NCBI RefSeq assembly: GCF_000426225.1 | Contig: NZ_AUEY01000010.1 | Coordinates: 1 to 64,000, forward strand | DNA: 64,000 nucleotides | Source of the DNA: Desulforegula conservatrix Mb1Pa | GTDB taxonomy: Bacteria > Desulfobacterota > Desulfobacteria > Desulfobacterales > Desulforegulaceae | Reading direction: 5' to 3' | Part shown: one piece after another, positions 1-64,000 of the stretch | Numbering within the stretch: the stretch's first letter is position 1 | How the letters are laid out: every line of letters begins with the position of its first letter | The notes under the pieces: model-generated | Database searches by the model: none | What the model saw: only the letters and a program-made list of their open reading frames with translations | Told to the model about the DNA's origin: nothing | Position numbers and translations under genes: made by a program

Positions 1-1
1 A

Positions 2-187
2 AGGCTGTGGAGAAGTTTGAAATATGAGGAGGTTTATCTGAAGGCCTATGGAAGCATGTCAGAAGCGAGACACAAAATTGGCGATTATCTGAGGTTCTAC
101 AACACAAAAAGGCCTCACCAGAGCTTTAAGAATAATACGCCTGATAAAACATATTTTGAAGGTCTGGAAATTCCAATCGCCGCTTGA
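2..187 (+). pseudogene. IS3-family transposase (OrfB/integrase core), C-terminal fragment
   Basis: The frame is open from the window edge to TGA at 185-187 and reads as the tail of an IS3-type DDE transposase. It contains GDYLRFYNTKRPHQSF, the segment that follows the catalytic Glu in the rve_3 region. Only about 61 residues are visible, so whether the gene upstream is intact cannot be judged. A C-rich stretch near 271-297 (ccgaccactt) resembles the right end of such elements, but no inverted repeat can be verified without the left end. The family call is firm; functionality is unknown. Confidence 0.8.
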
Positions 188-701
188 AGCTTTTATTAAA
201 AATATGAGACACAGAGGTCAAAATTATATAAGGATTTGTTGATAGGATTTTCACTTATATTTTCAGAAAATCTGTCCAATCAAAACCGACCACTTATAAC
301 AACTGGGGTGTTGGGATTAGGATTTTCCGAGGCTTTAAGCCTCGGCATCATTGAAAGAGCTGTCCTTGCTGATGTGAAGGGCAGGTTGTCGAAATTATCC
401 GATGTTTTTTATTTGTATTTTTGAGGATCTGATTTTTGAAAGTTAGTTATGCTTAACTTTTTAATCCTCAAAGGATCTTCATAGAAATAATTTGGGTATT
501 GACGGTTTTTTGTTTTTTTTATGACAATCCATATTTTTTTAAAGAAGTGTAAAAATGGACCATTTATAAATTATTGAAGTCCAGGAAGAGAGAAAAGGGC
601 AGTGGATTTAATATTTAGCAAGTAGATTCTATAGGCTTAAATTTAGTTTGATATAAAACTAATTCTCGACATTAAAAAAAAATGAGTAGGTTGATGTGCT
701 T
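188..701. other. Gene-poor A+T-rich gap with probable IS right end
   Basis: The part up to about 297 is probably the tail of the IS element. Beyond it I see only A+T-rich sequence with poly-T and poly-A runs. An open frame at 236-424 starts inside the IS tail and has no recognisable protein features, so it was not called as a gene. Confidence 0.5.
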
Positions 702-740
702 AAAAAACAAACCCGATCTTGCTTGAAAGCAGACCGGGTT
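702..740 (-). terminator. Rho-independent terminator of tRNA-Leu
   Basis: Read on the minus strand, an AACCCGgTCTGCT/AGCAaGAtCGGGTT hairpin is followed by TGTTTTTT. It lies about 90 bases downstream of the tRNA. Confidence 0.75.
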
Positions 741-827
741 ATTATCGAGTCCATGCTATTTCCATGCTGGAAATTTTTACTCTGTTTTTCAGGAGTTAAT
801 TATTTGGGGTAACTACCTGATTTTATG

Positions 828-914
828 TGGTACCTGGAACCGGAATCGAACCGGTACAGCCTCGCAGCCGAGGGATTTTAAGTCCCTTGTGTCTACCTAT
901 TCCACCATCCAGGC
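828..914 (-). tRNA. tRNA-Leu (anticodon UAA)
   Basis: This 87-nt class II tRNA is on the minus strand. The acceptor stem GCCTGGA pairs with TCCAGGT (one G-U pair), followed by discriminator A and an encoded CCA. The anticodon loop is CTTAAAA on an AGGGA/TCCCT stem, giving anticodon TAA. A long variable arm (cggctgcgag region) and the T-loop GGTTCGATTCC are present. It stands alone and is followed by its own terminator. Confidence 0.97.
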
Positions 915-1065
915 ATTTTAAAAACATGCGAGTTTATATGCAGTTTATATCGATTTGTCAATATGTCTGAGAAATTACCTTCATTTTTTGTTTTGCTGAT
1001 TACGGATTCATTTCGAATCAGTTGTGAACATTATTGTTTGGGATAACGGGAACGTCGCAAAAAAT

Positions 1066-1587
1066 TCAAATGAATTTTTCAATATCGGTCAGCAAGACCC
1101 TCTCATCAGGAGTGAAGGGCAGGTTCAGTTCCTTGATGAACAGGCTGTTGATTGTGTAAAGCAGGTTGTTTATTTTATCTATGTCTACGAAGGCATTAGA
1201 ACCTAAAGTTTCATCAATATCAGAGAAATTCATTGAACAGCAGTCGGCTTTCTGTCGTCCATCTTCCTCAAAAAATATTGGATATCCGTGGGTTCTGCAG
1301 ATTATCGGCCTTTCGTTGTAAATCGTGCATATCCCTTCTTTTAGAAAATTGCAGTCTTCGTTTTCCCTTGTTGCATTAAATCCTATTTTATTATCAATAA
1401 CAGATAGTGCTATGGATACAGCCTCCACAGGAAATACAGCGTCCAGCTTGCAGCACTGGCTACAGCCTTTTTTACATTTTATATGCTGATTGTAATGTGT
1501 TGAAATGGAAAGGCATTTTTCATCAATTTTTTTGACGAGGTTTTTATAGTTAAGCAGAAAATCTTTAACATTGCTATTGGTGGTCAT
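1066..1587 (-). CDS. YkgJ-type cysteine-cluster protein
   Basis: This 173-aa soluble protein has the CxxxCxxCC signature (C38, C42, C45, C46) and further cysteines at 79, 87, 97, 116 and 117. The pattern matches the YkgJ/UPF0153 Zn/Fe-chelating CxxCxxCC family, whose biochemical role is unsettled. The segment around residues 87-101 (ICTIYNERPIICRTHGYPI) is typical of the family. It is encoded alone, downstream of the tRNA-Leu region in opposite context, with no operon partner. Family assignment is strong and function unknown. Confidence 0.85.
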   Translation of the reverse strand: MTTNSNVKDFLLNYKNLVKKIDEKCLSISTHYNQHIKCKKGCSQCCKLDAVFPVEAVSIALSVIDNKIGFNATRENEDCNFLKEGICTIYNERPIICRTHGYPIFFEEDGRQKADCCSMNFSDIDETLGSNAFVDIDKINNLLYTINSLFIKELNLPFTPDERVLLTDIEKFI

Positions 1588-1813
1588 TTAAAAATAATCT
1601 TTCATAAAAATACGGGTGAAAAAAACTTGCTATACTGCACATCAATCATAAATTGAAGTTTTCAAAACAGCTCCTCCTCCATCGCTTCCGTGGAGAAGAC
1701 TGGAATGAGGGGGGTAAAATCAATCAATTTAGCCCTAACCCTGACCCTCTCACAAAAACGGGTGGGGGAGTAAAAATGCAGTTTATGCCCGTTTTCAGTA
1801 TATGTATGATTTT

Positions 1814-1842
1814 AAAAAAACTGGCCGGTAAAAACCGGCCAG
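1814..1842 (-). terminator. Terminator of the aminotransferase gene
   Basis: A perfect CTGGCCGGT/ACCGGCCAG hairpin is followed on the minus strand by TTTTTTT, 12 bases beyond the aminotransferase stop codon. Confidence 0.9.
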
Positions 1843-1853
1843 AAAATATTCTG

Positions 1854-3155
1854 TTATTTTGATTCGACGTATTTTTTAATGCTATCAGCGATAGTATTGA
1901 ATGTTAATCTTCTTTTTGAATCATCACATTCTAGGAGGGTTATTCTGAAGCCTTTGCGTTTACAGCAGAAGCCTGTTATAGGAACGACGCAAATACCTGT
2001 GGAAGCCAGAAGATAATAGACAAAGCGTTTATCCACTTCAACCCCTTTGATCTTTTCTTCTATATATGCTTTTGCGCCTTCACCTTCGACGGGCAGTGAC
2101 TGTTTTTCATTCAGTATTCCGTCTCTGAACAATACCGTCATGTAAAAAGCACCCTTTGGTTTTACGACATGTATGCATTCAACCTTGCTGAGTATGTCAT
2201 AAGCTTCGTTGACCCTTGATTCGAACATTTTTTTTCTGGTTTCAAGATGCTCTATATATCTAGGGTCGCCTATGACATGGGGAATCGAATACTGAGGCAG
2301 GCTTGTTGAGCAAACCTCAAGCATTTTAGCGTCCCTTACGGATTTAATATACTGCTTGAACATCGGATACTTGTCCTGATTAAAGACTTCTATCCAACCG
2401 CATCTCGCTCCTGGCCAAGGATATTCCTTGGATATACCTCTGAGCGCAATCCCTGGAACCTCACCAATTACTTCGCTCAGGTGCACCGTTTCAGCTCCGT
2501 TAAATACGATATGGGCATATATTTCATCGCAAATTACAAACAGGTCATATTTCCGTGCAATATCGACTATCTTCTCTAACAGTTCCCGTGGATAAACCGC
2601 GCCTGTCGGGTTATCGGGATTAATGAGAAGGATGCCTGTAATGGAATCGTTATATTTAATCTTGTTTTCAAGATCTACCAGATCAGGCATCCAGTTATTG
2701 TTAGGATCAAGATCGTATGTTAAATGTTCGTAGCCCGAATGGGCGGCTTCGGCAGAAGAATGGGTAGAGTACGCCGGGGATGGTCCTATTACCCTTGCTT
2801 CACGTTTGAGGAAACCGAAAATTTTGGCGATTGCATCACCAAGGCCGTTAAAGAAAATAATGTCATCGGCTGTAACCTGATAGCCGCCTCTTTTATTGAT
2901 TATGTCCGCAAGAAATTCCCTTGTCTGAGGAATTCCGGGAGTTGCTACATAACCATAAGTTTCATCTTTGGATGCTAGATCTGTGATGATCTCCTTGATC
3001 CATGCAGGCAGTTTTTCACCCTTTGCAATCGGATCTCCAATGTTTTCCCAAGTAATTTTTACGCCCAGCTTTTCAAGATCCTGGGCTACAGCTACGATCT
3101 CCCTGATTTCATAGGTTAGCTGTCCTGAACCAGCATGAACAATATCTCTTCGCAT
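1854..3155 (-). CDS. Class I/II PLP-dependent aminotransferase
   Basis: This 433-aa fold-type I aminotransferase shows NPDNPTGAVYP at about 179-189, the PLP-contact CDEIY (D210, Y213) and a Schiff-base lysine in ISKEYPWPGARCGW (K243). The last motif matches the SKxxxxPGxRxGW pattern of alanine/aspartate-type enzymes. It is a little longer than the usual 390-410 residues, mainly through a segment near residues 345-385. It probably moves the amino group between an amino acid and 2-oxoglutarate, but the amino acid cannot be told from sequence. It is monocistronic with a strong terminator. A family A repeat lies just upstream (3213-3346), between it and the divergent tetR promoter. Confidence 0.88.
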   Translation of the reverse strand: MRRDIVHAGSGQLTYEIREIVAVAQDLEKLGVKITWENIGDPIAKGEKLPAWIKEIITDLASKDETYGYVATPGIPQTREFLADIINKRGGYQVTADDIIFFNGLGDAIAKIFGFLKREARVIGPSPAYSTHSSAEAAHSGYEHLTYDLDPNNNWMPDLVDLENKIKYNDSITGILLINPDNPTGAVYPRELLEKIVDIARKYDLFVICDEIYAHIVFNGAETVHLSEVIGEVPGIALRGISKEYPWPGARCGWIEVFNQDKYPMFKQYIKSVRDAKMLEVCSTSLPQYSIPHVIGDPRYIEHLETRKKMFESRVNEAYDILSKVECIHVVKPKGAFYMTVLFRDGILNEKQSLPVEGEGAKAYIEEKIKGVEVDKRFVYYLLASTGICVVPITGFCCKRKGFRITLLECDDSKRRLTFNTIADSIKKYVESK

Positions 3156-3212
3156 AACTAATTACCCCGGCGGAATCTAAAAAAATTCCATTTTGAAAAT
3201 TAAGTGAAAATT

Positions 3213-3346
3213 GATGGACTCGCAAAAAGTCAAAAAAGAGAGCGTCAACGCCATGCCTGAATTGATCCGGTATCCTGCATTTTAAGTTATTTCTGGATTC
3301 CGTTCTGCTCAGGAATGACGGAAACTGCACTTTTTGCGACCTTGTC
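3213..3346. repeat. Family A miniature element, copy 1
   Basis: The 134-bp element runs from GATGGACTCGCAAAAAGTC to a terminus that reads on the other strand GACAAGGTCGCAAAAAGTG. It is flanked by AAAATT on both sides, a 6-bp target duplication. Inside are degenerate GCCGGA palindromic arms typical of this family. No coding capacity is evident. Confidence 0.85.
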
Positions 3347-3638
3347 AAAATTATTATTTCTCCTGAAAAAACCTAATTTTTCAGAAGCAGAAAATTTACA
3401 AAATCAAATTATGATTAGCAATCAAATTCGGCATATAAGGCAATAAAAAGAAAATTGAGTATTTATTAAATCAAAAATGACGTCATCAGAAAAAAATCTG
3501 GCCGGAGACGAAGGTGTTTTTAAGGCCGACTCACCATTTCCAGGAATTCTGAAATTATAGCTCATCCGTTTTGATTTCTGCAATTTGGTTCCGATATAAT
3601 GCGGCATTTCAGTAAGCGCGAGGCTGATTTCATTTTTC

Positions 3639-3683
3639 TTGACAATGATAATGACGGCTGCTAATTGAATGAATCTTCATTCA
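3639..3683 (+). promoter_or_regulatory. FadR(TetR)-like operator and promoter of the tetR-ACAD operon
   Basis: The 18-bp palindrome TGAATGAATCTTCATTCA lies at 3666-3683, 29 bases before the regulator start. Its half-sites TGAATGA/TCATTCA are those described for Bacillus-type FadR (TetR family) operators. A consensus -35 TTGACA is at 3639-3644, so the palindrome covers the expected -10/+1 zone, fitting autorepression relieved by long-chain acyl-CoA. The palindrome is directly visible; the acyl-CoA response is inferred. Confidence 0.75.
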
Positions 3684-3712
3684 GCATTCTGCTATAAACT
3701 ACGGAGGCCGCT

Positions 3713-4324
3713 ATCAATCTCAAGGGAAAGTCAGAAAAATATAATCGCATCCTCGAAGCAGCTATCCGCATTTTTGCCCGTAATGGTTTTTTCAGCTCGA
3801 CAATATCCCAGATCGCCAAAGAAGCCGGTGTGGCTGACGGAACTATATATCTGTATTTCAAAAACAAAGACGATATTCTTCTTCAGTTTTTTTCCTATAA
3901 GGCCAAGGAAATTTTCGACGGATTCTGGATGGCTGTGGATGAAGGTAAAAATTCTGTTGAAAAGCTCAGAAATCTGGTTAAAAGTCATCTGGCAGCATTC
4001 CAGTCTGATATAGATATGGCCATGGTTTTCCAGTCCGAGACCAAAGGAAATCATCAGATGCGAGACCAGCTAAATGAAATGACAAGAAAATATCTGAGCG
4101 CCCTGGGTGATATCCTGGAACAGGGTCAGGATGAGGGATTATTCAGTAAAGAACTGTATATGGGCCTCACGAAGAGATTTATTCTTGGCGCGGTAAATGA
4201 AGTAATCAATACCTGGGTTTCTTCCGGCGGCAAATATGATCTTGTCAGCATGGGGGATCCTTTGGTTAATCTAGTTATAAACGGTATAGGCGCAGGGGAA
4301 AAATTGGCCCCAACAGGGCCTTAA
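3713..4324 (+). CDS. TetR/AcrR regulator, FadR-like, probable ATC start
   Basis: The reading frame gives about 203 residues with a classical TetR helix-turn-helix (QIAKEAGVADGTIYLYFKNK, about 33-52). The first in-frame GTG (3830) would cut the HTH in half. Upstream coding similarity continues through ILEAAIRIFARNGFF to an INLKGKSEKYN start region, and the previous in-frame stop is at 3695. No ATG, GTG or TTG occurs in that interval, but an ATC at 3713 sits 6 bases after GGAGG (3702-3706). A non-canonical ATC start is therefore proposed, with a base error as the alternative. The gene is 26 bp upstream of acyl-CoA dehydrogenase and carries a FadR-type operator, so it most likely represses this beta-oxidation operon. 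Confidence 0.8.
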   Translation: MNLKGKSEKYNRILEAAIRIFARNGFFSSTISQIAKEAGVADGTIYLYFKNKDDILLQFFSYKAKEIFDGFWMAVDEGKNSVEKLRNLVKSHLAAFQSDIDMAMVFQSETKGNHQMRDQLNEMTRKYLSALGDILEQGQDEGLFSKELYMGLTKRFILGAVNEVINTWVSSGGKYDLVSMGDPLVNLVINGIGAGEKLAPTGP

Positions 4325-4350
4325 CAGACTAAATATTTAAGGAGATTGTC

Positions 4351-6150
4351 ATGGCTCAACAGATTTGTGACCGCAGGGATGTTGATTTTGTTCTTCATGA
4401 ACAGCTCAACGTAACCGAACTCAGCAAGAATGAAAAGTTCGCTTCATACAACAAAAAGACCGTTGATATGATCGTGACTGAAGCACGCAAGCTTGCCATC
4501 AATGAAATTCTTCCTACAATGGTTGAAGGCGACCGTCAGGGATGTACATTTGAAAATGGTCAGGTGAAAATTCCGAAGCCTTTTTACAAACTTTGGGAAA
4601 TATTCAAAGATGGCGAATGGGTTGCAATGACCGAGGAACCGGAGTGGGGCGGTCAGGGAATGCCAAGATCCGTTGCTCTTGCCGCAAGTGAACATTTCAA
4701 CGGAGCAAACTATCCTTTCATGATGTATCCAGGCCTTACCCATGGCTGCGGAAAGCTCATCGAAAGCTTTGGTACTGACGAGCAGAAAAAAGTTTTCCTC
4801 AAGAATGTTTATACAGGAAAATGGACAGGCACCATGCTTCTTACCGAGGCATGCGCTGGCTCTGACGTTGGCGCCCTCGAAACAGTTGCCAAAAAGAACG
4901 CTGACGGCACATACAATATCGAAGGAAACAAGATATTCATTTCCGGCGGCGAGCATGATATGGCTGACAACATCATCCATCCGGTTCTCGCTCGTATCGA
5001 AGGCGCTCCGGAAGGCACAAGAGGCATATCTCTTTTCCTTGTTCCTAAATTCCTTGTTAATGCTGACGGAAGCATCGGCGCATTCAATAATGTTGAATGT
5101 ACGGGGATTGAGCACAAAATGGGTATTCATGGCAATGCTACCTGCTCTCTTGCCCTCGGAGCAAAAGGGCCATGCTTAGGCACTCTCCTTGGTGAAGAAA
5201 ACAAGGGTATGAGCCACATGTTCCTCATGATGAATGAAGCGCGTCAGCTTGTTGGTCTTCAGGGTTTCGGATGTGCGTCAGCTTCATATGTGAACGCAGT
5301 TGGTTATGCCAAGGAACGTGTTCAGGGCAAGGCCATAACAAATCCAAAAGGACCCGGCGTTCCAATTATCCAGCATCCTGACGTAAGACGTCAGCTTATG
5401 ATCATGAAGTCTTATGTGGAAGGCATGAGAAGCATTCTTTATTATCTTGCTTACTGCCATGACATGTCAGTGGTTTGCACAGATCATGAAGAGAAGGAAA
5501 TGTGGGAAGGTCTTACAGAAGTTCTTACTCCGATAGGAAAGGGCTATGTTACTGACAAGGCTTTCGAAGTTTGCTCTCATGGTATGCAGGTATACGGCGG
5601 ATATGGCTTTGTTGAAGAATATCCCCAGGCACAGCTTCTCCGCGACTGCCGCATTACCCTTATTTATGAAGGAACAAACGGAATTCAGTCCATGGACCTC
5701 CTTGGCCGTAAGCTTGGCATGAAAAAAGGCAAGATTTTCATGGATTTCATGGCCCAGATGAACAAGACCATAAAGATGGCAAAAGAAATTCCTGCTCTCA
5801 ATGATCTTACGGCAAAAGTTGAAAAAGCAGTTAATAAGATGGGTGAAGTTGCTATGCATATGGCAAAGACAGCCATGACTGATAAAGTTCTCAATGCATT
5901 TGCTTTCTCTCATCCGTTCCTTGAGGCTTGCGGTGATGTAACTGTTGCGTGGATGCTTCTGTGGCGCGCGGCTGTTGCTCAGCCCAAAATTGGCCAGAAG
6001 AAAAAAGATGACGCTTTCTATGAAGGCATTGTGAAATCTCTCCAGTATTTTGCAAACAGCGTACTTCCTGTAACTCATGGTAAGATGGAAGCGATTCTTG
6101 CCTGTGATGGAGCTGTAAATGAAATTCATGAGGATGCATTTGCTTCCTAA
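4351..6150 (+). CDS. Long-form acyl-CoA dehydrogenase
   Basis: This 599-aa FAD flavoprotein introduces the C2-C3 double bond into an acyl-CoA and passes electrons to ETF. Visible motifs are the FAD/substrate loop MLLTEACAGSDVGA (about 163-176), GNKIFISGGEHD, and the C-terminal YGGYGFVEEYP and IYEGTNGIQ, where E440 is the expected catalytic base. The roughly 200-residue extension over standard enzymes matches the group with an extra acyl-CoA dehydrogenase N domain and C-terminal helical domain. Members of that group act on various acyl-CoAs, including methylmercaptopropionyl-CoA, so chain-length preference is not predicted. It follows the TetR gene by 26 bp, and its electron-acceptor genes lie downstream. 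Confidence 0.92.
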   Translation: MAQQICDRRDVDFVLHEQLNVTELSKNEKFASYNKKTVDMIVTEARKLAINEILPTMVEGDRQGCTFENGQVKIPKPFYKLWEIFKDGEWVAMTEEPEWGGQGMPRSVALAASEHFNGANYPFMMYPGLTHGCGKLIESFGTDEQKKVFLKNVYTGKWTGTMLLTEACAGSDVGALETVAKKNADGTYNIEGNKIFISGGEHDMADNIIHPVLARIEGAPEGTRGISLFLVPKFLVNADGSIGAFNNVECTGIEHKMGIHGNATCSLALGAKGPCLGTLLGEENKGMSHMFLMMNEARQLVGLQGFGCASASYVNAVGYAKERVQGKAITNPKGPGVPIIQHPDVRRQLMIMKSYVEGMRSILYYLAYCHDMSVVCTDHEEKEMWEGLTEVLTPIGKGYVTDKAFEVCSHGMQVYGGYGFVEEYPQAQLLRDCRITLIYEGTNGIQSMDLLGRKLGMKKGKIFMDFMAQMNKTIKMAKEIPALNDLTAKVEKAVNKMGEVAMHMAKTAMTDKVLNAFAFSHPFLEACGDVTVAWMLLWRAAVAQPKIGQKKKDDAFYEGIVKSLQYFANSVLPVTHGKMEAILACDGAVNEIHEDAFAS

Positions 6151-6477
6151 TCGATATTGATTGATTTGAAATAGAATATTTAAGGACGGGGCCTGCTCCG
6201 TCCTTAAAATAAAAACTGCATCAAAAGTATATTCATAGCGGATAATCATCCTAAGGCTCTAAAACGATTCTTGATATGATACTGTGAGATATCAGTATGT
6301 TATCAATTATTACGTTTTTTGTCGATCAGCTGCGGGCTTGTTTTTTTTCTTGACTGTCAGAACTTTGTTTATTAAGAGTTGGTCGATTATCCAGCCGGTT
6401 TGTAGGCGGTGCGGGAGGCATCGTTTAATATAAAAGTTCAAGCATTTTAACTATTTATGAAGGGGGAAGGAATCTAA
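6151..6477 (+). other. Gap between acyl-CoA dehydrogenase and the FeS oxidoreductase
   Basis: A GGACGG...CCGTCC hairpin (6182-6205) follows the dehydrogenase, but no T-run comes after it on the plus strand, so it may be only an mRNA-stabilising or partial terminator. The remainder is A+T-rich. A TTGACT at about 6351 could be a -35 box, but no convincing -10 partner is seen. No small gene was recognised. Confidence 0.4.
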
Positions 6478-8565
6478 ATGGAACCTGTTTTAATTGCTCC
6501 AGATAGTTTTAGTTTTCTGGGAATCCCCACGATCATTCTGTCGGCTATTATTCCGATGGTTGGCGTGGGCCTTTTTACCTACATCATGGCAAAGCGCATT
6601 CAGCCTTTGCTGAACGCCAGGAAAGATGCAAGATTTGACAGCATTCCTGAGCGTATCATGAAAGTTGTTCTCATCTATCTTGCCCAGCTTCGTCAGCCAA
6701 GATATATGATGGCAGGCGTACTTCATATCATAATATTCTTTGGTTTCTTAAGTCTTGCTCTCCGCTCAACCCAGCTCGTTGTCATTGGTATGTTTAATGA
6801 CTTCATTGTTCCTGGTTTCGGCGGAATCCTTGGCAAGATCTACAATGTAATTAAAGATTATATGGCAACAGCTGTTTTCGGCGCTTGTCTTGTTGCCGCA
6901 ATCCGCCGCGGAATTTTCCAGCCAGAGCGTTACTCAGTTCCAAAGCGTTTCGGTAAAGATCATACTGCAGAAGCTGTTTTCGTACTTGCGATCATCATGA
7001 CCCTCATGTGCAGTGAGTCAATGTTCGAATCTGCGTATGTCGCAGCAGAAATCAAGTCTGGCGCAGAGCATGTTGCTTTCATGGCTCCTGGTACACTTGC
7101 ATGGTTCTTCATGAAAATGCTTGTTTACAAGGGCGCTTCCATGGAAACCCTCCAGACACTCCATGTGGCAAGCTATTATGTCCATGATTTCGTATTCTTT
7201 TTCTTTCTTTGTTTCCTTCCTATGGGTAAGCACTTTCATGTTATCACATCGATCTTCAACGTATACTTCATGCGTATCAAAACAGGGAATATCAAGCCAA
7301 TTCAGTACGGTGTTGCTGATGACAAGATAGAAGATCTTCCTTATTTCGGCGTAAAGAAACTTGAAGACTTCACATGGAAGCATATACTTGATTTCTACAG
7401 CTGTGCAGACTGCGGTCGCTGTTCAGATCAGTGTCCTGCAAGAACAGTAGGCCGTTCGCTTTCACCTCGTTTTATATCCATCAAGGGTCGTGACGCGATA
7501 TTCAAGCAGTATCCGCTCATGGGCGAAGGCCACAAGCAGGAAGGTCTCATTATCGGAAGCATTTATGATGAAGATGAAATTTGGTCATGTACAACATGCG
7601 GTGCCTGTGAACAGGAATGCCCAATCGGAATCGAATATATTGACAAGATTGTTGATATGCGTCGTGCCATGGTTGATGAAGGCATGGTTCCACAGACACT
7701 CCAGAAACCTCTTCAGGCTATATCAAAACGCGGTAACCCATGGGGCAAGGTTGAGAAGAAACGTGCAGAATGGGCGGAAGACAAAGAATTTGCCGCTAAT
7801 TGCCCTGTCAAGAGATTTGATAATGGTGATAAGGCTGAAACACTTTACTTTGTTGACTCCATCACCTCATATGATGACCGTATGAGAAACATTGCCAAGT
7901 CAACCGCTCTTGTTCTTAACCATGTTGGTGAAGATTTCGGCGTACTTGGTAAAGATGAAAAAGATTCTGGTAACGAAGTTCGCAGATTCGGTGAAGAACT
8001 CATGTTCCAGGATCTCAAGAACCACAATACTGAAATGATCAAGGAAACCGGCTGCAAGAGAATCGTTACATCCGACCCTCATGCGCTAAATGCTCTCAAG
8101 AATGATTACGGCACACTCAATGATACTCCGATTGAGCACATCAGCCAGACCATTCTTCGTGAAATAAAGAGTGGCAAGGTCAGACTCAGGAAGATTGAAG
8201 ACGATACAAAAGTATACACTTATCATGATCCTTGCTACCTAGGACGCCATAATGGCATATATGACGAGCCTCGTGATGTTCTTGATGCAATTCCTGGTCT
8301 CAAGCGCGTTGAAATGCTCAAAAGCCGTGATCGTTCATTCTGTTGTTCTGGTGGTGGTCTCATGCTTTTCTATGAGCCACACGAAGAAGAACGTATGGCT
8401 GTTCTCCGTGTCAAGATGGCAGCAACCGCAGGTGCTAATGTAATTGTAACTGCATGTCCTTTCTGCCTTGTTAACATGGAAGATGCAATCAAGGTTGCAA
8501 ACCTTGAAGGCAAGATGGAAGCTCTTGATTTCGTAGAGCTTGTTGAAAAACATATAATCCGGTAA
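6478..8565 (+). CDS. Membrane FeS/heme b oxidoreductase, putative ETF:menaquinone oxidoreductase (EMO)
   Basis: The protein has 695 residues. The N-terminal ~270 residues contain several hydrophobic helices with scattered histidines, resembling the heme b-binding NarI-like domain. Two [4Fe-4S] ferredoxin motifs follow (C309/312/315/319 in CADCGRCSDQCP and C371/374/377/381 in CTTCGACEQECP). The C-terminal half has HdrD-like CCG domains, with CYLGRHNGIYDEP, CCSGGG at 622 and CPFC near 658. This architecture is that of the DUF224-type membrane oxidoreductases shown in fatty-acid-oxidising anaerobes to take electrons from ETF into menaquinone. Placement between an acyl-CoA dehydrogenase and EtfBA strongly supports that role here. 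Confidence 0.9.
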   Translation: MEPVLIAPDSFSFLGIPTIILSAIIPMVGVGLFTYIMAKRIQPLLNARKDARFDSIPERIMKVVLIYLAQLRQPRYMMAGVLHIIIFFGFLSLALRSTQLVVIGMFNDFIVPGFGGILGKIYNVIKDYMATAVFGACLVAAIRRGIFQPERYSVPKRFGKDHTAEAVFVLAIIMTLMCSESMFESAYVAAEIKSGAEHVAFMAPGTLAWFFMKMLVYKGASMETLQTLHVASYYVHDFVFFFFLCFLPMGKHFHVITSIFNVYFMRIKTGNIKPIQYGVADDKIEDLPYFGVKKLEDFTWKHILDFYSCADCGRCSDQCPARTVGRSLSPRFISIKGRDAIFKQYPLMGEGHKQEGLIIGSIYDEDEIWSCTTCGACEQECPIGIEYIDKIVDMRRAMVDEGMVPQTLQKPLQAISKRGNPWGKVEKKRAEWAEDKEFAANCPVKRFDNGDKAETLYFVDSITSYDDRMRNIAKSTALVLNHVGEDFGVLGKDEKDSGNEVRRFGEELMFQDLKNHNTEMIKETGCKRIVTSDPHALNALKNDYGTLNDTPIEHISQTILREIKSGKVRLRKIEDDTKVYTYHDPCYLGRHNGIYDEPRDVLDAIPGLKRVEMLKSRDRSFCCSGGGLMLFYEPHEEERMAVLRVKMAATAGANVIVTACPFCLVNMEDAIKVANLEGKMEALDFVELVEKHIIR

Positions 8566-8574
8566 AAATGGTCG

Positions 8575-8596
8575 CCCGCTGCCTAAACCCAGCGGG
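8575..8596 (+). other. Intercistronic hairpin before etfB
   Basis: A CCCGCTG/CAGCGGG stem with an 8-base loop starts 9 bases after the stop codon of the membrane oxidoreductase. It lacks a T-run, so partial attenuation or mRNA processing is more likely than full termination. Confidence 0.4.
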
Positions 8597-8678
8597 TCCA
8601 GCCTGATACTCAGCTGGCCATCAAACCGGTACAAGGATAGTGATTTTAGTCACAATTCAATAAACTGGGAGGAATTAA

Positions 8679-9464
8679 ATGGAAATTCTCGTATGTGTTA
8701 AAAGAGTTCCTGATACGGCGGAAAACGAGATCGTTCTCAATTCCGACGGAAACGACATCGAGCGCGATGACCTCGTTTACTCTGTAAACGAGTGGGACAA
8801 CTATGCAGTTGAAGAAGCAATCCGTATAGTTGAAGAAAAAGGCGGATGCGTTACTGTTGTAACTGTTGGCGATGATGATGCAGACGAAGTTCTTCGTCGT
8901 GAAATGGCTATGGGCGCAGAAAAAGCTATCCTTCTTAAGGATGACGCTTTCGAAGGTTCAGATGCTAAAGGTATTGCTACCATTCTTGCTGCTTGCGTAA
9001 AGAAAGGTAACTATGACCTCGTTCTCAGCGGTGCTCAGGCAGATCAGGGTTTTGCGGCAGTTGGCGGTATGATGGCTGCTATCCTTGATTATCCTTATGC
9101 TTCACTTGTAAACAAGATTGAAATCGGTTCAGGCAATATCACTGTTGGCCGTGAAATCGAAGGCGGAAATCAGGAAATGAACGAAATGGCTCTTCCATGC
9201 GTTCTTTCTATCCAGACTGGTATCAACGAGCCACGCTATGTTGGTGTTCGTGGTATACGTAAGGTTGCTTCCGTAGATATTCCAGTTTTCGGCGCCGGCG
9301 ATCTTGGACTTGACGCAGCTTCAGTTGGTGAAGGCGCTGCAAAAGTTAAGCGTGTTGATTATTTCATCCCTGAAACCGGCGAAGGCGCAGAAATGCTCAC
9401 CGGCAGCACTGATGATATCATCAGCAAACTCATTGAAATCATGAAAGCAAACGGAGGACTGTAA
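8679..9464 (+). CDS. etfB: Electron transfer flavoprotein, beta subunit
   Basis: At 261 aa it has the usual EtfB/FixA length. It opens with MEILVCVKRVPDTAENE and includes VNEWDNYAVEEAIRI and the AMP-binding region typical of the subunit (VLSGAQADQGFAAVGGMMA). The start follows a clear GGAGG. It forms the ETF heterodimer with the next gene and shuttles electrons from acyl-CoA dehydrogenases to the membrane oxidoreductase encoded just upstream. It shows nothing suggesting the bifurcating Etf subgroup beyond family resemblance, so a non-bifurcating role is assumed. Confidence 0.96.
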   Translation: MEILVCVKRVPDTAENEIVLNSDGNDIERDDLVYSVNEWDNYAVEEAIRIVEEKGGCVTVVTVGDDDADEVLRREMAMGAEKAILLKDDAFEGSDAKGIATILAACVKKGNYDLVLSGAQADQGFAAVGGMMAAILDYPYASLVNKIEIGSGNITVGREIEGGNQEMNEMALPCVLSIQTGINEPRYVGVRGIRKVASVDIPVFGAGDLGLDAASVGEGAAKVKRVDYFIPETGEGAEMLTGSTDDIISKLIEIMKANGGL

Positions 9465-9466
9465 TA

Positions 9467-10429
9467 ATGGCACAGGTTTTCGCTTATGTTTCTCATAAGA
9501 ATGGCGCTGTAGATGATACAGCCAAAGAACTTCTTGCTGCTGCTAAAAAGTTCACCGATGCTTCAGTTACCGGTATAGTTGTTGGTTCCGGTGTTGACGC
9601 GGTTGCTGCTGAAGCGGCTAAAATTTTTGCAGAAGTTATTAAAATTGATAACGCTGCTCTTGCATATCCAAATGCAGAAGTTGTTCGTAAGGCACTTGTT
9701 AACGTACTTCCTGCCGGAAGCGTTGTACTTTTTGCCCATGATACTTTCGCAATGGATCTTGCTCCTGGCCTTTCCATCAAACTTGGCGGCGCGTTTGCTT
9801 CCGATATCGTTGATATCGAAGGCGCTGACGGCAATACCGTTAAGCTTATTCGTCAGGAATTCAGCGGTAGCGTAAGCACTCACACCACCATAGATATTTC
9901 TACTGGTGCTGTAATCAATATGCGTCCGGGTGCAGTTGCTGCGGCTGATGCAACAGCTGCTGGTACAGTTGTTGACAAGTCTGCCGCTGCTGGTGATCTT
10001 GCTTCAAAGCGTACTTTCCTCAAGGTTGTTGAGCCTGAAGCAGGTGATGTTGATATCACCAAAGCTGATGTTCTTGTATCAATCGGCCGTGGTATTCAGG
10101 ATCAGGAAAACATCCAGATTGCAGTTGATCTTAAAGAAGCAATTGGAGCGGCAGCTGAAGTTTCCTGCTCACGTCCAATAGTTGATGCTAAATGGATGGA
10201 TGCTTCACGCCAGGTTGGTACATCAGGTAAAACTGTTAAGCCAAAGATTTACATGGCTTGTGGTATATCCGGCTCGTTCCAGCACATGGGCGGCGTAAAG
10301 GGTGGTTTTATTATTGCTATCAATAAAAACCCTAACGCTCCTATCTTCCAGGTTGCAAATGTTGGTATAGAAGCTGACATCGTTGAATTCCTTCCAGCAC
10401 TTGCTGAGAAGATCGGCGAGATGAAATAG
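9467..10429 (+). CDS. etfA: Electron transfer flavoprotein, alpha subunit
   Basis: This 320-aa EtfA/FixB protein begins 2 bases after the etfB stop, indicating translational coupling. The C-terminal FAD-binding domain is clear: VLVSIGRGIQ, then CSRPIVDAKWMDASRQVGTSG, and ISGSFQHMGGVKGG followed by AINKNPNAPIFQVAN. Together with EtfB it binds FAD and accepts electrons from acyl-CoA dehydrogenase. It is the last gene of the operon and is followed by a strong hairpin. Confidence 0.96.
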   Translation: MAQVFAYVSHKNGAVDDTAKELLAAAKKFTDASVTGIVVGSGVDAVAAEAAKIFAEVIKIDNAALAYPNAEVVRKALVNVLPAGSVVLFAHDTFAMDLAPGLSIKLGGAFASDIVDIEGADGNTVKLIRQEFSGSVSTHTTIDISTGAVINMRPGAVAAADATAAGTVVDKSAAAGDLASKRTFLKVVEPEAGDVDITKADVLVSIGRGIQDQENIQIAVDLKEAIGAAAEVSCSRPIVDAKWMDASRQVGTSGKTVKPKIYMACGISGSFQHMGGVKGGFIIAINKNPNAPIFQVANVGIEADIVEFLPALAEKIGEMK

Positions 10430-10460
10430 TCGTTTTTCTGCCTTAGTTTTAGAGTGTTAT

Positions 10461-10489
10461 ACACCGGTCGGATTATAGCCGACCGGTGT
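10461..10489 (+). terminator. Terminator of the etf operon
   Basis: An ACACCGGTCGG/CCGACCGGTGT stem (11 bp) lies 31 bases after etfA. The trailing TTTAAAAT is only moderately T-rich. Confidence 0.75.
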
Positions 10490-10553
10490 TTAAAATATCC
10501 TCCAGCAAATTAATTCTTTCTCAAAAGCCCTCAGTTTTTTTGGAAATATAAAA

Positions 10554-11888
10554 ATGAATGAATCCCTCCATGCATTTTATTCAACTTCAGAAATAGAACA
10601 GAGAAAAAAGCTGTATACCTTTGCTAAAATTCATGAAAATATCATTGCCGACTGTAGCAAACTACTTGAAAATTCAATAAATGAGATAAATATCAAATTC
10701 TTCGAATGGATATACGATAGAGACGAATTTTACGAAATTAAAGATAAACATCCTGAACTTGAAAAATATACTAAGCCTTTGAACGAATATATCAGATCAC
10801 TTTTTTCAGGAAGCTACGATGAAACATATGCAAATAATAGAATTGAACTTATAATTGGTAATATTCAAAATGGGGTTCCGTTTAAATATTACCAGTCATT
10901 TTTGTTTATTATAAAAAACATAATTGTTGATGTTATTTCCAGAAAGGCTGGAGGATCACCATCTCTATTTGCAATCACAGGAGCGTTTGACAGACTGCTA
11001 ATGCTTGAAATTTCCATTGCCTATGATTTTTATATCGATAACGCAGTTAAAAATGCGATTCCTGAAGAAATTGCAACTGTATCTAATCCGGAAACAAATG
11101 CAATGAAGCCAGCTCAGTTTGCCATGGCTTATTTCAAAGTAGCTGCTAAGAACAAGGAGCTTCAGGAAGCCGTCAAACGTGAATCCGGTAAAAACCCTTT
11201 TGCCATGGCATATTTCAAGGTTGCTTCCAAGCATATTCCAAAGCCACCTTCCAAGAATGTAATCAAAGACAACAGAAATATGAACCCGATGGTTCTTGCA
11301 TATTATAAGGTAGTTAACAGGGCTAGGGAGCTTCAGGAGATGAGCAGGCGTGACGCCCTCACAGGTCTTTTTAATAAGACAATTTTTAAAAGCTTTCTTC
11401 AGCGAAATATTTCCTTTTCAAAAAGAATTTCTTTCCCCATATCCATTGCTTTTTTTGATCTGGATGATTTCAAGAAGATAAATGATACGCTGGGACATCA
11501 GAAAGGGGATGAGATTTTGATGACAATCGGAGGCGTACTGACAGGAACCATGAGGGATGTAGACAGGGCATTCCGCTTTGGCGGAGATGAGTTTTGCGTT
11601 GTTTTTCCTGGTACCCCGGCCAAGAGTGCCTGCCTTTTTTTTGACAGATTCAAAGAAGGTCTGAATGCGATATTTCCTGAGGTGTCTGTAAGCATTGGGA
11701 TAGCTCAGACCGGGCCCCATGTTTTTCATGAGGCGGATGATCTGATTAAAAGAGCTGATAATCTTATGTACGAAGCAAAGAAGGTAAAAGGCTTTTACAT
11801 AGAATATGACAGTGTCGGATACTCGCCAGGGGAACCAGAAGTCACGGATCTCCCGCCTATACCTGACAATGATTCATTATTGGAATAA
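10554..11888 (+). CDS. Globin-coupled-sensor-like diguanylate cyclase (GGDEF)
   Basis: The protein has 444 residues. Residues about 10-165 follow the globin-coupled sensor fold (FFEWIYDRDEFYEI, then IGNIQNGVPFKYYQSFLF). The residue in the position of the proximal heme histidine is Q105, so heme binding is doubtful. A linker carries three spaced copies of an FAMAYFKVA-like motif (about 188-198, 215-225, 245-255). The GGDEF domain begins near 266 with RRDALTGLFNK; its active site GGDEF is at 343-347, with an inhibitory RxxD site (RDVD, 334-337) exactly five residues before it. It should make cyclic di-GMP with product inhibition. It is monocistronic and convergent with hflX. Confidence 0.88.
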   Translation: MNESLHAFYSTSEIEQRKKLYTFAKIHENIIADCSKLLENSINEINIKFFEWIYDRDEFYEIKDKHPELEKYTKPLNEYIRSLFSGSYDETYANNRIELIIGNIQNGVPFKYYQSFLFIIKNIIVDVISRKAGGSPSLFAITGAFDRLLMLEISIAYDFYIDNAVKNAIPEEIATVSNPETNAMKPAQFAMAYFKVAAKNKELQEAVKRESGKNPFAMAYFKVASKHIPKPPSKNVIKDNRNMNPMVLAYYKVVNRARELQEMSRRDALTGLFNKTIFKSFLQRNISFSKRISFPISIAFFDLDDFKKINDTLGHQKGDEILMTIGGVLTGTMRDVDRAFRFGGDEFCVVFPGTPAKSACLFFDRFKEGLNAIFPEVSVSIGIAQTGPHVFHEADDLIKRADNLMYEAKKVKGFYIEYDSVGYSPGEPEVTDLPPIPDNDSLLE

Positions 11889-11899
11889 ACATAAGAAGC

Positions 11900-13567
11900 T
11901 TATTCATATTCAAGGTTTTCATCGGGTTCTTCTGCTCCCCTTAGCTTGAGAACAGCGTATTCAGCCATCTTATCAAAAAGGGGGTTCAGCGTTTTTCTGT
12001 CTTTTGCACACACAGGGATCCCTCCCAGCTTTTTTGACATTATATCCACTGTCTCATGGTCAAGAAGATCCATTTTGTTCAGAACCGGTATGATGGGAAT
12101 ATCTTCAAGATGAAGCTGGCCGAGTATCTTTTCTACGGATTCAATCTGTTCCATGCATGCCGGATTACTGATGTCTATGACATGAACAAGCACATCTGCC
12201 GATTCAAGCTCCTCAAGTGTTGCCCTGAATGCAACAACAAGCTCTTTTGGAAGATCCCTTATAAAGCCGACAGTATCTGTTATTATTGCTTCTATTTCCT
12301 GGGGGAATCTAAGTTTTCTGCTTGAAGGGTCAAGGGTGGCAAAGAGCTGATCTTTGGTATAAATCTCACTTTGGGTAAGACTGTTCAGCAGGGTTGACTT
12401 ACCTGCGTTTGTGTATCCAACGATGGAAAAAACCGGCAGTCCCATCCTGTTTCTTTTGGCTCTTTGCTGTTCCCTGTGTTTTTGTACGAGCTTAAGGTCT
12501 TTGGTCATTTTTTCTATACTTTCCCTTGCCCGCCTTCGATTGATCTCAAGCTTAGTCTCTCCTGGTCCTCTTCCTCCGATTCCGCCTGTGAGTCTGCTCA
12601 TGGCCGTGTTTTTAGTCGCAAGACGGGGGAGAAGATATTTCATCTGGGCAAGTTCCACCTGGAGTTTTCCCTCCCTGCTTTTTGCTCTCTGGGAAAAAAT
12701 ATCTAGGATAAGCTGGGTTCTGTCTATAACCTTGAGGTCTATATAATCTGTAATTGAACGGATTTGAGCAGGTGTTAGTTCCTGGTCAAAGACGATCATT
12801 GTTGCAGATTTTTGCATGGCAAGAATGCTTACATCGCTGAGTTTTCCTTTTCCCATTAGGAATTTTGGATCAGGTTTCGATTTCTGCTGCAGAATTGTGT
12901 CTATGACAAAAATATCATTGGAAACTGCAAGCTCATAAAGCTCGTTCAGGGCAGCCTGGGCGTAATCTTTTTTTTGAGATGAGACACTTACAAGAATAGC
13001 TTTTTCCTGATCAGCGCGGGCCTCATAAAGACTTCCTGTTTTAGTTATGCCTGCTTCAAGAGTATAAATATAATTCTTGCAATCCATATCGAGATTGGCC
13101 TGGGTGATTGGCGGGAAAATCTCGTATGGTGGCTGACTGCTCGGATCAGACTTTATTGTGGCTGTATAGATAAAACCAGGCCTACCATCTTGTCTCACAG
13201 TCACAGAGGCAATCATGTCTAATCTTAGAAGAGCAAGGTCTGTGAGATCGTCTCTTGTGAGTGGTGAATCATCAAGATGGGTGTGAACGCAGCGCAGACC
13301 CTTGAGCCTCCCTGGAGTCGCCTTGTAGTCGGGCGTTTCCGGGATCATTATCTGGTGCGCGTCACCAATCATTACATTTTCGATTCTGCCTTCTCTGTTA
13401 ACCAGAAGGCCTATCTGGCGTCTTATTTCATGGGACAGTGCTACCAGACGCTCCAGAACTGGCTGTGAGATTAAAAATTCAGAACTTATTTTGTTGTCAT
13501 AAAGCTTCTGGATTTTTTTAATCTGGCTTGAGGCAAGCCCTGACAGGTTTCCTGATAATTCTTTCAT
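11900..13567 (-). CDS. hflX: Ribosome-associated GTPase HflX, long form
   Basis: This 555-aa GTPase acts on stalled or inactive 70S/50S ribosomes. The C-terminal G domain (about 380-545) shows FSIVGYTNAGKST (G1), DTVGFIRDLP (G3) and NKMD (G4). Before it lie the HflX glycine-rich segment GGIGGRGPGETKLEINRRRA and the helical linker. An N-terminal extension of roughly 130-180 residues precedes the standard HflX N-domain, a layout seen in other deltaproteobacterial HflX proteins. It stands alone, convergent with the diguanylate cyclase gene 11 bp away, leaving almost no room for separate terminators. Confidence 0.95.
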   Translation of the reverse strand: MKELSGNLSGLASSQIKKIQKLYDNKISSEFLISQPVLERLVALSHEIRRQIGLLVNREGRIENVMIGDAHQIMIPETPDYKATPGRLKGLRCVHTHLDDSPLTRDDLTDLALLRLDMIASVTVRQDGRPGFIYTATIKSDPSSQPPYEIFPPITQANLDMDCKNYIYTLEAGITKTGSLYEARADQEKAILVSVSSQKKDYAQAALNELYELAVSNDIFVIDTILQQKSKPDPKFLMGKGKLSDVSILAMQKSATMIVFDQELTPAQIRSITDYIDLKVIDRTQLILDIFSQRAKSREGKLQVELAQMKYLLPRLATKNTAMSRLTGGIGGRGPGETKLEINRRRARESIEKMTKDLKLVQKHREQQRAKRNRMGLPVFSIVGYTNAGKSTLLNSLTQSEIYTKDQLFATLDPSSRKLRFPQEIEAIITDTVGFIRDLPKELVVAFRATLEELESADVLVHVIDISNPACMEQIESVEKILGQLHLEDIPIIPVLNKMDLLDHETVDIMSKKLGGIPVCAKDRKTLNPLFDKMAEYAVLKLRGAEEPDENLEYE

Positions 13568-13722
13568 TTTTCTCTTTTATTTTTGATGATGGTCGAAGTT
13601 GTATTAAATTGAATATAATGGTTTATATACTTCAAATGACGGGAAAGCAAATCGATAAAATTTACTAAATATTCAATAACTCTTGGAGGCTATTTATTGC
13701 ATTTGCTTGGTTGTTTTTTAAT

Positions 13723-14043
13723 GGCTATGTTCACCTTAGATACTATACTCATCAATGTCACAGCTTGAACATTTGAAATGAGTCAGGCCGTTTGAATGGC
13801 AAGCCTGTTGTTGCATCATTACTGGAAAACCCTTTTGAAAAAGGGTTTTCCAGACCTTTCCCAAAACTTTTATGTTTTTTTATTACGAGTTGAGAACATA
13901 TGTTTTTAAAGCAAAAGAATCCATAACCGAAAAGTTTTTGCCAAGCTTTTTTCAAAAAGCGACCCGCAGGAGGCCCCTTTTTAGTTATTAATATCAGAAT
14001 GATATTCTATAAAATACTTTTCTACACTTAAAGTGAACATAGC
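13723..14043. repeat. Family B miniature element, copy 1
   Basis: The 321-bp element has ends GGCTATGTTCACCTTAGA and, on the other strand, GCTATGTTCACTTTAAGTG. It contains the family core AAGCGACCCGC..GGAGGCC near 13966 and a strong internal hairpin GGAAAACCCTTTT/AAAAGGGTTTTCC (13828-13852). The flanks are TTTTTAAT and TTTTAAAA, which may be a decayed 8-bp duplication. It lies between hflX and dnaB and encodes nothing recognisable. Confidence 0.8.
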
Positions 14044-14078
14044 TTTTAAAAAAAAGGGGAGAGCTTCTTGTAATTTCT

Positions 14079-15434
14079 TTAGCCATGATACGGCTCATAA
14101 GCCAGATCTTCAAATCGTGTATACTGGCCTAAAAAAGCAAGGTGCACGGTTCCTACAGGGCCGTTTCTCTGTTTTGCTATGATTATTTCAGCCTTGCCCT
14201 TATTAGGGTTGTTTTCATCCTTGTTGTAAACCTCATCCCTGTAAATGAACATTACGAGGTCAGCATCCTGTTCGAGTGCACCTGACTCGCGAAGGTCGGA
14301 CATTATGGGACGCTTGTCACTCCTCTGCTCAAGCATTCGGTTAAGCTGGGAAAGAGCAATCACAGGAACCTGAAGCTCTTTGGCCAGGGCCTTGAGTGAT
14401 CTTGAAATTTCCGACACTTCTATGGTTCTGGATTCAGATCCTGCTCTGCCCCTCATAAGCTGGAGGTAGTCAATTATGATAAGGCCAAGATCTTTTTCCA
14501 TTTTAAGACGCCTCGATTTTGCACGTATTTCCATGGCAGTAAGGTCTGGTGAATCATCAATAAATATAGGAGCATCACTCAGAATACCAGCGGCTTCGGT
14601 GATTCTGTGCCAGTCGCTCGAAGAAAATTTACCGTTTCTTATAAGGGATGAGTCGACCCTTGCTTCTGAAGCAAGCATACGCATGGAAAGCTGTTCCTTG
14701 GACATTTCAAGGGAGAATACAGCTACTGGCTTTTTGGAGATGAAGGCCGTGTTTCTTGCAATGTTAAGTGCAAAAGCGGTTTTACCCATACTTGGACGTG
14801 CTGCAAGGATAATAAGATCCGAATTCTGAAGACCAGAAGTCATATTGTCTAATTGCCTGAAGCCGGCAGGGGTTCCTGTATAAATCTCGTTTTTGTTCTG
14901 GCGATCTTCAAGAGTATCTATATTTGTCTGGATGATATTACTTATTGAGTAAAACGAAGGTTTTATTTTATCGCCCGATGCTTCGAATATAGCTGTTTCA
15001 GCAAAATCTATGGCATCTTCGACATCCACCTGGCTGTCATGGCATTTTTGAATGATTGTGGATGCTTTATTAATCAGTCTTCCAAGGACGGCCTTGTCCT
15101 TAATGATCTTTGCGTAATGTCTGGCGTTGACAGCCATGGGCGCAGTGTCGATGATTCTTGCAAGATACGATGCTCCGCCGATTTCTTCGAGCTGTCCTTT
15201 TTTCTGGAGCATTTCAGAGAGAGTTACAAGGTCAACAGGTTCACTCTTAGCAAAAAGATCAGAGACAGCAGCAAATATTTTTTTATGTGAAGGCTTGTAA
15301 AAATCATCTGGTGACAGTATTTCAACAACATCAATAAGGGTTGAATTGTCAAGAAGTACAGCGCTAATGACCGACTCTTCGGCCTCAACATTTTGAGGAT
15401 ATCGTCCCTGTGAGCTTGAGTCTGAGTATGCCAT
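14079..15434 (-). CDS. dnaB: Replicative DNA helicase DnaB
   Basis: This 451-aa hexameric 5'-3' helicase has an N-terminal DnaB domain (PQNVEAEESVISAVLLD onward) and a RecA-like C-terminal domain. The latter has Walker A ARPSMGKTAFALNIA (about 213-227), Walker B LIIIDYLQLM, the SRSLKALAKEL motif and the arginine-finger region RESGALEQDADLVMF. No intein or insertion is present. It is the last gene of the rpsF-rpsR-rplI-dnaB cluster, a common bacterial order. A hairpin between rplI and dnaB probably lowers its transcription relative to the ribosomal genes. Confidence 0.97.
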   Translation of the reverse strand: MAYSDSSSQGRYPQNVEAEESVISAVLLDNSTLIDVVEILSPDDFYKPSHKKIFAAVSDLFAKSEPVDLVTLSEMLQKKGQLEEIGGASYLARIIDTAPMAVNARHYAKIIKDKAVLGRLINKASTIIQKCHDSQVDVEDAIDFAETAIFEASGDKIKPSFYSISNIIQTNIDTLEDRQNKNEIYTGTPAGFRQLDNMTSGLQNSDLIILAARPSMGKTAFALNIARNTAFISKKPVAVFSLEMSKEQLSMRMLASEARVDSSLIRNGKFSSSDWHRITEAAGILSDAPIFIDDSPDLTAMEIRAKSRRLKMEKDLGLIIIDYLQLMRGRAGSESRTIEVSEISRSLKALAKELQVPVIALSQLNRMLEQRSDKRPIMSDLRESGALEQDADLVMFIYRDEVYNKDENNPNKGKAEIIIAKQRNGPVGTVHLAFLGQYTRFEDLAYEPYHG

Positions 15435-15462
15435 AATTTGAAAATTGAAAAAAGTGAAGTGT

Positions 15463-15504
15463 GAAGAAAAATAAACTGGCCGTTCCTTTTCAGAAACGGC
15501 CAGT
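15463..15504 (-). terminator. Terminator/attenuator between rplI and dnaB
   Basis: On the minus strand an ACTGGCCGTTtC/GgAACGGCCAGT hairpin is followed by TTTATTTTTC. It lies 35 bases after the rplI stop and 29 bases before the dnaB start, so dnaB is read by readthrough or from its own weak promoter. Confidence 0.8.
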
Positions 15505-15538
15505 AAAACCTTAATGATAAATACTTATTGAAAAATAT

Positions 15539-15982
15539 TTATTCAGCTATTACTTCGATTGTGATCTCTGGCTCTATACCTGAATAAACCTTTACAGGTA
15601 CTTTGAAAGAACCAACAGCCTTGATAGGCTCTGAAAGAAGAATCATGCGGCGTTCAACTTCGATACCCATGGCTTCGAGAGCTGCCTTGATATCGATGGC
15701 GTTGACAGAACCGTAAAGACGATTGTCTTCAGTGATCTTGACAGGTACAGTGATAACGACAGCCTCAAGACGCTTAGCCATTTCATTGGCAAGGCCTTTT
15801 TCTTTTTCGATCTTGAGTGCTATTTTGGCTTTCTGGGATTCCATCAGCTTTTTGTTCTGAGGAGTCGCCAGAAGCGCCTTTTTCCTTGGAAGAAGGTAGT
15901 TTCTGCCGTATCCATCTGCCACCTTTACCTCGGAGCCGGCTATCCCTAAAGAATCTATTGTTTCCAGCAGGATGACTTGCAT
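15539..15982 (-). CDS. rplI: 50S ribosomal protein L9
   Basis: The 147-aa length is typical of L9. The N-terminal rRNA-binding domain is MQVILLETIDSLG...VADGYGRNYLLPRKKA, followed by the long connecting helix (about 45-75) and the C-terminal domain with RLYGSVNAIDIKAALEAMG. The gene lies 33 bp after rpsR and has a clear GGAGG at its start. Confidence 0.97.
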   Translation of the reverse strand: MQVILLETIDSLGIAGSEVKVADGYGRNYLLPRKKALLATPQNKKLMESQKAKIALKIEKEKGLANEMAKRLEAVVITVPVKITEDNRLYGSVNAIDIKAALEAMGIEVERRMILLSEPIKAVGSFKVPVKVYSGIEPEITIEVIAE

Positions 15983-16015
15983 TTATAAACCTCCGTTTTT
16001 GGGCGGATACACATC

Positions 16016-16282
16016 TTAATTGGTTTCAAGGGTGCCTACAAACGGCAGAAGAGCTATCGTTCTTGCGCGTTTAATGGCTGTGTTAAGTTCACGCTGATGC
16101 TTTGCACAAGAACCAGTTATTCTTCTAGGAAGAATTTTTCCGCGCTCTGTGATGAAGTATTTCAATGTGCGGACATCCTTGTAGTCAATCTGGATTGTGC
16201 TGTCTGCGCAGAAACGGCATACTTTGCGGCGCTGATACACCCGGCGTTTACGTTTTTTATTTCCGGCGTTTCTTGGATTCAT
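16016..16282 (-). CDS. rpsR: 30S ribosomal protein S18
   Basis: This 88-aa protein has the S18 core [30 protein letters not shown] (residues about 21-50, given in part) and [20 protein letters not shown]. It keeps cysteines at about 22 and 25 that may hold zinc, i.e. the C+ type of S18. It binds 16S rRNA as a heterodimer with S6, encoded immediately upstream. Confidence 0.97.
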
Positions 16283-16300
16283 ATTTAAACTCCTCGGATA

Positions 16301-16726
16301 TTAGTCGTTGTCGTCTGTCTGGTCATCGTCAGAATCAAGATCAGCTTCTCTTGCCGCTCTTTCAGCTGCAAGTTTTGCTCTTTTTGCCTTCTGTGCAGCT
16401 AATTCCTCAAGTTCAATCCTGACCTTTTCCGGATTTGTATCTTCTGTCAGAAGGATGGTCATAAACTTGAGAATGCGGTCATCAATACGGAAGTTGCGTT
16501 CCAATTCCGCAATCAGATCGCCACTGCCGCAGTAATCGGCTCTTACATAATAGCCGCGGAGTTTTCTTCTGATTTCATAAGCCATTTTTTTGGTGCCCCA
16601 CTCATCCATTTCAATCAAGGCACCATTATAATTGGTGATGATGTCCTTGACTTTCTGGATGAGCTGACCCCGACCTTCTTCGCCGGTGTCGGGCTCAATG
16701 ATAAAAATCGTTTCGTATCTGTTCAT
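16301..16726 (-). CDS. rpsF: 30S ribosomal protein S6
   Basis: The first ~100 of 141 residues form the S6 ferredoxin-like fold (MNRYETIFIIEPD..., then KMAYEIRRKLRGYYV). The tail of about 40 residues is first Ala/Lys-rich and then strongly acidic (DLDSDDDQTDDND), reminiscent of the glutamate tails added to S6 in other bacteria but here genetically encoded. It is the first gene of the r-protein/dnaB operon, preceded by a promoter and a structured leader. Confidence 0.97.
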   Translation of the reverse strand: MNRYETIFIIEPDTGEEGRGQLIQKVKDIITNYNGALIEMDEWGTKKMAYEIRRKLRGYYVRADYCGSGDLIAELERNFRIDDRILKFMTILLTEDTNPEKVRIELEELAAQKAKRAKLAAERAAREADLDSDDDQTDDND

Positions 16727-16736
16727 GTTTTCTCCT

Positions 16737-16795
16737 TTTGGATATAAAGCCCTGTCCCATACAGAGCAAGGATAAAAATAGTTCCCGAATCCAAA
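16737..16795 (-). promoter_or_regulatory. Structured rpsF leader, candidate autoregulatory RNA
   Basis: In the 5' untranslated region TTTGGAT (16789-16795 read on minus) can pair with ATCCAAA (16737-16743). This closes over an inner hairpin GCTCTGT/ACAGGGC. The outer stem ends right at the rpsF Shine-Dalgarno sequence AAAGGAG, so folding could gate translation. S6:S18-binding leaders are known in many phyla. I do not see the conserved CCG of that motif, so the identity is tentative. Confidence 0.4.
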
Positions 16796-16805
16796 TAACA
16801 GATGG

Positions 16806-16834
16806 TAGTTATACCGGCATTTTTTTTAAGTCAA
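16806..16834 (-). promoter_or_regulatory. Sigma-70-type promoter of the rpsF operon
   Basis: On the minus strand TTGACT (16829-16834) and TAACTA (16806-16811) are separated by 17 bases, about 80 bases upstream of rpsF. An overlapping TATAAC gives a 15-base alternative. Confidence 0.55.
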
Positions 16835-16888
16835 GGCAATTTTTACAGGAAGAGGTTTTTCATTTTAAAATCAGTGAAGATTAAAATT

Positions 16889-17021
16889 GATGGTCTCGCA
16901 AAAAGTCAAAAACGGGCGGTGTCGTCATGCTGGACTTGATCTGGCATATTTGTATTTTTAGATATTTCTGGATTTCGGCCTGCGCCGTAATGACGGAAAT
17001 CGGTCTTTTTGCGACTTTGTC
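16889..17021. repeat. Family A miniature element, copy 2
   Basis: This 133-bp copy runs from GATGGTCTCGCAAAAAGTC to CTTTTTGCGACTTTGTC, with inner GCCGG-type arms. The flanks AAAATT and AATATA do not form a clear duplication. Confidence 0.8.
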
Positions 17022-17129
17022 AATATAATCATTAAAGAGAGGTTTGATAACCTGATTGTAGTATAGTTACTATGAAATTAATCTGGCTATCCAGAAAAGG
17101 GCTTTTGTTGAGGTTTTCCAAATTTTTGT

Positions 17130-17162
17130 AAATGAATGCCTTTTTGTCAGAGGCATCCATTT
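17130..17162 (-). terminator. Hairpin ending the small-peptide transcript
   Basis: AAATG-ATGCCT pairs with AGGCAT-CATTT across a 9-base loop, with one A-C mismatch. It starts 11 bases after the peptide stop. The following T-tract is weak, so termination is likely but not certain. Confidence 0.5.
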
Positions 17163-17172
17163 ACATATATAT

Positions 17173-17280
17173 TTAGCTAGGAATATCTACATCGCATCCT
17201 TCGACAGCTTCTCTTGTATTGAGGTGGCCAAGTCTTGCTTCTTCTTCGGTTTCAATATAGTTTTGAATTATTGGATTCAT
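17173..17280 (-). CDS. 35-aa peptide behind a DtxR-like box
   Basis: The ORF starts at ATG 17280, 7 bases after a strong AAGGAG, and encodes an acidic peptide of 35 residues. It begins MNPIIQNYIETEEEARLGH, continues NTREAVEGC and ends DVDIPS with a single Cys. I do not recognise a family. The layout (acidic N-terminal two-thirds, short Cys-containing tail) is compatible with a RiPP precursor or a regulatory micro-protein, but no maturase gene lies next to it. A consensus-like promoter and a perfect palindromic operator precede it and a hairpin follows, so it looks like a self-contained transcript of about 270 nt. That transcript could also act as an iron-responsive small RNA. Confidence 0.6.
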   Translation of the reverse strand: MNPIIQNYIETEEEARLGHLNTREAVEGCDVDIPS

Positions 17281-17380
17281 AACATATCTCCTTTAATAGA
17301 AATGTTTCATTATGATTTCAATCTTTTTAAGAGGTAATTGTTATTCGTTATGTTTATTGATTATTTAAAAACTCGAAATT

Positions 17381-17438
17381 AATTTAGGTCACCCTAAATT
17401 CTTTAGTATTAAAATAAAATTATTTATTTTGTTGTCAA
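17381..17438 (-). promoter_or_regulatory. Promoter plus DtxR/IdeR-like operator of the small peptide
   Basis: On the minus strand TTGACA (17433-17438) and TATTTT (17411-17416) are 16 bases apart. The perfect inverted repeat AATTTAGG-TCAC-CCTAAATT (17381-17400) starts about 10 bases beyond the -10, over the expected transcription start. TTAGG/CCTAA half-sites are characteristic of DtxR/IdeR-family iron repressors, and a DtxR-family gene lies at 44.6 kb. Confidence 0.65.
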
Positions 17439-17579
17439 TAGTAAGGCAAAAATATCCTTGTTCTTAATCTGGTTCGGAATTACTTGGGGTTATTAGGAAT
17501 GGCCAGTTTGAACGGCTAATTTGGTTATGAAAAGAATCATGACTGTTTTTGAAACAATAATCAGTCTGGGGATTAGAAT

Positions 17580-18422
17580 ATGGATTTTTATGCTCATGAA
17601 GGTGTAAGTGTTATTATTCCGGTATATAATAGGCCAGATTTTCTTAAGGAAGCACTGGATTCAGCTTTAAAGCAGACATTCCGAAATTTTGAAATCATTG
17701 TTGTTGACGACGGATCAACCGACTCAACGCCTGATGTGATAAATTCATATGGTGATAAAATTGTAAATATAAGGCAGGAAAACAAAGGTGTGAGTTCAGC
17801 CAGAAATAAAGGAATCATGGCTGCAAAGCATTGTTTCATTGCTTTTCTTGATTCTGATGATCTCTGGATGGATCAGAAGCTTGAACGCCAGGTTGCCTTT
17901 TTTCATAAAAATCCAGGGGCAAGTGTATGCCAGGCCGGAGAGATATGGATTAGACGGGGCAAAAGAGTCAATCCCTGCAAAAAACACATAAAACCATCAG
18001 GGATGATATTTGAACCATCCTTGAATCTTTGCCTCGTAAGTCCTTCTGCGGTGATGCTGAAAAAAAGTGTTTTTCATGAAGTCGGATATTTCAATGAAAA
18101 TTTTCCAGCTTGTGAGGATTATGATCTCTGGCTCAGAATTGCCTGCACGATTCCTATATTTTTGATAGATGAACCGCTTGTGATGAAAAGGGGAGGGCAT
18201 GAGGGGCAGCTTTCATCCATGGATAGCCTCGATAAATACAGGATTATTTCAATTTCTCAGCTTATTGACTCTGGCCGGCTTGACGATTTTCAGAAAAATG
18301 CTGCTTTAAACGTATTGGGCGAAAAATGTAGGATTTACACCGCTGGATGTGTTAAAAGAGGAAAGAATATTGAGGCATCGGAAATTATGGCCATTGCTGA
18401 AAAATACGGCTGTTTTCTTTAA
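17580..18422 (+). CDS. Family 2 glycosyltransferase
   Basis: This 280-aa GT-A enzyme has SVIIPVYNRPDFLKEAL and VVDDGSTDST (nucleotide binding), then NKGVSSARNKGI and AFLDSDDLW, the DxD-type metal site. A C-terminal ACEDYDLWLRIA matches the ED(Y)xLxLR catalytic-base motif of GT2 enzymes. No membrane helix is present, so it is cytosolic or peripheral. It is isolated from other polysaccharide genes, and the acceptor is not predictable. Confidence 0.9.
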   Translation: MDFYAHEGVSVIIPVYNRPDFLKEALDSALKQTFRNFEIIVVDDGSTDSTPDVINSYGDKIVNIRQENKGVSSARNKGIMAAKHCFIAFLDSDDLWMDQKLERQVAFFHKNPGASVCQAGEIWIRRGKRVNPCKKHIKPSGMIFEPSLNLCLVSPSAVMLKKSVFHEVGYFNENFPACEDYDLWLRIACTIPIFLIDEPLVMKRGGHEGQLSSMDSLDKYRIISISQLIDSGRLDDFQKNAALNVLGEKCRIYTAGCVKRGKNIEASEIMAIAEKYGCFL

Positions 18423-18552
18423 AAAGTACACAAGACATGATTCTGGCCTGATTTTTGTTGACTAAGAAAAGCAATATCTGTTTTATAATGATGTTGTTTA
18501 AATTTTCTGTTCTTTTGGCCTTCCTTTTCAAATCCTTCCATACGAGGTATCT

Positions 18553-19371
18553 ATGAGCTATCAGGTCAGGGCTGATTCGGAGAAAAACAGACTTTACTTG
18601 ATTCTCGGTGTTATGGATAAGGTTGAGATTTCCAGGTTTAATGCCGATGTCAGAGAGGCCCTGAAAGAGCTATCTCCTGGATTCGGATGTATTACAGACA
18701 TAAGGGGATTAAGAATACCCGTTGAAAGGATTGAGCAGGAGGATCTTGAGAAGATTCTTCATGTGCACAGGATGTTGAAGGAAAAAAGCGTAAGCGGTAT
18801 AGTTCGAATAGCAGAATCCCAAGTCTGGCTCGCAGCCGCCCTTGCAGAAAGTGAAATGATTTCAGGAGTCAATATTGCCTATGTCGATGATTTGACAAAA
18901 GCCGAGTCAATATTTGAAAAAGGATTTGAGTCAAGCCATTCGCGCATATATCCTCTTGTTCAGGCTGATATTAATAGAAACAGACTTTATATATCTTTCA
19001 GCAGGCTTTCTTCCATTGATTTCAACAAAACGTGTGATCTTATAATGAAGGAAGCCTCAATGCTTAAACCGGATTTTGGCTGTATATTAGATATAAGATT
19101 TCTCAAGGTCGACTGGACAAACCTTGATGTCAAAGTTATTGAGGATGTCAAGGGTGTGCAAAAAGGCTTGACTAAGCTTGGTATGCGTTTTGTCGTAAGG
19201 GTTGTAAATAATGAGTTTTGGTTGGATAATCTCGTTAACAGAGAAGCGCTTGATCCTGAAACATGGGTTCAGTTAACCCTTGGGGAAGGACAGCTTGACG
19301 CAGGATATAAAGCCTCATTTGCAAATAATCTTGCGGAAGCCGAAGCAATGCTGGATAGTTTTAAATCATAG
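18553..19371 (+). CDS. Two-repeat protein of unknown function, partner of the HD-GYP regulator
   Basis: The 272 residues form two homologous halves of about 130. RADSEKNRLYLILG in the first matches QADINRNRLYISFS in the second; FGCITDIRGLRIP matches FGCILDIRFLKVD; and IVRIAESQVWLA matches VVRVVNNEFWLDN. Alternating beta and helix with a central DIR resembles STAS/SpoIIAA-like folds, but this is only an impression of secondary structure. There is no signal peptide or membrane helix. The next gene, an HD-GYP response regulator, starts 51 bp later, so a shared role in cyclic di-GMP signalling is plausible. Confidence 0.75.
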   Translation: MSYQVRADSEKNRLYLILGVMDKVEISRFNADVREALKELSPGFGCITDIRGLRIPVERIEQEDLEKILHVHRMLKEKSVSGIVRIAESQVWLAAALAESEMISGVNIAYVDDLTKAESIFEKGFESSHSRIYPLVQADINRNRLYISFSRLSSIDFNKTCDLIMKEASMLKPDFGCILDIRFLKVDWTNLDVKVIEDVKGVQKGLTKLGMRFVVRVVNNEFWLDNLVNREALDPETWVQLTLGEGQLDAGYKASFANNLAEAEAMLDSFKS

Positions 19372-19422
19372 GTTTAAATATTATTTTGATGCCTTTCTCA
19401 TAAAATTGAAGGCGGAGGCCTA

Positions 19423-20550
19423 ATGAGTTTTGTAGAACCTTTTTTGAAAAGTGAAGTTCATGTGCTGGTTGTTGATGATGAAGAACCCATTCGAACTGTT
19501 TACAGGGATGCGATAAGACTTGCCGGTTTTCAGAGCACAGCAGCCGGAAGTGCGGCAGAGGCTCTTGGAATACTCAAAAACATTCATGCGGACGTTGTAA
19601 TAACAGACATCAGAATGCCGGACATGAATGGTATAGAGCTAATGGGCCGGATTCGTGAAAAATACGATACGGACATCATTGTCATGACAGGCTATGCTGA
19701 AGATTATACTTACGAGAAAATAATTGCACTCGGCGCAAAGGACTTTATTCATAAGCCCGTCAATCTGGGAGAACTTCTAGCACGTCTTAAAAGGGTAACC
19801 CATGAAAGAGCGCTGGTGAAGCAGAGAAATCAGGCTTTCACAGAGCTGAAAGACGCCTATATTGATACGGTCAACAGGCTGGTTATTGCCTCTGAATACA
19901 AGGATGAAGATACAGGCGACCATATTGTAAGAATTAGCAAGTATTGTTCATTTATCGCAAAATGGATGAATATGCCTTCGGATTTTGTGGAAACAATCAT
20001 GTATGCCTCGCCAATGCATGATGTCGGGAAGATCGGTATTCCTGATAAAATACTTCTCAAACCCGGGAAACTTGATCCTGATGAGTTTGAAATAATGAAA
20101 ACCCATACCATTATTGGCGCAAAAATCCTTGCTCACTCAAAACCCGCAATTATAAGAATGGCTTGCGATATCGCTCTTACTCATCATGAACGTTGGGATG
20201 GATGTGGCTACCCAAAAGGTCTTGCCGGAAAATCCATTCCCATATGCGGCAGAATAGTTGCCGTGGCAGATACTTTTGACGCATTGACATCTGCAAGGCC
20301 TTATAAAAAACCATATCCTCCTCAGGTGGCGGCTGAAATTATCAAGAATGAAAGGGGGAAGCAGTTTGACCCTGAGATTGCAGATGTGTTTCTGGATCAT
20401 CTTGATGAGATGATAACGCTCAGAGGATCTGTAGGAGAAATGGCATCACTTGAGATTACAGATTTTGAGTGGAGCGAGAGAGATCTGGCAGTTGGGACAA
20501 ACATAAACATGGCTTCTCTTTTTGGCGATAAAAGAGATGGTTCCTTATAG
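19423..20550 (+). CDS. Response regulator with HD-GYP phosphodiesterase domain
   Basis: The protein has 375 residues. An N-terminal receiver domain (about 8-125) has VLVVDDEEPIR, the phospho-acceptor in VVITDIRMPDM and the conserved Lys in DFIHKPVN. A coiled linker leads to an HD-GYP domain with MHDVGKIGIPDKILLKPGKL and HHERWDGCGYPKGL. All metal-binding HD and GYP residues appear intact, so it should hydrolyse cyclic di-GMP when phosphorylated. No histidine kinase gene is adjacent. The start has a GGAGG seven bases upstream. Confidence 0.94.
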   Translation: MSFVEPFLKSEVHVLVVDDEEPIRTVYRDAIRLAGFQSTAAGSAAEALGILKNIHADVVITDIRMPDMNGIELMGRIREKYDTDIIVMTGYAEDYTYEKIIALGAKDFIHKPVNLGELLARLKRVTHERALVKQRNQAFTELKDAYIDTVNRLVIASEYKDEDTGDHIVRISKYCSFIAKWMNMPSDFVETIMYASPMHDVGKIGIPDKILLKPGKLDPDEFEIMKTHTIIGAKILAHSKPAIIRMACDIALTHHERWDGCGYPKGLAGKSIPICGRIVAVADTFDALTSARPYKKPYPPQVAAEIIKNERGKQFDPEIADVFLDHLDEMITLRGSVGEMASLEITDFEWSERDLAVGTNINMASLFGDKRDGSL

Positions 20551-20588
20551 CTCTATTTTTGCCAGTTAAGTGTATTCTGACAATTAAT

Positions 20589-20875
20589 TCGGATTTTGAT
20601 GACCTAACTAAAAGTCAAAAAAAACATCACCGGAATGCCAGACTTATCAGGCTAAAATGCCCTAAAGTTGTGCATACACGGTCTATTTACCTGAAATTTT
20701 TTGAGGGGCTTTTTTTTCAAAAAGCGACCCGCCGACATTCGGATCAATGTCGGATTACGAGCAAAGGACGCTCTAATCCGTCCTACGAATTGGTCTTATT
20801 TAACGACAATTTAACCATGCAAGGCACGCGCATCACACCGGACTTTTTGTGACTTTTTCATTTTAACAGAGACAA
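20589..20875. repeat. Mosaic repeat: family A halves split by family B/E sequence
   Basis: The left part (about 20589-20645, GATGACCTAACTAAAAGTC and AATGCCAGACT) and the right part (about 20840-20870, CGGACTTTTTGTGACTTTTTC) look like the two ends of one family A element. Between them lies family B core (AATGCCCTAAAGTTGTGCAT and AAAAAGCGACCCGCC) followed by a family E stretch (TCGGATTACGAGCAAAGG). A nested insertion history is the simplest reading. No gene was found in the whole 20551-21018 gap. Confidence 0.6.
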
Positions 20876-21018
20876 AGGAAGATGCTATATTTGCAAAAGT
20901 AAACTTGAAAAATTCTAAAATGTTGAAATCTCTTGGACTTTGTAAACCATGAATCTCTTTCTATGCTTTTATTAAGTGTAAGCTACTATACAGGGCAAGG
21001 AAAAGCGTAAAGAGACCA

Positions 21019-22380
21019 TCATATATACGTCGAAATCTTTTTAGTCGAAGATTGCTTTGTCCTGTTATTCCTTGAATTTGACTCTTTTATTTTTTCATCA
21101 AAAAATTTCATCAGGTCATCGAGCCTCTTTTGCAATTTTTCAAAAAGCTCATCTTTGGCAGAAGATCCCTTGTTATTAGATTCACTATTTTTAGATATAT
21201 TATCATTCATTTTGCCAATCTGTTCTTTTATTGCCTGAAACATTGATGTTCTTGCATCATTTGCAGCCTGGAGTAGCATTTCCGGCATTTGATTTCTGGC
21301 TGCTGATAATGACTGTGTTTGGGAAGCCGGTTGTTGTGCTTCCTTTGCAAGGTCTATCTGAAAGAGGTTCTGAACTTCTCCTGTTTCTTTAACATAAAGG
21401 CCTGTCTTCCTTAAAATTCCCTGGATGTTTCCATCCTGTCCCTGCATGCTGAATTCCGAATCTCTTGATCCTGTGAAAATTGCGCCTAAACCAGCTGTCT
21501 TCAGATCAGTAAGCTTGTCCTCTCCATTTTCGTCTTTGGTCCATATAACGAGTTTGGAAAAAGAATCGTCGTTTTCATCAATCCAGCCGTCAGAATTTCC
21601 ATCTAAAGCAGATAACTCTCCGAATCCATTCCCGCTTGAGGGTCCGAAAAGCTCAGTTCCGTTATTAATTTTTCCGTCCATGTTTCTGTCGAGGGCAAGA
21701 AAGCCATTCCCCTGTTCAAGGGAATGCACTTTGTCAGCTGTCCCGTCTGAGTCTATGTCGAAAGTGAATACAGAGTCTGAGATTTCAGGAGGTTTGCCTG
21801 AAAGATTAATTACAATGGGATCCGTGAGCAGTCTGGCATCACCAATTGTCTGCTCGTACCCCTCCTTCATAAGCCCTCTTTGCATTTTAAGGAAAAGATT
21901 GAAAGATATTTCAGTTCCGTCACTTGTATGGATTGTTCCTGAAGATGCGATGGAAGTAGACTCTTTTTCCTTGTGTACATATGATCTTGATATTTTCATT
22001 ATCGAGTCTGTCTGGGTTTCAGGCTGGCGGTTTCTTTGCTGTTGCTGAGTTGTTCTTTCATCGCCTGACCTTGAATAGAGGCTGGTTACAGATGTTTTTC
22101 TTCCGCTCAGAGCACTTGTTATTGATTCTATCACAGGTTTTGCTGTTGCAGACGCATCAGAGACCGTTCTTTTTACAACTGTTTTTGACGAAGTTTCGAA
22201 GCTTTTTTCGCTCTGAATCTTTGCCGAACTTTCCCTGGAAATTGAAACCCTGTCTCCTGAAAAACTGTTTGGGAGTGCACCTTGAGAAATAAGAAAGGTT
22301 TCCCTTTTTTCAAATGAAGCGTCACTTGAGGTGAATACTCGCTCTGATCCCATATTGATGGTGAACCCTTTTATTTTCAT
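21019..22380 (-). CDS. EF-hand-like calcium-binding protein, unknown function
   Basis: The protein has 453 residues. A Ser/Thr/Gln-rich, low-complexity N-terminal half is followed by a compact domain (about 190-345) with three DxDxDG-type loops: DIDSDGTAD (208), DRNMDGKIN (231) and DGNSDGWID (260). These are typical of dockerin/EF-hand Ca2+ sites. The C-terminal 100 residues are helical and charged, with a Lys/Asn/Ser-rich end. No signal peptide or membrane helix is visible, so export, if any, would be signal-less. Similar DxDxDG domains occur in many uncharacterised proteobacterial proteins. It is monocistronic, between two repeat-filled gaps. Confidence 0.7.
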   Translation of the reverse strand: MKIKGFTINMGSERVFTSSDASFEKRETFLISQGALPNSFSGDRVSISRESSAKIQSEKSFETSSKTVVKRTVSDASATAKPVIESITSALSGRKTSVTSLYSRSGDERTTQQQQRNRQPETQTDSIMKISRSYVHKEKESTSIASSGTIHTSDGTEISFNLFLKMQRGLMKEGYEQTIGDARLLTDPIVINLSGKPPEISDSVFTFDIDSDGTADKVHSLEQGNGFLALDRNMDGKINNGTELFGPSSGNGFGELSALDGNSDGWIDENDDSFSKLVIWTKDENGEDKLTDLKTAGLGAIFTGSRDSEFSMQGQDGNIQGILRKTGLYVKETGEVQNLFQIDLAKEAQQPASQTQSLSAARNQMPEMLLQAANDARTSMFQAIKEQIGKMNDNISKNSESNNKGSSAKDELFEKLQKRLDDLMKFFDEKIKESNSRNNRTKQSSTKKISTYI

Positions 22381-22490
22381 GGAGCCTCCTTAATGTCGTT
22401 TAAACTTTATTCGGTGGATGAATGAGAAAACTTTAGAGAAAAAAACAGATGAATATCTGAATGAGTCATAATTTAGGATTATTAAGAATT

Positions 22491-22621
22491 ACAAGGCCGC
22501 AAAAAGTCCGACTACCGCCATTCCAGCCTATGCCGGAATCCAGAAGTAGCTGAAATTACAAAGATGCGGATCAAGTTCGGCATGACGCTAATGCCATTTT
22601 TTAACTTTTTGCGAGTCCATC
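22491..22621. repeat. Family A miniature element, copy 3 (reverse)
   Basis: This copy of about 131 bp is in reverse orientation: AAGGCCGCAAAAAGTCC on the left and CTTTTTGCGAGTCCATC on the right, with CCATTCCAGCCTATGCCGG and GCGGATCAAGTTCGGCA arms. No clear target duplication is visible. Confidence 0.8.
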
Positions 22622-22735
22622 AAGAAAATTTCGATCTGAAAATCTCAATTATTTTTGTAACTTTTCGAAATAGATGTCTCTCATAAGGAGCAACTCGGTA
22701 ACGGAATCTATTTGCAAAAAATTGAGGGGAACTAA

Positions 22736-23428
22736 ATGAAGAAAAAGGCAGATATGGATAAAAACAGGATAAATGTCAGAAACAGAAGATTAATACAGTG
22801 GATTCTTGCGCCAATAGTGGTTCTGGTTATTGGGCTCGGATGGAGATATACTGTTCTCGGATTTACGGTTCCAGTCGTAATGGGACTTGGAATGGTTTTC
22901 GGATCAGTAAATGGAAGATATGCATGCGGAAATTTATGTCCAAGGGGCGGTTTTTTTGACAGGATTATTGCTCCGTTCAGCAGAAAGTTACCAATTCCTG
23001 ATTTTTTCCGGTCTATGAAATTCAGATGGATTGTTTTTGCAGCGCTTATGGGATTCATGACTTTTCAAATATCGCGAAACCCAACAAGCTGGGAGCACTG
23101 GGGGCATGTGTTCTGGATCATGTGTGCAGTCACAACGCTTGTGGGAGTTATTCTTGGTATATTTATTAATCCAAGAGCATGGTGTTCCTTCTGCCCAATG
23201 GGAACAATGCAGAATGCCATGGGTGGCGGCAAGAACCAGCTTGAAATAAAATCGAATTTATGTCGGGAATGCCGGATATGCGAAAAGGCTTGTCCTATGG
23301 GTATACAAATTGTTGATTTCAAAAATAGCGGGAAAGTGGGTTCACGCGATTGCTTAAAATGCCCTGAATGCATAGGAGTCTGTTCTAAAAAGGCGCTTTC
23401 ATGGCCAGTGAATAACAAGGCGGCATGA
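22736..23428 (+). CDS. Membrane-bound 4Fe-4S protein of the NapH/NosR polyferredoxin type
   Basis: This 230-aa protein has about four hydrophobic helices (around 20-42, 48-62, 100-116, 126-146). It carries the paired CxxxCP motifs CGNLCPRGG and CSFCPMGTM seen at the membrane face of NapH/NosR/CcoG-like proteins. Two C-terminal ferredoxin motifs follow, CRECRICEKACPMG and CLKCPECIGVC, the second slightly irregular. It likely passes electrons between a quinol or ferredoxin pool and an unknown partner. It is encoded alone, so the partner is not indicated. A second ATG six codons in is an alternative start. Confidence 0.85.
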   Translation: MKKKADMDKNRINVRNRRLIQWILAPIVVLVIGLGWRYTVLGFTVPVVMGLGMVFGSVNGRYACGNLCPRGGFFDRIIAPFSRKLPIPDFFRSMKFRWIVFAALMGFMTFQISRNPTSWEHWGHVFWIMCAVTTLVGVILGIFINPRAWCSFCPMGTMQNAMGGGKNQLEIKSNLCRECRICEKACPMGIQIVDFKNSGKVGSRDCLKCPECIGVCSKKALSWPVNNKAA

Positions 23429-23606
23429 TCTCTTCAGAAATACTTGAAGCCGGATGATGCTTTACGGTAATACCCGATATTTTTATTCGCATTTGGATTG
23501 TTTTTTCAAAAAAAATGAATTCATTACAAGTTACTCTCGCTTTTTATCTATAATAATTATAAAAAATAGAATTGGCTGGTGAATTTAATATTTATGGCGG
23601 AGTAAG

Positions 23607-24083
23607 ATGAACAATTTTGATGATTACAGTAGCGAAAAAGGCAATGATTATTCTGGTTACCAGATGATGAGGATGTGGTTCCCGGAAAAAGAAGAGGCCG
23701 ATAAACAGGAGCATATGACAACCGAGCTTTCAGATGAAGAGTTTGAAGAGCTTAAGAATCATCTTAATGGTTGTATGCCGCTTGGTTCCATGATTCTTGA
23801 TCTATGGGACGAGAATGTCAGGTTTGAGGAAAATCTGACAGCTGATTGGTATATGGAAGCAGCGTTCGGAACTGCTGAATCCCTTACTGATTGCGCAGAC
23901 AAACTGGAAAAATTTTTTATTGACCAGATTGAGCGTTTGTCACTTGATTATAATCAGCACGGCGAAGAAGAGCTTTTTCACGATTTGATTAAGGACGAGG
24001 CAAGGCAGTTTGTAAAAAACTGGAGGAAAAATATATATTCTCTTTTTTTAAAGATGGATGTTTCCAAGAAAAAGAGCGGGTAA
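23607..24083 (+). CDS. Acidic hypothetical protein
   Basis: This 158-aa acidic, mostly helical soluble protein has no signal peptide or recognised motif. The N-terminus is rich in Asp/Tyr and the middle in Glu (ELSDEEFEELKNHLNG). The C-terminus turns basic (DVSKKKSG). It is followed by a long palindromic terminator and is not in an operon. I do not recognise a family. Confidence 0.6.
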   Translation: MNNFDDYSSEKGNDYSGYQMMRMWFPEKEEADKQEHMTTELSDEEFEELKNHLNGCMPLGSMILDLWDENVRFEENLTADWYMEAAFGTAESLTDCADKLEKFFIDQIERLSLDYNQHGEEELFHDLIKDEARQFVKNWRKNIYSLFLKMDVSKKKSG

Positions 24084-24233
24084 ATATCGGAGGATGTATA
24101 TAATAACTATTTGATATTCAAGTATAAAAGCTGCATCCGGCGGGTCGCTTTTTGGAAAAAGCTCCGCAAAAATTTTCAATGACATATAAATAATGTGCTG
24201 TTAGCATAAAAACCAATTAAGTTTTTGAGGTGT

Positions 24234-24265
24234 CTGGGGAACTTTTTTAAAAAAAAGTTCCCCAG
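24234..24265 (+). terminator. Long palindromic terminator
   Basis: CTGGGGAACTTTTTT pairs with AAAAAAGTTCCCCAG (15-bp stem) and is followed by TTTTATTTG. The sequence resembles the GGGGAACTTTTT module of family B repeats, and family B core (GGCGGGTCGCTTTTTGG) lies just upstream at about 24138. The terminator may therefore have come from a repeat. Confidence 0.7.
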
Positions 24266-24320
24266 TTTTATTTGAAATACAATCGGATGTGTTTCTTTGA
24301 TAATTGCTATGCCTTTATTT

Positions 24321-27143
24321 TTATATGGCATTATGAAGAATTTGTTTCAGAAACTTTCCAGTATGTGATTTTTCGTTTTCAGCAACTTCCTCGGGAGTTC
24401 CGGTCGCTATTATTTCTCCTCCTCCGTCTCCGCCTTCAGGTCCCAGGTCCACAATGTAATCGGCAAATTTAATTACGTCCAGATTGTGTTCAATGACTAT
24501 CATCGTGTTTCCTGATTCAACTAATCTGTCCAGAACATCAAGCAGCTTTCTGATATCGTCCATATGAAGGCCGGTTGTTGGCTCGTCGAGGATGTATATG
24601 GTTCTGCCGGTGCTTCTTTTGCTTAATTCCCTTGCTAACTTGATTCTTTGGGCTTCTCCGCCTGAAAGTGTGGTCGCTGCCTGGCCTATTCTTATATATC
24701 CAAGTCCGACATCCTGAAGAGTCTGGAGCTTGATTTTGATTGAGGGGATGTTCGTAAAAAAATCTGCCGCCTGATCCACTGTCATGTTAAGAACATCAGA
24801 AATATTTTTGCCTTTATAATGAATCTCAAGGGTTTCCCTGTTATATCTCTTGCCTTTGCAGACATCACAGGCGACATATACATCCGGCAGAAAATGCATT
24901 TCAATCTTTATGATTCCATCGCCCTGGCAGGATTCACATCTGCCGCCCTTTACATTGAAGCTGAAACGGCCAAGCTTGTAGCCCCTTGCCTTTGCTTCCT
25001 GGGTCTGTGCAAACAGCTCGCGTATAAAGGAAAAGATCCCTGTATAAGTTCCTGGATTTGACCTTGGAGTTCTGCCTATTGGTGACTGGTCAATGTGAAC
25101 GACTTTGTCTATATGCTCAAGCCCTTCAATTCCTTTGTTGGCTCCAGCCGCAGCTCTTGATTCCGAGAACTTTCGTGCCAGCAGCTTGTTAAGGGTTTCA
25201 AGGATAAGAGTTGATTTGCCTGATCCTGAAACTCCTGTGACGCATGTCAGACAGGCGATGGGAAATTCAGCAGTGACATTTTTTAGATTGTTTTCTGACG
25301 CGCCTTTAAGAATGATATGTTTTTTGGAAGTCCTTCTTTTCTCAGGGATTCTGATTTCTTCCTTGCCAGACATATATAGGGCGGTGAGTGATTTCTCATC
25401 TTCAATCAACTGAGCTGGTGTGCCTGCAAAGACAACCTCACCACCGTGAACTCCAGCTCCAGGGCCCATGTCTATAACGTAATCCGATTCTGTGATTGTC
25501 TCAGAGTCGTGCTCGACAACAATAACCGTATTCCCTAAGTCACGCATATTTTTGAGTGTTGTTATCAGTCTCTGATTGTCCCTTTGATGGAGGCCAATGC
25601 TCGGCTCATCAAGAACATACATTACTCCTGTCAGTCTTGATCCTATCTGGGTTGCGAGCCTGATTCTCTGGCTTTCTCCTCCTGAAAGGGTAGAAGCGGT
25701 TCTGTTCAGAGTAAGATAATTAAGTCCGACATTTTTTAAAAAAGATAGTCTGTCTGTGATTTCTTTTACTATTGGCTCTGAAATAACCTTGTTTTTTCCT
25801 TCAAGTTTCAAATCCATGAACCAATCAAGGCATTTTTCGACGGAATGGGACGTCATTTCAGGGACAGTCAAACCCGACACCCTTACGTTTCTTGCAGCTG
25901 GATTGAGCCTTGTTCCTGTGCAGCTTGTGCAAGGAATGAAGTTCATGTACTGGCTAATTTCCTCTCGCATCCACGCCGAATTTGTTTCCTTGTAGCGTCT
26001 TTTAAGATTGGGAATAACCCCCTCAAAGTTTTTCTTATAAACGATCTTCTGCCCGTCCCTTTCAAAATAAAAAGGGATTTCTTCAGCTCCAGATCCATAC
26101 AAAAGCACATTAAGGAATTTTTCAGGAAGTTTATTGACCGGAGTGTAAATATCTATTCCATAGTGATTTGTCAGGGCATCAAGAAACTCAGTGAACTGGA
26201 CGGAACTTCTTCCTGACCAAGGTGTTACTGCACCATCGCGAAGCGATAAATCCCTATCCGGAATTATAAGGCCTGGGTCAAACTCCGTGGTTGATCCGAG
26301 TCCGTCGCAGGCTGTGCAAGCTCCATGGGGTGAGTTGAAGGAAAAACTGGCAGGTGTGAATTCTGGATAGCTGATTCCGCAATCACGGCATGCTGCATTT
26401 TCACTGAAGAAAAATGCTTCACCTGAAGCAGTTTCAATAACTGCGTTGCCTCCCGAATTGGAAATTGAAAGCTCTATTGAATCCGCAAGCCTTGTTCTTA
26501 TTTCTGGTTTGACAACAAGTCTGTCCACAACAATTTCAATAGTGTGTTTTTTGTTTTTATCAAGAACAGGAACTTCTTCAATGTCGAATATTTCACCATT
26601 TACCCTTACTCTTGCGAATCCGCCTTTTCTTATAGTGGTGAACAGTTTTTCATGTGTACCTTTCTGAAGTTTTGCAACTGGTGACAGGATAAAGATTCTT
26701 GTGCCTTCTTCCATTCCCATTACCTGATCCACTATCTGGTCAAGGCTCTGGGACTGTATGATTTTTCCGCAGACATGACAGTGGGGGACTCCTGTCCTTG
26801 CAAAAAGAAGTCTTATATAATCATATATTTCTGTAATGGTTCCGACAGTCGAGCGTGGATTATGCCCTGCTGTTTTCTGTTCAATGGCAATGGCAGGAGA
26901 CAGCCCTTCGATTGAATCCACATCCGGTTTGTCCATCTGTCCAAGGAACTGACGTGCATATGTTGAAAGGGATTCCACATATCTTCTTTGTCCTTCTGCA
27001 TAGAGGGTGTCAAAAGCAAGTGTGGATTTCCCTGAGCCTGAAAGGCCTGTTATGACCACAAGTTTGTTTCTTGGTATCTGTACGTCAATGTTCTTGAGGT
27101 TGTGTTGTCTTGCGCCTCTGACATGGATAGAATCTGAACTCAT
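24321..27143 (-). CDS. uvrA: Excinuclease ABC subunit A
   Basis: The 940 residues are full length for the damage-recognition ATPase of nucleotide excision repair. Motifs include Walker [10 protein letters not shown] (about 34-42) and the second GVSGSGKST. The signatures [16 protein letters not shown] and [16 protein letters not shown] are followed by Walker [10 protein letters not shown] and LDEPTTGLH. Zinc-binding CxxC pairs include [19 protein letters not shown] and [15 protein letters not shown]. No partner uvrB is nearby. It shows no truncation. Confidence 0.97.
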
Positions 27144-27225
27144 TTATATCTGTTCTCCGGAACCGAAGTTATCAATAGCATAACTATTCATCAAACTTAT
27201 TTATTAGAGTGGAGACTTTTTAAAA

Positions 27226-27611
27226 GGCTCTGTTCCCGTTAAGTGTGGAATATTTTATCATTCCAATAACTAACTAATACTTTTAATAAAAAACGGCCTC
27301 AGGCGGGTCGCTTTTTGAAAAAAGCTCCGCAAAAACTTTCAGGTAATTAGACGGTTCAAGCACAATTTTATGGCATTTGCGTCTGATCATAATAAAGACA
27401 TAAAGTTTTTGAGGGTACTTAAGGGCCTTTTTACAAAAAGTTCCCCAAGATCCATAAGTCCAAAAAGGATTATTATTTCACTTTTTAACATCTAAGGGCT
27501 TGTAAAATAATAACATGGTCATTTTGTAATGATTTATATGTATAATTACAAAACGTTAACACATTTAAGTGGTCATGTTATTTTGCTACAGCTCCTAAGG
27601 GGAACATAGCC
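27226..27611. repeat. Family B miniature element, copy 2, with nested insertion
   Basis: The ends are GGCTCTGTTCCCGTTAAGTG and, on the other strand, GGCTATGTTCCCCTTAG. The element is flanked by TTTTAAAA on both sides (27218-27225, 27612-27619), a perfect 8-bp duplication. It is the reverse complement of the copy at 61878-62160 over nearly its full length, but contains 96 extra bases plus a duplicated CTAAGGG near its right end. Confidence 0.9.
27499..27594. mobile_element. Family D: 96-bp element nested in family B
   Basis: The insert is bounded by CTAAGGG on both sides (27492-27498, 27595-27601), a 7-bp target duplication that is single in the other family B copies. Its ends are imperfect inverted repeats sharing AACATG and flanking A/T bases (CTTGTAAAATAATAACATGG versus GTAGCAAAATAACATGACC). 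It has no coding capacity. Confidence 0.8.
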
Positions 27612-27704
27612 TTTTAAAAAGCCTCCATCTTTACAAGATACTTTTTGGAAGTTAAGAACGAATAATCTGAAGGCAAGTTTGATAAATATGTAATCTCCAT
27701 TACT

Positions 27705-28727
27705 TCAATTCAATTTATTGAATCTTGTAAGATTTACGGCATGTTCCGCTGCCATCTTTATTGCGGCAATCATGCTCAAGGGATTTGCTATTCCTTTTCC
27801 AGCAATGTCATAGGCAGTCCCGTGATCCACAGATGTGCGTATGATTGGAAGTCCGAGCGTAGTGTTGACCCCGTCTTCGAAATGAACAAGTTTGAATGGA
27901 ATAAGCCCCTGATCATGATACATACATACAACTGCGTCATAAAGGCCATTGTTTGCGTGGAAATAAACTGTGTCTGGTGGATGTGGTCCACTCGCGTTGA
28001 TGCCCTCAGAAACGGCCCTGTTAATTGCTGGTTCGATTATTTCTGATTCTTCGTACCCAAACATGCCTCCCTCTCCTGCGTGGGGATTGAGGCCCGCCAC
28101 GGCGATCCTTGGGTTGTCGATTCCGAATCTTGATAACAGGCTGTGGTGGGTCAGCCTTATGATTCTGAGTACAGATTCTTCTGTAATAAGTGATGGAACC
28201 TTTGAAAGAGGAGTGTGTATTGTTACAAGAGCGGTCCTTATTCTGCTTCCTGCAAGCATCATTGCAAAGTTCTGGCAGCCGGTTTTTTCAGCAATAAGCT
28301 CTGTGTGCCCAGGATAGTGAAAGCCTGCAAGCTGCATTGCATATTTGCTGATTGGCGCTGTTGCCATTGCATGGGCTTCGCCTTTGGAAACCATTTCGAC
28401 TGCTTTTAAAATATAAGAAGTCATGGCAGCACCTGTTTCAGGAGTTGCCTGCCCCCATTTCAGGTTTTCTGGGTTTAGATTAGATGTATTTATGATATTA
28501 ATAGTTCCGGTCCTGTAGATAGCTTTATCAGGGCTGTTTATTTCCACAATATCTGAGTCAGACTTGTTCTTTGTATTCAGCCATCCGATTAGATTTTTGT
28601 CTCCGACAACAAAAGGACGGCAATGATCATAAATTTCTTTAAAATTCAGGGCTTTTATAACAATCTCCGGCCCTATGCCAGCTGGATCACCCATTGTAAT
28701 TGCCACTAAAGGCTTAAAATCGCTCAT
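27705..28727 (-). CDS. pdxA: 4-hydroxythreonine-4-phosphate dehydrogenase
   Basis: This 340-aa NAD-dependent enzyme of pyridoxal 5'-phosphate synthesis shows AITMGDPAGIGPEI at the N-terminus. The metal-ligand histidines are in HYPGHTELIAE, GLNPHAGEGG and MYHDQGLIPFK, and the C-terminal SVDHGTAYDIAGKG is present. The start at 28727 (MSDFKP) is preferred because the AGGAG sits at a proper 6-base distance; an ATG two codons upstream would overlap it. It is monocistronic. Confidence 0.95.
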   Translation of the reverse strand: MSDFKPLVAITMGDPAGIGPEIVIKALNFKEIYDHCRPFVVGDKNLIGWLNTKNKSDSDIVEINSPDKAIYRTGTINIINTSNLNPENLKWGQATPETGAAMTSYILKAVEMVSKGEAHAMATAPISKYAMQLAGFHYPGHTELIAEKTGCQNFAMMLAGSRIRTALVTIHTPLSKVPSLITEESVLRIIRLTHHSLLSRFGIDNPRIAVAGLNPHAGEGGMFGYEESEIIEPAINRAVSEGINASGPHPPDTVYFHANNGLYDAVVCMYHDQGLIPFKLVHFEDGVNTTLGLPIIRTSVDHGTAYDIAGKGIANPLSMIAAIKMAAEHAVNLTRFNKLN

Positions 28728-29531
28728 AAACATCTCCTGTTTCGGGTCTATTTAGACATAGTATTGCAGTTAATGAGCCCAAATTCAATTTTTTTCATTA
28801 GTTTAGGAGTGGAAAAAAATGATTGTGATGTGGTTGACTAAAAAGATGTGTAATAATGTTCAAAAGATGCCGTATAGTTGTTAACATATTTGCAACTAAC
28901 TTATATTAAAGAATAAAAATTAAATATTTTTTTTGAATCTCCATGGTCATACAAGTGCTGGTATAGGAAAACACTATAAATACAGAATGGTATATACTTG
29001 TTGATAAGTATTCTTCTTTATCCTTGGTTGATAAAGGAAGTGTATTCATATATTATCTTCTAATATGGCTATTTATTAGAAAATCAAAGAAAATAGCTAA
29101 AAATTGGCAAAAATAAGAGTTTAAGTATTTAGTTTGTTGACTAAAAACTGCCAAGACCGCAAGAATCATTCAGAAAAAATTAAAAATGAGGAATCCTTTG
29201 TATTTAAAAGGATTATCGGTCGATGAAGAATAAAAACATAAATATATCAGTATTTTGTGTGTGATTGTCGTAATTCCTCCTAAGATTTCATAAAGACGTT
29301 TCATTGGCTTTGACTCTTCCATGGGTTTGGCATAATTAAACCCTCGATTCAGTAATAAGCTTTTCATGAATCCTGAAGTCTATTTTTTAAGATTCTTTTT
29401 TTATCCAAAAAAACAAATACTTATTTAATAAAAAATCGGCGGGCTTAGCTTGTCGGGGTAGTATGATTTATTGTCTTTTTTTGGGGACAAGTGTTTAAAT
29501 TGACGTTGTCTGGTATTAGGATAGGGCTATT
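28728..29531. other. A+T-rich region upstream of dnaA
   Basis: This 800-bp gap has no convincing gene. It is strongly A+T-rich. It holds near-matches to the DnaA box TTATCCACA: TTATCAACA on minus near 28999, TTATCAACC on minus near 29026, and TTATCCAAA near 29399. There is no perfect match. It could be part of a replication origin, but the evidence is weak and there is no dnaN or gidA context. Confidence 0.3.
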
Positions 29532-30890
29532 ATGGAAAATATTTGGGCGGGCATAAAGGGTTATCTGAAAGATCAGCTTCCGGCGCATTCATACAGAATG
29601 TGGATAGAGCCCATCAGCTTAGGCTCTCTTGACGAGTCAGAAATAGTGCTGCTTTGCCCTAATTTGTTTTCCCAGAAAAGGGTCAGGGATAATTATCTTC
29701 AGGTTATTTCTGACGCTTTTCTTGAAAAACACAATAAACGCTACAATATAAGCTTCGGTGTTGGCAAAGGCAGTGAATCCACAGGCAGGGGCACAAGAAG
29801 AACAGCATCTGCTCAAGCTCCAATCCAGCTTTCTCTCCCGACTGAAAAGCCAAAGCTTATGAGTGGAAGACTGCTCAGGGACAATTATACATTTGATCGT
29901 TTTGTAGTTGGCAACAACAGTGATTTTGCATATACAGCAGCTCTTTCTTTGGCATCCAAAAACAGGAATCACACAAATTCCCTTTTTCTTTTATCTGATA
30001 CCGGTCTTGGCAAAAGTCATCTTTCCCAGGCAGTCGGGCATCAGATACTTGCAAAAAATCCAGGAGAGAGGGTTTATTATATAAGTGCAGAAGATTTTGC
30101 AGGTGAGATGGTCGGAGCAATGCAGACCGACAGTCTTGATACTTTTAAGGAAAAATACAGGAACAACTGTGATGTTCTTCTTATGGAAGACGTGCATTTT
30201 CTTACAGGCAAAACAAGAACACAGACAGAACTTGTTCAAATACTGGATTATCTTTATGAATCAAATAAAAAGGTGATTTTCAGTTCATGTCATCTCCCTG
30301 GCGAGATTCCGAAAATAAATGACCAGCTGAAGTCAAGACTTTCATCCGGCATGATAACAAATATTGAGCCGCCCAACTTCAGAACCAGGGTGCGTATTCT
30401 AAAGCGTAAAGCCCTTGATTATGGTTTTGCGGTTCCAATGGATGTAATGGAATATCTTGCGTCCGAACTGAGCGATAATGTCCGCCAGCTTGAAAGCGGT
30501 ATTCTTGGAGTTACAACAAAATCCTCACTCCTTGGAATCCCTCTCGATCTTAGTCTGGCTGGTACTGTTGTGAAAAATATGGTCAAGGAGTCCAAGAAGA
30601 TAACCATTGATTTCATCAAAGAGCTTGTGTGCAGTGAATATAAGGTTACTACTGAAGAACTTGAGTCGAATTCCAGGAAGAAAACTGTTGTTACTCCGAG
30701 GCAGGTCGCAATTTATCTTTCAAGGCGTTATACTGACCAGCCCCTTCAGGTAATAGGCAAGAGTTTCAACAGGTACCATGCTACAGCGATTCATTCCATT
30801 AATTCCATTGAAAAAGCCATAAAACTGAATTCTCCGATATCCAAGCAGGTGGCTCATATATCCAAAAAGATTGAACACGGCAGAGTCTGA
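29532..30890 (+). CDS. dnaA: DnaA-family replication initiator, divergent
   Basis: The protein has 452 residues. The N-terminal domain I (MENIWAGIKGYLKDQLPAHS, then YRMWIEPISL) matches DnaA, as does the AAA+ module entry YTFDRFVVGNNSDFAYTAAL. Walker A is DTGLGKS (156-162) instead of the usual GGxGLGKTHL. Walker B is LMEDVHFL (217-223 region) instead of LIDDIQF. The C-terminal DNA-binding signature, normally GGRDHTTVxHA, reads NRYHATAIHSI. It is either the chromosomal DnaA of a divergent lineage or a paralogue. It is preceded by an A+T-rich region and is not followed by dnaN. Confidence 0.85.
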   Translation: MENIWAGIKGYLKDQLPAHSYRMWIEPISLGSLDESEIVLLCPNLFSQKRVRDNYLQVISDAFLEKHNKRYNISFGVGKGSESTGRGTRRTASAQAPIQLSLPTEKPKLMSGRLLRDNYTFDRFVVGNNSDFAYTAALSLASKNRNHTNSLFLLSDTGLGKSHLSQAVGHQILAKNPGERVYYISAEDFAGEMVGAMQTDSLDTFKEKYRNNCDVLLMEDVHFLTGKTRTQTELVQILDYLYESNKKVIFSSCHLPGEIPKINDQLKSRLSSGMITNIEPPNFRTRVRILKRKALDYGFAVPMDVMEYLASELSDNVRQLESGILGVTTKSSLLGIPLDLSLAGTVVKNMVKESKKITIDFIKELVCSEYKVTTEELESNSRKKTVVTPRQVAIYLSRRYTDQPLQVIGKSFNRYHATAIHSINSIEKAIKLNSPISKQVAHISKKIEHGRV

Positions 30891-30920
30891 TAAAAAATAG
30901 AAAATCAAGTAATTATGACT

Positions 30921-30949
30921 AACCCTGGTTGAAAAACCGGGGTTTTTTG
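30921..30949 (+). terminator. Terminator of dnaA
   Basis: An AACCCtGGTT/AACCgGGGTT hairpin is followed by TTTTTG, 30 bases after the stop. Confidence 0.85.
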
Positions 30950-31023
30950 TTATTATGCCTTCCATTAAAGCATTCGTGTCTTATTCCCAAGTCCATGGGG
31001 CGCATAGGCTATAATATATAAGG

Positions 31024-32409
31024 ATGACCGTGAACCTTTCAAAAAACATAATCAAAGAAATTCAGAAAATCTCAGGTGTGGAAAATATTAAAATTTCCGA
31101 AGCGGACAGGTACTGTTATTCCTATGATGCCACAGGAAGAATTTTCATGCCGGATGCGGTAGTTTTCCCAGGATCCGCAGGTGAGATATCTTCAATCCTG
31201 AAGCTTGCCACAAAATACAGGTTCAATGTTATTCCAAGGGGAAGCGGATCAGGTACTACAGGAGGTTCTGTAGCCGTACAGGGCGGCGTGGTACTGGTTC
31301 TTACACGATTGAACAATATAATGAATATTGACACTGACAATCTTGTTGCAGTTGCAGAAACCGGAGTCATAACCGCCGATTTTCATAGAGCAGTTGAATC
31401 CAGGGGGCTTTTTTATCCGCCTGATCCATCAAGCTCGGCATTTTCTACATTAGGTGGGAACCTTGCCGAATGCGCCGGCGGCCCTAGGGCCGTAAAATAT
31501 GGAGTTACACGTGACTATGTCCTTGGTCTGAAAGCGGTTCTTCCAACTGGTGAAATCATAAAGACAGGTGTTCAGACGGCAAAAGGAGTTGTAGGTTATG
31601 ATCTTACAAAACTTATTGTCGGATCAGAAGGCACTCTTGCCGTAATTACGGAAATGACTCTGAAACTTCTGCCTTTGCCAAAACATAAAAAAACAATGAC
31701 TGCTGTTTTTCCTAAAATGCACGATGCCGCATCTGCTGTTTCAGAGATTATCAGGCGGGGCCTTGTGCCGAGTGCTGTTGAATATCTGGACAATGCCGCC
31801 ATAAGATGCGCAGAAGGATATCTCAAGTCAGGTCTGCCTGTTGATGCCGGAGCACTCCTTATTATAGAGAGTGACGGAAGGACAGATTCGGAAGCAGGTA
31901 CAGCCATTTTCGAACTTGAAACTGCATGCAGGGATTGCGGCGCTTCTGAAACTAAGATTGCAAAAACAAAGGAGGAAACTGAAAATATCTGGAAAGCAAG
32001 GAAAGCTTTGTCTCCGGCTGTTTATCAGATTGCCCCTGACAAGATTAATGAAGACATTGTTGTACCTCGATCAAAAATACCATTGATGACAGAATTTCTT
32101 GAAAAATTAAGCAAAGACTCTGGCCTTGCGATAGTTGCATTCGGCCATGCCGGAGACGGCAATATCCACGTTAATGTGATGCTGGACAAAAAGGATAAGA
32201 TTGCCCTTGGTAAGGCACATAAGGCTGTTGATGATATTTTTGACTATACACTCAAGCTTGGAGGCACAATCTCTGGCGAGCACGGCATCGGAATAACAAA
32301 GTTGGATTACATGACTAAAGAAATAGGTCCTGTTGAAATAAAGCTCATGAGGGATATCAAAAAGGCCTTTGATCCTGCCGGGATACTAAATCCAGGAAAG
32401 ATATTTTAA
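31024..32409 (+). CDS. FAD-linked oxidase, GlcD/D-lactate dehydrogenase type
   Basis: This 461-aa VAO-fold flavoprotein has VIPRGSGSGTTGGSV (FAD pyrophosphate loop, about 74-88) and PPDPSSSAFSTLGGNLAE followed by GVTRDYVLGLKAVLPTGE. The C-terminal FAD-oxidase motifs AFGHAGDGNIHVNVML and GTISGEHGIGITKLDY are also present. It should oxidise a 2-hydroxy acid such as glycolate or D-lactate. The usual FeS partner (GlcF/LldE) is not adjacent. AAGG overlaps the annotated ATG, so a GTG two codons further in (31030) is the likelier start. It stands alone. Confidence 0.88.
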   Translation: MTVNLSKNIIKEIQKISGVENIKISEADRYCYSYDATGRIFMPDAVVFPGSAGEISSILKLATKYRFNVIPRGSGSGTTGGSVAVQGGVVLVLTRLNNIMNIDTDNLVAVAETGVITADFHRAVESRGLFYPPDPSSSAFSTLGGNLAECAGGPRAVKYGVTRDYVLGLKAVLPTGEIIKTGVQTAKGVVGYDLTKLIVGSEGTLAVITEMTLKLLPLPKHKKTMTAVFPKMHDAASAVSEIIRRGLVPSAVEYLDNAAIRCAEGYLKSGLPVDAGALLIIESDGRTDSEAGTAIFELETACRDCGASETKIAKTKEETENIWKARKALSPAVYQIAPDKINEDIVVPRSKIPLMTEFLEKLSKDSGLAIVAFGHAGDGNIHVNVMLDKKDKIALGKAHKAVDDIFDYTLKLGGTISGEHGIGITKLDYMTKEIGPVEIKLMRDIKKAFDPAGILNPGKIF

Positions 32410-32454
32410 ACATCTGGGGATCGAAGTATCAAGTGGAAAAGCAGCTTGATCAAA

Positions 32455-32600
32455 GCCTCGTATGGTAATTTGCCATTAAAACAAGTGCGATGCGTCGGTC
32501 GAATAGGAGGTTCTTTGTCCGTAATATGAAGGCAGATTTTTGTCGGCAGGTCGTTTTTTTTGAAAAAAAGCTTCGCAAAAAACCTGTGGTTTTTATTAAG
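32455..32600. repeat. Degenerate family E/B fragment
   Basis: ATGGTAATTTGCCATTAAAA followed by GATGCGTCGGTCGAAT and TTTGTCCGTAAT matches the REP-like family E arm at about 42181-42250. It is followed by a family B core remnant (GGCAGGTCGTTTTTTTTG, then AAAGCTTCGCAAAAA). Confidence 0.55.
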
Positions 32601-32637
32601 ACAGGATTCCTATAGCAGACGATATTTACGGTCTCAA

Positions 32638-33357
32638 TCAGTAGATAAAATTTATGATTCCTGGAAGCAGAATAGCCGTAAAAAGTCCGTTTAGTCCCAT
32701 TGCAAGTCCAGCGAAAGCTCCTGCAATCTGGCTTGCCTGAATCGCATGGGCAGTTCCTACCCCGTGTGCAGCAACCCCAAATGCAAGTCCGCGAGCCATT
32801 TCATCCTTTATTCTTAGCTTGTTCAAAATTATATCTCCCATGACAGCGCCAGTTATGCCAGTCAGAACAACAACAACTGCTGTGAGTGACGGCAGGCCTT
32901 TTATCTGTTCTGAAACTGCCATGGCTATTGGGGTTGTTATGGATTTAGGGGCAAGGGACAGAACTACTGTTTTATCACCTCCTAAATTACGGGCAATTGT
33001 AACAGCGCTAAGGATTCCTGTTAATGATCCTATGGCAAGGCTGAGTGTAATTGGAAAAAAAGCCTTTTTAATGATCCCTATCTGCTTGTACAATGGGATT
33101 GCAAGCACCACAGTCGCAGGGCCAAGCAAAAAATGTATGAACTGAGCCCCCTTGAAATAGGTCTGATAGTCTGTTCCTGTAATTTTAAGAAGACCGACAA
33201 TTGCAATGACTGAAATCATTACAGGATTAAGAAGCGGATTACGGCCTGATTTTACAAAGATCCTTAGACCAGCAAGAAAAACAAGCATTGTGAGTGTCAA
33301 CCATAAAATTGGGGAGGCAGATAGATGAGGCCACAACTTCTGAGTGTTTTCTATCAT
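32638..33357 (-). CDS. LrgB/CidB family membrane protein
   Basis: This 239-aa polytopic inner-membrane protein has six to eight hydrophobic helices. It shows the LrgB signature around PKSITTPIAMAVSEQIKG and FGVAAHGVGTAHAIQ. It belongs to the family that acts with CidA/LrgA in holin/antiholin-like control of lysis or in small-metabolite (pyruvate, glycolate) transport. The reading frame is open further upstream, but the start at MIENTQKLWPHL is chosen because its ATG overlaps the cidA stop by 4 bases (ATGA coupling) and family alignment begins there. A GlcD-type oxidase lies nearby on the other strand. Confidence 0.9.
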   Translation of the reverse strand: MIENTQKLWPHLSASPILWLTLTMLVFLAGLRIFVKSGRNPLLNPVMISVIAIVGLLKITGTDYQTYFKGAQFIHFLLGPATVVLAIPLYKQIGIIKKAFFPITLSLAIGSLTGILSAVTIARNLGGDKTVVLSLAPKSITTPIAMAVSEQIKGLPSLTAVVVVLTGITGAVMGDIILNKLRIKDEMARGLAFGVAAHGVGTAHAIQASQIAGAFAGLAMGLNGLFTAILLPGIINFIY

Positions 33358-33719
33358 TGCCTTTTTCCTTGTTGCCTTGAAATCATGAACTTGTTGAGAC
33401 ATTGCATGAAAAATCCCGTAACTCCAATGGTTATAGCTGTACCAAAGACTATTGCTCCAGTTATCGGAGCCCATGACTTCAAAATAATATCTGTATTTGT
33501 AATAACCCCGACTCCGGCAGGAACGAACAGTAAGGTCAGATATCCAAGAAGAGAATTGCTGACATTTTCAAGTTCCTTGGGCACTTTTCCAAGCAAACAC
33601 AGTATAAGGAACAGAATAACCATGCCAATTACAGGCCCGGGAACAGGCAACCCGGTTAATTTTGCAATTATTTCTCCTGTGAGCTGACAGACGAGAACAA
33701 GTGTAAGATATCCAAGCAT
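33354..33719 (-). CDS. CidA/LrgA family membrane protein
   Basis: This 121-aa protein has four hydrophobic helices with the family motif around LTGLPVPGPVIGMVILFLIL and FVPAGVGVITN. It is the small holin-like partner of the LrgB homologue whose start codon overlaps its stop. It may also be transcribed with the smr gene upstream, about 200 bp away. Confidence 0.92.
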   Translation of the reverse strand: MLGYLTLVLVCQLTGEIIAKLTGLPVPGPVIGMVILFLILCLLGKVPKELENVSNSLLGYLTLLFVPAGVGVITNTDIILKSWAPITGAIVFGTAITIGVTGFFMQCLNKFMISRQQGKRQ

Positions 33720-33750
33720 ATATGCCTTTTTTGATTTTTTTAGTGATTGT

Positions 33751-33933
33751 TCATTTGAAAAGATCTGAGAGGGAATATCCGAAAAACATCTTAAAAAATT
33801 GTTTCCGGGATTTGTTTTTGTAACGATTCAGCCTTTCTACTTTGGCTGTGTTCCCCTTAGATGTTGAAAAGACTCTTAAATGATAGGAATCGGCCTGTTT
33901 TGATTTTATATTAACCTTCGCAGCTTCAGTCAT
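33751..33933 (-). CDS. Small hypothetical ORF containing a family B repeat end
   Basis: A 60-codon basic ORF overlaps the smr stop by a few bases and ends 31 bp before cidA. Its middle is encoded by a solo family B terminus (GGCTGTGTTCCCCTTAGATG, 33846-33865), so the reading frame may be fortuitous. There is no family match by eye. Confidence 0.25.
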   Translation of the reverse strand: MTEAAKVNIKSKQADSYHLRVFSTSKGNTAKVERLNRYKNKSRKQFFKMFFGYSLSDLFK

Positions 33934-34945
33934 ACTGATTCAAATACGCTATAACTGATCCACTTTGAGTCTTGAGCCTTTTTTCCCATCTGAACGTAAG
34001 AATTTCCTTTTCATTTTTTAAAGCTGCCAGCCTGTCTTCGACCACGTCAGGCAAAACAGCTCTTCCCTGGGAGTGAGTTCCCTTTCCAACGATTATTTTC
34101 ACTGTAAAAAGCCCTCTGCGTCTCGCTGATCTGATGAAAATATCGGTTTTTCTGTCTGCCTCAATAGCTGTAAAGCCGTGAAGGTCAAGATCTTCCTGGG
34201 GGCCAGGATATCTCTTGATTCTCTGCTCCACTGGAACAGGCATGGGTTTTTCAGTTTTTTCTTTTTTCTCCCTTAATAGAGCATTTTTAGATTTACCTTC
34301 GAGATTTTTGCTAAGGAGATCATGGAATCTTTGATCTGAATCGGATCCAAATACCTTTGTAAGATCAATTGTTTCAGAAAGAATGGGTATCCTGTTCTTG
34401 TCCTTGAGGGGTTTTATGATTGGTTTATCCGTATTCGTCCTTTTTGGAGCCTGTGGTATCTCTGTTCTTTCAATGCCTTCTATCCCTGAAATCATAAGAG
34501 CTTCAAGATCATGAACCGACGATAATTTTGGTATTCCTTTTCTGTCAGTTTTTATGGGAACCATTTTTTTTGCTTTAAGCGGAGCTGGTTCTGACTGTTT
34601 TACTATTATTTCTGGAATCTCTGTATGTTCTTGTTTTTCAGTGTTTATATAAGAATTGTCTTCGTGTTCTTCTGAAAAGGCGGTTGAAAAATCGAAGTTT
34701 TCCGATAGAACCGGTAATCCGTTTTTTGATTTTTTATTTCCGGCGATTTTTTTCTGTGGTTTTTCAGTAATTTTTGCAATTTGGACTGAATCATTAACAA
34801 TATCAGCTTGATTATTTACAGGCTCTTCATTAACTGTTTTTTTCGGTTCAGTGCTTTCTTTTTCAATAGCAATAGTCTTTTCCTGTATTTGTTTTATTTT
34901 TTGAGATGTCTTTAAGCCAAAAAATCTGGCAAGTTCAGAAAACAT
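33926..34945 (-). CDS. Smr (MutS2-like) domain protein with N-terminal repeats
   Basis: The protein has about 339 residues. A C-terminal Smr nuclease-type domain (about 255-340, counting from the ATG four codons further upstream at 34957) shows LDLHGFTAIEAD and the nucleic-acid loop VGKGTHSQG. The region before it is disordered and charged, with three copies of a short motif: NGLPVLSENFDFSTAF (79-94), KGIPKLSSVHDLEAL (140-154) and RIPILSETIDLTKVF (189-203). The start at 34945 is favoured because GAGG lies 6 bases before it. Smr domains nick or bind branched DNA/RNA, but the actual substrate here is unknown. Confidence 0.85.
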   Translation of the reverse strand: MFSELARFFGLKTSQKIKQIQEKTIAIEKESTEPKKTVNEEPVNNQADIVNDSVQIAKITEKPQKKIAGNKKSKNGLPVLSENFDFSTAFSEEHEDNSYINTEKQEHTEIPEIIVKQSEPAPLKAKKMVPIKTDRKGIPKLSSVHDLEALMISGIEGIERTEIPQAPKRTNTDKPIIKPLKDKNRIPILSETIDLTKVFGSDSDQRFHDLLSKNLEGKSKNALLREKKEKTEKPMPVPVEQRIKRYPGPQEDLDLHGFTAIEADRKTDIFIRSARRRGLFTVKIIVGKGTHSQGRAVLPDVVEDRLAALKNEKEILTFRWEKRLKTQSGSVIAYLNQYD

Positions 34946-35143
34946 CGTGAGCCTCATTACAATTAAGATTCAAAAAACGATTATGCTATCTGCCTGAAAC
35001 AAGTTCCTGCTGATAGTGTATTTATGATTATTAAAAAGTAATTGATACATATCAAATCCCAAGCTATATTCAAAAAACAATCTGAAATACCCCGACTTAA
35101 TCTGCAAAAACCGCTTAAGTTTTCATAAATACAAGGAACCCGA

Positions 35144-35605
35144 ATGAAAATAACTGCTGAACAGCTGAATTCGACATTTTTAAGAAAAAGCCTGAACAGT
35201 GGCAGAGCAGGAGAATTTACTCTGGACGGCAACATGATGCATATTTTTTTTTCGGTCAAGGAAGATGAACCAGCTTCACAAATAGTTGAGGAATCAGGAC
35301 TATCTCCGCAAAAAGTAGCTTTGTTGCTTTCCAGGCTGATCGAATTGGGACTCCTTGAAAAATATGAACCAAAGTCACTGTATCTTGGGAATGATTTTTT
35401 TTCAGCCCTGGAATTGAATCTTAAAAGGGCAATAGGCCCCATGGCCGAATTTCTGATTGAGGAGGCCATGGAAGAATCAGGTCTATCCAGAAATAATTTA
35501 AAAAAAGAAAATGGTGCTGCAATCATCAGGGCAATTGCATCTGAAATTACAGATAATATATCAAAACAGTCATTTATTAAAATAATGGCTGAATACTTAA
35601 GATGA
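35144..35605 (+). CDS. Hypothetical protein with winged-helix-like N-terminal part
   Basis: This 153-aa soluble protein has a segment ASQIVEESGLSPQKVALLLS followed by RLIELGLLEKYE, which resembles a winged helix-turn-helix. The C-terminal half (LKRAIGPMAEFLIEEAMEESG...ISKQSFIKIMAEYL) resembles small helical domains found behind signalling proteins, but I cannot name the family securely. It ends 16 bp before a Cache-HAMP membrane sensor and is very likely co-transcribed with it. Confidence 0.7.
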   Translation: MKITAEQLNSTFLRKSLNSGRAGEFTLDGNMMHIFFSVKEDEPASQIVEESGLSPQKVALLLSRLIELGLLEKYEPKSLYLGNDFFSALELNLKRAIGPMAEFLIEEAMEESGLSRNNLKKENGAAIIRAIASEITDNISKQSFIKIMAEYLR

Positions 35606-35621
35606 GATAAGGGAGGAAACG

Positions 35622-36719
35622 ATGGACGGCCAAATAAACCAGGATAAGGGCAGTACCGGAATAAAGTTTGGGATTTCACAGAAGTTGAGCATTCTTATTC
35701 TTATAGTGTCTGTTTTCCCTTTACTGATCTTAGGTATCTCAAATTATATTCATAATATGAATGTACTGAGAGCCGATGCTGAAAATCTTCTGTCCCAGAC
35801 CGCAAGTGGAATGGCAGGGCAGGTGAATGAGTGGATAGATAAAAATACGAGAAGCCTGATAATGGTTTCAAAACAGCCTGGTATCCAGTCAATGGAAAAA
35901 GACTCCCAGGACAAAATAATCAAATCGTTTCAGGAGGAATTTCCTTGGGTCTATCTTGTCTTCACCGTTGATAAATCAGGCCATAATATTTCAAGGACAG
36001 ATAATGGTGAGGCTCAGAACTACTCTGACAGAGGCTATTTCAAAGAAGTAATGTCTGGCAAGGCATTTGCTTTTGAGACTCTTATCGGCAAAACTTCAAA
36101 AAAACCAGCGCTTGTAATGGCTGTGCCTATTAAAAGCGGGGATGAAATTATTGGCGTTCTTGGAGCTGCTATGAATATTGATAGACTTTCCACTACAGTT
36201 GCCACATGGAAAAATGGCAGAACAGGTTATGCTTTTATGGTGGATGGGGAAAACAAGGTAATATCGCATCCTAAACCGGAATATAATCTTGAACAGAAAA
36301 ATCTTAGTGATGATCCTTTAATAAAAGCTGCCAGATCCGGCAATTCTTCCAAGCCAGTGTATTTCAAGAATGAAATGGGCCAGAGTGTATTGGCCGTAAG
36401 TGTTAAAGTATCAAATGACTGGATGCTTTCTGTCAGGCAGGATGAATCAGAAATTTTTGCCAGCATCAGGCAGTTCCAGATACTTGCCATTGCTATTTTG
36501 TTGTTGTCAACGCTGATATCAGTGATTCTGGCGGTTATTGTTGGAAAATCCATCACCAGGCCAGTCCTTTTCCTGGCGGATGCCGCAAACAAGATGAGTC
36601 TTGGTGAAATGGACTTGAAAATTGATATTGATACAAAAGACGAGATCGGAGTACTTGCCGAATCAATTTCAAGGCTTCAGACAAGCCTTGTCATTGCCTT
36701 AAAAAGGCTCAAAAAATAA
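35622..36719 (+). CDS. Cache-HAMP membrane sensor lacking an output domain
   Basis: The protein has 365 residues. TM1 is at about 23-43, a double-Cache periplasmic domain at about 45-280 (SDRGYFKEVMSGKAFAFETL, then GRTGYAFMVDGENKVISHP), TM2 at about 287-310, and a HAMP domain at about 311-362 with RPVLFLADAANKMSLGEMDL and TKDEIGVLAESISRLQ. The protein stops right after HAMP, where a methyl-accepting, kinase or cyclase domain would normally follow. A family A repeat begins 15 bp beyond the stop. It may signal through another protein such as its upstream neighbour, or be truncated. Confidence 0.88.
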   Translation: MDGQINQDKGSTGIKFGISQKLSILILIVSVFPLLILGISNYIHNMNVLRADAENLLSQTASGMAGQVNEWIDKNTRSLIMVSKQPGIQSMEKDSQDKIIKSFQEEFPWVYLVFTVDKSGHNISRTDNGEAQNYSDRGYFKEVMSGKAFAFETLIGKTSKKPALVMAVPIKSGDEIIGVLGAAMNIDRLSTTVATWKNGRTGYAFMVDGENKVISHPKPEYNLEQKNLSDDPLIKAARSGNSSKPVYFKNEMGQSVLAVSVKVSNDWMLSVRQDESEIFASIRQFQILAIAILLLSTLISVILAVIVGKSITRPVLFLADAANKMSLGEMDLKIDIDTKDEIGVLAESISRLQTSLVIALKRLKK

Positions 36720-36733
36720 GTCCGCATATTTTT

Positions 36734-36865
36734 GATGGATTCGCAAAAAGTCCCAAAAAGGCGTCGGCGTCATGCCGGACTTGATCCGGTATTCAGTCTT
36801 TTCAGTAAGTTATGGATTCAGGCCTGCACCGGAATGTCGGGAATAGGGCTTTTTGCGACCTTGTC
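36734..36865. repeat. Family A miniature element, copy 4
   Basis: The 132-bp element runs from GATGGATTCGCAAAAAGTC to CTTTTTGCGACCTTGTC, with a perfect ATTTTT target duplication on both flanks (36728-36733, 36866-36871). Confidence 0.9.
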
Positions 36866-36873
36866 ATTTTTGT

Positions 36874-36910
36874 ACCCCTCATGGCTATTAAAACCATGAG
36901 GGGGTTTTTT
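36874..36910 (+). terminator. Terminator after the Cache-HAMP gene
   Basis: An ACCCCTCATGG/CCATGAGGGG stem is followed by GTTTTTT on the plus strand, at the convergent end of glpD. Confidence 0.85.
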
Positions 36911-38462
36911 ATATTACGGGCGGACGATGGAACTTCTGCCATTCTTTTTTATAGATTTCTACTTCTTCATTCCACTTATGTTCATCCCAGCCTAAAACAG
37001 GTTTAACTATTTGCCCAAGTTCATCCAAAATTTCGCTACCACCATTTGGAAGTAGAAGCCCGAGTCTTGTTCTTCTCTGAAGAAGATCGGAAAGATGGCG
37101 GATTTGCTCGTTTGCTGAGCTGAATTTTAATTCAGCCCATGTTATTTCACAGCCAGATATTTCTGTAACCTTGCCATCCCATCCTTTGATAATATCATGT
37201 GCATTTTTTCCATATCTTCCTGAAAGCCTTTTCCATGCTCTCTCTGAAATCAGATCGCTGTCTGAGCGAGTTGAAGCGTTTAAAGTGAAAGCAGGCTGTT
37301 TCTCGTTTATTCCCTTATTTATAGATATATATGCTTTTGCGGCTTTGAGTGCGTCCCAGGCAAGCTTTCTGAAAGTTGTAAGTTTACCGCCGGTAACTGT
37401 TACAAGACCTTTATTCTCCCAGACTGCGTGCTCCCTGGATTCTTTTGACGGAGGCACATTACCCCTGCTTAACACAGGTCTTATTCCGGAAAATGATGAT
37501 ATGGCATCTTTGATGCCTTTGCCAAGGCTTCCGAAATAGTAATCAAGAGCCTCAATAAGATAAACAGCCTCCTGTTTTGTCATTGATGGTTCTTTACTCA
37601 GATCATTTTTGTGGTCAATGTCAGTGGTTCCAAAAATATATACGGATTCCCACGGAATAATGAAAAGAGGGCGCTTGTCAGAAGGGTGGATAAGTGTGAC
37701 TGCGTCGTTAAAGGAAAAAGTTTCTTTTGGAAATACAAGATGGCTGCCCCTGAGAGGCCTCAGGTGATAAGCAGGATTTGGTGATTTCATAATGCTCTCA
37801 GCCCAAGCTCCTGTGGCATTAATTACAGCTTTTGTCTTGATTTCATGGGGCTTTCCTGTCTCTATATCTTGAACCGTTACCGCATTTACCATGCCCTTGA
37901 GGTCTCTGTGGATATCCGTAAGCCTGGTATAATTAACTGAATAGCCTCCAAGAGCCTTCGATTCACTTATGAGTCTCTGTACAAGCCTTGAATCGTCAAC
38001 CTGGGCATCATGAAAATAAAAACCACCCTTTAAGCCTTTTTTATCAAGCCCCGGCAGAATTTTTGTAAATTCATCTCTGTCGAGATAATGATGCTGTTTT
38101 TTTTTTGATATCAGGTCGTATACCGTAAGGCCTGTTTCAAGCATCAGTTTTCCAGGGCCCTTGTCTTCGTATACAGGCATATAAAATCCAAGGGATGAGA
38201 CAAGCCCCGGTGCTTCCCTGATTAGTCTTTCCCTGTGAATAACCGAATCCATGGTGAGATGGACTTTGCCTTCCTTGAGATACCGCAAACCACCGTGAAT
38301 AAGTTTTGATGATTTGCTGGAAGTGCCCCATGCATAGTCCTTCTGTTCTATCAGAACTGCGCTAAGTCCCATTCTTATGGCTTCCCTTAAAACTCCGGCG
38401 CCCGTTATCCCTCCTCCGGCGATTACCACATCGGCACTTACAGGAAGACTCGAAAAATCCAT
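36909..38462 (-). CDS. glpD: Glycerol-3-phosphate dehydrogenase (quinone-linked)
   Basis: This 517-aa FAD enzyme oxidises sn-glycerol 3-phosphate to dihydroxyacetone phosphate at the membrane and reduces quinone. It has DVVIAGGGITGAGVLREA (Rossmann FAD site), SSKSSKLIHGGLRYL, NATGAWAESI and the DAO-domain FIIPWESVYIFGTTDIDH region. A C-terminal helical domain is present, so the protein is full length. It lies 38 bp downstream of a FadR-type regulator in the same orientation, linking glycerol and fatty acid breakdown, as expected for lipid use. Confidence 0.95.
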   Translation of the reverse strand: MDFSSLPVSADVVIAGGGITGAGVLREAIRMGLSAVLIEQKDYAWGTSSKSSKLIHGGLRYLKEGKVHLTMDSVIHRERLIREAPGLVSSLGFYMPVYEDKGPGKLMLETGLTVYDLISKKKQHHYLDRDEFTKILPGLDKKGLKGGFYFHDAQVDDSRLVQRLISESKALGGYSVNYTRLTDIHRDLKGMVNAVTVQDIETGKPHEIKTKAVINATGAWAESIMKSPNPAYHLRPLRGSHLVFPKETFSFNDAVTLIHPSDKRPLFIIPWESVYIFGTTDIDHKNDLSKEPSMTKQEAVYLIEALDYYFGSLGKGIKDAISSFSGIRPVLSRGNVPPSKESREHAVWENKGLVTVTGGKLTTFRKLAWDALKAAKAYISINKGINEKQPAFTLNASTRSDSDLISERAWKRLSGRYGKNAHDIIKGWDGKVTEISGCEITWAELKFSSANEQIRHLSDLLQRRTRLGLLLPNGGSEILDELGQIVKPVLGWDEHKWNEEVEIYKKEWQKFHRPPVI

Positions 38463-38500
38463 TCATTCACCTTAAATCAAAAACTATAATATGTTTTAGT

Positions 38501-39199
38501 TCAAATATTATTGCTGCTGATAAGTTCTTTCCATGAGCTCGAACTCTGTTTCAGAGCACTTTTTACAACTGCTTCAACTACGTCTCCATCTTCTGATAAC
38601 GCTCTTATGAATTCCTTATAATAAATCCTTGATAAGGTTCTGTTTTTTGGAATGCTGAAATATTTTGCGGCCATATTTCCAAACACTGCGGCAAAATCAT
38701 TTAAAAGCAATGTCCAGACCGGGTTGCCAGAAATTTTTGCAATGAGAATCTGAAGTTTCCAGTCAAAATTCAGAAAAGAATCAGGATCATCTGATAATGA
38801 TTCTGATTCTTTTAAATGAGACAGCAAGGTCTTGGAGTCATTTTTTGCGGCAGCCCTTGCGATTGCAGGAAAGATTACTCCTCTGACTTCAAGGAGATTC
38901 AAAATGAAGCCCTCTGGCAGATTTACCGAGTATTTTATGAGCGTGCTCAGCATCCTTAGTCCGCCCGCTTCAAAATAATTATTAACCACAGTCTGTTTCC
39001 CATGCTGAATCGTTATCCAGCCCTCTGCCGCAAGCTTATGCAGGGTTTCCCTCAGGGTTGGCCTTGTAACTCCAAGTTGCAGGGAAAGCTCCCTCTCACC
39101 CGGTAGGGGGGATCCAGCGCTGTATTCTCCTTGAAGAATAGACGTCATGAGTTGATGTTCAGCAAAATGCGCTGGCTTTAATGGTTTGGAAGAGCTCAT
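38501..39199 (-). CDS. fadR: FadR-like GntR-family fatty acid regulator
   Basis: The 232 residues are close in length and sequence to enterobacterial FadR. The wHTH has LPGERELSLQLGVTRPTLRE, followed by GWITIQHGKQTVVNNYFEAGGL, which is nearly the FadR text at the same place. The C-terminal all-helical FadR_C domain follows (NFDWKLQILIAKISGNPVW). The family binds acyl-CoA and represses degradation or activates synthesis genes. It precedes glpD by 38 bp. A candidate FadR operator lies 26 bp before its start. This is the second, unrelated fatty-acid regulator type in the window. Confidence 0.88.
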   Translation of the reverse strand: MSSSKPLKPAHFAEHQLMTSILQGEYSAGSPLPGERELSLQLGVTRPTLRETLHKLAAEGWITIQHGKQTVVNNYFEAGGLRMLSTLIKYSVNLPEGFILNLLEVRGVIFPAIARAAAKNDSKTLLSHLKESESLSDDPDSFLNFDWKLQILIAKISGNPVWTLLLNDFAAVFGNMAAKYFSIPKNRTLSRIYYKEFIRALSEDGDVVEAVVKSALKQSSSSWKELISSNNI

Positions 39200-39225
39200 T
39201 TATAACCTCCGGAAGATATTTCGGA

Positions 39226-39242
39226 TACTGGTATTACCTCTA
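39226..39242. promoter_or_regulatory. Candidate FadR (GntR) operator
   Basis: TACTGGTATTACCTCTA matches the E. coli FadR consensus AACTGGTCGGACCTGTT at 11 of 17 positions, including the core CTGGT...ACC. Its position before fadR-glpD suggests autoregulation. Confidence 0.45.
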
Positions 39243-39422
39243 ATCTGTTATTTATACAAGAAATTACTTAAGAAAAAAGGCATATATTTTATGTATAGAA
39301 TAAATCATGAAATCGGAAAAATAAAAATTGATAAAGTCTCAAAAATTACGGAGGAGCTGAAAGCAAAGGCTGTTCTCCTTTTTACCGCTGTGATAGATTT
39401 TTTTTACCTGTTATCATTTGTT

Positions 39423-39545
39423 GATGGTCTTGCAAAAAGTCAGATTATCGTCATTCAGACGAAGTCCGGAATCCAGAAGTAATTGAAAATACAAAGATGC
39501 CGGATCAAATCAGGTATGACGCCGACACCTTTTTATGACGGCAAG
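39423..39545. repeat. Family A miniature element, decayed copy
   Basis: The left end GATGGTCTTGCAAAAAGTC and the inner arms (GAAGTCCGGAATCCAGAAGT, GATGCCGGATCAAATC) are clear. The right end has decayed to TTTTTATGACGGCAAGGATG. Confidence 0.7.
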
Positions 39546-39589
39546 GATGAGGACGCACAGGAGGGGCATTGTTTATGGCTTTGTCCAGT

Positions 39590-39755
39590 TAAATGTTATT
39601 CCACTGACTAAGTATTGCTTTTAATAAAAAAGCGGCCTCCGGCGGGGCCTGTTCTTGTGAAAACCGGGAGCCTGAATCCAGAAGTATCTGAAAATACAAA
39701 AATGCCGGATCAAGTCCGGCACGCGCTGAAGCCTTTTTCTGACTTTAGCCTATCA
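39590..39755. repeat. Composite of family B and family A fragments
   Basis: Bases 39590-39645 resemble the family B right half (TTATTCCACTGACTAAGTAT and AAGCGGCCTCCGGCGGG). Bases 39646-39755 carry family A inner arms (CCTGAATCCAGAAGTATC, ATGCCGGATCAAGTCCGGCA). Neither has intact ends, and no gene is present in 39200-39797. Confidence 0.55.
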
Positions 39756-39797
39756 AAATTAGAATTTAAGCGTCGTTTTGAGTTGACCCCAAAAAAA

Positions 39798-40898
39798 CTA
39801 CAATCTGTCAGGCCAAAGAGTATTCATGTGCTTAACAGTATTTTTGATTCTTCCTGAATCAACAATGTCATGAAATTCATCAGCTATCATTTTGCTCATT
39901 TCCGCAGCCTTTGTCCAGTATGCTATTCTTTCTTTGTCTTTGTTCAAAAATCTGGTGAAATCGTTTCTGTCCGGGATTTTTGAATAAGGCAGCATTTTTA
40001 CGAATTTTTCAGAAGGGTAAACAAGAAGAACAGAAGACATATTTTCCATGTCCGGCCTTCTTTTTTTCAGGTATTTATCAAACCAGCCCGGAATTATCTG
40101 GCCAGCATAATGGGGATAAAGAGTTATCCCCTCGGACTCAACAGGCAGAAATGGGATGTCGAGGTGATAGTCTATTATGCCTCCATCCCTGTAAACTCCC
40201 GGTTTCGCATTATTAATGCCTGTCACAGGCTCCATTATGATTGGTATGGAGCCAGATGCCATTACAGCCTGTTTTAGATTATGTTCATCAAGCCTTATTT
40301 GGGAAATCGGGAATTCATCCATATTAAAAAAATGCGGGAGATCCCTGAAATCAGAGAACATGGCGCGTTCGAAGAAATATCCGAGGTATTTTCTGTCAAC
40401 GGCATTTGCCATTGCGGCAGCGGTAATTCCAAGGGTGGTTCTGATTTTTGATTCTGTTGAAAGAATGCCCCTGCTTCTTGCTGTCAGTATACTTAGACGC
40501 ATGAACGGATGGTTCAGGGCATGCATGGATGATTTTTCATCGAAAAGTTTTCCAAGAATATCCCAGCCTACACTGCTTACTTCTCCCGGAGTCGGTTTCC
40601 CATCGTATTTCTGGTTAATGTATCCATACTCTAAGTTGGAAATTGATTTTTCAGGATCAGGACAGGATGCTGTTGCAAATCTCCATGCTCCTATTGATGA
40701 CCCCACAAGAAACAGAGGGTTTGTTCTATCCTTGAACCAGTCAGAAAAAAGATACTTGTCAAGTCCTGCAAGGACAAGCCATTTTGCGGCTCCTGACGCT
40801 CCTGCAACCACCTTGACGTCATCAGAAGAAAGACCTTTTTCCTTTATTATCCTGTATGCTGATTCTCCGGCCCTGAATTCAATTAGTCCTGATTTCAT
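39798..40898 (-). CDS. Patatin-like phospholipase/acyl hydrolase
   Basis: This 366-aa protein has the patatin catalytic dyad. The nucleophile Ser is in GSSIGAWR (GxSxG) and the Asp in YRDGGIIDYHLD (DGG/A). The glycine-rich oxyanion stretch is KVVAGASGAAKWLVLAG. It probably hydrolyses acyl esters of phospholipids or stored lipid. It is the last gene of a three-gene operon with TetR and a hotdog thioesterase, and its start overlaps the thioesterase stop by 4 bases. Release of fatty acids by this enzyme and of acyl-CoA by the thioesterase fits one pathway. Confidence 0.85.
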   Translation of the reverse strand: MKSGLIEFRAGESAYRIIKEKGLSSDDVKVVAGASGAAKWLVLAGLDKYLFSDWFKDRTNPLFLVGSSIGAWRFATASCPDPEKSISNLEYGYINQKYDGKPTPGEVSSVGWDILGKLFDEKSSMHALNHPFMRLSILTARSRGILSTESKIRTTLGITAAAMANAVDRKYLGYFFERAMFSDFRDLPHFFNMDEFPISQIRLDEHNLKQAVMASGSIPIIMEPVTGINNAKPGVYRDGGIIDYHLDIPFLPVESEGITLYPHYAGQIIPGWFDKYLKKRRPDMENMSSVLLVYPSEKFVKMLPYSKIPDRNDFTRFLNKDKERIAYWTKAAEMSKMIADEFHDIVDSGRIKNTVKHMNTLWPDRL

Positions 40899-41443
40899 TT
40901 GTCTTCATCCATATTTTTGAGATTTGCCACAATTTCAAGAAGAGTTTCAATGCTGTTGGGCAGATTTTCAACTGTTATTCCCAGCCTTTCAAAACTGGAT
41001 TTTTTTAGAAGTGCAAAATTCCCTTTTGCCCGTGCAAGTACATTGCCTTTTGCATCCGTTATGTGGGCCGAAATTATTGCTGTCCGGCCATCTATGATCT
41101 CGTCTGACCAGCCTTCCGCGAATATTTCCTCTTTAATTAAAACAGGTCTCAGGAACTCGACCTCCATCTTTTTTGTAAGAATTAGTCGTTCGCTCAGGCA
41201 TATTGCTGTCCAGCTCATCACTTCATCAAGGATGGACGAAATGACGCCTCCGTGGGCAAGGTTGCTCCAGCCCCTTAGATGCTCTGCGATGGACAGTCTT
41301 GAATAGAGTCTCGAACCATCAGTCTCGAATCTCATTCTGAGGCCATGAGGATTTTCGCTTCCGCATCCGAAGCATTTGAGATCTATCACAGGCAGAAGTT
41401 TTCTTTCTTTTTTTTGTGCATTTGGATTGCTTGCAGATTTCAT
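40895..41443 (-). CDS. PaaI-type hotdog thioesterase
   Basis: This 182-aa protein has the hotdog core AHGGVISSILDEVMSWTA with the HGG motif and acidic residue typical of PaaI/4HBT enzymes. It is preceded by a short Cys motif CFGCGSENPHGLRMRF seen in many such proteins. It should hydrolyse an acyl-CoA. The last ~30 residues are an extra helical tail. ATGA overlaps link it to both the TetR gene upstream and the patatin gene downstream. Confidence 0.85.
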   Translation of the reverse strand: MKSASNPNAQKKERKLLPVIDLKCFGCGSENPHGLRMRFETDGSRLYSRLSIAEHLRGWSNLAHGGVISSILDEVMSWTAICLSERLILTKKMEVEFLRPVLIKEEIFAEGWSDEIIDGRTAIISAHITDAKGNVLARAKGNFALLKKSSFERLGITVENLPNSIETLLEIVANLKNMDEDK

Positions 41444-42048
41444 GGTTCCATGCCCTTATAATTCAGCAGCTTTAAAGCCGCATCCATCATTCTTTGTCTG
41501 TGTGCTTCAATTTCCTCATGTTTTATATGAAACGGCATGAAATAGTGGGAGCCTTCAGACATTGAAATAATAATATCAGCTGCGTTTTCAGGATCAATGC
41601 CGCTTATTATTCCTGCCTCACTGAATCTTGAAAGTTCTGTTTTAAGAAACAGTTTATAGGATGTGTAAAGATTCAGAATTCTTTCAAAAACCTTGGTGTT
41701 TCTGTATCCCATGGACAAAACGGCATAAACAACTGAAATGTCGATGTTTGTCTGCCAGTCCTGGCTCCATATAATCCCGATAAGGGATTTGAGCCTTTTT
41801 TCCGGGGAAAAGTCGTAAGGAGGAAGTCCTGTAAAAAGATTGGAGTTGGATTCAAGCACAAGGTCAACCAGTCCCATCACCATATTTTCCTTTGATGCAA
41901 AATAGTGGATGATCAGACTAGGGTGAATCCCCATTCTTTTTGCAACCTTCTGGATCGAGGCATTTTCGAATCCCTCTTCAATGATGACTTGGTAAAAATT
42001 GCTTATGATTTCAGGTTTTCTTATTTCTGCGGTCTGTCTTTTCTTCAT
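41440..42048 (-). CDS. TetR/AcrR regulator of the thioesterase-patatin operon
   Basis: This 202-aa protein has a TetR HTH in ASIQKVAKRMGIHPSLIIHY followed by FASKENMVMGLVDL, and a ligand-binding domain resembling BetI-type proteins. It starts the operon, with 4-base overlaps along the chain. An 18-bp operator-like palindrome lies 31-48 bp upstream of its start and resembles the FadR-like operator at 3666, which suggests an acyl-type ligand. Confidence 0.85.
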   Translation of the reverse strand: MKKRQTAEIRKPEIISNFYQVIIEEGFENASIQKVAKRMGIHPSLIIHYFASKENMVMGLVDLVLESNSNLFTGLPPYDFSPEKRLKSLIGIIWSQDWQTNIDISVVYAVLSMGYRNTKVFERILNLYTSYKLFLKTELSRFSEAGIISGIDPENAADIIISMSEGSHYFMPFHIKHEEIEAHRQRMMDAALKLLNYKGMEP

Positions 42049-42078
42049 TTAGTTCCGGCTTTTAATTATTAGAAAGCT

Positions 42079-42096
42079 TAATTGAATATTCATTTA
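42079..42096. promoter_or_regulatory. Operator-like palindrome upstream of tetR
   Basis: TAATTGAATATTCATTTA is an 18-bp inverted repeat with one mismatched pair. Its TGAAT/ATTCA core and length match the operator at 3666-3683. Confidence 0.55.
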
Positions 42097-42180
42097 GTTA
42101 ACCTTTTAAAAAAATTCAACCACTAAAATATCAATATTTTTATGTAGCTCTGCCTGATTTTCAGTTAAGAAGTGCCTTTT

Positions 42181-42257
42181 ATGGTTAATTTGCCATCAAA
42201 AAAGGGTGATGCGTAGGTCGGATTAGGACGCCCTTTGTCCGTAATCCGACGTTAAGC
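42181..42257. repeat. Family E REP-like repeat
   Basis: GGTCGGATTAGGACGCCC and TTTGTCCGTAATCCGAC form an extended imperfect palindrome (about 42217-42250), preceded by GGTTAATTTGCCATCAAAAA. The same sequence occurs inverted at 44547-44617 and in part at 20750-20830 and 32461-32530. Confidence 0.7.
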
Positions 42258-42330
42258 CTGATATTTTTAGAGTTTTAAAAATGTTAAGCCCATGAACTTT
42301 CAAATGCTACTGAGAATTGAACATAACCAC
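42258..42330. repeat. 73-bp repeat, left inverted copy
   Basis: The reverse complement matches 44391-44463 at 70 of 73 positions. It lies next to family E sequence, as does its partner. The two copies flank the usp-thioesterase-EamA block. Confidence 0.85.
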
Positions 42331-42434
42331 ATATTTTTTTGATGCCCGACATGATTGCAAAAACCATAAAAAGACAGCAAAAGGTCAAAAAAAAGAATGG
42401 CAGCACATAGGGTGAAGGCATAGTTTCAGCATCG

Positions 42435-42464
42435 CGGTGAAGCGTTAAGCATTGCGCTTCACCG
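42435..42464 (-). other. Strong hairpin downstream of usp
   Basis: A perfect CGGTGAAGCG/CGCTTCACCG 10-bp stem has a 10-base loop, 28 bases past the usp stop. It lacks a T-run on the minus strand, so it may be a REP-type hairpin that protects mRNA ends. Confidence 0.5.
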
Positions 42465-42491
42465 GGTCAATATCATGGCAGGATGGCGTTT

Positions 42492-42953
42492 CTAAAGAAG
42501 ATAGGGATTGATTACCATAATTGGTATTTTTGATCTCTCAAAAACACTTCTTGCAACGCTGCCGTATATTATCCTTTCCAGGCCTTTTCTTGCGTGTGTT
42601 CCAACAATGGCAAGGTCTATAGCGTTTTCTTCAACGTATTTGATTATTTCATCTGCAGGATCTCCCAACCTTACTGCTTTTATAGGCTGTTGTTTGGGTG
42701 GGAAATTATCCTCGGTGTATTCATCAATTTTCCTTTTGGCCCCTTCAGCAATTTCTTTTTCAAAACTGTTTACGGCCGGATGCGGAACATAAATGCTCTT
42801 GAAGTGCTCAACTGTGCTGGAAACAAACAGTATGTGAACTTCTGCTCCGAATTTGTCTGCCATTGTTAATACATAAGGTATGATTTTTTTGGTAGGCTCG
42901 GAAAAATCAATGGGGAAAAGTATTTTTTTGAATTCTTTCTGATCTGTCTGCAT
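42492..42953 (-). CDS. Universal stress protein (UspA family)
   Basis: This 153-aa protein has a Rossmann-like Usp domain: ILFPIDFSEPTKK at the N-terminus and the ATP-binding GTHARKGLERIIYGSVARSV (G-2x-G-9x-G-S) near the C-terminus. An ATP-binding subtype is therefore likely. It is monocistronic, with a GGAGG before ATG 42953. Confidence 0.93.
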   Translation of the reverse strand: MQTDQKEFKKILFPIDFSEPTKKIIPYVLTMADKFGAEVHILFVSSTVEHFKSIYVPHPAVNSFEKEIAEGAKRKIDEYTEDNFPPKQQPIKAVRLGDPADEIIKYVEENAIDLAIVGTHARKGLERIIYGSVARSVFERSKIPIMVINPYLL

Positions 42954-43264
42954 GACTCCCTCCTTTCAGATTGGTGGGATTTCAGGGATGTAAAGCAAAA
43001 TGCCCATAACCCTAGGCCACCTCTAAAAATTGCCTTTTTGCGCTTTAGACTCGTCAGCGTCGTACTCTAATCCTCCTTTATAACCATATAAACTCCCGTT
43101 CTCCGTACGCAGCTTCCTTCCTGCCACATCAAAAATGCATGAAACAGAGATCTCAAAAAAAACTTGATACTATATTAACTGCTTATTTTTATTACATTCT
43201 AACTAAAAGTGTATTTGATTTCAAGGCTTATGGAAGGTTATCAGAAATTATAAATTCTAATAAT

Positions 43265-43400
43265 TGACAAAGTCGTAAAAAAAGTCCGATTTCGGTCATT
43301 TCGGCGCATGCCTGAGTCCAGAAGTGCTTGAAAATACAAAGATGCCTTATCCAGTCCAGCATGGTGATGAATCACTTTTCTGTCTATTTGCGAGTCCATC
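43265..43400. repeat. Family A miniature element, copy 5 (reverse)
   Basis: The 136-bp element runs from GACAAAGTCGTAAAAAAAGT to TATTTGCGAGTCCATC and is flanked by a perfect 7-bp AATAATT duplication. Confidence 0.88.
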
Positions 43401-43429
43401 AATAATTAATTTGCAGCAGAAAAGCCTAA

Positions 43430-43852
43430 TCATGAAAACATGGAAATGAATTTTTGAGGCGGACTTGTCAGCTGTTCAGTTTTCTTGTCTTTAAAAACTA
43501 CGCCTGTTTTTGCATTCGCAATTGGTTTATTGTCTTTCAAGTCTGAGATTCTGTAAAAAATCTCGCATCCATATTTATTGAAACCGCAGACACTTATCTC
43601 AAACCTTAGTACATCTCCGTAAAAAGACTCTGCTTTGTACAGAACCACAAGGTCAGATATAAGGATACGAGTTCCTTCAATATCCATTTCCGAGTAGCCG
43701 AGGCTTGCAAATAATTTGAACCTGGCCTCATGAATGAGGGAAACCATATTGTCCGTGCCAACATGATTTCCATAATTTAGATCTGTGATTCTGACGTTTA
43801 TGGTTGTCTCGAAATGGCATTTTTCCGGAATATCAATTGTAACTTTTGGCAT
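43430..43852 (-). CDS. 4HBT/YbgC-type acyl-CoA thioesterase
   Basis: This 140-aa single hotdog domain has the pattern VRITDLNYGNHVGTDNMVSL, in which the Asp/Asn-x-x-Gly-H region matches YbgC/FadM-type thioesterases, then ARFKLFASLGY. Family enzymes cleave short to medium acyl-CoA. It is 6 bp downstream of an EamA-type transporter gene and probably co-transcribed with it. Confidence 0.85.
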   Translation of the reverse strand: MPKVTIDIPEKCHFETTINVRITDLNYGNHVGTDNMVSLIHEARFKLFASLGYSEMDIEGTRILISDLVVLYKAESFYGDVLRFEISVCGFNKYGCEIFYRISDLKDNKPIANAKTGVVFKDKKTEQLTSPPQKFISMFS

Positions 43853-43858
43853 ATTTAC

Positions 43859-44281
43859 TCACTTTCGACTGATAAGAAGAAATCCGACTATGCACAATAC
43901 TATTCCCGCCATCCTTGCCGCAGATAGATGTTCCCTGAATATGAACATTCCAATTGGAATAAGCATTATGGCAACGGCAGCATTGGTGTAAATTGCCGTA
44001 GAACTAAGATCGGCTCCAGCTCTGTATGCTAATAGATATCCGGCCTCAAGACCGAATATTGCTATACCGAGCAAATATGTTGCCCATCCCGCCTGTTTTA
44101 AAGAATCCACTATTCCATGTTTTAGCGGAAAAAAGAAAAAAGCCGCCAATGACAGCACGATTGCTGTTGTATATGTAATTATCAGGGAAACTAGTGGGTG
44201 GGCGTCCGGAGATATTGTCTTCTGGCAGAAGTGATAAAGCACACCCGATATTATTACTATGAATATTGAAACTAAAAGCAT
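43859..44281 (-). CDS. Small EamA/DMT-superfamily membrane protein
   Basis: This 140-aa protein has about five hydrophobic helices and matches one EamA repeat: AGADLSSTAIYTNAAVAIML, then IGMFIFREHLSAARMAGIVL. Being half the length of typical EamA transporters, it probably works as a dimer, as small DMT proteins do. The substrate is unknown. It is the first gene of a pair with the thioesterase. Confidence 0.82.
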   Translation of the reverse strand: MLLVSIFIVIISGVLYHFCQKTISPDAHPLVSLIITYTTAIVLSLAAFFFFPLKHGIVDSLKQAGWATYLLGIAIFGLEAGYLLAYRAGADLSSTAIYTNAAVAIMLIPIGMFIFREHLSAARMAGIVLCIVGFLLISRK

Positions 44282-44390
44282 TTATAAACTCATAAAGAAC
44301 TAAAACAAATTTGGACTTGAACTTGATGGTTTAGTAAAAAAGACTTCGAGAAGGACTTTGGCAAATTTTTATACTAAATCATAAGTTTTT

Positions 44391-44617
44391 GTGGTTATGC
44401 TCAATTCTCAGTAATATTTGAAAGTTCATGGGCTTAACATTTTTAAAACTCTAAAAATATCAGTTTTTTGTCTACTAACAAAACCATAAAGTTTTTGCGG
44501 AGCTTTTTTCAAAAAGCGACTCGCCGAAGGCATTCGGATCAATGTCGGATTACGAGCAAAGGACGCTCTTATCCGACGAATTGGCCTTTTTTACGGCAAT
44601 TTAACCATACAAGGCAC
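44391..44617. repeat. 73-bp repeat right copy plus family B/E segments
   Basis: 44391-44463 is the inverted partner of 42258-42330. It is followed by a family B core (AAGTTTTTGCGGAGC and AAAAAGCGACTCGCC, 44490-44527) and a family E arm (TCGGATTACGAGCAAAGG, 44545-44617). The arrangement resembles the 20.7-20.83 kb mosaic. Confidence 0.8.
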
Positions 44618-44647
44618 TGTAACTGAAAATAAGACATACCCACAAAA

Positions 44648-45409
44648 TTATTTGAGATGAACCACGGTTATTCTTTCGGCATCTTCCTTGGATATTTTAA
44701 GGTGATAGCCTTTAACTTTTATATCCATCTGACCAGATTCCATATCAGAATTTTCGACTGTTATGATACATCCCGGAGAAGCCTGCATATCTGCAAGTTT
44801 TTTTGCTATGGAGCTATTTTCTCCGATTTCATTTATTGTCCCTTTTTCTCCTTTTTTGAGGAACAAAAGGGAGTGAATATTCTGTTTGTCTGAAAGATCC
44901 CCAATCCTTTTCTGCATTAGGCTTATGCAACGACTAAGGCATTCAGAGCATTCTTCTTCGTGCATGGACGGGTTTTCGCACCTGCCATCGAAACTTGCAA
45001 GCCAGTCTCTTCCTGTTCTTGGGCATGTTTCTATGAACTCGACAAAGCTGATCAGTTTATCCAGGGTTTTCCTCGAAACAGCATGTTCTACTTTGCAGGC
45101 AGTTTCTTCCGCTTCTATTTTTTCTATCTTCAGAATTTTTTCAAAAAAATCCCTTAGGGTTTCATGTCTTCGTACAATTTCCCTTGCTATTGTCTGACCA
45201 TTTTCAGTTAAAGTTATAAGGTCGTATGGTGCATAATTAATATAACCTTTTTCAGATAATGAACGCAGGGCTCCAGTAACAGAAGAGCTGTTAACGTTCA
45301 GCCTCTTTGCAATATCTTTTCCTCTGGCAGCCTGTTTTTCGGCAACTATATGAAAAATTGCTTCGAGATAATCTTCAAGGCTGGCGGTCAGGGTTATGTC
45401 AAATTCCAT
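44648..45409 (-). CDS. DtxR-family metal-dependent regulator with FeoA-like domain
   Basis: This 253-aa protein has a DtxR wHTH (LEDYLEAIFHIVAEKQAARG, RLNVNSSSVTGALRSL), then a metal-binding/dimerisation domain with RRHETLRDFFEKIL and ACKVEHAVSRKTLDKL carrying the usual His/Glu/Cys ligands. A Cys-rich insert (CENPSMHEEECSECLSRC) separates it from a C-terminal FeoA/SH3-like domain (about 180-250). It is probably an Fe or Mn sensor. It stands alone and has a palindrome over its own ribosome-binding site. It is a good candidate for binding the TTAGG/CCTAA operator at 17381-17400. Confidence 0.9.
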   Translation of the reverse strand: MEFDITLTASLEDYLEAIFHIVAEKQAARGKDIAKRLNVNSSSVTGALRSLSEKGYINYAPYDLITLTENGQTIAREIVRRHETLRDFFEKILKIEKIEAEETACKVEHAVSRKTLDKLISFVEFIETCPRTGRDWLASFDGRCENPSMHEEECSECLSRCISLMQKRIGDLSDKQNIHSLLFLKKGEKGTINEIGENSSIAKKLADMQASPGCIITVENSDMESGQMDIKVKGYHLKISKEDAERITVVHLK

Positions 45410-45417
45410 TAAGAGGC

Positions 45418-45438
45418 ACCTTTATTTTAAAATAAGGT
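45418..45438. promoter_or_regulatory. Palindrome over the dtxR ribosome-binding site
   Basis: ACCTTTATTTTAAAATAAGGT is an inverted repeat with one extra T. On the minus strand it contains the AAGGTG Shine-Dalgarno of the regulator. It could be an autoregulatory operator or a translational hairpin. Confidence 0.35.
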
Positions 45439-45525
45439 TTAATAAATAAAGCCCCAAACATATATCCCAAATTGTGTAAGAATGCAAAGACCTGATATTT
45501 TGTAAAAAGAGCAGTCAGTGAACTA

Positions 45526-45659
45526 TATAATACCATTTTCAAATCAAAGATGAAATCAAGGCGGCAAGGAGGAAGCGACGCAAACGTACGTGGTTTGTAC
45601 GTTGAGGAGCTGACGACGATGCCAACATAGATAGCGCTTTGATTTGGAATTGGTATAAC
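45526..45659. repeat. Family C miniature element
   Basis: The 134-bp element has inverted ends (ATAATACCATTTTCAAATC and, on the other strand, TTATACCAATTCCAAATC) both leading into AAAG. The inside is GC-richer, with GGCGGCAAGGAGGAAGCG and a CGTAC...GTACG palindrome. Its right end overlaps the stop codon of the trmJ-like gene. It is distinct from families A and B. Confidence 0.8.
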
Positions 45660-46393
45660 TATTCCTTGTCCCTGTTCCCATACCATTCAATCTGCCTGCA
45701 TATCCCCCTGATTATTCTGACTTCTTTGGCTCTTAAAGGCAGTCTTGAAAAGAAGTTTCTCAGATTGTTGAGCCAGTAATCAGGATTGTCTTTCTGTATG
45801 AAATCAATTTTCAGGAGAATATCCTTCAGATGAAAGTACATTTGTTCAAGCTCGAATCTTGTCGCAAGTGTGGGTAGAAAATCCTTGCCAATATATCCCT
45901 TTGCTTTGAAAAGCTCATAGCATACAACCATTACTGCCTGGGACAGATTGAGAGAGGAAAATCCATCTGTCGGAATATTGAGCAGGCTGTGGCATAGCTG
46001 GACTTCACCTGATTCAAGACCCCTGTCTTCACGACCGAATACAATGGCTATACGGTTATTCACTGACACAGGAATGAGTGACTGCGCAAGATCCGCCGGA
46101 TCATGAATGACCTGTCTGTTTCTTCCTATTCTGGCTGTTGTCCCGACTACATAGGAGAAGTCTGCAAGGGCCTCATTCAAGGTATCAAACCTTTTGATAT
46201 TATCCACAATATCCATAGATGCATGTGTGGCCATTTTCCCGATTTTTGTAAGATCAAAATCATCAGGATCAACAACAAGGAGTTCTTTTATTCCCATGTT
46301 TTTCATGGCCCTTGCGGAGCTTCCTATATTTTCCGGGAATTTTGGCCTGTGAAGAACAATACTGATATTTTCGAGTTTTAAAGCTTCAACCAT
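45659..46393 (-). CDS. trmJ: TrmJ-type tRNA (cytidine/uridine-2'-O-)-methyltransferase
   Basis: This 244-aa SPOUT enzyme methylates the ribose at position 32 of tRNAs. Motifs are VLHRPKFPENIGSSARAMKN, IAIVFGREDRGLESGEV (knot) and TDGFSSLNLSQAVMVVCYEL. An extended frame upstream was rejected; the start at 46393 (MVEALKLENISI) fits the family and lies 7 bp after the ndk stop. The stop TAG overlaps the family C element end, so the native C-terminus may have been changed slightly by the insertion. Confidence 0.88.
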   Translation of the reverse strand: MVEALKLENISIVLHRPKFPENIGSSARAMKNMGIKELLVVDPDDFDLTKIGKMATHASMDIVDNIKRFDTLNEALADFSYVVGTTARIGRNRQVIHDPADLAQSLIPVSVNNRIAIVFGREDRGLESGEVQLCHSLLNIPTDGFSSLNLSQAVMVVCYELFKAKGYIGKDFLPTLATRFELEQMYFHLKDILLKIDFIQKDNPDYWLNNLRNFFSRLPLRAKEVRIIRGICRQIEWYGNRDKE

Positions 46394-46400
46394 GATCTTT

Positions 46401-46817
46401 CTATCCAACCAGCTCCATTTTACTGAAGAAAAAAGAAATTTCCCTCGCAGCTGTTTCAGGGGCGTCAGATCCATGCACAGCATTTTTTTCCATGGCAGAG
46501 CCGAAATCCTTTCTTATGGTTCCTTCTGCCGCTTCCTTGAAGTTTGTCGCTCCCATGAGATCTCTCCAGGCTTTTATGGCGTTTTCCTTTTCAAGCACCA
46601 TGGCCACAATCGGGCCTGAGATCATGAAGGAATTGAGATCGTCATAAAAAGGCTTGCCTTTGTGAACGTCATAAAAATCTTCTGCTATCTCAAGGGAGAG
46701 CCTGGTCATTTTCATTGCTTTTATTCTGAATCCCTTTGTCTGGATTCTTTTAATTATTTCTCCTGTAGCATTTATCGCAACGGCATCAGGTTTAATAAGC
46801 GCAAGGGTCTTTTGCAT
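46401..46817 (-). CDS. ndk: Nucleoside diphosphate kinase
   Basis: The 138 residues are the usual Ndk length. It begins QKTLALIKPDAVA and has the catalytic histidine in NAVHGSDAPETAAREI. It transfers the gamma-phosphate between nucleotides. It lies 5 bp downstream of the DedA gene and 7 bp upstream of trmJ, so the three are probably one operon. Confidence 0.97.
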   Translation of the reverse strand: MQKTLALIKPDAVAINATGEIIKRIQTKGFRIKAMKMTRLSLEIAEDFYDVHKGKPFYDDLNSFMISGPIVAMVLEKENAIKAWRDLMGATNFKEAAEGTIRKDFGSAMEKNAVHGSDAPETAAREISFFFSKMELVG

Positions 46818-46822
46818 GATTC

Positions 46823-47428
46823 TTATCCTCTTTTCAGATGAGACTTAACAAAATAGGCCGCTCCTGCAAGAATAACAAGAACCACCACAACGTCAACAGG
46901 CCTGCTGTAATGATGAATCAGCTCTCTGTATCCTTCCATTTTGAATCCGACCCACGCAAGGAACATGTTCCATGCCGAAGCACCTATTGTTGTATAGATG
47001 CAGAAGGGGAGAAGTTTCATTTTACCGGCGCCGGCAGGGAGCGATATCAGATGTCTGACAACAGGAATGAATCTTCCTATGAATATTGCTGGTGAGCCGT
47101 ATTTTGAGAAGAACCTTTCTGTTGCCTCAAGATCTGAACTGTTGAGCAGAAGATATTTTCCGAATTTCTCTACAAGTGGTCTGCCTCCGTAATATCCAAT
47201 CCAATAAGAGAGCAGAGATCCGACAATGCTGCCGATGGTGCTTGATATGAAAACTCCAAGGAATGTGAATCTCCCGGTCGCAACAAGCCATCCTGCAAAT
47301 GGCATTACAGCTTCGCTTGGTATAGGGGCGATCATGCTTTCAAACATCATTAGAACAGCTATGCCCGGATGACCAGTAAGATCAATTATCCAGGTGGCTT
47401 TTTCTATTAAAAACTGCGTAATACCCAT
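46823..47428 (-). CDS. DedA family membrane protein
   Basis: This 201-aa inner-membrane protein has hydrophobic helices and the DedA (SNARE-associated/VTT) signatures MFESMIAPIPSEAVMPFAG and FIGRFIPVVRHLISLPAGAG. The family is linked to lipid carrier recycling (undecaprenyl phosphate or phospholipid scrambling). It is the first gene of the dedA-ndk-trmJ set. Confidence 0.92.
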   Translation of the reverse strand: MGITQFLIEKATWIIDLTGHPGIAVLMMFESMIAPIPSEAVMPFAGWLVATGRFTFLGVFISSTIGSIVGSLLSYWIGYYGGRPLVEKFGKYLLLNSSDLEATERFFSKYGSPAIFIGRFIPVVRHLISLPAGAGKMKLLPFCIYTTIGASAWNMFLAWVGFKMEGYRELIHHYSRPVDVVVVLVILAGAAYFVKSHLKRG

Positions 47429-47628
47429 AAGGCTCCTTATGCAAATTCTATTGTATTTTTTTTAAGAGGCTTGAACAACCCATTATATACATTCGAGATT
47501 GCCTGAATACAACGGATGCGGCGTTGCTGCAATGACAAATTTGAATCATGCCTGTTGTCCGGCGCCAAAATCATGTTGACTGCAAATCGTTTTTTATATC
47601 AAAAAAGAACCTGAAAAGTTCAAATTAT

Positions 47629-47759
47629 GATGGACTCGCAAAAAGTCAAAAAATGGCTTTAGCGTCATGCCGGACTTGACCCGGCTCCAGTCTTTTCAGA
47701 AAGGTCTGGATTCCGGCCTGCTCCGGAATGACGGTAGTCGGACTTTTGGCGACCTTGTC
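47629..47759. repeat. Family A miniature element, copy 6
   Basis: The 131-bp element is flanked by a perfect AATTAT duplication. It ends 22 bases before the buk start codon and just before its ribosome-binding site, so it forms most of the buk 5' region. Confidence 0.92.
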
Positions 47760-47781
47760 AATTATAAAAGGAAATCATTTA

Positions 47782-48852
47782 ATGATGGGAAATATGATTC
47801 TTGCCATCAATCCTGGCTCGACATCCACTAAAATATCGGTTTTTAAGGAAACTGTTCCTTTATTTGAGGAAACTCTCAGGCACTCGAGCGATGAAATTAA
47901 TTCTTTTGAATCAATACTATCCCAGTACAGTTTCAGAAAAGATGTAATACTTGAGAGCTTAAAAAAAAATGGCGTTAATCTTGCTGAAATGACAGCGGTT
48001 GTAGGTCGTGGTGGTCTGCTTAGACCTGTATCCGGTGGTACCTATATTGTCGATTATACAATGATAGCTGATCTTAAATCAGGATTTTACGGCGAGCATG
48101 CCTCCAATCTTGGGGCAGTTATTGCCAATGAAATTGCGGGAAATCTTGGAGTCCCGTCTTTTATTGTGGATCCTGTGGTTGTGGATGAACTCTCTGACCT
48201 TGCAAGAATATCCGGGCTACCTGAAATTGAACGAAGATCAATATTCCATGCACTCAACCAGAAAGCCGTTGCAAGACGTGCAGCCGAAGAACTTGGGAAA
48301 GGCTACAATGACTGCAATTTCATAGTCTGTCATATGGGCGGAGGCATTTCTGTCGGAGCACATGAAAAAGGCAGGGTGATCGATGTGAATAACGCCCTTG
48401 ACGGTGATGGGCCATTCAGCCCTGAACGATCAGGCAGTCTTCCTGTTGGCGAACTTTCGAGGCTTTGCTTTTCTGGAGAAATTGAATTTTCAGAAATGAA
48501 AAAAAGAATAAAAGGGAAGGGCGGCCTTGTCGCCTACCTCAATTCAAATGATGGCAGGGAAGTATCTGAAATGATAGATTCCGGCAATGAAAAGGCGCTT
48601 CTTGTATACAATGCCATGGCTTACCAAATAGGCAAGGAAATAGGTATGTGCGGCGCAGTTTTAAAGGGTAGGGTCGACTTAATAATCCTTACAGGGGGAC
48701 TGGCTTTTGACAAAAGGCTCACAGGCTGGATTACTGAAATGGTTTCATTTATAGCACCCGTAAGAATTTTTCCTGGAGAGGACGAAATGTCAGCACTTGC
48801 AGCAGGAGCGCTAAGGGTTTTGAACGGAGAAGAAGCCGCAAAGAATTATTGA
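47782..48852 (+). CDS. buk: Butyrate kinase (acetokinase family)
   Basis: The 356 residues match the size of butyrate kinases. It shows ILAINPGSTSTKISVF, VGRGGLLRPVSGG, CHMGGGISVGAH, DGDGPFSPERSG and the C-terminal ILTGGLAFDKRL. It interconverts butyryl phosphate + ADP with butyrate + ATP, or acts on other short or branched acyl phosphates. The frame is open to 47728, but that extension is encoded by a family A repeat. ATG 47782, 9 bases after AAAGGA, is taken as the start. No phosphotransbutyrylase gene is adjacent. Confidence 0.93.
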   Translation: MMGNMILAINPGSTSTKISVFKETVPLFEETLRHSSDEINSFESILSQYSFRKDVILESLKKNGVNLAEMTAVVGRGGLLRPVSGGTYIVDYTMIADLKSGFYGEHASNLGAVIANEIAGNLGVPSFIVDPVVVDELSDLARISGLPEIERRSIFHALNQKAVARRAAEELGKGYNDCNFIVCHMGGGISVGAHEKGRVIDVNNALDGDGPFSPERSGSLPVGELSRLCFSGEIEFSEMKKRIKGKGGLVAYLNSNDGREVSEMIDSGNEKALLVYNAMAYQIGKEIGMCGAVLKGRVDLIILTGGLAFDKRLTGWITEMVSFIAPVRIFPGEDEMSALAAGALRVLNGEEAAKNY

Positions 48853-48881
48853 TAGCCACAAATAAGCGAATAATCAGACAA

Positions 48882-49919
48882 TTATTTAACCGGGAATCTG
48901 AAAATACCAGAAGGCTTTATTTCCGTTGTGACAATAATCGCAGAAGCGTCTGGCTCAAAACAGACAGCTTCCCTTTGGGGTAGTCTTTTATCTGTATTAC
49001 TTAAGAGGCTTATTTTTTGAGCAGGGCGTGAAACAACTGACCGCCACGATTCTTTTAAACTCGTTCTTTTAAAGAGATATGCGTCGGTATAAGTCAAAAG
49101 TACCATGGACATGCAGTCCCTGCTTATGTCCATGGCAGTCACACGTAAACTTTTTTTACCCTGATTTATTTTTTCATTATCATTTGAATCAGATGATGCA
49201 AGATTGATGATTCCGATTTTTTTTGCAGTTATGGCCTCATTCCCTGAAGAAGATAAGGGGATTTCATAAAGAACAGGCGGCATCTCTCCTTTGGATACAA
49301 GGAAAGCCGAATCTGATGTTGTATCCACAGCCACAGCCTCACAGTCATGACTGCCATCAGGATATCTGAATTTGATGATCTTCTCAGGCTTGAGGCTCTT
49401 AGAGCATTTTTCATCATTCATGACTGATTCCTGATTGATTGATTCCGGGGTCTTGTTTAATAATGGCTCCCTGACAATATTCAGATAATTCAGGTCTCTG
49501 ATCCCAAGGTTATCTCCTGTGTCTGATATCAGCAGATAAGATATTTTGTTTTTTGAAAATGAAGCTATGTCTTCCCAGTCAAGGCATCCTGAGTCCTCAA
49601 GCGTGAAGCATGCCATATTCCGGCCATTTGTTGACATTGCGTAAATAACAGGGGCATTACCGCTGTCATTATGGGACCAGATGATACCCTGGTTCAACGT
49701 GGAATATGCAAGTCCGCTTGCTTCAAAAAGATCAGGGTGCTCAATATTTCCAAGAAACGAATACCCTTTTTGGGTCAATGGCTCTGAAATAGCAGCATCC
49801 AGGCTTATTGACATGAAAATGAAGACTGCAAACATGCAAATGCTTATTTTGATGTAGTTGGAATCTTTTGTTTTTATAATCATAATTTTTATATGGTGAA
49901 TTATTTGTTCGACTAACAA
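48882..49919 (-). CDS. Predicted exported beta-propeller protein
   Basis: The 345-residue frame has a hydrophobic segment (about 27-45) that looks like a signal peptide or anchor, so the true start is probably one of the internal methionines before it (M13, MIIKTKDSNYIKIS, is one candidate). The mature part has EASGLAYSTLNQGIIWSHND, DWEDIASF, ISDTGDNLGIRDL and YPDGSHDCEAVAVD. This pattern is known from uncharacterised secreted six-bladed propeller proteins. There are no clear catalytic residues and no operon partner. Confidence 0.7.
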   Translation of the reverse strand: MLVEQIIHHIKIMIIKTKDSNYIKISICMFAVFIFMSISLDAAISEPLTQKGYSFLGNIEHPDLFEASGLAYSTLNQGIIWSHNDSGNAPVIYAMSTNGRNMACFTLEDSGCLDWEDIASFSKNKISYLLISDTGDNLGIRDLNYLNIVREPLLNKTPESINQESVMNDEKCSKSLKPEKIIKFRYPDGSHDCEAVAVDTTSDSAFLVSKGEMPPVLYEIPLSSSGNEAITAKKIGIINLASSDSNDNEKINQGKKSLRVTAMDISRDCMSMVLLTYTDAYLFKRTSLKESWRSVVSRPAQKISLLSNTDKRLPQREAVCFEPDASAIIVTTEIKPSGIFRFPVK

Positions 49920-50017
49920 GATCTAAGTAATATATATTTTGACGCGAGACAATGAGATCTTAAATAGAACTGTTAACCGGAATGTCAGCATTTGCTCTAA
50001 ATGACAATATAATATTT

Positions 50018-50151
50018 GATGATCTCGCAATAAAATCAGATCCCCGTCATTCCGGCGAAGGTCGAAATCCATAAATATTTGAAAATACAAAGATGCCGGA
50101 TCAAGCCCGGCATGATGCTAAAGCCATTTTTTGACTTTTTGCGATTCCATC
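50018..50151. repeat. Family A miniature element, copy 7
   Basis: The 134-bp element runs from GATGATCTCGC to GCGATTCCATC and is flanked by a perfect 7-bp AATATTT duplication. It fills most of the leader of the downstream binding-protein gene. Confidence 0.9.
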
Positions 50152-50186
50152 AATATTTCAGCCTAACCATAAATATCGGGTTTCTC

Positions 50187-51098
50187 ATGAGTAAGTTTCT
50201 TTTTTATCCCCAAATTTTTCCGCTATTATTTATCATCGTCCTTGCGGGCATGATGACATGCCCAGGCATTACCTTTGCAGAAGTTGATACTGTTGTCAGG
50301 TATTTCCAGACTGATCCGAGATACGATTACAGAATAAAATTGCTTGCACTTGCACTTGAGAAAACACTGGAAACCCATGGAGGGTATGTTCTTGTGCCAT
50401 ACAAGGGGGATTCGGAAATAACCCAGGCAAGAGGTTTGTACGAACTTGAAAAAAATAATTACGACGTAGCTTTTCTTCCATCAAATATCGAAAGAGAAAA
50501 ACGTTTTTTGCCTGTCAAAATGGATATCATGAAAGGAATTATTGGTTTAAGGCTTTTACTCATACATAAAGATAATGCCCCAAGATTCGAAAAAGTTAAT
50601 AATTTCAAGGATCTTAAGGATGGTTTTGTCGCCGGATTCTGTGATCAGTGGGCAGATATTGATATTCTAAAGGCAAATGGCATTCGCGTCGTGACATCAA
50701 GCGTATACACCAATCTGTTCCCAATGCTTTATTATAAGCGCTTTGATTTTTTCCCAAGAGGAATAAATGAAATAGGGCCAGAGCTTTCTAAGATCAGGGA
50801 TACATTTCCAGCCATAGATGAGGAAAAAAAACTGGCCCTTTATTATCCCATGCCTGTCTATTTCTTCGTCAACAAGAACAATGCAGCCCTTGCAAACAGG
50901 ATAGAAGAAGGCTTAAAAAAAGCTGAAAAAGAAGGGGCATTTAAGAGGCTTTTTCTTGAAGAGCACTCTTCTGCCATAAAAAAGGTAAATCTTGATAATA
51001 GAATGGTTTTAAGGCTCTCAAATCCGGATCTCTCCGCTGGAACTCCTGAACCTGACACTTCCTGGTGGTTAAATGATTTATTAATAAAATCAAAATAA
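50187..51098 (+). CDS. Periplasmic substrate-binding protein
   Basis: This 303-aa protein has a signal peptide (MSKFLFYPQIFPLLFIIVLA, cleavage probably after FAE/A). The mature part has the type 2 periplasmic-binding fold used by ABC transporters and by some sensor systems: ALALEKTLETHG, YDVAFLPSNIEREKRFLPV and LYYPMPVYFFVNKNN. The frame is open back to 50079 but that part lies inside a family A repeat. No permease or ATPase gene is adjacent, so its ligand and partner are unknown. Confidence 0.8.
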   Translation: MSKFLFYPQIFPLLFIIVLAGMMTCPGITFAEVDTVVRYFQTDPRYDYRIKLLALALEKTLETHGGYVLVPYKGDSEITQARGLYELEKNNYDVAFLPSNIEREKRFLPVKMDIMKGIIGLRLLLIHKDNAPRFEKVNNFKDLKDGFVAGFCDQWADIDILKANGIRVVTSSVYTNLFPMLYYKRFDFFPRGINEIGPELSKIRDTFPAIDEEKKLALYYPMPVYFFVNKNNAALANRIEEGLKKAEKEGAFKRLFLEEHSSAIKKVNLDNRMVLRLSNPDLSAGTPEPDTSWWLNDLLIKSK

Positions 51099-51107
51099 GA
51101 TAAGTTT

Positions 51108-51236
51108 GACAAGGTCGCAAAAAAGTCCGGTTCTCTTAATTACTGCGCAGGCTGGGATCCAGAAGTATCTGAAAATACAAATATGCCGGATCATGTCCGG
51201 CATGACGCTGTTGCCTTTTTTGACTTTTTGCGGATC
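51108..51236. repeat. Family A miniature element, copy 8, fused to a family B fragment
   Basis: The family A left end GACAAGGTCGCAAAAAAGTC and arms are clear. The right end (TTTTTGCGGATC) runs directly into a decayed family B right half (about 51228-51335: CTTTTTTCAAAAGAGCG, then GTAGTTATTGGAATAATAAA). The join suggests one element inserted into the other. Confidence 0.75.
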
Positions 51237-51335
51237 TTTTTTCAAAAGAGCGACTCTTTGGTATCTTTTTTATTAAAAATATCAGTAGTTATTGGAATAA
51301 TAAAATATTCCTCACTTAACGAGACCAGAACCTTC

Positions 51336-51564
51336 TTTTTTTAGTCCGCGCTCTCTGCATACCGAATCAAAACAACCTGAAGTGTCTATGTATGCCATTA
51401 TATCTGTGTAAAACTATTGTATTTAACAACTGCGGGATATTAATCGTTAATAAATTAATATATTAATAGACATTCTGTAGTCAGGCATTTTCAGCAGATT
51501 TTAGGTTTTTAGCTCCCCGCAAAAACTCATCATCAGTGTTTTCATATAATTTACAGGTGAAGAA
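51336..51564 (+). other. Upstream region of the PfaA-like synthase gene
   Basis: This stretch is A+T-rich with a TTAATATATTAATAG-type run near 51460-51475 that could hold a promoter. No operator palindrome or small gene was recognised. Confidence 0.35.
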
Positions 51565-54500
51565 TTGAAAAAGAGCAGTTCTCGAAATTCAGATGGTTTC
51601 ACTCCTATTGCCATTACCGGGATAGGATGCATATTTCCTAAATCAACAGGAGCAAAAGAGTTTTGGCGCGCCCTGTTCATGGGGCTTGACTGTGTTGGTG
51701 AAGTGCCTGAATCTCACTGGTCACCGTCTGATTATTATGACGAAGATCCCCAGAAACCTGATCACGTTTATTGCAAAAGGGGTGGGTTCATAGATCCTCA
51801 GGCTTATGATCCTTCTGAATTCGGGATACCTCCTTCAATTCTTGAAGCGACTGACTCGTCCCAGCTGCTTGGGCTAATAGCCGCAAAAATGGCGTTGAAT
51901 GACGCCGGATATGGCGAAGGCGGCAAGGAGTTCAACAGGAATAAGACCAGCGTAATAATAGGAGCAACCGGAACCCAGGAACTGACAGTTCCGCTTGCAA
52001 CTCGTCTTGGTCATCCTGTTTGGCGAAGGGCGCTGAATGATGCTGGTATTCCATCTGAAAAGACTGAAGAAGTCATCAAGAGAATATCCGCTGGTTTTGT
52101 CTCATGGCAGGAGAGTTCATTTCCAGGACTCTTAGGAAATGTGATAGCCGGAAGAATAGCGAACAGACTTGATTTGGGAGGAACAAACTGTGTGGTTGAC
52201 GCAGCTTGCGGAAGCTCGCTCGGCGCTATTCACCTTGCCCTTCTTGAGCTATTGACAGGCAGAAGTGATATGGCGATTACAGGGGGCGTTGACCTTCTTA
52301 ATGATATTTTTATGCATATGTGTTTTGCAAAGACAGGAGTTCTTTCAAAATCAGGAGATGCCAAACCTTTTTCTGAAAATGCGGATGGCACGGTACTTGG
52401 TGAAGGCATAGGCATGCTGACGTTGAAACGCCTTGAAGATGCAGAAAAAGATGGAGACAGAATCTACGCTGTAATTAAGGGCGCAGGTTCATCCAGCGAT
52501 GGCAAAAGCCAGAGTATTTACGCGCCCAATGCAAAGGGTCAGGAAAAGGCGCTTAAAAAGGCTTATGAGTTTGCCGGGTTCAGTCCTGCAACAGTTGATC
52601 TTGTTGAAGCCCATGGCACAGGAACAAGGGTAGGCGATGCAGTTGAATTCAATGCATTGCGCCACGTCTTTTCAAAGAGAGAAGAAAGAAATCAGATTGC
52701 GCTTGGCTCTGTAAAATCAATGATTGGCCATACAAAAGCCGCTGCCGGTGCTGCTGGAATGATAAAAACAGCTCTTGCCATTTATAATAAGGTAATACCT
52801 CCGACGTTGAAAATTTCTGTGCCTGACCCGAAGCTTGAAATAGAAAACAGTCCATTTTATCTACCATCAATATCTTTACCGTGGTTTTCAAATGATGAAC
52901 ATCCAAGAAGAGCCGGTGTATCAGCTTTTGGATTTGGAGGCAGCAATTTTCATATGGCACTCGAAGAATACAAAAAAGATAAAAATGAGCCGTCATGGGA
53001 TGGATCAATTGAAATATTCGCTTTCAGCTCTGATTCCAGAGAGGATTTGATGAAAGCTTTTGAAAAAGCAAGGAACACCATCGTTTCTGATGGCAAGATG
53101 ACAAGTCTGACAGCCTATGAATCAAGAAAAAGTTTTGATTCAAAAAAGAATTACAGACTTCTTGCTTCAGCGCTTTTTGACAAGGTTGGGGAGGTCTTTG
53201 AAAAGACAAAGGCAATGCTTGATGCAGGAGAAAAGGATTATACTTCCCGCTCAGGGTCAGCCTATTATGCAGAAGGTTCCAAACCAGGAAAAATTGCTTT
53301 TATTTTTCCAGGACAGGGAAGCCAGTATACAGGCATGGCGCGCGAGCTTTCCTGTATATTCCCGGAGATGATGGAAAGCATTGAAAAAGCTTCATCAGTT
53401 TTTAAAGGGGATCAAAAACTTCATGATCTCATCTATCCGAGATCAGGCGTAGAAGAAGAGAACGAATCAAATCTTAGAAATACTTCTGTTGCCCAGCCTG
53501 CCATAGGAGCAGTTAGTCTTGGAGCAATGAAGATTCTTGAAAGATTTGGCATAAAGCCTGACTCAGTATGCGGCCACAGCTTTGGTGAGCTTACTGCGCT
53601 TGCATCAGCAAAAAGTATAACTGAAGAGGATTTCTTCAAGCTTGCGGTTCTCCGAGGCAAATATATGGCTGAAGCAGGGAAGGGCGGAGACGCCGGAACC
53701 ATGCTTGCCGTAAAAGCACAGCTTGCTGATATTGAAAAAATGATAAGCGAAACCGGAGTGGATGTTGTTCTTGCGAACAGAAACAGCCACGACCAGGGAG
53801 TTCTGTCTGGTTCAGCAGAGGCAATTGAACAGGCAAAACAGCTTTGCAAGGAAAGAAAGATGAGAGGCTCCCAGCTCAATGTGGCGGCAGCCTTTCATAG
53901 TAAATATGTTGCTTCAGCTGCTGTTCCATTTTCTAAAGAGCTTGAAAAAATTGATTTCAGAAAAAATGAAATCCCGGTTTTTGCAAACACCACGGCTGCT
54001 CCTTATCCTTCGAGTATTGAGGAATCAAGGCATCTTCTTGGGAACCAGCTTGTGAATTCCGTCAATTTTGTCGGAATTATCGAAACCATGCATTCTTCAG
54101 GCGTTCATACCTTCATAGAAACAGGCCCCAAGACAGTTCTTACCGGGCTTGTAAAGTCGATACTCAAGGGCAAGGCTTTTGAATGCGCGGCAACAGACGA
54201 TTCATCCGGTAAAAAATCAGGCCTCCTTGATATCGCGACCCTTCTTTGTAAACTTGCTGCCATTGGCCATGAAATAGCTCTGGAAAACTGGGAAACCAAG
54301 CCTCTTGTTCCAAGAAAACCTAAAATGAATATTCCAATCAGCGGTACAAACTATAGAAGCCCAGAAAAAATTATTAAAATTCCGGCTTCTGAGCCTATGG
54401 TGATGACAAATTCTTCACTTTTATCTGCGAATGTCTCCGAAGTGGCAATAGAGAAAAATATAGAAACTAAGCCAGAAGTGGAAAACATAAAAAATGCTTC

Positions 54501-57500
54501 TGAATTAAAAAATGTGGCCTTGTCTTCAAACAATGATCCCATAATTGCGGTTAATCCTCAGATAACAGATTCTGCAAAAAATGTTTCTTCTGGCCCGGAA
54601 AGGCCGCCATCAATGGGCACTCAGGTTAGTAGTGTCTCTTCAAAATCTGCGGATGCAGCGGTAAGGTCAATTAATGAAGGTTTCAAGGCGATGCAGTCGC
54701 TTCAGATGCAGACTACAGACGCACACAAAAAATTCCTTGAAACCCAGATGCAGGCAAGTAAAACCCTCGAAACCCTGATGCAGAAGATCGGTGAAATATC
54801 TGGAATGACTTCTTCTGTCCAGGCATATGCTAATAACGTCTCTTCTGCTCCTGCTCAGAAAACCGTGAAGGCTGAATCATATCCTGATAGTAAACCTGCT
54901 TATGTTCAGAAAACTGCTGAACCTGAAAAAGCAATTATTGAAACAAAACAGGCTCCAAATGTAACGGTTGTTAAAACCGAGATTCATTCTCCAAAGTCTG
55001 CTTCTGTTGCTAAAGCAGATGCGATCGACCCTGAAAAAATTAAAAATGCCCTTCTTGGTGTTGTAAGCGATCTTACAGGTTATCCGGTTGAAATGCTTGA
55101 TCTTGATATGGATATCGAATCTGATCTCGGCATAGATTCTATCAAGAGGGTTGAGATTCTTTCAGCGTTTGAAGAAAAAATGCCTGGAGCCGGTAATGTT
55201 GATCCTTCAGATCTTGGAAGGCTTAAAACCCTTGGGCAGATAATTGACCATGTTTCAGTTAATTTACCGGTTAATGCCCAGACTGCCAATATTCCTTCAA
55301 GTTCAAAAGCCAATATTCAGGCTGGCCCTGATAAGGAAAAAATAAAGGAAACGCTGATAGATGTTGTCAGCAATCTTACGGGCTATCCTGCGGAAATGCT
55401 TGATCTTGATATGGATATAGAGTCAGATCTCGGCATAGATTCTATCAAACGGGTTGAGATTCTTTCTGCTTTTGAAGAAAAGATGCCCGGAGCTGGAAAT
55501 ATTGATCCTTCAGACCTTGGAACACTTAAGACTCTTGGCCAGATAATCGATTATATAGTCAAGATTTCTCCATCTGATTCTACTATTGTTTTGCAGGACT
55601 CTTCGGCTAGTGTGAATAAATCTGCAGATTCTGATGAAATAAGAGTGGCTCTTCTTGATGTGGTGAGTTCTCTCACAGGATATCCAGTGGAAATGCTTGA
55701 TCTTGATATGGATATTGAATCTGATTTAGGAATAGATTCAATCAAACGAGTTGAGATTCTTTCAGCTTTTGAAGAGAAGATGCCAGGAGCCGGAAATATT
55801 GATCCGTCAGACCTTGGAACGCTTAAGACTCTTGGCCAGATAATTAAACATGTATCCACCAATCATTTATCCATAAGGCATGTCTCTCAATCAGGGCCTT
55901 CTGAAACCGCCACAGTAAATGTTCAGGCATCTTCTTCAGGACATGATTCTGAAAAAATCAAAGATCTGCTTATTGAAGTCGTAAGTAGTCTAACAGGCTA
56001 TCCTTCGGAAATGCTTGATCTTGATATGGATATTGAGTCTGATCTTGGTATTGATTCCATAAAAAGAGTCGAGATTCTTTCAGCTTTTGAAGAAAAAATG
56101 CCGGGGATTCCTCCTGTTCAGCCTGATGATCTCGGAAAACTGAAAACCCTTGGCCAGATAATCAGTCATATTAACAGCCTCTGCTCAGGGTCTGGCAGTA
56201 AAGAACAGCCATCTGCAATATTATCAGAAGCAGGCCCAATTGAGGTTAAGTCTGCTGATAAGATCTCCTTGCCAGAAGATATCTCAAGAAAAACCGTAAA
56301 TGTTTACAAGATGACTGGTTCTGCTTCTTCAGAAAAAATTGTCTTGCCAGACTCAGGAACGGTTTTTGTAACAGGCTGTCTTGATGGACTTGGAAAAGAA
56401 GTTGCCCAAGAGCTTTCATCTAAAGGCATTAATGTTAAAACCATTGATATTGACCAGCCAGACCAGAAAGATCAGCCAGATCAGATAGACTGGGCCGGGC
56501 AGTTTTCTGATAATGCCGCAGGTCTGATTATTGTAGCGGATAACTCTCCTGAATCAGGAATCTGGAAGGATTCAAAAGCAGACTTTCTTAAAAAAGCTTT
56601 TCTTGCAGCAAAAAATGCTTCTGCCAAGCTCTGCGCGGCTGGCAAGGAAAAAAGCGCTGTTTTTGCAACAATAACAAGACTTGATGGCGCTTTCGGCTTT
56701 CTTACCTCAAATATCTCTGATCCGATGCAGGGCGCTCTTCCTGGTCTGGTTAAAACAGCAAGAATCGAGTGGCCAGATGTTTCATGCAGGGCTTTTGACG
56801 TCAGTCCTTTTATATCAGACATTAAAAAAACAGCTTCTCTTATTGCGGATGAAATTCTGTCAAAAGGACCTGTTGAAACCGGATTTGATGATTTCTCACA
56901 GTATGGTCTTGAGCTTGAAGATGTGAGCTTCAGCAAGCCGGTTCAAACAATGGGCAAGAATGATGTTGTTATTATAACCGGAGGCGCAAGAGGAGTTACA
57001 GCTGCATGCGCTGAAGAGCTTGCTGAATTCTGTCAGCCGATAATGGTTCTGCTGGGCAGATCTCCCGAACCTGAAAAAGAACCTGCCTGGCTTTCCAGCG
57101 TTAATGGTGAGCCTGCGATGAAAAAAGCCATTCTTGATAATGAGTTCAAGGGCAAGAAGGCAACTCCCCAGGAACTTGAAAAATCTTACAGAAAATTCAA
57201 GGCTGGAAGAGAAATTTCAGAAACAATAGACTCGATAAAATTAAAAGGTTCAAAGGCCTTTTATTATCAGGCTGATGTAAGAAGTCATTCTGACATGGAA
57301 ATGGTCGTAGACAAAATTAGAACAAAATATGGCTCTGTAAGCGCAATAATTCACGGAGCTGGAGTTCTTGAAGACAGATTCATTGCGGACAAGACAATTA
57401 CCCAGTTTGAAAACGTATTCGGAACAAAAACCGAAGGACTCAAAAATATTCTCGACGCCACAAGAAACGATCCTCTCAAGGCCATTGTATTCTTCTCTTC

Positions 57501-58716
57501 AGTATCCGCCAGAATGGGGAACAAGGGGCAGGTTGATTACGCAATGGCCAATGAAGTTCTTAACAAGATGGCTGTTTATGAATCCTCCAAGAGGCCTGGA
57601 TGCAGGGTTGTTTCAATAAACTGGGGGCCTTGGGATGGGGGCATGGTTAATCCAGCCCTCAAAAAAGAATTTAGCAGACAGGGCATAGATCTTATACCAA
57701 TCAAATCAGGTGCTGCCGCAATGGTTTCTGAAATGTGCTCTTCAGCTGATGGGCTCGTCGAAGTTGTAATAGGAGCCGAATTCAGGCACGAAGATAAACC
57801 GTCTGACAGGAAAAAAGATGAAGTTTTTTCTTCTGATCAGGGAATCGTTGTGAAGGCAGGAATTTCAGAATATCCTGTTCTTAAAGATCATATGATTGGC
57901 GGGAAGGCAGTTGTTCCTGTGGCCATCATGTCTGAATGGTTTGCCCACGCCGCCCTTATTTCCAATCCAGGACTTCATTTCCAGGCGCTTGAGAATCTCA
58001 GGGTTCTTAATGGAATAAAGCTGGATTCTGAAAGTGCCGAATTTAAAATTTCAGCTTCCAAGCCTGTTAAAATTGACGGCTTATTTAAGACTGATCTTGA
58101 AATAAGAAGCATGACAAAAAACGGATCGGAAAGAATTCATGCAAGGGCCACTGCAGTTCTTGGAACAAAAAAGGCAAAATTCACAGGAGATAAAAACACC
58201 GAGCCAGTCTATTCCGAGATTCCCATGGCAATTACAGCCGAAGATATGTACGAAAAGATTCTTTTTCACGGCAACAGCCTTAAAGGAGTCTCTGAAATCA
58301 AAGGCTTGTCAGATAAAGGGATGACAGCGATTGCAGCAACTGCGCCGTCTCCTTCTGATTGGATAATCAATCCTTTAAGGAAAAAGTGGGTTTCTGATCC
58401 GCTGATTCTTGATTCGGCGTTCCAGATGGCTTCGGCATGGTGCTATATGAATTACGGGAAAGTTTCTCTTCCTTCGTTTGCAGTCCAGTATATTCAATAT
58501 GCTGATAAATTTTCACCCGGAAATATCGAAATATCCATGAAAACCAAATCTGTATCTGGCAGCAGAATGTCCGCCGATTTTGTTTTTACCAGTGAAAGCG
58601 GAGAAATTATCGCTGAAATCAAGGGTTTTGAATCTGTCATGGATTTTTCTCTGAATCAGGTTTTTAAGAAAGATGGCATCAAGCTTAAGGTTGTTGTTCC
58701 AGCAGATCTTAATTAA
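51565..58716 (+). CDS. PfaA-like iterative type I synthase: KS-AT-ACPx4-KR-DH
   Basis: The protein has 2383 residues with a TTG start 4 bases after AGGTGA. The ketosynthase (about 12-470) has DAACGSSLG (C215), VEAHGTGTRVGD and the His in SMIGHTKAAAG. The acyltransferase (about 575-880) has FPGQGSQYTGM and GHSFGELTA (S672). A long Ser/Ala/Gln-rich linker (about 930-1150) follows, then four carrier domains with phosphopantetheine serines at 1192, 1293, 1392 and 1498, all in LGIDSIKRVEIL. A ketoreductase begins at ITGGARGVTA (1806). A C-terminal double-hotdog dehydratase has H2109 (HMIGGKAVVP) and D2283. The layout is that of PUFA-synthase subunit PfaA. PfaB, PfaC and PfaD are not adjacent, so the product is unknown; an unusual lipid is likely. 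Confidence 0.9.
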   Translation: MKKSSSRNSDGFTPIAITGIGCIFPKSTGAKEFWRALFMGLDCVGEVPESHWSPSDYYDEDPQKPDHVYCKRGGFIDPQAYDPSEFGIPPSILEATDSSQLLGLIAAKMALNDAGYGEGGKEFNRNKTSVIIGATGTQELTVPLATRLGHPVWRRALNDAGIPSEKTEEVIKRISAGFVSWQESSFPGLLGNVIAGRIANRLDLGGTNCVVDAACGSSLGAIHLALLELLTGRSDMAITGGVDLLNDIFMHMCFAKTGVLSKSGDAKPFSENADGTVLGEGIGMLTLKRLEDAEKDGDRIYAVIKGAGSSSDGKSQSIYAPNAKGQEKALKKAYEFAGFSPATVDLVEAHGTGTRVGDAVEFNALRHVFSKREERNQIALGSVKSMIGHTKAAAGAAGMIKTALAIYNKVIPPTLKISVPDPKLEIENSPFYLPSISLPWFSNDEHPRRAGVSAFGFGGSNFHMALEEYKKDKNEPSWDGSIEIFAFSSDSREDLMKAFEKARNTIVSDGKMTSLTAYESRKSFDSKKNYRLLASALFDKVGEVFEKTKAMLDAGEKDYTSRSGSAYYAEGSKPGKIAFIFPGQGSQYTGMARELSCIFPEMMESIEKASSVFKGDQKLHDLIYPRSGVEEENESNLRNTSVAQPAIGAVSLGAMKILERFGIKPDSVCGHSFGELTALASAKSITEEDFFKLAVLRGKYMAEAGKGGDAGTMLAVKAQLADIEKMISETGVDVVLANRNSHDQGVLSGSAEAIEQAKQLCKERKMRGSQLNVAAAFHSKYVASAAVPFSKELEKIDFRKNEIPVFANTTAAPYPSSIEESRHLLGNQLVNSVNFVGIIETMHSSGVHTFIETGPKTVLTGLVKSILKGKAFECAATDDSSGKKSGLLDIATLLCKLAAIGHEIALENWETKPLVPRKPKMNIPISGTNYRSPEKIIKIPASEPMVMTNSSLLSANVSEVAIEKNIETKPEVENIKNASELKNVALSSNNDPIIAVNPQITDSAKNVSSGPERPPSMGTQVSSVSSKSADAAVRSINEGFKAMQSLQMQTTDAHKKFLETQMQASKTLETLMQKIGEISGMTSSVQAYANNVSSAPAQKTVKAESYPDSKPAYVQKTAEPEKAIIETKQAPNVTVVKTEIHSPKSASVAKADAIDPEKIKNALLGVVSDLTGYPVEMLDLDMDIESDLGIDSIKRVEILSAFEEKMPGAGNVDPSDLGRLKTLGQIIDHVSVNLPVNAQTANIPSSSKANIQAGPDKEKIKETLIDVVSNLTGYPAEMLDLDMDIESDLGIDSIKRVEILSAFEEKMPGAGNIDPSDLGTLKTLGQIIDYIVKISPSDSTIVLQDSSASVNKSADSDEIRVALLDVVSSLTGYPVEMLDLDMDIESDLGIDSIKRVEILSAFEEKMPGAGNIDPSDLGTLKTLGQIIKHVSTNHLSIRHVSQSGPSETATVNVQASSSGHDSEKIKDLLIEVVSSLTGYPSEMLDLDMDIESDLGIDSIKRVEILSAFEEKMPGIPPVQPDDLGKLKTLGQIISHINSLCSGSGSKEQPSAILSEAGPIEVKSADKISLPEDISRKTVNVYKMTGSASSEKIVLPDSGTVFVTGCLDGLGKEVAQELSSKGINVKTIDIDQPDQKDQPDQIDWAGQFSDNAAGLIIVADNSPESGIWKDSKADFLKKAFLAAKNASAKLCAAGKEKSAVFATITRLDGAFGFLTSNISDPMQGALPGLVKTARIEWPDVSCRAFDVSPFISDIKKTASLIADEILSKGPVETGFDDFSQYGLELEDVSFSKPVQTMGKNDVVIITGGARGVTAACAEELAEFCQPIMVLLGRSPEPEKEPAWLSSVNGEPAMKKAILDNEFKGKKATPQELEKSYRKFKAGREISETIDSIKLKGSKAFYYQADVRSHSDMEMVVDKIRTKYGSVSAIIHGAGVLEDRFIADKTITQFENVFGTKTEGLKNILDATRNDPLKAIVFFSSVSARMGNKGQVDYAMANEVLNKMAVYESSKRPGCRVVSINWGPWDGGMVNPALKKEFSRQGIDLIPIKSGAAAMVSEMCSSADGLVEVVIGAEFRHEDKPSDRKKDEVFSSDQGIVVKAGISEYPVLKDHMIGGKAVVPVAIMSEWFAHAALISNPGLHFQALENLRVLNGIKLDSESAEFKISASKPVKIDGLFKTDLEIRSMTKNGSERIHARATAVLGTKKAKFTGDKNTEPVYSEIPMAITAEDMYEKILFHGNSLKGVSEIKGLSDKGMTAIAATAPSPSDWIINPLRKKWVSDPLILDSAFQMASAWCYMNYGKVSLPSFAVQYIQYADKFSPGNIEISMKTKSVSGSRMSADFVFTSESGEIIAEIKGFESVMDFSLNQVFKKDGIKLKVVVPADLN

Positions 58717-58768
58717 GGGTACTGAGTTCATACTATTGAAGAATCATTCTTTTCAAGCCTTAAGATTA

Positions 58769-58888
58769 ACAAGACCAATTATCGTCATTCCGGCGCAGGC
58801 TGGAATCCAGAAGTAATTGAAAATACTGGATGCCGGATCAAGTCCGACATGACGCCAATGCCCTTTTTTGATTTTTTGAGAGACCATC
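58769..58888. repeat. Family A miniature element, copy 9 (decayed)
   Basis: Inner arms TCATTCCGGCGCAGGCTGG and ATGCCGGATCAAGTCCG are clear. Both outer ends have drifted (AACAAGACC, GAGAGACCATC). Confidence 0.75.
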
Positions 58889-58905
58889 TTATTAGAACCT
58901 AATAG

Positions 58906-58938
58906 TAAAAAGGCGCGCAAAAACATAATTTGCGCGCC
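58906..58938 (-). terminator. Terminator of the WD40-like gene
   Basis: On the minus strand a perfect GGCGCGCAAA/TTTGCGCGCC-type stem is followed by TTTTTA, 31 bases after the stop codon. Confidence 0.85.
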
Positions 58939-58968
58939 GGATTCATGCTCTTGTTGTAGGTTTTTTAT

Positions 58969-60453
58969 CTAAGGATAAATTTCTATTTGAACAAAATTTG
59001 GATTCTCAGGATTATTGAGGCCAATAACACTAAATTTTCCGTTTTCAAATTTTGGAGGTATGTTTTTTAGAAAATTGTCAACCTTGATTTTTGACTCTGA
59101 ACCGTTAATAACAAGGAACCACTTGTCGTTTTTGGAAGCTTCGAATGCAATATGTTTGCTGTCAGAGCTGAAAACAGGAAATCCGGCAGCGTCATACCAT
59201 CCGTTTTCATTTTCGTTCATTACCAGGGTCATTTTTTTATCATTTTGTGCTATGTATGCGGCTGTTTTTGAATCAGGGCTGAATGTGGAAAAAGAAAGCA
59301 TTTCATAAGATTTTCCTTGTTTACCATCTATTACTGCTATCCACTTCCCTCCATTAAGCCCGAAGAACATTATCCTCTTGCCATCAGGACTGCTCTCAGG
59401 CAGTGATATTTTTTCGTAAGGCTCACTCTGGACTCCGTCAATAAAGACATAATTTTTTCCGTCTTTTTCGCCTGAATATACAAAATGATTGCTTTCAAAA
59501 GTAAAAAAATAAGGGCCGATGGCGTCAAGTTCAGGGCCTTTCTCTTTGCCTTTGACTATGAACCATTTGCCTTTTTTCTGGGCAGAATAAACAAGTTCTG
59601 ATGTTTTTGGATCAAAAATTGGTGAGCCTACAAGATCAAAGGATTCATTTTTTTTCTGGTCAGCCATAATGAAAAAGTCATTGGAGTCCTGGGCTGCGAA
59701 GGCGAAGTGTTTGCCGTCTGAGCTGAAAGTCAGCCGGAACACATTATTGTATGCCTTGCTCTTCCAGTCATCAAGGATAACTTTCCATTTTGATTCCTCT
59801 CTGAGAGCGTAAGCAAGTTTTGAGGAGTCAGGGCTGAAAACGAGTTCCTTGGCGCCTTGGGTCTTGGCAATGGTTTTATCATCAAGAACAACATGCCATT
59901 CTTTAAGCAGAAGTCCTCTGTAAGCAATATGCTTGCTGTCAGGGCTGAAAAGGATCGGTTCATCATTTGCTATTGTCTGGAAGGCAGGCCCCTTGCTTTC
60001 ATTTTTTACAACAAAGTGATTCGCACCTGTCTGGGCATGATATGCAAGATTATTCCCGTCAGGACTGTAGACAAGCCCCGCAGCTCCGTCATAGCTTGTA
60101 CCTTCTTTTTCTCTTCGGACAACCACTGATTTTCCGGCTGCGAGTCCTATATAGGATATTTCAGGTCTTATCGGATTAAAAACAGGCGTGTTTTTTCCTA
60201 TGGCATCATATACTTTTCCTGAAATCTGATCGTGCATGACAAACATGCCTAATTTGTTGGAAAGAACATAAGCAATGGATCCTGAAGCATTATCACTGAC
60301 AATGGATTTAGGAAAAAATTTGATGCCCTGGGGTACCGAGCTGATCGTGCTGGAGTTTTCACTGAAAGCATGGGTAGATGATGCATGGGAACAGATTAGT
60401 ATTGATGTGACTGCAATAGCTAAAACCAATTTATTAATTTTAAAACATTTCAT
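58969..60453 (-). CDS. Exported WD40/TolB-like beta-propeller protein
   Basis: The protein has 494 residues. A Sec signal peptide (basic MKCFKINK, hydrophobic core LVLAIAVTSILIC, cleavage near THA-FS) is followed by about ten repeats of the PD40 type. Each contains a variant of SPDGKxIAY/F, for example YSPDGNNLAYHAQ, FSPDSKHIAYRG, FSSDGKHFAFAAQ and FSSDSKHIAFEAS. A recurring GxxWxVVxDG strand (KWFLVINGSE, KWIAVIDGKQ) alternates with them. It probably forms one or two propellers in the periplasm or outside the cell. Its partner is unknown and the gene is monocistronic. Confidence 0.85.
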   Translation of the reverse strand: MKCFKINKLVLAIAVTSILICSHASSTHAFSENSSTISSVPQGIKFFPKSIVSDNASGSIAYVLSNKLGMFVMHDQISGKVYDAIGKNTPVFNPIRPEISYIGLAAGKSVVVRREKEGTSYDGAAGLVYSPDGNNLAYHAQTGANHFVVKNESKGPAFQTIANDEPILFSPDSKHIAYRGLLLKEWHVVLDDKTIAKTQGAKELVFSPDSSKLAYALREESKWKVILDDWKSKAYNNVFRLTFSSDGKHFAFAAQDSNDFFIMADQKKNESFDLVGSPIFDPKTSELVYSAQKKGKWFIVKGKEKGPELDAIGPYFFTFESNHFVYSGEKDGKNYVFIDGVQSEPYEKISLPESSPDGKRIMFFGLNGGKWIAVIDGKQGKSYEMLSFSTFSPDSKTAAYIAQNDKKMTLVMNENENGWYDAAGFPVFSSDSKHIAFEASKNDKWFLVINGSESKIKVDNFLKNIPPKFENGKFSVIGLNNPENPNFVQIEIYP

Positions 60454-60504
60454 ACTCGAGTGCGCCTTGTTTTGTGTTAATGAATGAAAGATAACAGTGG
60501 CCCG

Positions 60505-61452
60505 TTACCATTCCGCATTTACTTCAGGATTAATGAATAAAGAGGAATTTATATTTATTAGTTCAATAAACAGTATTTCGTCCATCTCGGTTTCAAAAAG
60601 AGTTTGGGCCTTTAAAAGCTGGTTAACAGTTAAACCTTTTGAGTCCCTTAGATTGGCTTTCTTCAGATAGGCCCCCTCAAAAGCAGCACCTTCAAGATCA
60701 CAACCCTTCAGATTGACACTAAAGAGGTTGCATCCGCTCAAGTCCGCATTTGTGAGGTTCGCGTTTTCCAGATTCGAATTTTCAAGGTCTGATTCATTTA
60801 GTTTTGATTCCTGCATGACAGCGTTTATAAATATTGTGTTTCTGAGATCTGCATTTTTGAGGTCAGCTTTCCATAAGACAGCGTTTTTAAAATTAGCATT
60901 TGAAAGAACAGAGCTGTACAGATTGGTATCTTCCATATAAGAGTTTGCCATGGAGGCATTTCTGAGATCGCAAAAACTCATGTCAGAACGCCACATATTA
61001 GCGCCCTCAAGATTGTACCGCCTCATATCCATGTTCCTTAGATAGCAGTTATTAAGATCAATTGCGCTGATACCGATTTCATTCATTCTTTTTATATTGC
61101 CCCTGATCCTTCTGGCGGCTTCCTCAGCTTTCCAGTTCCTGAAATCGTCTATCTCATCCTGGTATCTTCTTGCAAGAAGCTTGTTATTTCCTTTCTGCTG
61201 GAACCAGACGATGATCACACCAAGCATCAGAATATCAATAAGAACGCCGTGGGCCTCGGCCAGAAGGTTTTCCGTGAAAGACCTCGGGCCATAATAATCC
61301 TTTGATATGAAAAGTACGAATCCTAACATGACAATAAAAACAACTACAGATATGCTGATTGGGTTGGTTATCAATTTTTCGAACCAGTCTTCTTTTTCAG
61401 AACTGAGTGAAAAATGCTGATACGGTTTATTTTCAGAATTTTTTTTGTTCAT
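60505..61452 (-). CDS. Membrane-anchored pentapeptide-repeat protein
   Basis: The protein has about 315 residues. Two hydrophobic segments (about 33-55 and 72-92) are followed by a charged helix (RRYQDEIDDFRNWKAEEAARR). About 25 tandem A(D/N)LxX pentapeptides follow (residues about 135-270, e.g. ADLKNADLRN and ANLTNADLSGCNL), forming a right-handed quadrilateral helix facing the cytosol. A short non-repeat cap ends the protein. The longer open frame upstream (to 61818) runs through a family A element and was discarded; MNKKNSENKP at 61452 is the first plausible start, although its Shine-Dalgarno is weak. The function is unknown. Confidence 0.8.
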   Translation of the reverse strand: MNKKNSENKPYQHFSLSSEKEDWFEKLITNPISISVVVFIVMLGFVLFISKDYYGPRSFTENLLAEAHGVLIDILMLGVIIVWFQQKGNNKLLARRYQDEIDDFRNWKAEEAARRIRGNIKRMNEIGISAIDLNNCYLRNMDMRRYNLEGANMWRSDMSFCDLRNASMANSYMEDTNLYSSVLSNANFKNAVLWKADLKNADLRNTIFINAVMQESKLNESDLENSNLENANLTNADLSGCNLFSVNLKGCDLEGAAFEGAYLKKANLRDSKGLTVNQLLKAQTLFETEMDEILFIELININSSLFINPEVNAEW

Positions 61453-61494
61453 AAAGAGTAATGCACCAGGAAATGGATGGTTTGCAGTATTTAT

Positions 61495-61650
61495 GATGGA
61501 CTCGCAAAAAGTAAGATTCCCGTCATTCCGGCGGGGCTTGTACCAGTGAAAACAGGGAGCCGGAATCAAGAAGTAATTGAAAATACACAGATGCCGGATC
61601 AAGTCCCGGTATGACGTCGACGCCTTATTTTGACTTTTTGCGGTCTTGTC
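61495..61650. repeat. Family A miniature element, copy 10 (extended)
   Basis: The 156-bp copy has intact ends GATGGACTCGCAAAAAGT and TTTTTGCGGTCTTGTC and a perfect ATTTAT duplication (61489-61494, 61651-61656). It is longer than the others through an extra GGCTTGTACCAGTGAAAAC segment that also occurs at about 39648. Confidence 0.9.
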
Positions 61651-61751
61651 ATTTATGAATGCAGTATGGATTTTTTCTTTATTTATGTCAATTTTCAAGT
61701 AAACAATGCGATGATGAAAGCATCTGTATTTCAAGGCAACCGCAAATAGCC

Positions 61752-61854
61752 GTTTCCCGTCATACAGTCGAAGTCCGTAATCCGGAAATATCTGAAAATA
61801 CAGGATCAAGTCCGGCATGACGCCACCTCTTTTTGGTGCTTTTGCGAACCCATC
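61752..61854. repeat. Family A fragment
   Basis: Inner arms CAGTCGAAGTCCGTAATCC and GGATCAAGTCCGGCATGACG and a right end GCGAACCCATC remain. The left end is missing. Confidence 0.65.
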
Positions 61855-61877
61855 AACTACAGTAATAATAAAAATAT

Positions 61878-62160
61878 GGCTATGTTCCCCCTTAGATGTT
61901 GAAAAGCGAAATATTAATCCTTTTTGGACTTATGAATCATGGGGAACTTTTTGTAAAAAGTTCCATAAGTCCCTTCAAAAACTTTATGTTTTATTATGAT
62001 CAGACGCAAATGCCCTAAAATTGTGCATGCACTGTCTGATTACCTGAAAGTTTTTGCGGAGCTTTTTGCAAAAAGCGACCCGCCGGAGGCCGCTTTTTAT
62101 TAAAAGTATTAGTTAGTTATTGGAATGATAAAATATTCCACACTTAAAGGGAACAGAGCC
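61878..62160. repeat. Family B miniature element, copy 3 (best preserved)
   Basis: The 283-bp element has ends GGCTATGTTCCCCCTTAG and, on the other strand, GGCTCTGTTCCCTTTAAG. It is flanked by a perfect 8-bp duplication AAAAATAT (61870-61877, 62161-62168). Inside are the modules GGGGAACTTTTTGTAAAAAG and AAAAAGCGACCCGCCGGAGG. It has no coding capacity. Confidence 0.93.
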
Positions 62161-62315
62161 AAAAATATTGAGTAGTCTTTGTCAAAAAAAGTTTGCCAAG
62201 GCACAATAAACTGGAAATATGGCAGATCCGCATAATATTTTTGATCTGTTGATTGACGCCTTCAAATTGCCTTTGTATATAGGTCACTCAATTTTTGCCT
62301 TAATTAGGAGACGGA

Positions 62316-63446
62316 ATGAATATTCTCATTACAGGCGGTGCCGGATTCATCGGTTCCCACACTGCTGACGGGCTTTTACGTGATGGTCACAGGGTCACCA
62401 TTTTGGACAATCTACAGAATACTGTTCATCCAAAGGGTAAGCCGGATTATCTGCCTGAAAAAGTGAACTTCATACTTGGAGACGTCAGGGAAAAAAAAGA
62501 CTGGGAAAGGGCGCTTGAAGGCATAGACGCTGTATATCATCTGGCGGCATATCAGGATTATCTTCCTGACTTCTCGACTTTTTTTCATGTGAATACGGTT
62601 TCAACCGCGCTCATGTATGAGACAATAGTCGAAAAAAAACTGAACGTTAAAAAGGTCATAGTAGCAGCTAGTCAGGCAGTAATGGGAGAGGGCAGATACA
62701 GATGCGCCATGTGTTTTTCTGGAAAAGGCATCGATGTATTTCCTGAAATAAGAATAGATTCCCAGCTTTCAAAAGGCGACTGGGAGCATTCATGCCCTGA
62801 ATGCGGGACCAGACTTGACTGGCAGCCATCTGATGAGACGGTTATCAAGCCTTGCAACCAGTATGCTATTTCAAAGTATTCCCAGGAGCTGATAGCCATA
62901 CAGCTTGGAAGGAGATACGGAATTCCAAGTGTTGCAATGAGATATTCAATTGTCCAGGGACCCCGTCAGTCATTTTATAATGCCTACTCTGGAGCCATGC
63001 GTATTTTTGCTCTTTCTCTTTTTTTTGATAAAGCCCCCACAATCTTTGAAGACGGCAACCAGGTAAGGGATTTCGTTAATATACATGATGTGGTTGACGC
63101 AAACCTTCTGGTGCTGGAATCAGACAAGGCCAATTACAGGGTTTTTAATGTAGGCGGAGGAAAAGCTTATACTGTAAGGGAGTTTTATCAAAAAATGCAG
63201 GATATTACTGATAAAAGTCTTGATCCGATCATATCAGGGTATTACAGGTACGGCGACACAAGGCATATCTTTTCTGATGTCAAAAATCTCGAGTCACTTG
63301 GATGGAAGGCAAAAAGAAACGTTGATGAAAGCATTTCAGAATACTGGGATTATCTTAACAGGCAGACCGACATTCAGGAAATACTCAGTTATGCTGACAA
63401 GCATATGAAGAGTCTTAATGTTATCAGAAAGGCAAAAGAAATCTGA
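62316..63446 (+). CDS. NAD-dependent sugar epimerase/dehydratase with CxxC pairs
   Basis: This 376-aa extended SDR has the cofactor loop TGGAGFIGSH (6-15), DNLQN and LAAYQDYLPD, and the catalytic YAISK (Y183, K187). The site that is usually SSxxVYG reads ASQAVMGEG. Between them an insert carries CAMC (C130, C133) and CPEC (C160, C163), a likely zinc-ribbon. It probably changes a nucleotide sugar, like UDP-glucose epimerases. The next gene, a nucleotidyltransferase, starts 1 base after its stop, so both probably make one activated sugar. Confidence 0.88.
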   Translation: MNILITGGAGFIGSHTADGLLRDGHRVTILDNLQNTVHPKGKPDYLPEKVNFILGDVREKKDWERALEGIDAVYHLAAYQDYLPDFSTFFHVNTVSTALMYETIVEKKLNVKKVIVAASQAVMGEGRYRCAMCFSGKGIDVFPEIRIDSQLSKGDWEHSCPECGTRLDWQPSDETVIKPCNQYAISKYSQELIAIQLGRRYGIPSVAMRYSIVQGPRQSFYNAYSGAMRIFALSLFFDKAPTIFEDGNQVRDFVNIHDVVDANLLVLESDKANYRVFNVGGGKAYTVREFYQKMQDITDKSLDPIISGYYRYGDTRHIFSDVKNLESLGWKAKRNVDESISEYWDYLNRQTDIQEILSYADKHMKSLNVIRKAKEI

Positions 63447-63447
63447 T

Positions 63448-64000
63448 ATGAAGGCTTTTCTCCTTGCAGCAGGTCTTGGGACAAGACTCAGGCCTTATAC
63501 CGACACAATACCAAAATGCCTTATGCCAATCTGTGGCAGGCCGCTTCTGGGAATCTGGCTGGATCATCTTAAAGCCCACGGGATAACAGAGGTTCTTATA
63601 AACACTCACCATCTTGCAGATAAGGTGTCTGATTTTATTGCATCTGAAAATTTCGGCAACTTAAAGATTTATCTCGTGCACGAAGACAATCTTCTTGGAA
63701 GCGCGGGAACTGTTTTGAATAACAGATCCTTCATCTCGGATGATTCTCCTTTTATTATCATATATGCAGACAATTTAACCAATGTTGATCTGACTGGTCT
63801 TGTTGATTTTCATAAAAAGATATCTCTAAAAGGGGCTGTTTTCACCATGGGACTGATCAGGGCTCCTGAGCCTAAGAGATGCGGCATAGTTACCATAAAT
63901 AATGATATGCTGATTACGGATTTTACGGAAAAACCTGAGAATCCTGCATCTGATTTGGCCAATTGCGGTATATACGTCACTGATCGTCGTGTTTTTGATT
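63448..64000 (+). CDS. Sugar-1-phosphate nucleotidyltransferase (partial, runs off window)
   Basis: The first 184 codons are present. The nucleotide-binding signature MKAFLLAAGLGTRLRPYTDT is followed by PKCLMPICGRPLLGIWL, LLGSAGTVLNN and IIIYADNLTNVDL. This matches RmlA/GlmU/mannose-1-phosphate guanylyltransferase-type enzymes that join a sugar 1-phosphate to an NTP. It is coupled to the upstream epimerase gene. The C-terminus and any extra acetyltransferase domain lie outside the window. Confidence 0.9.
   Translation, partial: MKAFLLAAGLGTRLRPYTDTIPKCLMPICGRPLLGIWLDHLKAHGITEVLINTHHLADKVSDFIASENFGNLKIYLVHEDNLLGSAGTVLNNRSFISDDSPFIIIYADNLTNVDLTGLVDFHKKISLKGAVFTMGLIRAPEPKRCGIVTINNDMLITDFTEKPENPASDLANCGIYVTDRRVFD

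Follow-up and report, generated by a model that had tools for sequence, protein, structure and literature searches.

A polyunsaturated-lipid synthase gene (pfaA) of a sulfate-reducing bacterium, spread together with its likely Pfa and Ole partners over four separate loci

The gene at 51565-58716 of the window (the whole stretch of DNA analysed, 64,000 nucleotides from Desulforegula conservatrix Mb1Pa) encodes an ordinary PfaA, a subunit of the synthases that make polyunsaturated lipids, and its owner is a sulfate-reducing bacterium. The protein probably serves as first subunit in a Pfa synthase that is complete although its genes are dispersed; OleA would couple the resulting polyenes head-to-head to give a long-chain polyunsaturated hydrocarbon. 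The Pfa and Ole genes are distributed over four contigs: pfaA on C10, pfaBC-oleAB on C7, pfaD on C83 and oleCD on C27. A dsrA gene is also present (594 bits); as this is over the cut-off of 393, the owner of the genome is very probably a sulfate reducer, in line with the anaerobe proposed in an earlier, sequence-only reading.

The reading frame of pfaA lies exactly where that reading placed it; it begins with TTG, encodes 2383 aa and has no internal stops. Its features are as follows.

51565..58716, + strand: pfaA, polyunsaturated-lipid synthase subunit KS-MAT-ACP4-KR-DH (open reading frame, TIGR02813, identity to relatives)
51604..53118, + strand: KS domain with C-terminal extension (PF00109/PF02801/PF16197, residues 14-518; Cys/His/His motifs)
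53299..54168, + strand: malonyl-type acyltransferase (MAT) domain (PF00698, residues 579-868; GHSFGE and AFHS motifs)
55031..56174, + strand: four tandem acyl carrier domains (DNA repeat units and four LGIDSIKRVEI motifs)
55031-55256, 55334-55559, 55631-55856 and 55949-56174, + strand: ACP repeat units (76-82% DNA identity, spacing 297-318 bases)
56968..57636, + strand: ketoreductase (KR) domain (PF08659, residues 1802-2024; S/Y/N motif)
57844..58635, + strand: PKS-type double-hotdog dehydratase (DH) (PF14765, weak PF21089; both catalytic motifs)

The whole protein scores 1695 bits against TIGR02813 (omega_3_PfaA, NCBIfam; cut-off 1010), which bears out the earlier assignment to the PfaA-like, PUFA-type secondary lipid synthases, and it shows 44-60% identity to pfaA of other Desulfobacterales. 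Pfam detects ketoacyl-synt (210 bits), Ketoacyl-synt_C (143), Acyl_transf_1 (138), four PP-binding stretches, KR (129) and PS-DH (36), so that the domain order is KS, acyltransferase, four carrier domains, KR and PKS-type dehydratase, as had been proposed. The four ACP units share 57-66 of 75 residues in pairwise comparison, and all carry the LGIDSIKRVEI motif. Catalytic motifs are intact in the KS, AT, ACP, KR and DH: the KS active site has its Cys in VDAACGSS and its His residues in HGTGT and GHTKAA, the KR has a Y-x3-N motif, and the DH retains both of the catalytic residues previously ascribed to it, H2109 in HxxxGxxxxP (HMIGGKAVVP) and D2283 in DxxxQ. A terminal PKS-type DH ("DH-PKS") is not unusual in the PfaA of PUFA synthases. 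Promoter and terminator scans around pfaA returned matches at chance level.

The sequence-only reading took the gene to be standalone, without PfaB, PfaC or PfaD, and recommended a genome search for KS-CLF-DH, enoyl reductase and PPTase genes. When the contigs of this draft genome (178 contigs, 96% complete, estimated contamination 0.8%) were searched by family and by region, all of these were found, and the claim of a standalone synthase falls. A KS search of the genome shows two further large KS proteins besides PfaA. On C7 there is a PfaBC fusion of 2332 aa (KS-CLF-AT-4xFabA), in which the CLF is KS-like with the active Cys replaced (SCDSASG). It matches the solved chain ORF10 (6riw), which we take to be the KS-CLF of PfaC, at 335 bits, and scores 92 bits against the PfaB family, under the cut-off of 144. 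PfaD is encoded at C83:9111-10424 (635 bits, cut-off 449), and the KS-CLF, second AT, FabA-type DH pairs and PfaD of a complete Pfa synthase are all found in the genome. There are two PPTases, on C72 and C5, neither linked to pfa genes. OleA lies beside PfaBC on C7 (456 bits, equivalog cut-off 285) and is adjoined by an OleB-like alpha/beta hydrolase, which is syntenic with oleB of relatives and scores 163 bits against its nearest model (haloalkane dehalogenase), under the cut-off of 241. OleC is on C27 (751 bits, cut-off 478) and is overlapped by a putative OleD (3Beta_HSD, 197 bits); the models scored are PRK09258 and PRK09274, which stand for OleA and OleC, respectively. An epimerase gene of the window (62316-63446) was considered as OleD and rejected in favour of the better candidate overlapping OleC.

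Other genes occur around these loci. On C7, pfaBC and oleA are separated by a gene for a FUSC-type membrane protein, and upstream of pfaBC lies one for a patatin-like phospholipase (L009:5702-6250, 13871-15004); neither was seen at this position in the relatives compared. Adjoining pfaD on C83 is a gene (L015:10980-12101, - strand) for a phage-integrase-type domain joined to two TOBE (molybdate-binding) domains. In the window, the gene downstream of pfaA is PD40/WD40-like, as was earlier suggested, and the upstream neighbour, formerly called a binding protein, is without a Pfam match; that both are unrelated to the synthase still stands. Near the PD40 gene, at 60505-61818 (- strand), lies a pentapeptide-repeat protein that is probably membrane-anchored.

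The genes occupy four separate loci, and the draft assembly gives no distances between contigs. This follows from their flanks: upstream of pfaA its contig runs on for 51 kb of unrelated sequence, and unrelated genes flank pfaD, pfaBC-oleAB and oleCD on either side. The same flanks weigh against an assembly or binning artefact, in which the genes would truly be clustered, or the partners would come from another organism. The draft state of the genome, and the mere 13.5 kb of C83, lend this some substance, but with the low estimated contamination, and with one intergenic repeat shared by C7, C10, C27 and C83, it is scarcely credible.

This repeat (~105 bases, with a palindromic part, ATGCCGGATCAAGTCCGGCATGACG) borders pfaA on both sides, outside the synthase, as direct repeats that are ~80% identical.

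51120..51229, + strand: intergenic repeat copy upstream of pfaA (repeat comparison)
58768..58876, + strand: intergenic repeat copy downstream of pfaA (repeat comparison)

The bordering repeats reported earlier are therefore real, but they are not special to pfaA. The genome has 40 or more scored copies, about a dozen of them in the window (16902-17007, 36747-36851, 51123-51226 and 58771-58875 included), and in the loci read one occurs roughly every 5 kb; copies also stand directly downstream of pfaD and directly upstream of pfaBC. Given this high copy number, the bordering copies say nothing special about pfaA, and a reading of the gene as orphaned or transposed between flanking repeats was rejected. 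That a cluster was broken up via the repeats is possible and, at such density, a guess.

Lineage bears on the same question. Across 54 relatives (1431 pairs), identities of PfaA (first 930 residues) and PfaD are correlated (r 0.88), and the window PfaA-PfaD pair falls on that line (mean residual -1.1, sd 3.2), so that the two genes, though apart, behave as a single lineage. In a PfaA tree built from a set without the type sequences of Shulse & Allen, the window gene has a long branch within Desulfobacterales, among members that include a MAG named Desulfosudis oleivorans. Neither the identity relation nor the tree would suggest a foreign or relict pfaA.

A second PfaA-like megasynthase of 3903 aa is encoded on C72 (L010:5398-17109, - strand). 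It has FabK-like N-terminal stretches, three KS-like stretches, an AT, four ACPs, a KR and a DH-like end, and is followed by the PPTase and acyl-CoA carboxylase/decarboxylase-type genes. KS matches are also found in reading frames of 3.7-4.2 kaa in several other genomes of the order (G008, G013, G016, G019, G025, G034). The C72 protein was considered as the missing PfaC and rejected, because it is an independent megasynthase that brings a PPTase of its own. The Type S synthase of Desulfobacterium autotrophicum (PMC3098273) is a candidate relative of this protein; the likeness concerns the C72 gene, and the window pfaA has a different architecture. Its presence, like the unrelated flanking genes and repeats of the window, would accord with a pfaA that is a true orphan, horizontally acquired or relict, making another lipid alone or with the Type-S-like synthase. 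Such an origin is highly improbable, since partners exist elsewhere in the genome, all PfaA motifs are intact, PfaA groups inside Desulfobacterales and fits the PfaD distances, the repeats are genome-wide, and the C72 protein already has its own KS, AT, ACP, KR and FabK-like stretches.

A genome scan for relatives of the window protein gave 246 stretches, of which 80, nearly all from Desulfobacterales, were retained; in most of these 80 loci pfaD is directly upstream of pfaA. Cultured species with a pfaD-pfaA locus include Desulfosarcina alkanivorans (L028) and D. widdelii (L054). One Myxococcaceae contig (L019) has pfaD-pfaA-pfaBC-oleA-oleB-oleC-oleD as seven genes in one run, and two genomes (G009 and G013) have a pfaBC-oleA-oleB-oleC-oleD run. 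The order was surveyed with 40 genomes, one per family, own genome included. The presence table was made from listed matches, and weak fragments were counted as present, so its numbers are approximate: the full set of PfaA, PfaD, PfaBC, OleA and OleC occurs in ~33 of the 40 (32 of the 39 other families). PfaA and OleA are found together in 35, OleA without PfaA in one (a 65% complete genome), and neither in four (Fisher p 5e-5, kinship ignored). Among the 33 full-set genomes, pfaD-pfaA lie within 10 kb in 26, pfaBC-oleA in 25 and oleA-oleC in 23. The set thus usually lies at two places, one with pfaD-pfaA and the other with pfaBC-oleABCD. With the full PfaBC counted, pfaA and pfaBC come within the same 10 kb of each other in seven genomes or more (G003, G004, G008, G012, G013, G022, G029); counting its C-terminal part alone gives five. 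In G009, a complete genome, 1.1 Mb separates the two. With four loci, Desulforegula has gone further than the usual two. G016 shows the pfaD-pfaA split too, on long contigs; contig ends interrupt the view of this linkage in G007, G015, G017, G036 and G037. The pfaA reading frame of G016 (contig C80, L126:3172-11652) encodes 2859 aa and continues into an extra FabA-like stretch.

By analogy with characterised synthases (PMC12895367, PMC6463001), we infer both one working complex and its product. The MAT of PfaA would load malonyl units onto the four ACPs, primed by an Sfp-type PPTase from C5 or C72, and its KS would condense, its KR reduce and its DH dehydrate. PfaBC would contribute a second KS with chain-length factor and a second acyltransferase for the last elongations, its two FabA-type dehydratase/isomerase pairs placing cis double bonds, with PfaD as the enoyl reductase during chain extension. 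OleA would then draw on the PfaA ACPs for polyunsaturated acyl chains, joining two of them head-to-head, and OleD, OleC and OleB would finish a long-chain polyunsaturated olefin (C31:9-like). In Shewanella this route has been shown genetically: OleA takes Pfa intermediates, and Pfa-derived 16:4 acyl chains become C31 polyenes (PMC6463001). As the genes lie on four contigs, no shared operon backs one complex in this genome.

OleA could instead act on ordinary fatty acids, and PfaBC could hand PUFA to phospholipids. A dispersed synthase of this kind, yielding free or phospholipid-bound PUFA (EPA-, DHA- or AA-like) while the Ole genes use ordinary fatty acids, has in its favour that every domain of an EPA/DHA synthase is present, and that the second AT is of the kind off-loading PUFAs in gammaproteobacteria (PMC12895367), even if its PfaB-family score is below the cut-off. 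It is nevertheless unlikely: oleA stands beside pfaBC in 25 of the 33 full-set genomes as well as here, D. alkenivorans is without reported PUFAs (PMC3098273), and Geobacter bemidjiensis makes C31:9 (PMC4882568). Polyene hydrocarbon synthesis by Pfa and Ole together is thus the preferred reading. A tentative generalisation, held with slightly more doubt than belief, is that it is near-universal and mostly vertical in Desulfobacterales, and works even at four loci.

What looked like an orphan PUFA-type synthase is thus no longer a puzzle. The subunits of one synthase are unlinked here, with pfaA, pfaBC and pfaD on C10, C7 and C83; clustering of pfa genes is usual but not required for function, and cluster-based mining misses such pathways. 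If lipid analysis bears out the joint action of Pfa and Ole, polyenes in anoxic sediment would have a large source, so far little noticed, in the sulfate reducers, and the protective role suggested for strict anaerobes would become testable. This kind of Pfa synthase is itself known, deltaproteobacterial types having been published in 2011 by Shulse & Allen (PMC3098273). The modestly new points are only the four-locus dispersal and the near order-wide Pfa and Ole set, a distribution in Desulfobacterales for which no report was found in the open-access literature.

The closest known systems are similar in parts but differ in gene arrangement. The four ACPs of the window PfaA are within the 4-6 of Type A (PMC3098273). 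Type I/C/K deltaproteobacterial synthases also have a PfaA of KS-MAT-ACPn-KR, a fused PfaBC and PfaD, and occur in anaerobes; the layout KS-CLF-AT-DH2 (Type C) is shared by the PfaBC of C7, and for Type I a link with ole genes was suggested, as here. These types are gene clusters, in contrast to the three loci of pfaA, pfaD and pfaBC in Desulforegula (PMC3098273). Shewanella pfaABCDE and oleABCD are alike in that ole genes may stand away from pfa, and unlike in that pfaABCD is clustered, PfaB is separate from PfaC and the host is not a sulfate reducer (PMC6463001). Geobacter bemidjiensis, a strict anaerobe, has the same Pfa and Ole functions in one tandem cluster (pfaD, A, B, C, oleA, B, C, D and pfaE) with a measured product, C31:9 (hentriacontanonaene), where Desulforegula has four loci and a predicted product (PMC4882568).
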